A DNA stretch of 9,224 nt from an uncultured Sphingobium sp. GTDB lineage: Bacteria; Pseudomonadota; Alphaproteobacteria; Sphingomonadales; Sphingomonadaceae. Numbering within the stretch: the stretch's first letter is position 1; each line of letters starts with the position of its first letter. The notes below the pieces were generated by a model. It ran no database searches. It was not told the DNA's origin and saw nothing but the letters and a program-made list of their open reading frames with translations. The DNA is taken from NCBI GenBank assembly GCA_913773715.1, contig CAJYHD010000215.1, positions 1 through 9,224 on the forward strand, in the 5' to 3' direction. The translations under genes were made by a program, and so were the position numbers. Shown piece by piece: positions 1 to 9,224 of this stretch.

Positions 1-995
1 GCCTTGACCTGCATCCCCTGGAAACAGCCTGCGAGCGCGATGATGATGCCGAATACCGGGGCCTTGATCAGGCCCACCCAAAGGTCGGTGATCGGCACGA
101 CCTCGCGCAGCCGCTGAATGAACGTGATCGGCGGGATTTCGAGCGCCACGGCGCACAGGAACCCACCGCCGATGACAGCCACGACGGATGCGTAGAAGCT
201 CAGCAGCGGCATCATGACGATGACGGCAAGCGTGCGCGGAAGTACCAGCGCCTCCATCGGCGAAACGCCGATCGTGCGCATGGCGTCGATTTCTTCGGTC
301 AGCTTCATCGTGCCGAGCTGGGCGGCAAAGGCAGAGCCGGATCGACCCGCGACCATGATTGCGGTCATAAGCACGCCCAGTTCGCGGAAGGTAAGGCGGC
401 CGACAAGGTTGATCGTCAGCATCTCCATGCCGAATTGACGTAGCTGCACCGATCCCTGCTGGGCGATGACGATGCCGATGAGGAAACTCATGAGGCCGAT
501 GATGCCAAGGGCCGAGACACCGACGACCTCGAACCGCTGGATCACGGCGTCGATGCGAAAACGATGCGGGTTGCGCATCAGATTCCAGCTGGCGACGAGC
601 GTTCCGCCGAGGAAGCCGACGAGACCCGCCAGCGTCGATCCCGCCGCCGTCACCGCTTCGCCGATCTGACCGATGACGCGGCGCAGGGGATGGACATGAT
701 CGGGGCGGATCGCGACTGGTTCGTCCAGTTCGCCCACAGCCTTTACGAGCCGTTCGGCGTCGTTGCTGCCGCCGATGACCGGGCAGTCGAACTTGCGCGC
801 GGTGCGATGCACCGTCCACGCGCCGATGGTATCGATATGGGTGACGCCGGACAGGTCGATTTCCTTGACCGGTCCCTGCACGGCGTCCAACCGATCGGGG
901 AGGTCATGCAGGCAGGCTATGGCAAGCGAACCGGACAGCCGGAGGACCGTGCCGCCGTCGCGCTCTTCCTCGGCAAGTTCAGCGGCCCTGTTCAT
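1..995 (-). CDS. mlaE: MlaE-family ABC transporter permease with N-terminal STAS domain (3' end cut by window edge)
   Basis: Inner-membrane permease of an Mla-type ABC transporter, which moves phospholipid between inner and outer membrane together with an MlaF ATPase and an MCE protein MlaD. I translated the minus strand from the ATG at 995-993; an in-frame TAA at 1007-1005 makes this the first possible start, though no clear Shine-Dalgarno precedes it. 331 residues are visible before the window edge. Residues 1 to about 105 look like a STAS domain (DLSGVTHIDTIGAW at 47-60). The rest is the MlaE permease: hydrophobic segments near 120-137, 157-178, 256-283 and 306-323, the signature RELGVLMTAIMVAGRSGSA around 204-222, and the coupling-helix region EEIDAMRTIGVSP at 234-246. 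STAS-MlaE fusions of about 370 residues are a known form, so only a short C-terminal part should be missing. The transporter's ATPase and MCE genes would be expected further left. It is transcribed divergently from the phosphatase gene at 1094. Family call is secure; lipid substrate is inferred from the family. Confidence 0.93.
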   Translation of the reverse strand, partial: MNRAAELAEEERDGGTVLRLSGSLAIACLHDLPDRLDAVQGPVKEIDLSGVTHIDTIGAWTVHRTARKFDCPVIGGSNDAERLVKAVGELDEPVAIRPDHVHPLRRVIGQIGEAVTAAGSTLAGLVGFLGGTLVASWNLMRNPHRFRIDAVIQRFEVVGVSALGIIGLMSFLIGIVIAQQGSVQLRQFGMEMLTINLVGRLTFRELGVLMTAIMVAGRSGSAFAAQLGTMKLTEEIDAMRTIGVSPMEALVLPRTLAVIVMMPLLSFYASVVAVIGGGFLCAVALEIPPITFIQRLREVVPITDLWVGLIKAPVFGIIIALAGCFQGMQVK

Positions 996-1093
996 GCGGT
1001 GGGATTACTGGTCCAATATCGGTTGCACGGCAAGCCGAAACGGCCCATCGCCAAGATCAAACGACACAGAACAGCAAAAGTTTCGGAAACGGC
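996..1093. promoter_or_regulatory. Divergent intergenic region between mlaE and the HAD phosphatase gene
   Basis: These 98 bases separate two divergently transcribed genes, so promoters for both should lie here or just inside the genes. I see no convincing -35/-10 pair in either direction. The best minus-strand candidate, TATTGG on the RC at about 1018-1013, has no good -35. On the plus strand a GGAA at 1085-1088 precedes two tandem ATG codons (1094 and 1097). Function is inferred only from gene arrangement. Confidence 0.35.
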
Positions 1094-1771
1094 ATGATGC
1101 TTCGCAAGCTGGCGATCTATGACATGGACCGCACGGTGACCTTCAGCGGTACCTACACAGGCTTTCTGATCCACGTGGCGCGCGCGATGGCGCCATGGCG
1201 GCTGGCGCTTTTCCCCTGCGTCGTCCTGCTGATGTTGGCCTATGTGCTGAAGCTGATAACCCGCCAGCGATTGAAGGAACTCAACCAGGCACTGATGATC
1301 GGCAGCAGTGTCGAGCGCGCGAAATTGATGCCACATATCGAAAGCTACGCCGACAAGGTGATGGCGACCAATGTCCGCAAGGGGGCGTTGGCGCAGATCG
1401 CGCAGGACCGGGCGGAGGGTTATACGCTGGTTCTCGCGACCGCTTCCTACCGCCTCTACGTCGAGCCGATCGCGCGGCGGCTGGGCTTCGACGCGGTGAT
1501 CGCGACCGATCATCTGAGCCAGGATCTGCGTTACGTCCGGGCGAAGATTGCGGGCGAAAATTGCTACGACACGGTCAAGCTGCGCATGATCAAGGCGTGG
1601 ATGGCGGCGGAGGCAATCGATCGCAGCCAGACCCATATCCGCGCCTATTCCGACCATGTGTCGGACGCGCCGATGCTAGAGTTCGCCGACATCCCGTTCG
1701 CTTCCAATCCGCACAAGCCGCTCGCCCGGCTTGCGCGGATGAACGGTTGGTCACGGGTGGATTGGCGCTAA
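1094..1771 (+). CDS. HAD-IB family phosphatase, possibly PgpC-like lipid phosphatase
   Basis: Predicted Mg2+-dependent phosphohydrolase of HAD subfamily IB, 225 residues. All four HAD motifs are visible: motif I DMDRT with nucleophile D10 and acid/base D12, motif II ATAS (T116), motif III lysine around K162, and motif IV YSDHVSDAP (D187, D191). A hydrophobic stretch at about 38-56 (ALFPCVVLLMLAYVLKLI) sits in the cap region, followed by a basic segment. E. coli PgpC (phosphatidylglycerophosphatase C), as I remember it, has a hydrophobic stretch in the same place, so the enzyme may touch the membrane. Two adjacent ATGs exist; the second (1097) has the better spacing from GGAA at 1085-1088. The gene is divergent from mlaE and its TAA overlaps the helicase TAG. 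Generic alternatives are a phosphoserine-phosphatase-like or CicA-like HAD. The HAD class is clear; the substrate is a guess. Confidence 0.85.
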   Translation: MMLRKLAIYDMDRTVTFSGTYTGFLIHVARAMAPWRLALFPCVVLLMLAYVLKLITRQRLKELNQALMIGSSVERAKLMPHIESYADKVMATNVRKGALAQIAQDRAEGYTLVLATASYRLYVEPIARRLGFDAVIATDHLSQDLRYVRAKIAGENCYDTVKLRMIKAWMAAEAIDRSQTHIRAYSDHVSDAPMLEFADIPFASNPHKPLARLARMNGWSRVDWR

Positions 1772-4185
1772 TCGACGCGCATCGCTTCGGCGACCAGCGC
1801 TTCGGCCTCGATCAATAGGGCATCGTCCGCCGCCGCCTGCGCCACCTGTTCGCGTCCGATCAGGATCAGGACGGGGAGGGAGAGGGGGCTGACCCGGTCG
1901 AGATCGACATGCAGCATGGTGGAGGCTGCGCGATCGATCAGGTCGCCCAGACGCCCGACGTCTGTCATGCGAGCGCGAGCGTCGGCCCAAGCCGCTTTGA
2001 GCAGCAGATGGTCGGGCTGATATTTGCGCAGCACATCATAGATGAGGTCGGTGGAGAAGGTCACCTGCCGCCTGGTCTTGCGCTTGCCGGGATGCTGCCG
2101 TTCGATCAGGCCCGATATCACCGCCACATCGCGGAAGGCACGCTTGAGCAAGCTCGACTGCTCGACCCACTCGACGAATTCATGATCGAGGATATCGGCG
2201 GAAAACAGGCTTTGCGGATCGGTCACCGGCTTCATGCCGTAGATCGCCAGCGCGTAATCGTTCGACACGAAACCGAGCGGCATCAGCCCCAGCGCATCCA
2301 TGCGGCGGGTCAGCAGCATGGCGAGCGACTGGTGTGCGTTCCACCCCTCAAAACTGTAGCAGACGAGATAGTGCCGCCCTTCATGCGGGAAGGTCTCGAT
2401 CAGCAGTTGTCCCGGTTCGGGGAGGGCGGAGCGCAATTTCTGCATCTCCAGCCATTCGCGCACATCCTCTGGAAAACGGTGCCATTCCTGTGGTTCGGCG
2501 AGGAAGTGGCGCACTCGCTCGGCAAGTCGCGTCGACATCGCCATACGCGTGCCGCCCCAACTGGGAATGCGCGCCTCCTTCGACGACGCCCGCACGACGA
2601 GGTCGGTCGTGTCCATCCGCACGACCTCCAACGCTGTACCTGCGAAAAAGAAGCTGTCTCCGGGCCGTAGGGTGGACGCGAAGCCTTCCTCGACCGTGCC
2701 CAGCTTGCGGCCGTTGGCGAAACGGACGGAGAGGGCGGGCTGATCGACGATGATACCGGCGTTCAGCCGGTGTTGCGCGATGAAGCGGGGATGCGACACG
2801 CGCCATGTGCCGTACTCATCCTGCGTCAGCCGCTTGAACCGGTCGTAGGCGCGCAGCGCATAGCCGCCGCCTTCGATGAAGTGCAGCACATGCGCAAAGC
2901 CGTCATCGGTCAGCGCGCTATAGGGAGTGGCGGACCGTACCTCCGCCAGCAGCTCCTCCTTGCGGAACGGCGCGGCGCAGGCGAGGCCCATGACATGCTG
3001 CGCCAGTACGTCGAGGCTGCCGGGACGGAAATCGTCGGCGTCGCGCTCGCCCGCATCCACGGCGTCCAGCGCAGCGCGCGCCTCCAGATATTCGAAGCGA
3101 TTGCCCGGGATCAGGATGCCGTCGCTCGGTTGATCGAGCCTGTGATTGGCGCGCCCGATCCGCTGGAGCAGGCGCGAACTCCCCTTGGGCGCCCCCATCT
3201 GGATCACGCAATCGACATTGCCCCAATCTACACCCAGGTCGAGCGAAGCGGTTGCGACCAGCGCGCGCAGCTTGCCCGCCGCCATCGCGCTTTCCACCTT
3301 GCGCCGCGCCTCGATTGACAGGCTACCATGATGAATGCCGATCGGCAGATTGTCGTCGTTGGCGCTCCAGAGTTCCTGAAAGATGAGTTCGGCCAACCCG
3401 CGCGTGTTGCAGAAGACTAGCGTTGTCTGCCGCCGTGCAATCTCCGCCATGACCTGCTTGGCGGCATATTTGCCCGAATGGCCGGACCAGGGGATGCGTC
3501 CTTCGGGGATGAGGATGGCGACGTTCGGCTCCGCGCCTTCTTCACCCATCACCGGGGTCACCGTGTCGATATCGCCATCGGGCGCGAGCCAAGCGCGGTA
3601 GGCATCGACATCGGCGACCGTGGCCGACAGCGCCACCCGGCGCAAACCGGGATTGATCGTCTGTAAGCGTGACATCGACAGGCTCAGCAGGTCGCCGCGT
3701 TTTTGCGTGGCGAAGGCGTGGACCTCATCGACGATAACCGTCCTTAGATTCGCGAACATCAGGAAACTATCGGGGTAGGACAGCAGCAACGACAGAGATT
3801 CGGGCGTGGTTAGGAGGATCTGCGGTGGTCGCGCCCGCTGCCGTGCCTTGCGATCGGAAGGCGTGTCGCCCGTGCGCGTTTCTACCTGGATCGGGAGGCC
3901 CATCTCCTCGATCGGTGTCAGCAGATTGCGACGGACATCGACAGCGAGCGCCTTCAGCGGCGAGACATAGAGGGTGTGCAGCCCTTCAGCTGGATTTTCG
4001 ATCAGGTCGGTCAGCGTCGGCAGGAACCCTGCAAGCGTCTTGCCCGCCCCCGTGGGCGCAACGAGCAGCGCATGGTTCCCGGCGCGCGCGGCCGTCAACA
4101 TGTCCATCTGGTGACGGCGCGGCATCCATCCGCGGCTCGCGAACCATCTGTCCAGCACGGGGGGGAGGGCGCTCATTCTCTCCAT
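1768..4185 (-). CDS. Lhr-type ligase-associated DEXH-box DNA helicase
   Basis: Superfamily 2 DNA helicase, 805 residues, of the short Lhr class often called ligase-associated DNA damage response DEXH helicase. It would translocate 3'-5' on single-stranded DNA using ATP and act in DNA repair (family knowledge). Motifs in order: Walker A PTGAGKT 44-50, TTPES 126-130, DEVH box 153-156, SAT 187-189, VFCNTRG 257-263, ATASLDLGVD 311-320 and motif VI QRIGRANHR 341-349. The remaining ~450 residues fit the winged-helix and Lhr-specific C-terminal domains. It lacks the long extension of ~1500-residue Lhr. Start is uncertain between ATG 4185 and ATG 4176 (Met4); GGAG lies only 3 bases before the second, and no clear Shine-Dalgarno precedes the first. 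The usual partner genes (exonuclease, ATP-dependent ligase, phosphoesterase) are not beside it: the downstream neighbour is convergent and the upstream one divergent. No symbol is assigned because naming is not uniform. Confidence 0.94.
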   Translation of the reverse strand: MERMSALPPVLDRWFASRGWMPRRHQMDMLTAARAGNHALLVAPTGAGKTLAGFLPTLTDLIENPAEGLHTLYVSPLKALAVDVRRNLLTPIEEMGLPIQVETRTGDTPSDRKARQRARPPQILLTTPESLSLLLSYPDSFLMFANLRTVIVDEVHAFATQKRGDLLSLSMSRLQTINPGLRRVALSATVADVDAYRAWLAPDGDIDTVTPVMGEEGAEPNVAILIPEGRIPWSGHSGKYAAKQVMAEIARRQTTLVFCNTRGLAELIFQELWSANDDNLPIGIHHGSLSIEARRKVESAMAAGKLRALVATASLDLGVDWGNVDCVIQMGAPKGSSRLLQRIGRANHRLDQPSDGILIPGNRFEYLEARAALDAVDAGERDADDFRPGSLDVLAQHVMGLACAAPFRKEELLAEVRSATPYSALTDDGFAHVLHFIEGGGYALRAYDRFKRLTQDEYGTWRVSHPRFIAQHRLNAGIIVDQPALSVRFANGRKLGTVEEGFASTLRPGDSFFFAGTALEVVRMDTTDLVVRASSKEARIPSWGGTRMAMSTRLAERVRHFLAEPQEWHRFPEDVREWLEMQKLRSALPEPGQLLIETFPHEGRHYLVCYSFEGWNAHQSLAMLLTRRMDALGLMPLGFVSNDYALAIYGMKPVTDPQSLFSADILDHEFVEWVEQSSLLKRAFRDVAVISGLIERQHPGKRKTRRQVTFSTDLIYDVLRKYQPDHLLLKAAWADARARMTDVGRLGDLIDRAASTMLHVDLDRVSPLSLPVLILIGREQVAQAAADDALLIEAEALVAEAMRVD

Positions 4186-4349
4186 GTAGGCAGCATGGCA
4201 GCTTCGTCAAAGCGTCTCCAGCCATTGGAATATAGCTGCGACAAGACGAAATATTATGTCGCGACCCTCTGGCCCTTTTCCCCGCTGTTGGATTACACTC
4301 GTGCTATCATGAGCGACGCATCAGACGTCGCCCCAAGCAGGAGACAGAC
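4186..4349. promoter_or_regulatory. Divergent promoter region between the helicase and the PLP-enzyme gene
   Basis: This 164-base gap separates divergent genes and contains an AT-rich patch at about 4225-4257 unlike the GC-rich surroundings. Weak plus-strand candidates are TTGGAA (4225-4230) with TATTAT (4252-4257, spacing 21, too long) and a lone TATCAT at 4305-4310. A short inverted repeat, GCGACG (4313-4318) and CGTCGC (4326-4331), lies between this -10-like box and the ribosome binding site; it could be an operator half-site pair or a small hairpin but may be chance. I see no SAM riboswitch-like conserved core. The promoter role is inferred from position. Confidence 0.4.
4339..4343 (+). 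promoter_or_regulatory. Shine-Dalgarno site of the PLP-enzyme gene
   Basis: AGGAG lies 6 bases before the ATG at 4350. It decides the start over the internal ATG at 4425 (Met26), which has no comparable site. The first ~30 residues look unconserved, so this start matters for the annotated N-terminus. Confidence 0.8.
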
Positions 4350-5675
4350 ATGACCGGCGAAACTGAAGCCGACCTGACCGGCGTTCCCGCAAGCGGCAAC
4401 CGCCGCCGCCCCAAGGCTCCTATCATGGAGATCGAAGGTCGGAAGTTGCGCCCCGCAACATTGATGATGGGCCATGGCTATGACCCGACGCTATCGGAAG
4501 GGTCGCTCAAGCCGCCGATCTTCCTTACCTCCACCTTCGCGTTCGAGAGCGCAGCTGCGGGCAAGCGCCATTTCGAAGGTGTGACCGGCATCCGTCCCGG
4601 TGGTGCGGAGGGCCTCGTCTATTCGCGCTTCAATGGTCCCAACCAGGAGATTTGCGAGGATCGCCTATCGGTGTGGGAAGAGGCGGAGGACGCGTTACTC
4701 TTTTCCAGCGGCATGTCGGCGATCGCGACGACGTTGCTCGCGCTGGTGCAACCGGGCGACGTCATCGTCCATAGCGCGCCGCTCTATGCAGCGACCGAAT
4801 CGCTGATCGGGCGCATCCTTGGCCGCTTCGGGGTGCAGTGGGTCGATTTCCCGGCGGGCGCGACCGAAGAGGATATCGGCACGGTGATCGAGAAGGCGAA
4901 GGGCATGGGCCGCGTTGCGCTCATCTATCTTGAAAGCCCGGCCAATCCCACGAACGTTCTGGTCGATCTCGACGCGGTTGTTGCGCGGCGCAACTCGCTG
5001 TTCGCGGACGAGGAGCATCAGCCGCCGGTCGCGATCGACAACACCTTCCTCGGTCCGCTGTGGCACAAGCCGATCAATCATGGCGCGGATCTCGTCATCT
5101 ACAGCCTCACCAAATATGCCGGCGGGCATAGCGATCTGGTCGCGGGCGGGGTGCTGGGGAGCAACGCGCTGATCAATTCGATCCGGCTGATGCGCAACAC
5201 GATCGGCACGATCCTCGACCCGCACAGCGCATGGATGCTGCTGCGCAGTTTGGAGACGCTGGAACTGCGGATGAGCCGGGCGGGTGAGAACGCCGCGAAG
5301 GTCTGTGCCTGGCTGCGCGATCAGCCGCAGGTGGAAAAGGTCGTCTATCTCGGTTTCCCGGAGACGGAGCGGCAGGCCGACATCTATCGCCGCCACTGTA
5401 CCGGGGCTGGTTCGACATTCTCTTTGTATCTGAGGGGCGGAGAGGCGGAGGCGTTCGCGTTCCTGGACGCGCTCAAGATCGCGAAGCTGGCGGTCAGCCT
5501 GGGCGGCACGGAAACGCTTGCCAGCCATCCTGCCGCGATGACGCATCTGTCCGTTCCCGCCGAGCGCAAGAAGGCGCTCGCCATCGGCGACAACATGGTC
5601 CGTATCTCGATCGGGTGCGAGGATGCGGACGACCTGATTGCCGACTTTGCGCAGGCGTTGCGACAGGTCGGCTAG
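4350..5675 (+). CDS. Cystathionine gamma-synthase-family PLP enzyme (trans-sulfuration / methionine gamma-lyase-like)
   Basis: Cytosolic fold-type I PLP enzyme of the Cys/Met metabolism family, 441 residues. The members make or cleave C-S bonds: cystathionine gamma-synthase, cystathionine beta- or gamma-lyase, O-acetylhomoserine sulfhydrylase and methionine gamma-lyase. Visible hallmarks are YSRFNGPNQ (91-99, phosphate contact from the neighbouring subunit), SSGMSAI (119-125, phosphate loop), the ring-stacking tyrosine Y146 in PLYAATE, D230 in AIDNTF (pyridine nitrogen), the Schiff-base lysine K255 in SLTKYAGGHSD, SLGGTETL (383-390) and the carboxylate-binding R418 in VRISIG. The Cys that follows the stacking Tyr by two in classical methionine gamma-lyases is Ala148 here, so it is not a textbook member of that group. 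Residues 1-30 form a polar, probably disordered extension. The TAG stop is followed directly by the ATG of the next gene, implying an operon with the 2-hydroxyacid dehydrogenase. Family call is firm; exact reaction is not decided by sequence. Confidence 0.93.
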   Translation: MTGETEADLTGVPASGNRRRPKAPIMEIEGRKLRPATLMMGHGYDPTLSEGSLKPPIFLTSTFAFESAAAGKRHFEGVTGIRPGGAEGLVYSRFNGPNQEICEDRLSVWEEAEDALLFSSGMSAIATTLLALVQPGDVIVHSAPLYAATESLIGRILGRFGVQWVDFPAGATEEDIGTVIEKAKGMGRVALIYLESPANPTNVLVDLDAVVARRNSLFADEEHQPPVAIDNTFLGPLWHKPINHGADLVIYSLTKYAGGHSDLVAGGVLGSNALINSIRLMRNTIGTILDPHSAWMLLRSLETLELRMSRAGENAAKVCAWLRDQPQVEKVVYLGFPETERQADIYRRHCTGAGSTFSLYLRGGEAEAFAFLDALKIAKLAVSLGGTETLASHPAAMTHLSVPAERKKALAIGDNMVRISIGCEDADDLIADFAQALRQVG

Positions 5676-6605
5676 ATGACGCGACCCCAACTGTTGGTGG
5701 GGCAGCCTCTGCTTGCTCCGCTTATCCCCATGCTTAAGCAGGGTCATGACGTCATGACCCTGTGGGAGCACCCTTCTCCTGAAAGGCTGGCGCAGGTGGA
5801 TGCTGTGGTGTGGGCAGGAGAGTTCCCGCTGGAGCGGGCGCTGCTGGACGCAATGGCCCGCCTTTCTCTCATCGCCTGCTTCACCGTGGGCTATGACGGC
5901 GTCGATCTAGACCTCGCGCGGGAGAGGGGTATCGCCGTGACCCATGCGGGCGACGCGAATGCGGAGGATGTGGCGGATCATGCCATTGGCCTGATGATCG
6001 CGCATCGCCGCTGGATAGTGGCGGGCGATCGGCATTTGCGGGGAGGGAAATGGACGATCGAAGCCAAGACTCGCACCCGGTCGATGGGCGGGGCGCGGCT
6101 TGGCATCGTCGGCATGGGCGCGATCGGTGTCGCTGCTGCGGAACGGGCGGTTGTGATGAAGATGCGGATCGGCTGGTGGGGACCGCGCGCCAAACCGCAG
6201 CTGGCGTGGCCCCGCGCGGACAGTCTCGAGGCGCTGGCTCGAGACAGCGACATCCTGCTCGTCGCGTGCAAGGCGGACGAGAGCAATCGCCATATGATCT
6301 CCGCGCCGGTCATGGATGCGCTTGGCCCGGACGGCTTGCTGGTCAACGTGGCGAGGGGCCAGCTTGTGGATGAAGACGCGCTCGTTGGGGCGCTCAAGGA
6401 TCGACGGTTGGGGGGCGCGGCGATCGATGTGTTCGATCCCGAACCTACTGATCCGGTAAAATGGGCAGACGTCCCCAATGTGGTGTTGACGCCGCATACA
6501 GGCGGCGCCACGCATGAGGCGGTGGCGCGTATGGCGCAGATGCTGATGGCGAACCTCACCGCGCACTTTACGGGGCAGCCGCTGCCGACCCCGGTGCGCG
6601 CCTAA
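5676..6605 (+). CDS. D-isomer-specific 2-hydroxyacid dehydrogenase (likely NADP(H)-preferring)
   Basis: Cytosolic NAD(P)H-dependent reductase of 2-oxo acids to D-2-hydroxyacids, 309 residues, of the glyoxylate/hydroxypyruvate reductase type. The Rossmann motif GMGAIG is at 146-151 and the catalytic set is complete: R227 (NVARGQLVDEDAL), E256 (DVFDPEP) and H274 (LTPHTGGATHE). At the end of the second beta strand, where NAD enzymes carry an acidic residue, I read GWWGPRAK (166-173) with R171 and no Asp/Glu. This points to NADP(H), by analogy with GRHPR-type enzymes. The ATG abuts the TAG of the upstream PLP-enzyme gene with no spacer and only a weak AGG upstream, suggesting translational coupling. 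The upstream lyase could supply a 2-oxo acid such as 2-oxobutyrate, but that link is inference. A perfect 24-bp palindrome fills codons 22-29. The TAA overlaps the stop of the convergent lipoprotein gene. Substrate is unknown. Confidence 0.92.
   Translation: MTRPQLLVGQPLLAPLIPMLKQGHDVMTLWEHPSPERLAQVDAVVWAGEFPLERALLDAMARLSLIACFTVGYDGVDLDLARERGIAVTHAGDANAEDVADHAIGLMIAHRRWIVAGDRHLRGGKWTIEAKTRTRSMGGARLGIVGMGAIGVAAAERAVVMKMRIGWWGPRAKPQLAWPRADSLEALARDSDILLVACKADESNRHMISAPVMDALGPDGLLVNVARGQLVDEDALVGALKDRRLGGAAIDVFDPEPTDPVKWADVPNVVLTPHTGGATHEAVARMAQMLMANLTAHFTGQPLPTPVRA
5731..5762. repeat. Two adjoining palindromes: 10 bp (5731-5740) and 24 bp (5739-5762)
   Basis: Positions 5739-5762 are a perfect 24-bp palindrome. 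The left arm is CAGGGTCATGAC and the right arm is its exact reverse complement, centred between 5750 and 5751. Immediately before it, and overlapping by two bases, TGCTTAAGCA (5731-5740) is a perfect 10-bp palindrome. The longer one exactly occupies codons 22-29 (QGHDVMTL) of the dehydrogenase gene. As RNA it could fold as a 10-bp stem with a 4-base loop. A role as an operator or translation-slowing hairpin is speculative; the palindrome itself is a direct observation. Confidence 0.75.
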
Positions 6606-7165
6606 TCGTCCTCGAGCGGGCCTTCCAGATCTTCTCGTTCACCGCCACAGCCTTTGAGCGTTCCTTCCGCAAAGGCGATCTGGACGCGGTCGGACCACAT
6701 CGCGTTGCTCATCCCGTCACTGCACGGGCCGGGCGTTATGCTCATACTGAAGCCATCGCCCGTGTAGCGGATGACGCTGCGGCCAACGCTGCGTGCGACC
6801 GAAAGCCGTAGCGTTTCCGTGCTTGGCCGTTCGAGCGATAGCTGGCCATGGCGCACCGTCGCCGCCCAGAATGGCTCGGTGCCGATCGCGCGATATTCGT
6901 CGGTTTGCGGTGTAGCAGCAGGTGGGGGTACAGCAGGGTTGTCCAGCTGTGATGTTCCACGTGAAACCAGAGGCTTATTAGCTGCCTTCGTTGATTTCGG
7001 CTCGATGCTCGTCTCGCTCACATTGCCGATCGGCACCGCAAGATTTCCGGGGCGCGTCTCCGAAGCCTCTATAGGCGCGTCCTCATTTTCGGCTCCGAGT
7101 TTTTGCGACCCGCTACAGGCAACGAGCAGCACCGCTACGATCGGCACGAAAATCCCAAGCCTCAC
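6602..7165 (-). CDS. Small lipoprotein with a C-terminal COG3650-like domain
   Basis: Predicted lipid-anchored periplasmic protein of 187 residues, function unknown. The start is GTG (7165-7163), supported by GAGGTG five bases upstream and by a 4-base GTGA overlap with the tag stop, so it is probably co-translated with tag. Residues 1-16 are a short hydrophobic signal ending in lipobox LVAC, with C17 the lipidated cysteine. Residues ~18-88 are a Pro/Ala/Ser/Thr/Glu-rich linker of low complexity. Residues ~89-175 form the conserved part, with GTEPFW (95-100), a cysteine in PCSDGMS (C148) and another in LKGC (C173). This pattern resembles the uncharacterised COG3650 group, and the two cysteines could form a disulfide. 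The tail is acidic (EDLEGPLEDD). The linker codons 67-71 carry a parS-like sequence. The TAG overlaps the stop of the convergent dehydrogenase gene. The COG3650 label is from memory of the EPFW pattern. Confidence 0.82.
   Translation of the reverse strand: MRLGIFVPIVAVLLVACSGSQKLGAENEDAPIEASETRPGNLAVPIGNVSETSIEPKSTKAANKPLVSRGTSQLDNPAVPPPAATPQTDEYRAIGTEPFWAATVRHGQLSLERPSTETLRLSVARSVGRSVIRYTGDGFSMSITPGPCSDGMSNAMWSDRVQIAFAEGTLKGCGGEREDLEGPLEDD
6953..6968. other. Candidate parS site (ParB/Spo0J-binding chromosome segregation sequence)
   Basis: TGTTCCACGTGAAACC differs from the widely conserved chromosomal parS TGTTTCACGTGAAACA at two positions: T to C at position 5, which is variable in the usual TGTTNCACGTGAAACA consensus, and the last base. 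The inner 14-mer GTTCCACGTGAAAC is a near-perfect palindrome around CACGTG. ParB binds such sites, spreads and loads SMC to organise and segregate the origin region (established). It lies inside the lipoprotein gene, encoding VSRGT (residues 67-71) in a non-conserved linker, where coding constraint is low. A chance match to GTTYCACGTGRAAC is expected about 1.4e-4 times in a window this size. Binding itself is inferred. Confidence 0.8.
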
Positions 7166-7725
7166 GCAGTCACCTCACCCCGGCGAAAACAGGTCGCAGC
7201 ATGATCGTTGACCATGCCGATGGCCTGCATCCACGCGTAAACGATCGTCGGTCCCACAAATTTGAAGCCGCGTGCCTTCAGGTCCTTCGATATGGCCGTC
7301 GAAAGGTCGGTCTGAGAAGGCACATGCGCGCCATCACCGGTGAGGGGCTGCCCATCGACAAACGCCCAGACATAATCGGCAAAATCTTCACCGGCCTCAC
7401 GCATCGCGCAATAGATGCGCGCGCCCCCAATCGTTGCTTCGATCTTTGCGCGCGCCCTGACGATGCCCGCATCCATCATCAACCGCTCGACGTCATTTGA
7501 ATCGAAAGCAGCCACGCGATCGGGATCGAATCCGGCAAAGGCGGCGCGAAACGCGTCCCGCTTGCGCAGGATCGTGATCCAGGACAGGCCCGCCTGGAAA
7601 CCTTCGAGCATCAGCGTTTCCCACAGGCTGCGCGAATCGCACTGTGGGACGCCCCATTCCTCGTCGTGATAGGCCTCGTAAAGCGGATCGCCCTGCGCCC
7701 ATGCACAGCGGGAGCGATCCGCCAT
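7162..7725 (-). CDS. tag: DNA-3-methyladenine glycosylase I
   Basis: Base-excision repair enzyme that removes 3-methyladenine from alkylated DNA. From the ATG at 7725-7723 it is 187 residues, the same length as E. coli Tag. The N-terminus RCAWAQGDPLYEAYHDEEWGVP matches the family. The four zinc ligands are all present: C7, H20, H175 and C179 (NDHAATC at 173-179). The base-recognition region LEGFQAGLSW supplies the conserved glutamate E41 and W49, matching Glu38 and Trp46 of E. coli Tag. In-frame upstream ATGs exist at 7734, 7743 and 7767. The last two would overlap gyrB, whose TGA is at 7738-7736. 7734 (190 residues) is a fair alternative because GGATG precedes it. The gene follows gyrB with only ~10 bases between and its TGA overlaps the GTG of the lipoprotein gene, so it looks like the middle gene of a gyrB-tag-lipoprotein unit. 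Nothing appears broken. Confidence 0.95.
   Translation of the reverse strand: MADRSRCAWAQGDPLYEAYHDEEWGVPQCDSRSLWETLMLEGFQAGLSWITILRKRDAFRAAFAGFDPDRVAAFDSNDVERLMMDAGIVRARAKIEATIGGARIYCAMREAGEDFADYVWAFVDGQPLTGDGAHVPSQTDLSTAISKDLKARGFKFVGPTIVYAWMQAIGMVNDHAATCFRRGEVTA
7171..7176 (-). promoter_or_regulatory. Shine-Dalgarno site that supports the lipoprotein GTG start
   Basis: On the minus strand GAGGTG stands five bases before the GTG at 7165-7163. It lies within the last codons of tag. It supports the unusual GTG start and suggests the lipoprotein is made from the tag transcript. Confidence 0.7.
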
Positions 7726-7735
7726 GACACCCATG

Positions 7736-9224
<1,489 letters not shown>

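Follow-up and report, generated by a model that had tools for sequence, protein, structure and literature searches.

A probable accessory parS site within a lipoprotein gene near gyrB in Sphingobium

Near gyrB in an uncultured Sphingobium sp., the linker of a lipoprotein gene carries a palindrome with the letters of a bacterial centromere, which raises the question of whether a DNA site, a peptide motif or neither is being maintained there. In the ParABS family, ParB loads at parS and spreads, and the resulting partition complex is responsible for moving the origin region and for SMC loading. The window, that is, the whole stretch of 9,224 nucleotides that was analysed, contains the following features around this site:

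6954 to 6967, no strand assigned: parS core palindrome GTTCCACGTGAAAC (minus strand: GTTTCACGTGGAAC), an exact match to GTTYCACGTGRAAC
6953 to 6967, minus strand: codons GTT TCA CGT GGA ACA, encoding V67 S68 R69 G70 T71 and overlapping the parS core (ORF and alignment)
6602 to 7165, minus strand: carrier gene, encoding a 187-residue lipoprotein-like protein (ORF, relatives and alignment A1)
7162 to 7767, minus strand: tag-like 3-methyladenine DNA glycosylase gene, upstream of the carrier gene and in the same direction (PF03352, E 3.1e-76)
7736 to 9223, minus strand: gyrB, C-terminal part, running off the window (PF00986, PF00204 and PF01751)

On sequence grounds, the 14-mer is very likely a real, accessory chromosomal parS site at which ParB would load, a prediction that draws on its observed sequence, position, reading frame and pattern of conservation, and on the company of parAB in a relative. 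Binding by ParB and a role in segregation are what we infer for it by analogy with known ParABS systems.

The core agrees with GTTYCACGTGRAAC at 14 of 14 bases, without mismatch, and has the same inner palindrome as the chromosomal parS of ParABS (16-mer TGTTNCACGTGAAACA). The 16-mer at 6953-6968 is TGTTCCACGTGAAACC. The sequence-only reading of this DNA had described it as a match to the parS consensus at all but the last base, unique in the window and lying in the linker of a lipoprotein gene near gyrB, with a chance expectation of about 1.4e-4. The letters and the single mismatch were confirmed, 6954-6967 is the sole core match in the window even with up to two mismatches permitted, and the gene context stands, with tag and gyrB adjacent to the carrier ORF. 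The expectation for an exact match was reproduced with equal base frequencies (1.4e-4) and falls to 8e-5 at 64% GC, the window having 63%. In 36 of the 41 exact copies found in lipoprotein genes (see below), the base before GTT on the coding strand is G, as opposed to T in the consensus, and the base after AAC is A, also in 36 of the 41. Conservation of the 16-mer does not include its outermost bases.

The carrier gene is the last of a gyrB-tag-lipoprotein run, and the site lies deep in its coding sequence, downstream of gyrB. Its product has 262 relatives, with PF27665 precomputed for most of the 120 listed, and is labelled by the sources as a COG3650 family or membrane-like protein; a Pfam-A scan of the lipoprotein itself gave no match at 1e-3. 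Cysteine C17 is invariant across all 20 rows of the lipoprotein alignment A1. With 15 of the 19 other rows in A1, the window protein shares only 42-50% identity. Compared with a Sphingobium MAG (genome G001, locus L001), the tag protein of the window is 77% identical and its gyrB product 91% identical.

As the sequence-only reading had proposed scanning for the motif genome-wide and comparing its positions with parAB, this was done on relatives, namely the 94 genomes of the genus of G001. The motif proved to be rare and clustered: exact copies were present in 94 of 94 genomes, at 297 places in total, whereas a reversed control pattern gave five matches in all. The chance expectation is about 0.04 exact matches per 4.5 Mb at 64% GC. 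Copies ranged from two to five per genome (two in 24 genomes, three in 32, four in 37 and five in one). Those of one genome mostly shared a contig and lay within tens of kb, many genomes having three copies spaced about 506 and 1,946 bp; in G042, G059, G065 and G092 they were on different contigs. In G001 all four copies are on one contig, together with parA and parB:

Core copy 1: 3' part of rsmG, just before parA
Core copy 2: further inside rsmG
Core copy 3: between mnmG and mnmE
Copy 4: orthologous lipoprotein gene, 21 kb from the core

The core gene order in G001 is rho, mnmE, mnmG, rsmG, parA and parB, with some genes interspersed; ParA is encoded there, and so is a ParB with ParB_N, HTH_ParB and ParB_C domains. 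Core copies were read at gene level in G001, plus two copies of G006. On the origin-proximal position that the sequence-only reading had thought probable, GC skew in G006 was calculated over 41 stretches of about 20 kb each; it switches sign at around 3.14 Mb, some 200 kb away from the parS group, in a signal that was weak and too noisy to locate oriC. Further outlying exact copies, at differing positions, were seen in G021, G068, G052, G026 and G073 (L191, L192, L193, L195 and L197).

The lipoprotein copy was then followed through orthologues. A family-wide search of 347 genomes found the lipoprotein, among the best ten candidates of each, in at least eight genomes at E <= 1e-20, six of them already seen in the genus, and the comparison was confined to the genus of G001 thereafter. 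There, 77 of the 94 genomes had a match at E <= 1e-8 and 67 were kept (E <= 2.2e-31); the 27 left out as orthologues comprised 17 without a match at 1e-8 and ten with a weak one (E 1.2e-15 or weaker). The set thus holds 68 rows, 67 genomes plus the window, each scored by the number of mismatches to the parS core in the best-matching 14-mer ahead of the conserved domain. The site was exact in 41 rows (40 genomes and the window), one base off in nine and missing in 18, which had three or more mismatches; no orthologue (0/68) stood at two. This two-peaked distribution is as expected from the presence and loss of a site. Among the nine is L171 of G093, in which the gene contains internal stops and the linker falls outside the open piece.

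The reading frame (frame 0) is common to all 41 exact copies, which lie 17-35 residues before the conserved domain, in differing linkers. A tree of the lipoprotein domain (67 rows, 94 columns), poorly resolved as it is, requires the site to have switched between exact and inexact at least 12 times. Because 18 of the 68 orthologues have no site within two mismatches and nine are one base off, the lipoprotein copy is to be regarded as accessory, or dispensable. Its distance to the nearest core copy was 14.1-61.7 kb, with a median of 21.1 kb, in the 37 genomes having both on one contig, and with that spread a fixed distance was rejected. The two are on separate contigs in G042, G065 and G092.

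Three genomes without a lipoprotein match (G041, G047 and G049) are informative about the location. No tag gene was found in the 20 kb around gyrB, the region searched for it in these genomes, and all three have an exact parS copy close to the end of the gyrB match, at a distance of about 130-140 bp. In G041 a catalase and ankyrin-repeat pair replaces tag and lipoprotein beside gyrB (L219 11308-13773), and the copy is intergenic, between the ankyrin-repeat gene and gyrB. Since an exact copy stands at the gyrB side in genomes without a lipoprotein match, parS next to gyrB is therefore independent of the lipoprotein. It is conceivable, if rather doubtful, that an outlying parS is kept 3' of gyrB because this place matters in itself, serving as a platform for ParB/SMC loading that is tied to the gyrase operon and would link ParB occupancy with gyrase supply, or with supercoiling ahead of SMC. 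If so, the gyrB-side copy in the three genomes lacking the lipoprotein would be a retention or regain selected for that place.

Could it instead be the peptide V[SP]R[EG]T that is conserved, perhaps for use in processing or interaction of the lipoprotein, with the DNA match as a by-product? The peptide is the best conserved stretch of the otherwise variable linker in A1. However, it is found in the open linker of 49 of the 68 rows, the other 19 not displaying it in an open frame (L171, unreadable there, is among them), and the exact copy also occurs beside gyrB in the three genomes just described. The codons speak against it as well. The 49 peptide rows, which share ancestry and were selected by a peptide pattern that is itself translated parS, use GTT in 49/49, TCA or CCA in 42/49, CGT in 48/49 and GAA or GGA in 49/49. 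Across the conserved domain of the genes that hold an exact copy, most of them are seldom used: GTT accounts for 12 of 247 Val, TCA for 8 of 232 Ser, CCA for 19 of 212 Pro, CGT for 23 of 336 Arg and GGA for 60 of 514 Gly, GAA being the exception (122 of 241 Glu). Between pairs of rows, codon identity within the motif is 1.0 for V, E and G, 0.96 for R, 0.75 for S and T and 0.71 for P; the 39 conserved degenerate columns used for comparison have a median of 0.555, and their top three reach 0.96. Moreover, exact copies differ among themselves at the Y (S or P) and the R (E or G) that parS leaves free, and both of these change the amino acid; variation confined to such positions is the reverse of protein constraint. 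The earlier suggestion that codons mostly other than the GC-rich choices fit selection for DNA over protein is thus supported by the retention of the otherwise rare GTT and CGT, and the linker comparison proposed with it found bases that persist among flanking residues that change.

The peptide is nevertheless favoured by the copies that are one base off. All eight of these in an open frame keep it through synonymous changes (TCC four times, in one clade, and TCG, CCG, CCC and CGC once each). They represent about five independent events on an ill-resolved tree, and only 25-30% of single changes would be expected to leave the amino acid as it is, pointing to some constraint on the peptide as well; either it became weakly useful, or drift towards GC-rich codons came first. 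Orthologues keeping the peptide and not the bases, which the sequence-only reading had named as evidence against itself, do therefore exist, being eight of the 49 with the peptide, each by one base, and the bases are kept in the others. Taken as the primary conserved element, the peptide is very unlikely. Another possibility is that the site is the operator of a different DNA-binding protein regulating the gyrB-tag-lipoprotein run. Palindromes are typical of operators, this site is one, and it stays near gyrB even where the intervening genes differ. Against this, the identical 14-mer occurs at rsmG-parA-parB and at mnmG/mnmE in G001, and a place downstream of gyrB and deep in coding sequence is no promoter position, so we give an operator a smaller chance still. 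The least credible reading is that of a coincidental match in a GC-rich window, or of a site left over in this lineage and no longer functional. The site has indeed been lost in related lineages, many of them without a further outlying copy among those listed; yet only about 1e-4 matches are expected per window, and 14 of 14 bases are intact at a linker position common to 40 genomes despite the low lipoprotein identity within A1 given above.

If the site is an accessory parS, as we favour, ParB would most likely load there as at the core copies and then spread, helping to build the partition complex and to load SMC. The main copies in Sphingobium-like bacteria would be those at mnmG/mnmE and rsmG-parA-parB, as read in G001, and the lipoprotein copy would be an outlier. 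The V[SP]R[EG]T of the linker would be the translation of this DNA word, which can persist in this place because the linker tolerates almost anything.

In having few copies per genome and a core beside parAB, rsmG and mnmG in the relative G001, the motif resembles other chromosomal parS. Unlike the core sites, copies of the type found in the window are outlying, lie inside a lipoprotein gene and are missing in many relatives. The copy in rsmG (gidB) of the same genomes is likewise translated in frame, giving V[SP]RET (FDVPRET in G001 and FDVSRET in G006); it belongs to an enzyme gene next to parA, whereas the lipoprotein copy is in an unrelated gene, farther off. A survey of parS sites has reportedly been made by Livny and colleagues. 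No paper on chromosomal parS in Sphingobium was found among the titles and abstract openings of the open-licence literature. A parS inside a gene is already known, and hence is not new as such. For Pseudomonas aeruginosa PAO1, nine of ten parS sites were predicted within coding sequences in a paper (PMC4368675) whose title states that a single parS near oriC is necessary and sufficient. The two cases have in common that the sites lie within genes, and what the Sphingobium copy adds is that it was followed base by base through 67 orthologues plus the window, which gives evidence for the DNA being kept over the protein.

The locus is a clear example of a conserved "protein motif", V[SP]R[EG]T, for which the best explanation is that it shadows a DNA site, and it warns that centromere DNA may lie behind short conserved peptides near parAB. 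Its exact, one-base-off and lost copies form a natural series for the study of the sequence tolerance of ParB and of the use of outlying parS.

Some minor observations concern the carrier gene and its surroundings. In L147 (G025:C26:9432-9932) the lipoprotein match has one in-frame stop and the parS copy is still exact. The one-base-off copy GTTTCCCGTGAAAC is common to five genomes (L155, L157, L159, L161 and L171); four of its carriers form one clade in the lipoprotein tree, from which L171 is absent, and four of the five (in G039, G075, G037 and G093) have stops within the lipoprotein match. On the other side of the carrier gene, at 1768-6605 of the window, a block made up of an Lhr-type helicase gene, a metC-like gene and a 2-hydroxyacid dehydrogenase gene is inverted with respect to L001, L219 and L223. 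The block is flanked by the lipoprotein/gyrB side and by the HAD/MlaE genes, both flanks being present in L219 and L223, and each of its ends falls at a point where two convergent genes overlap by 4 bases.
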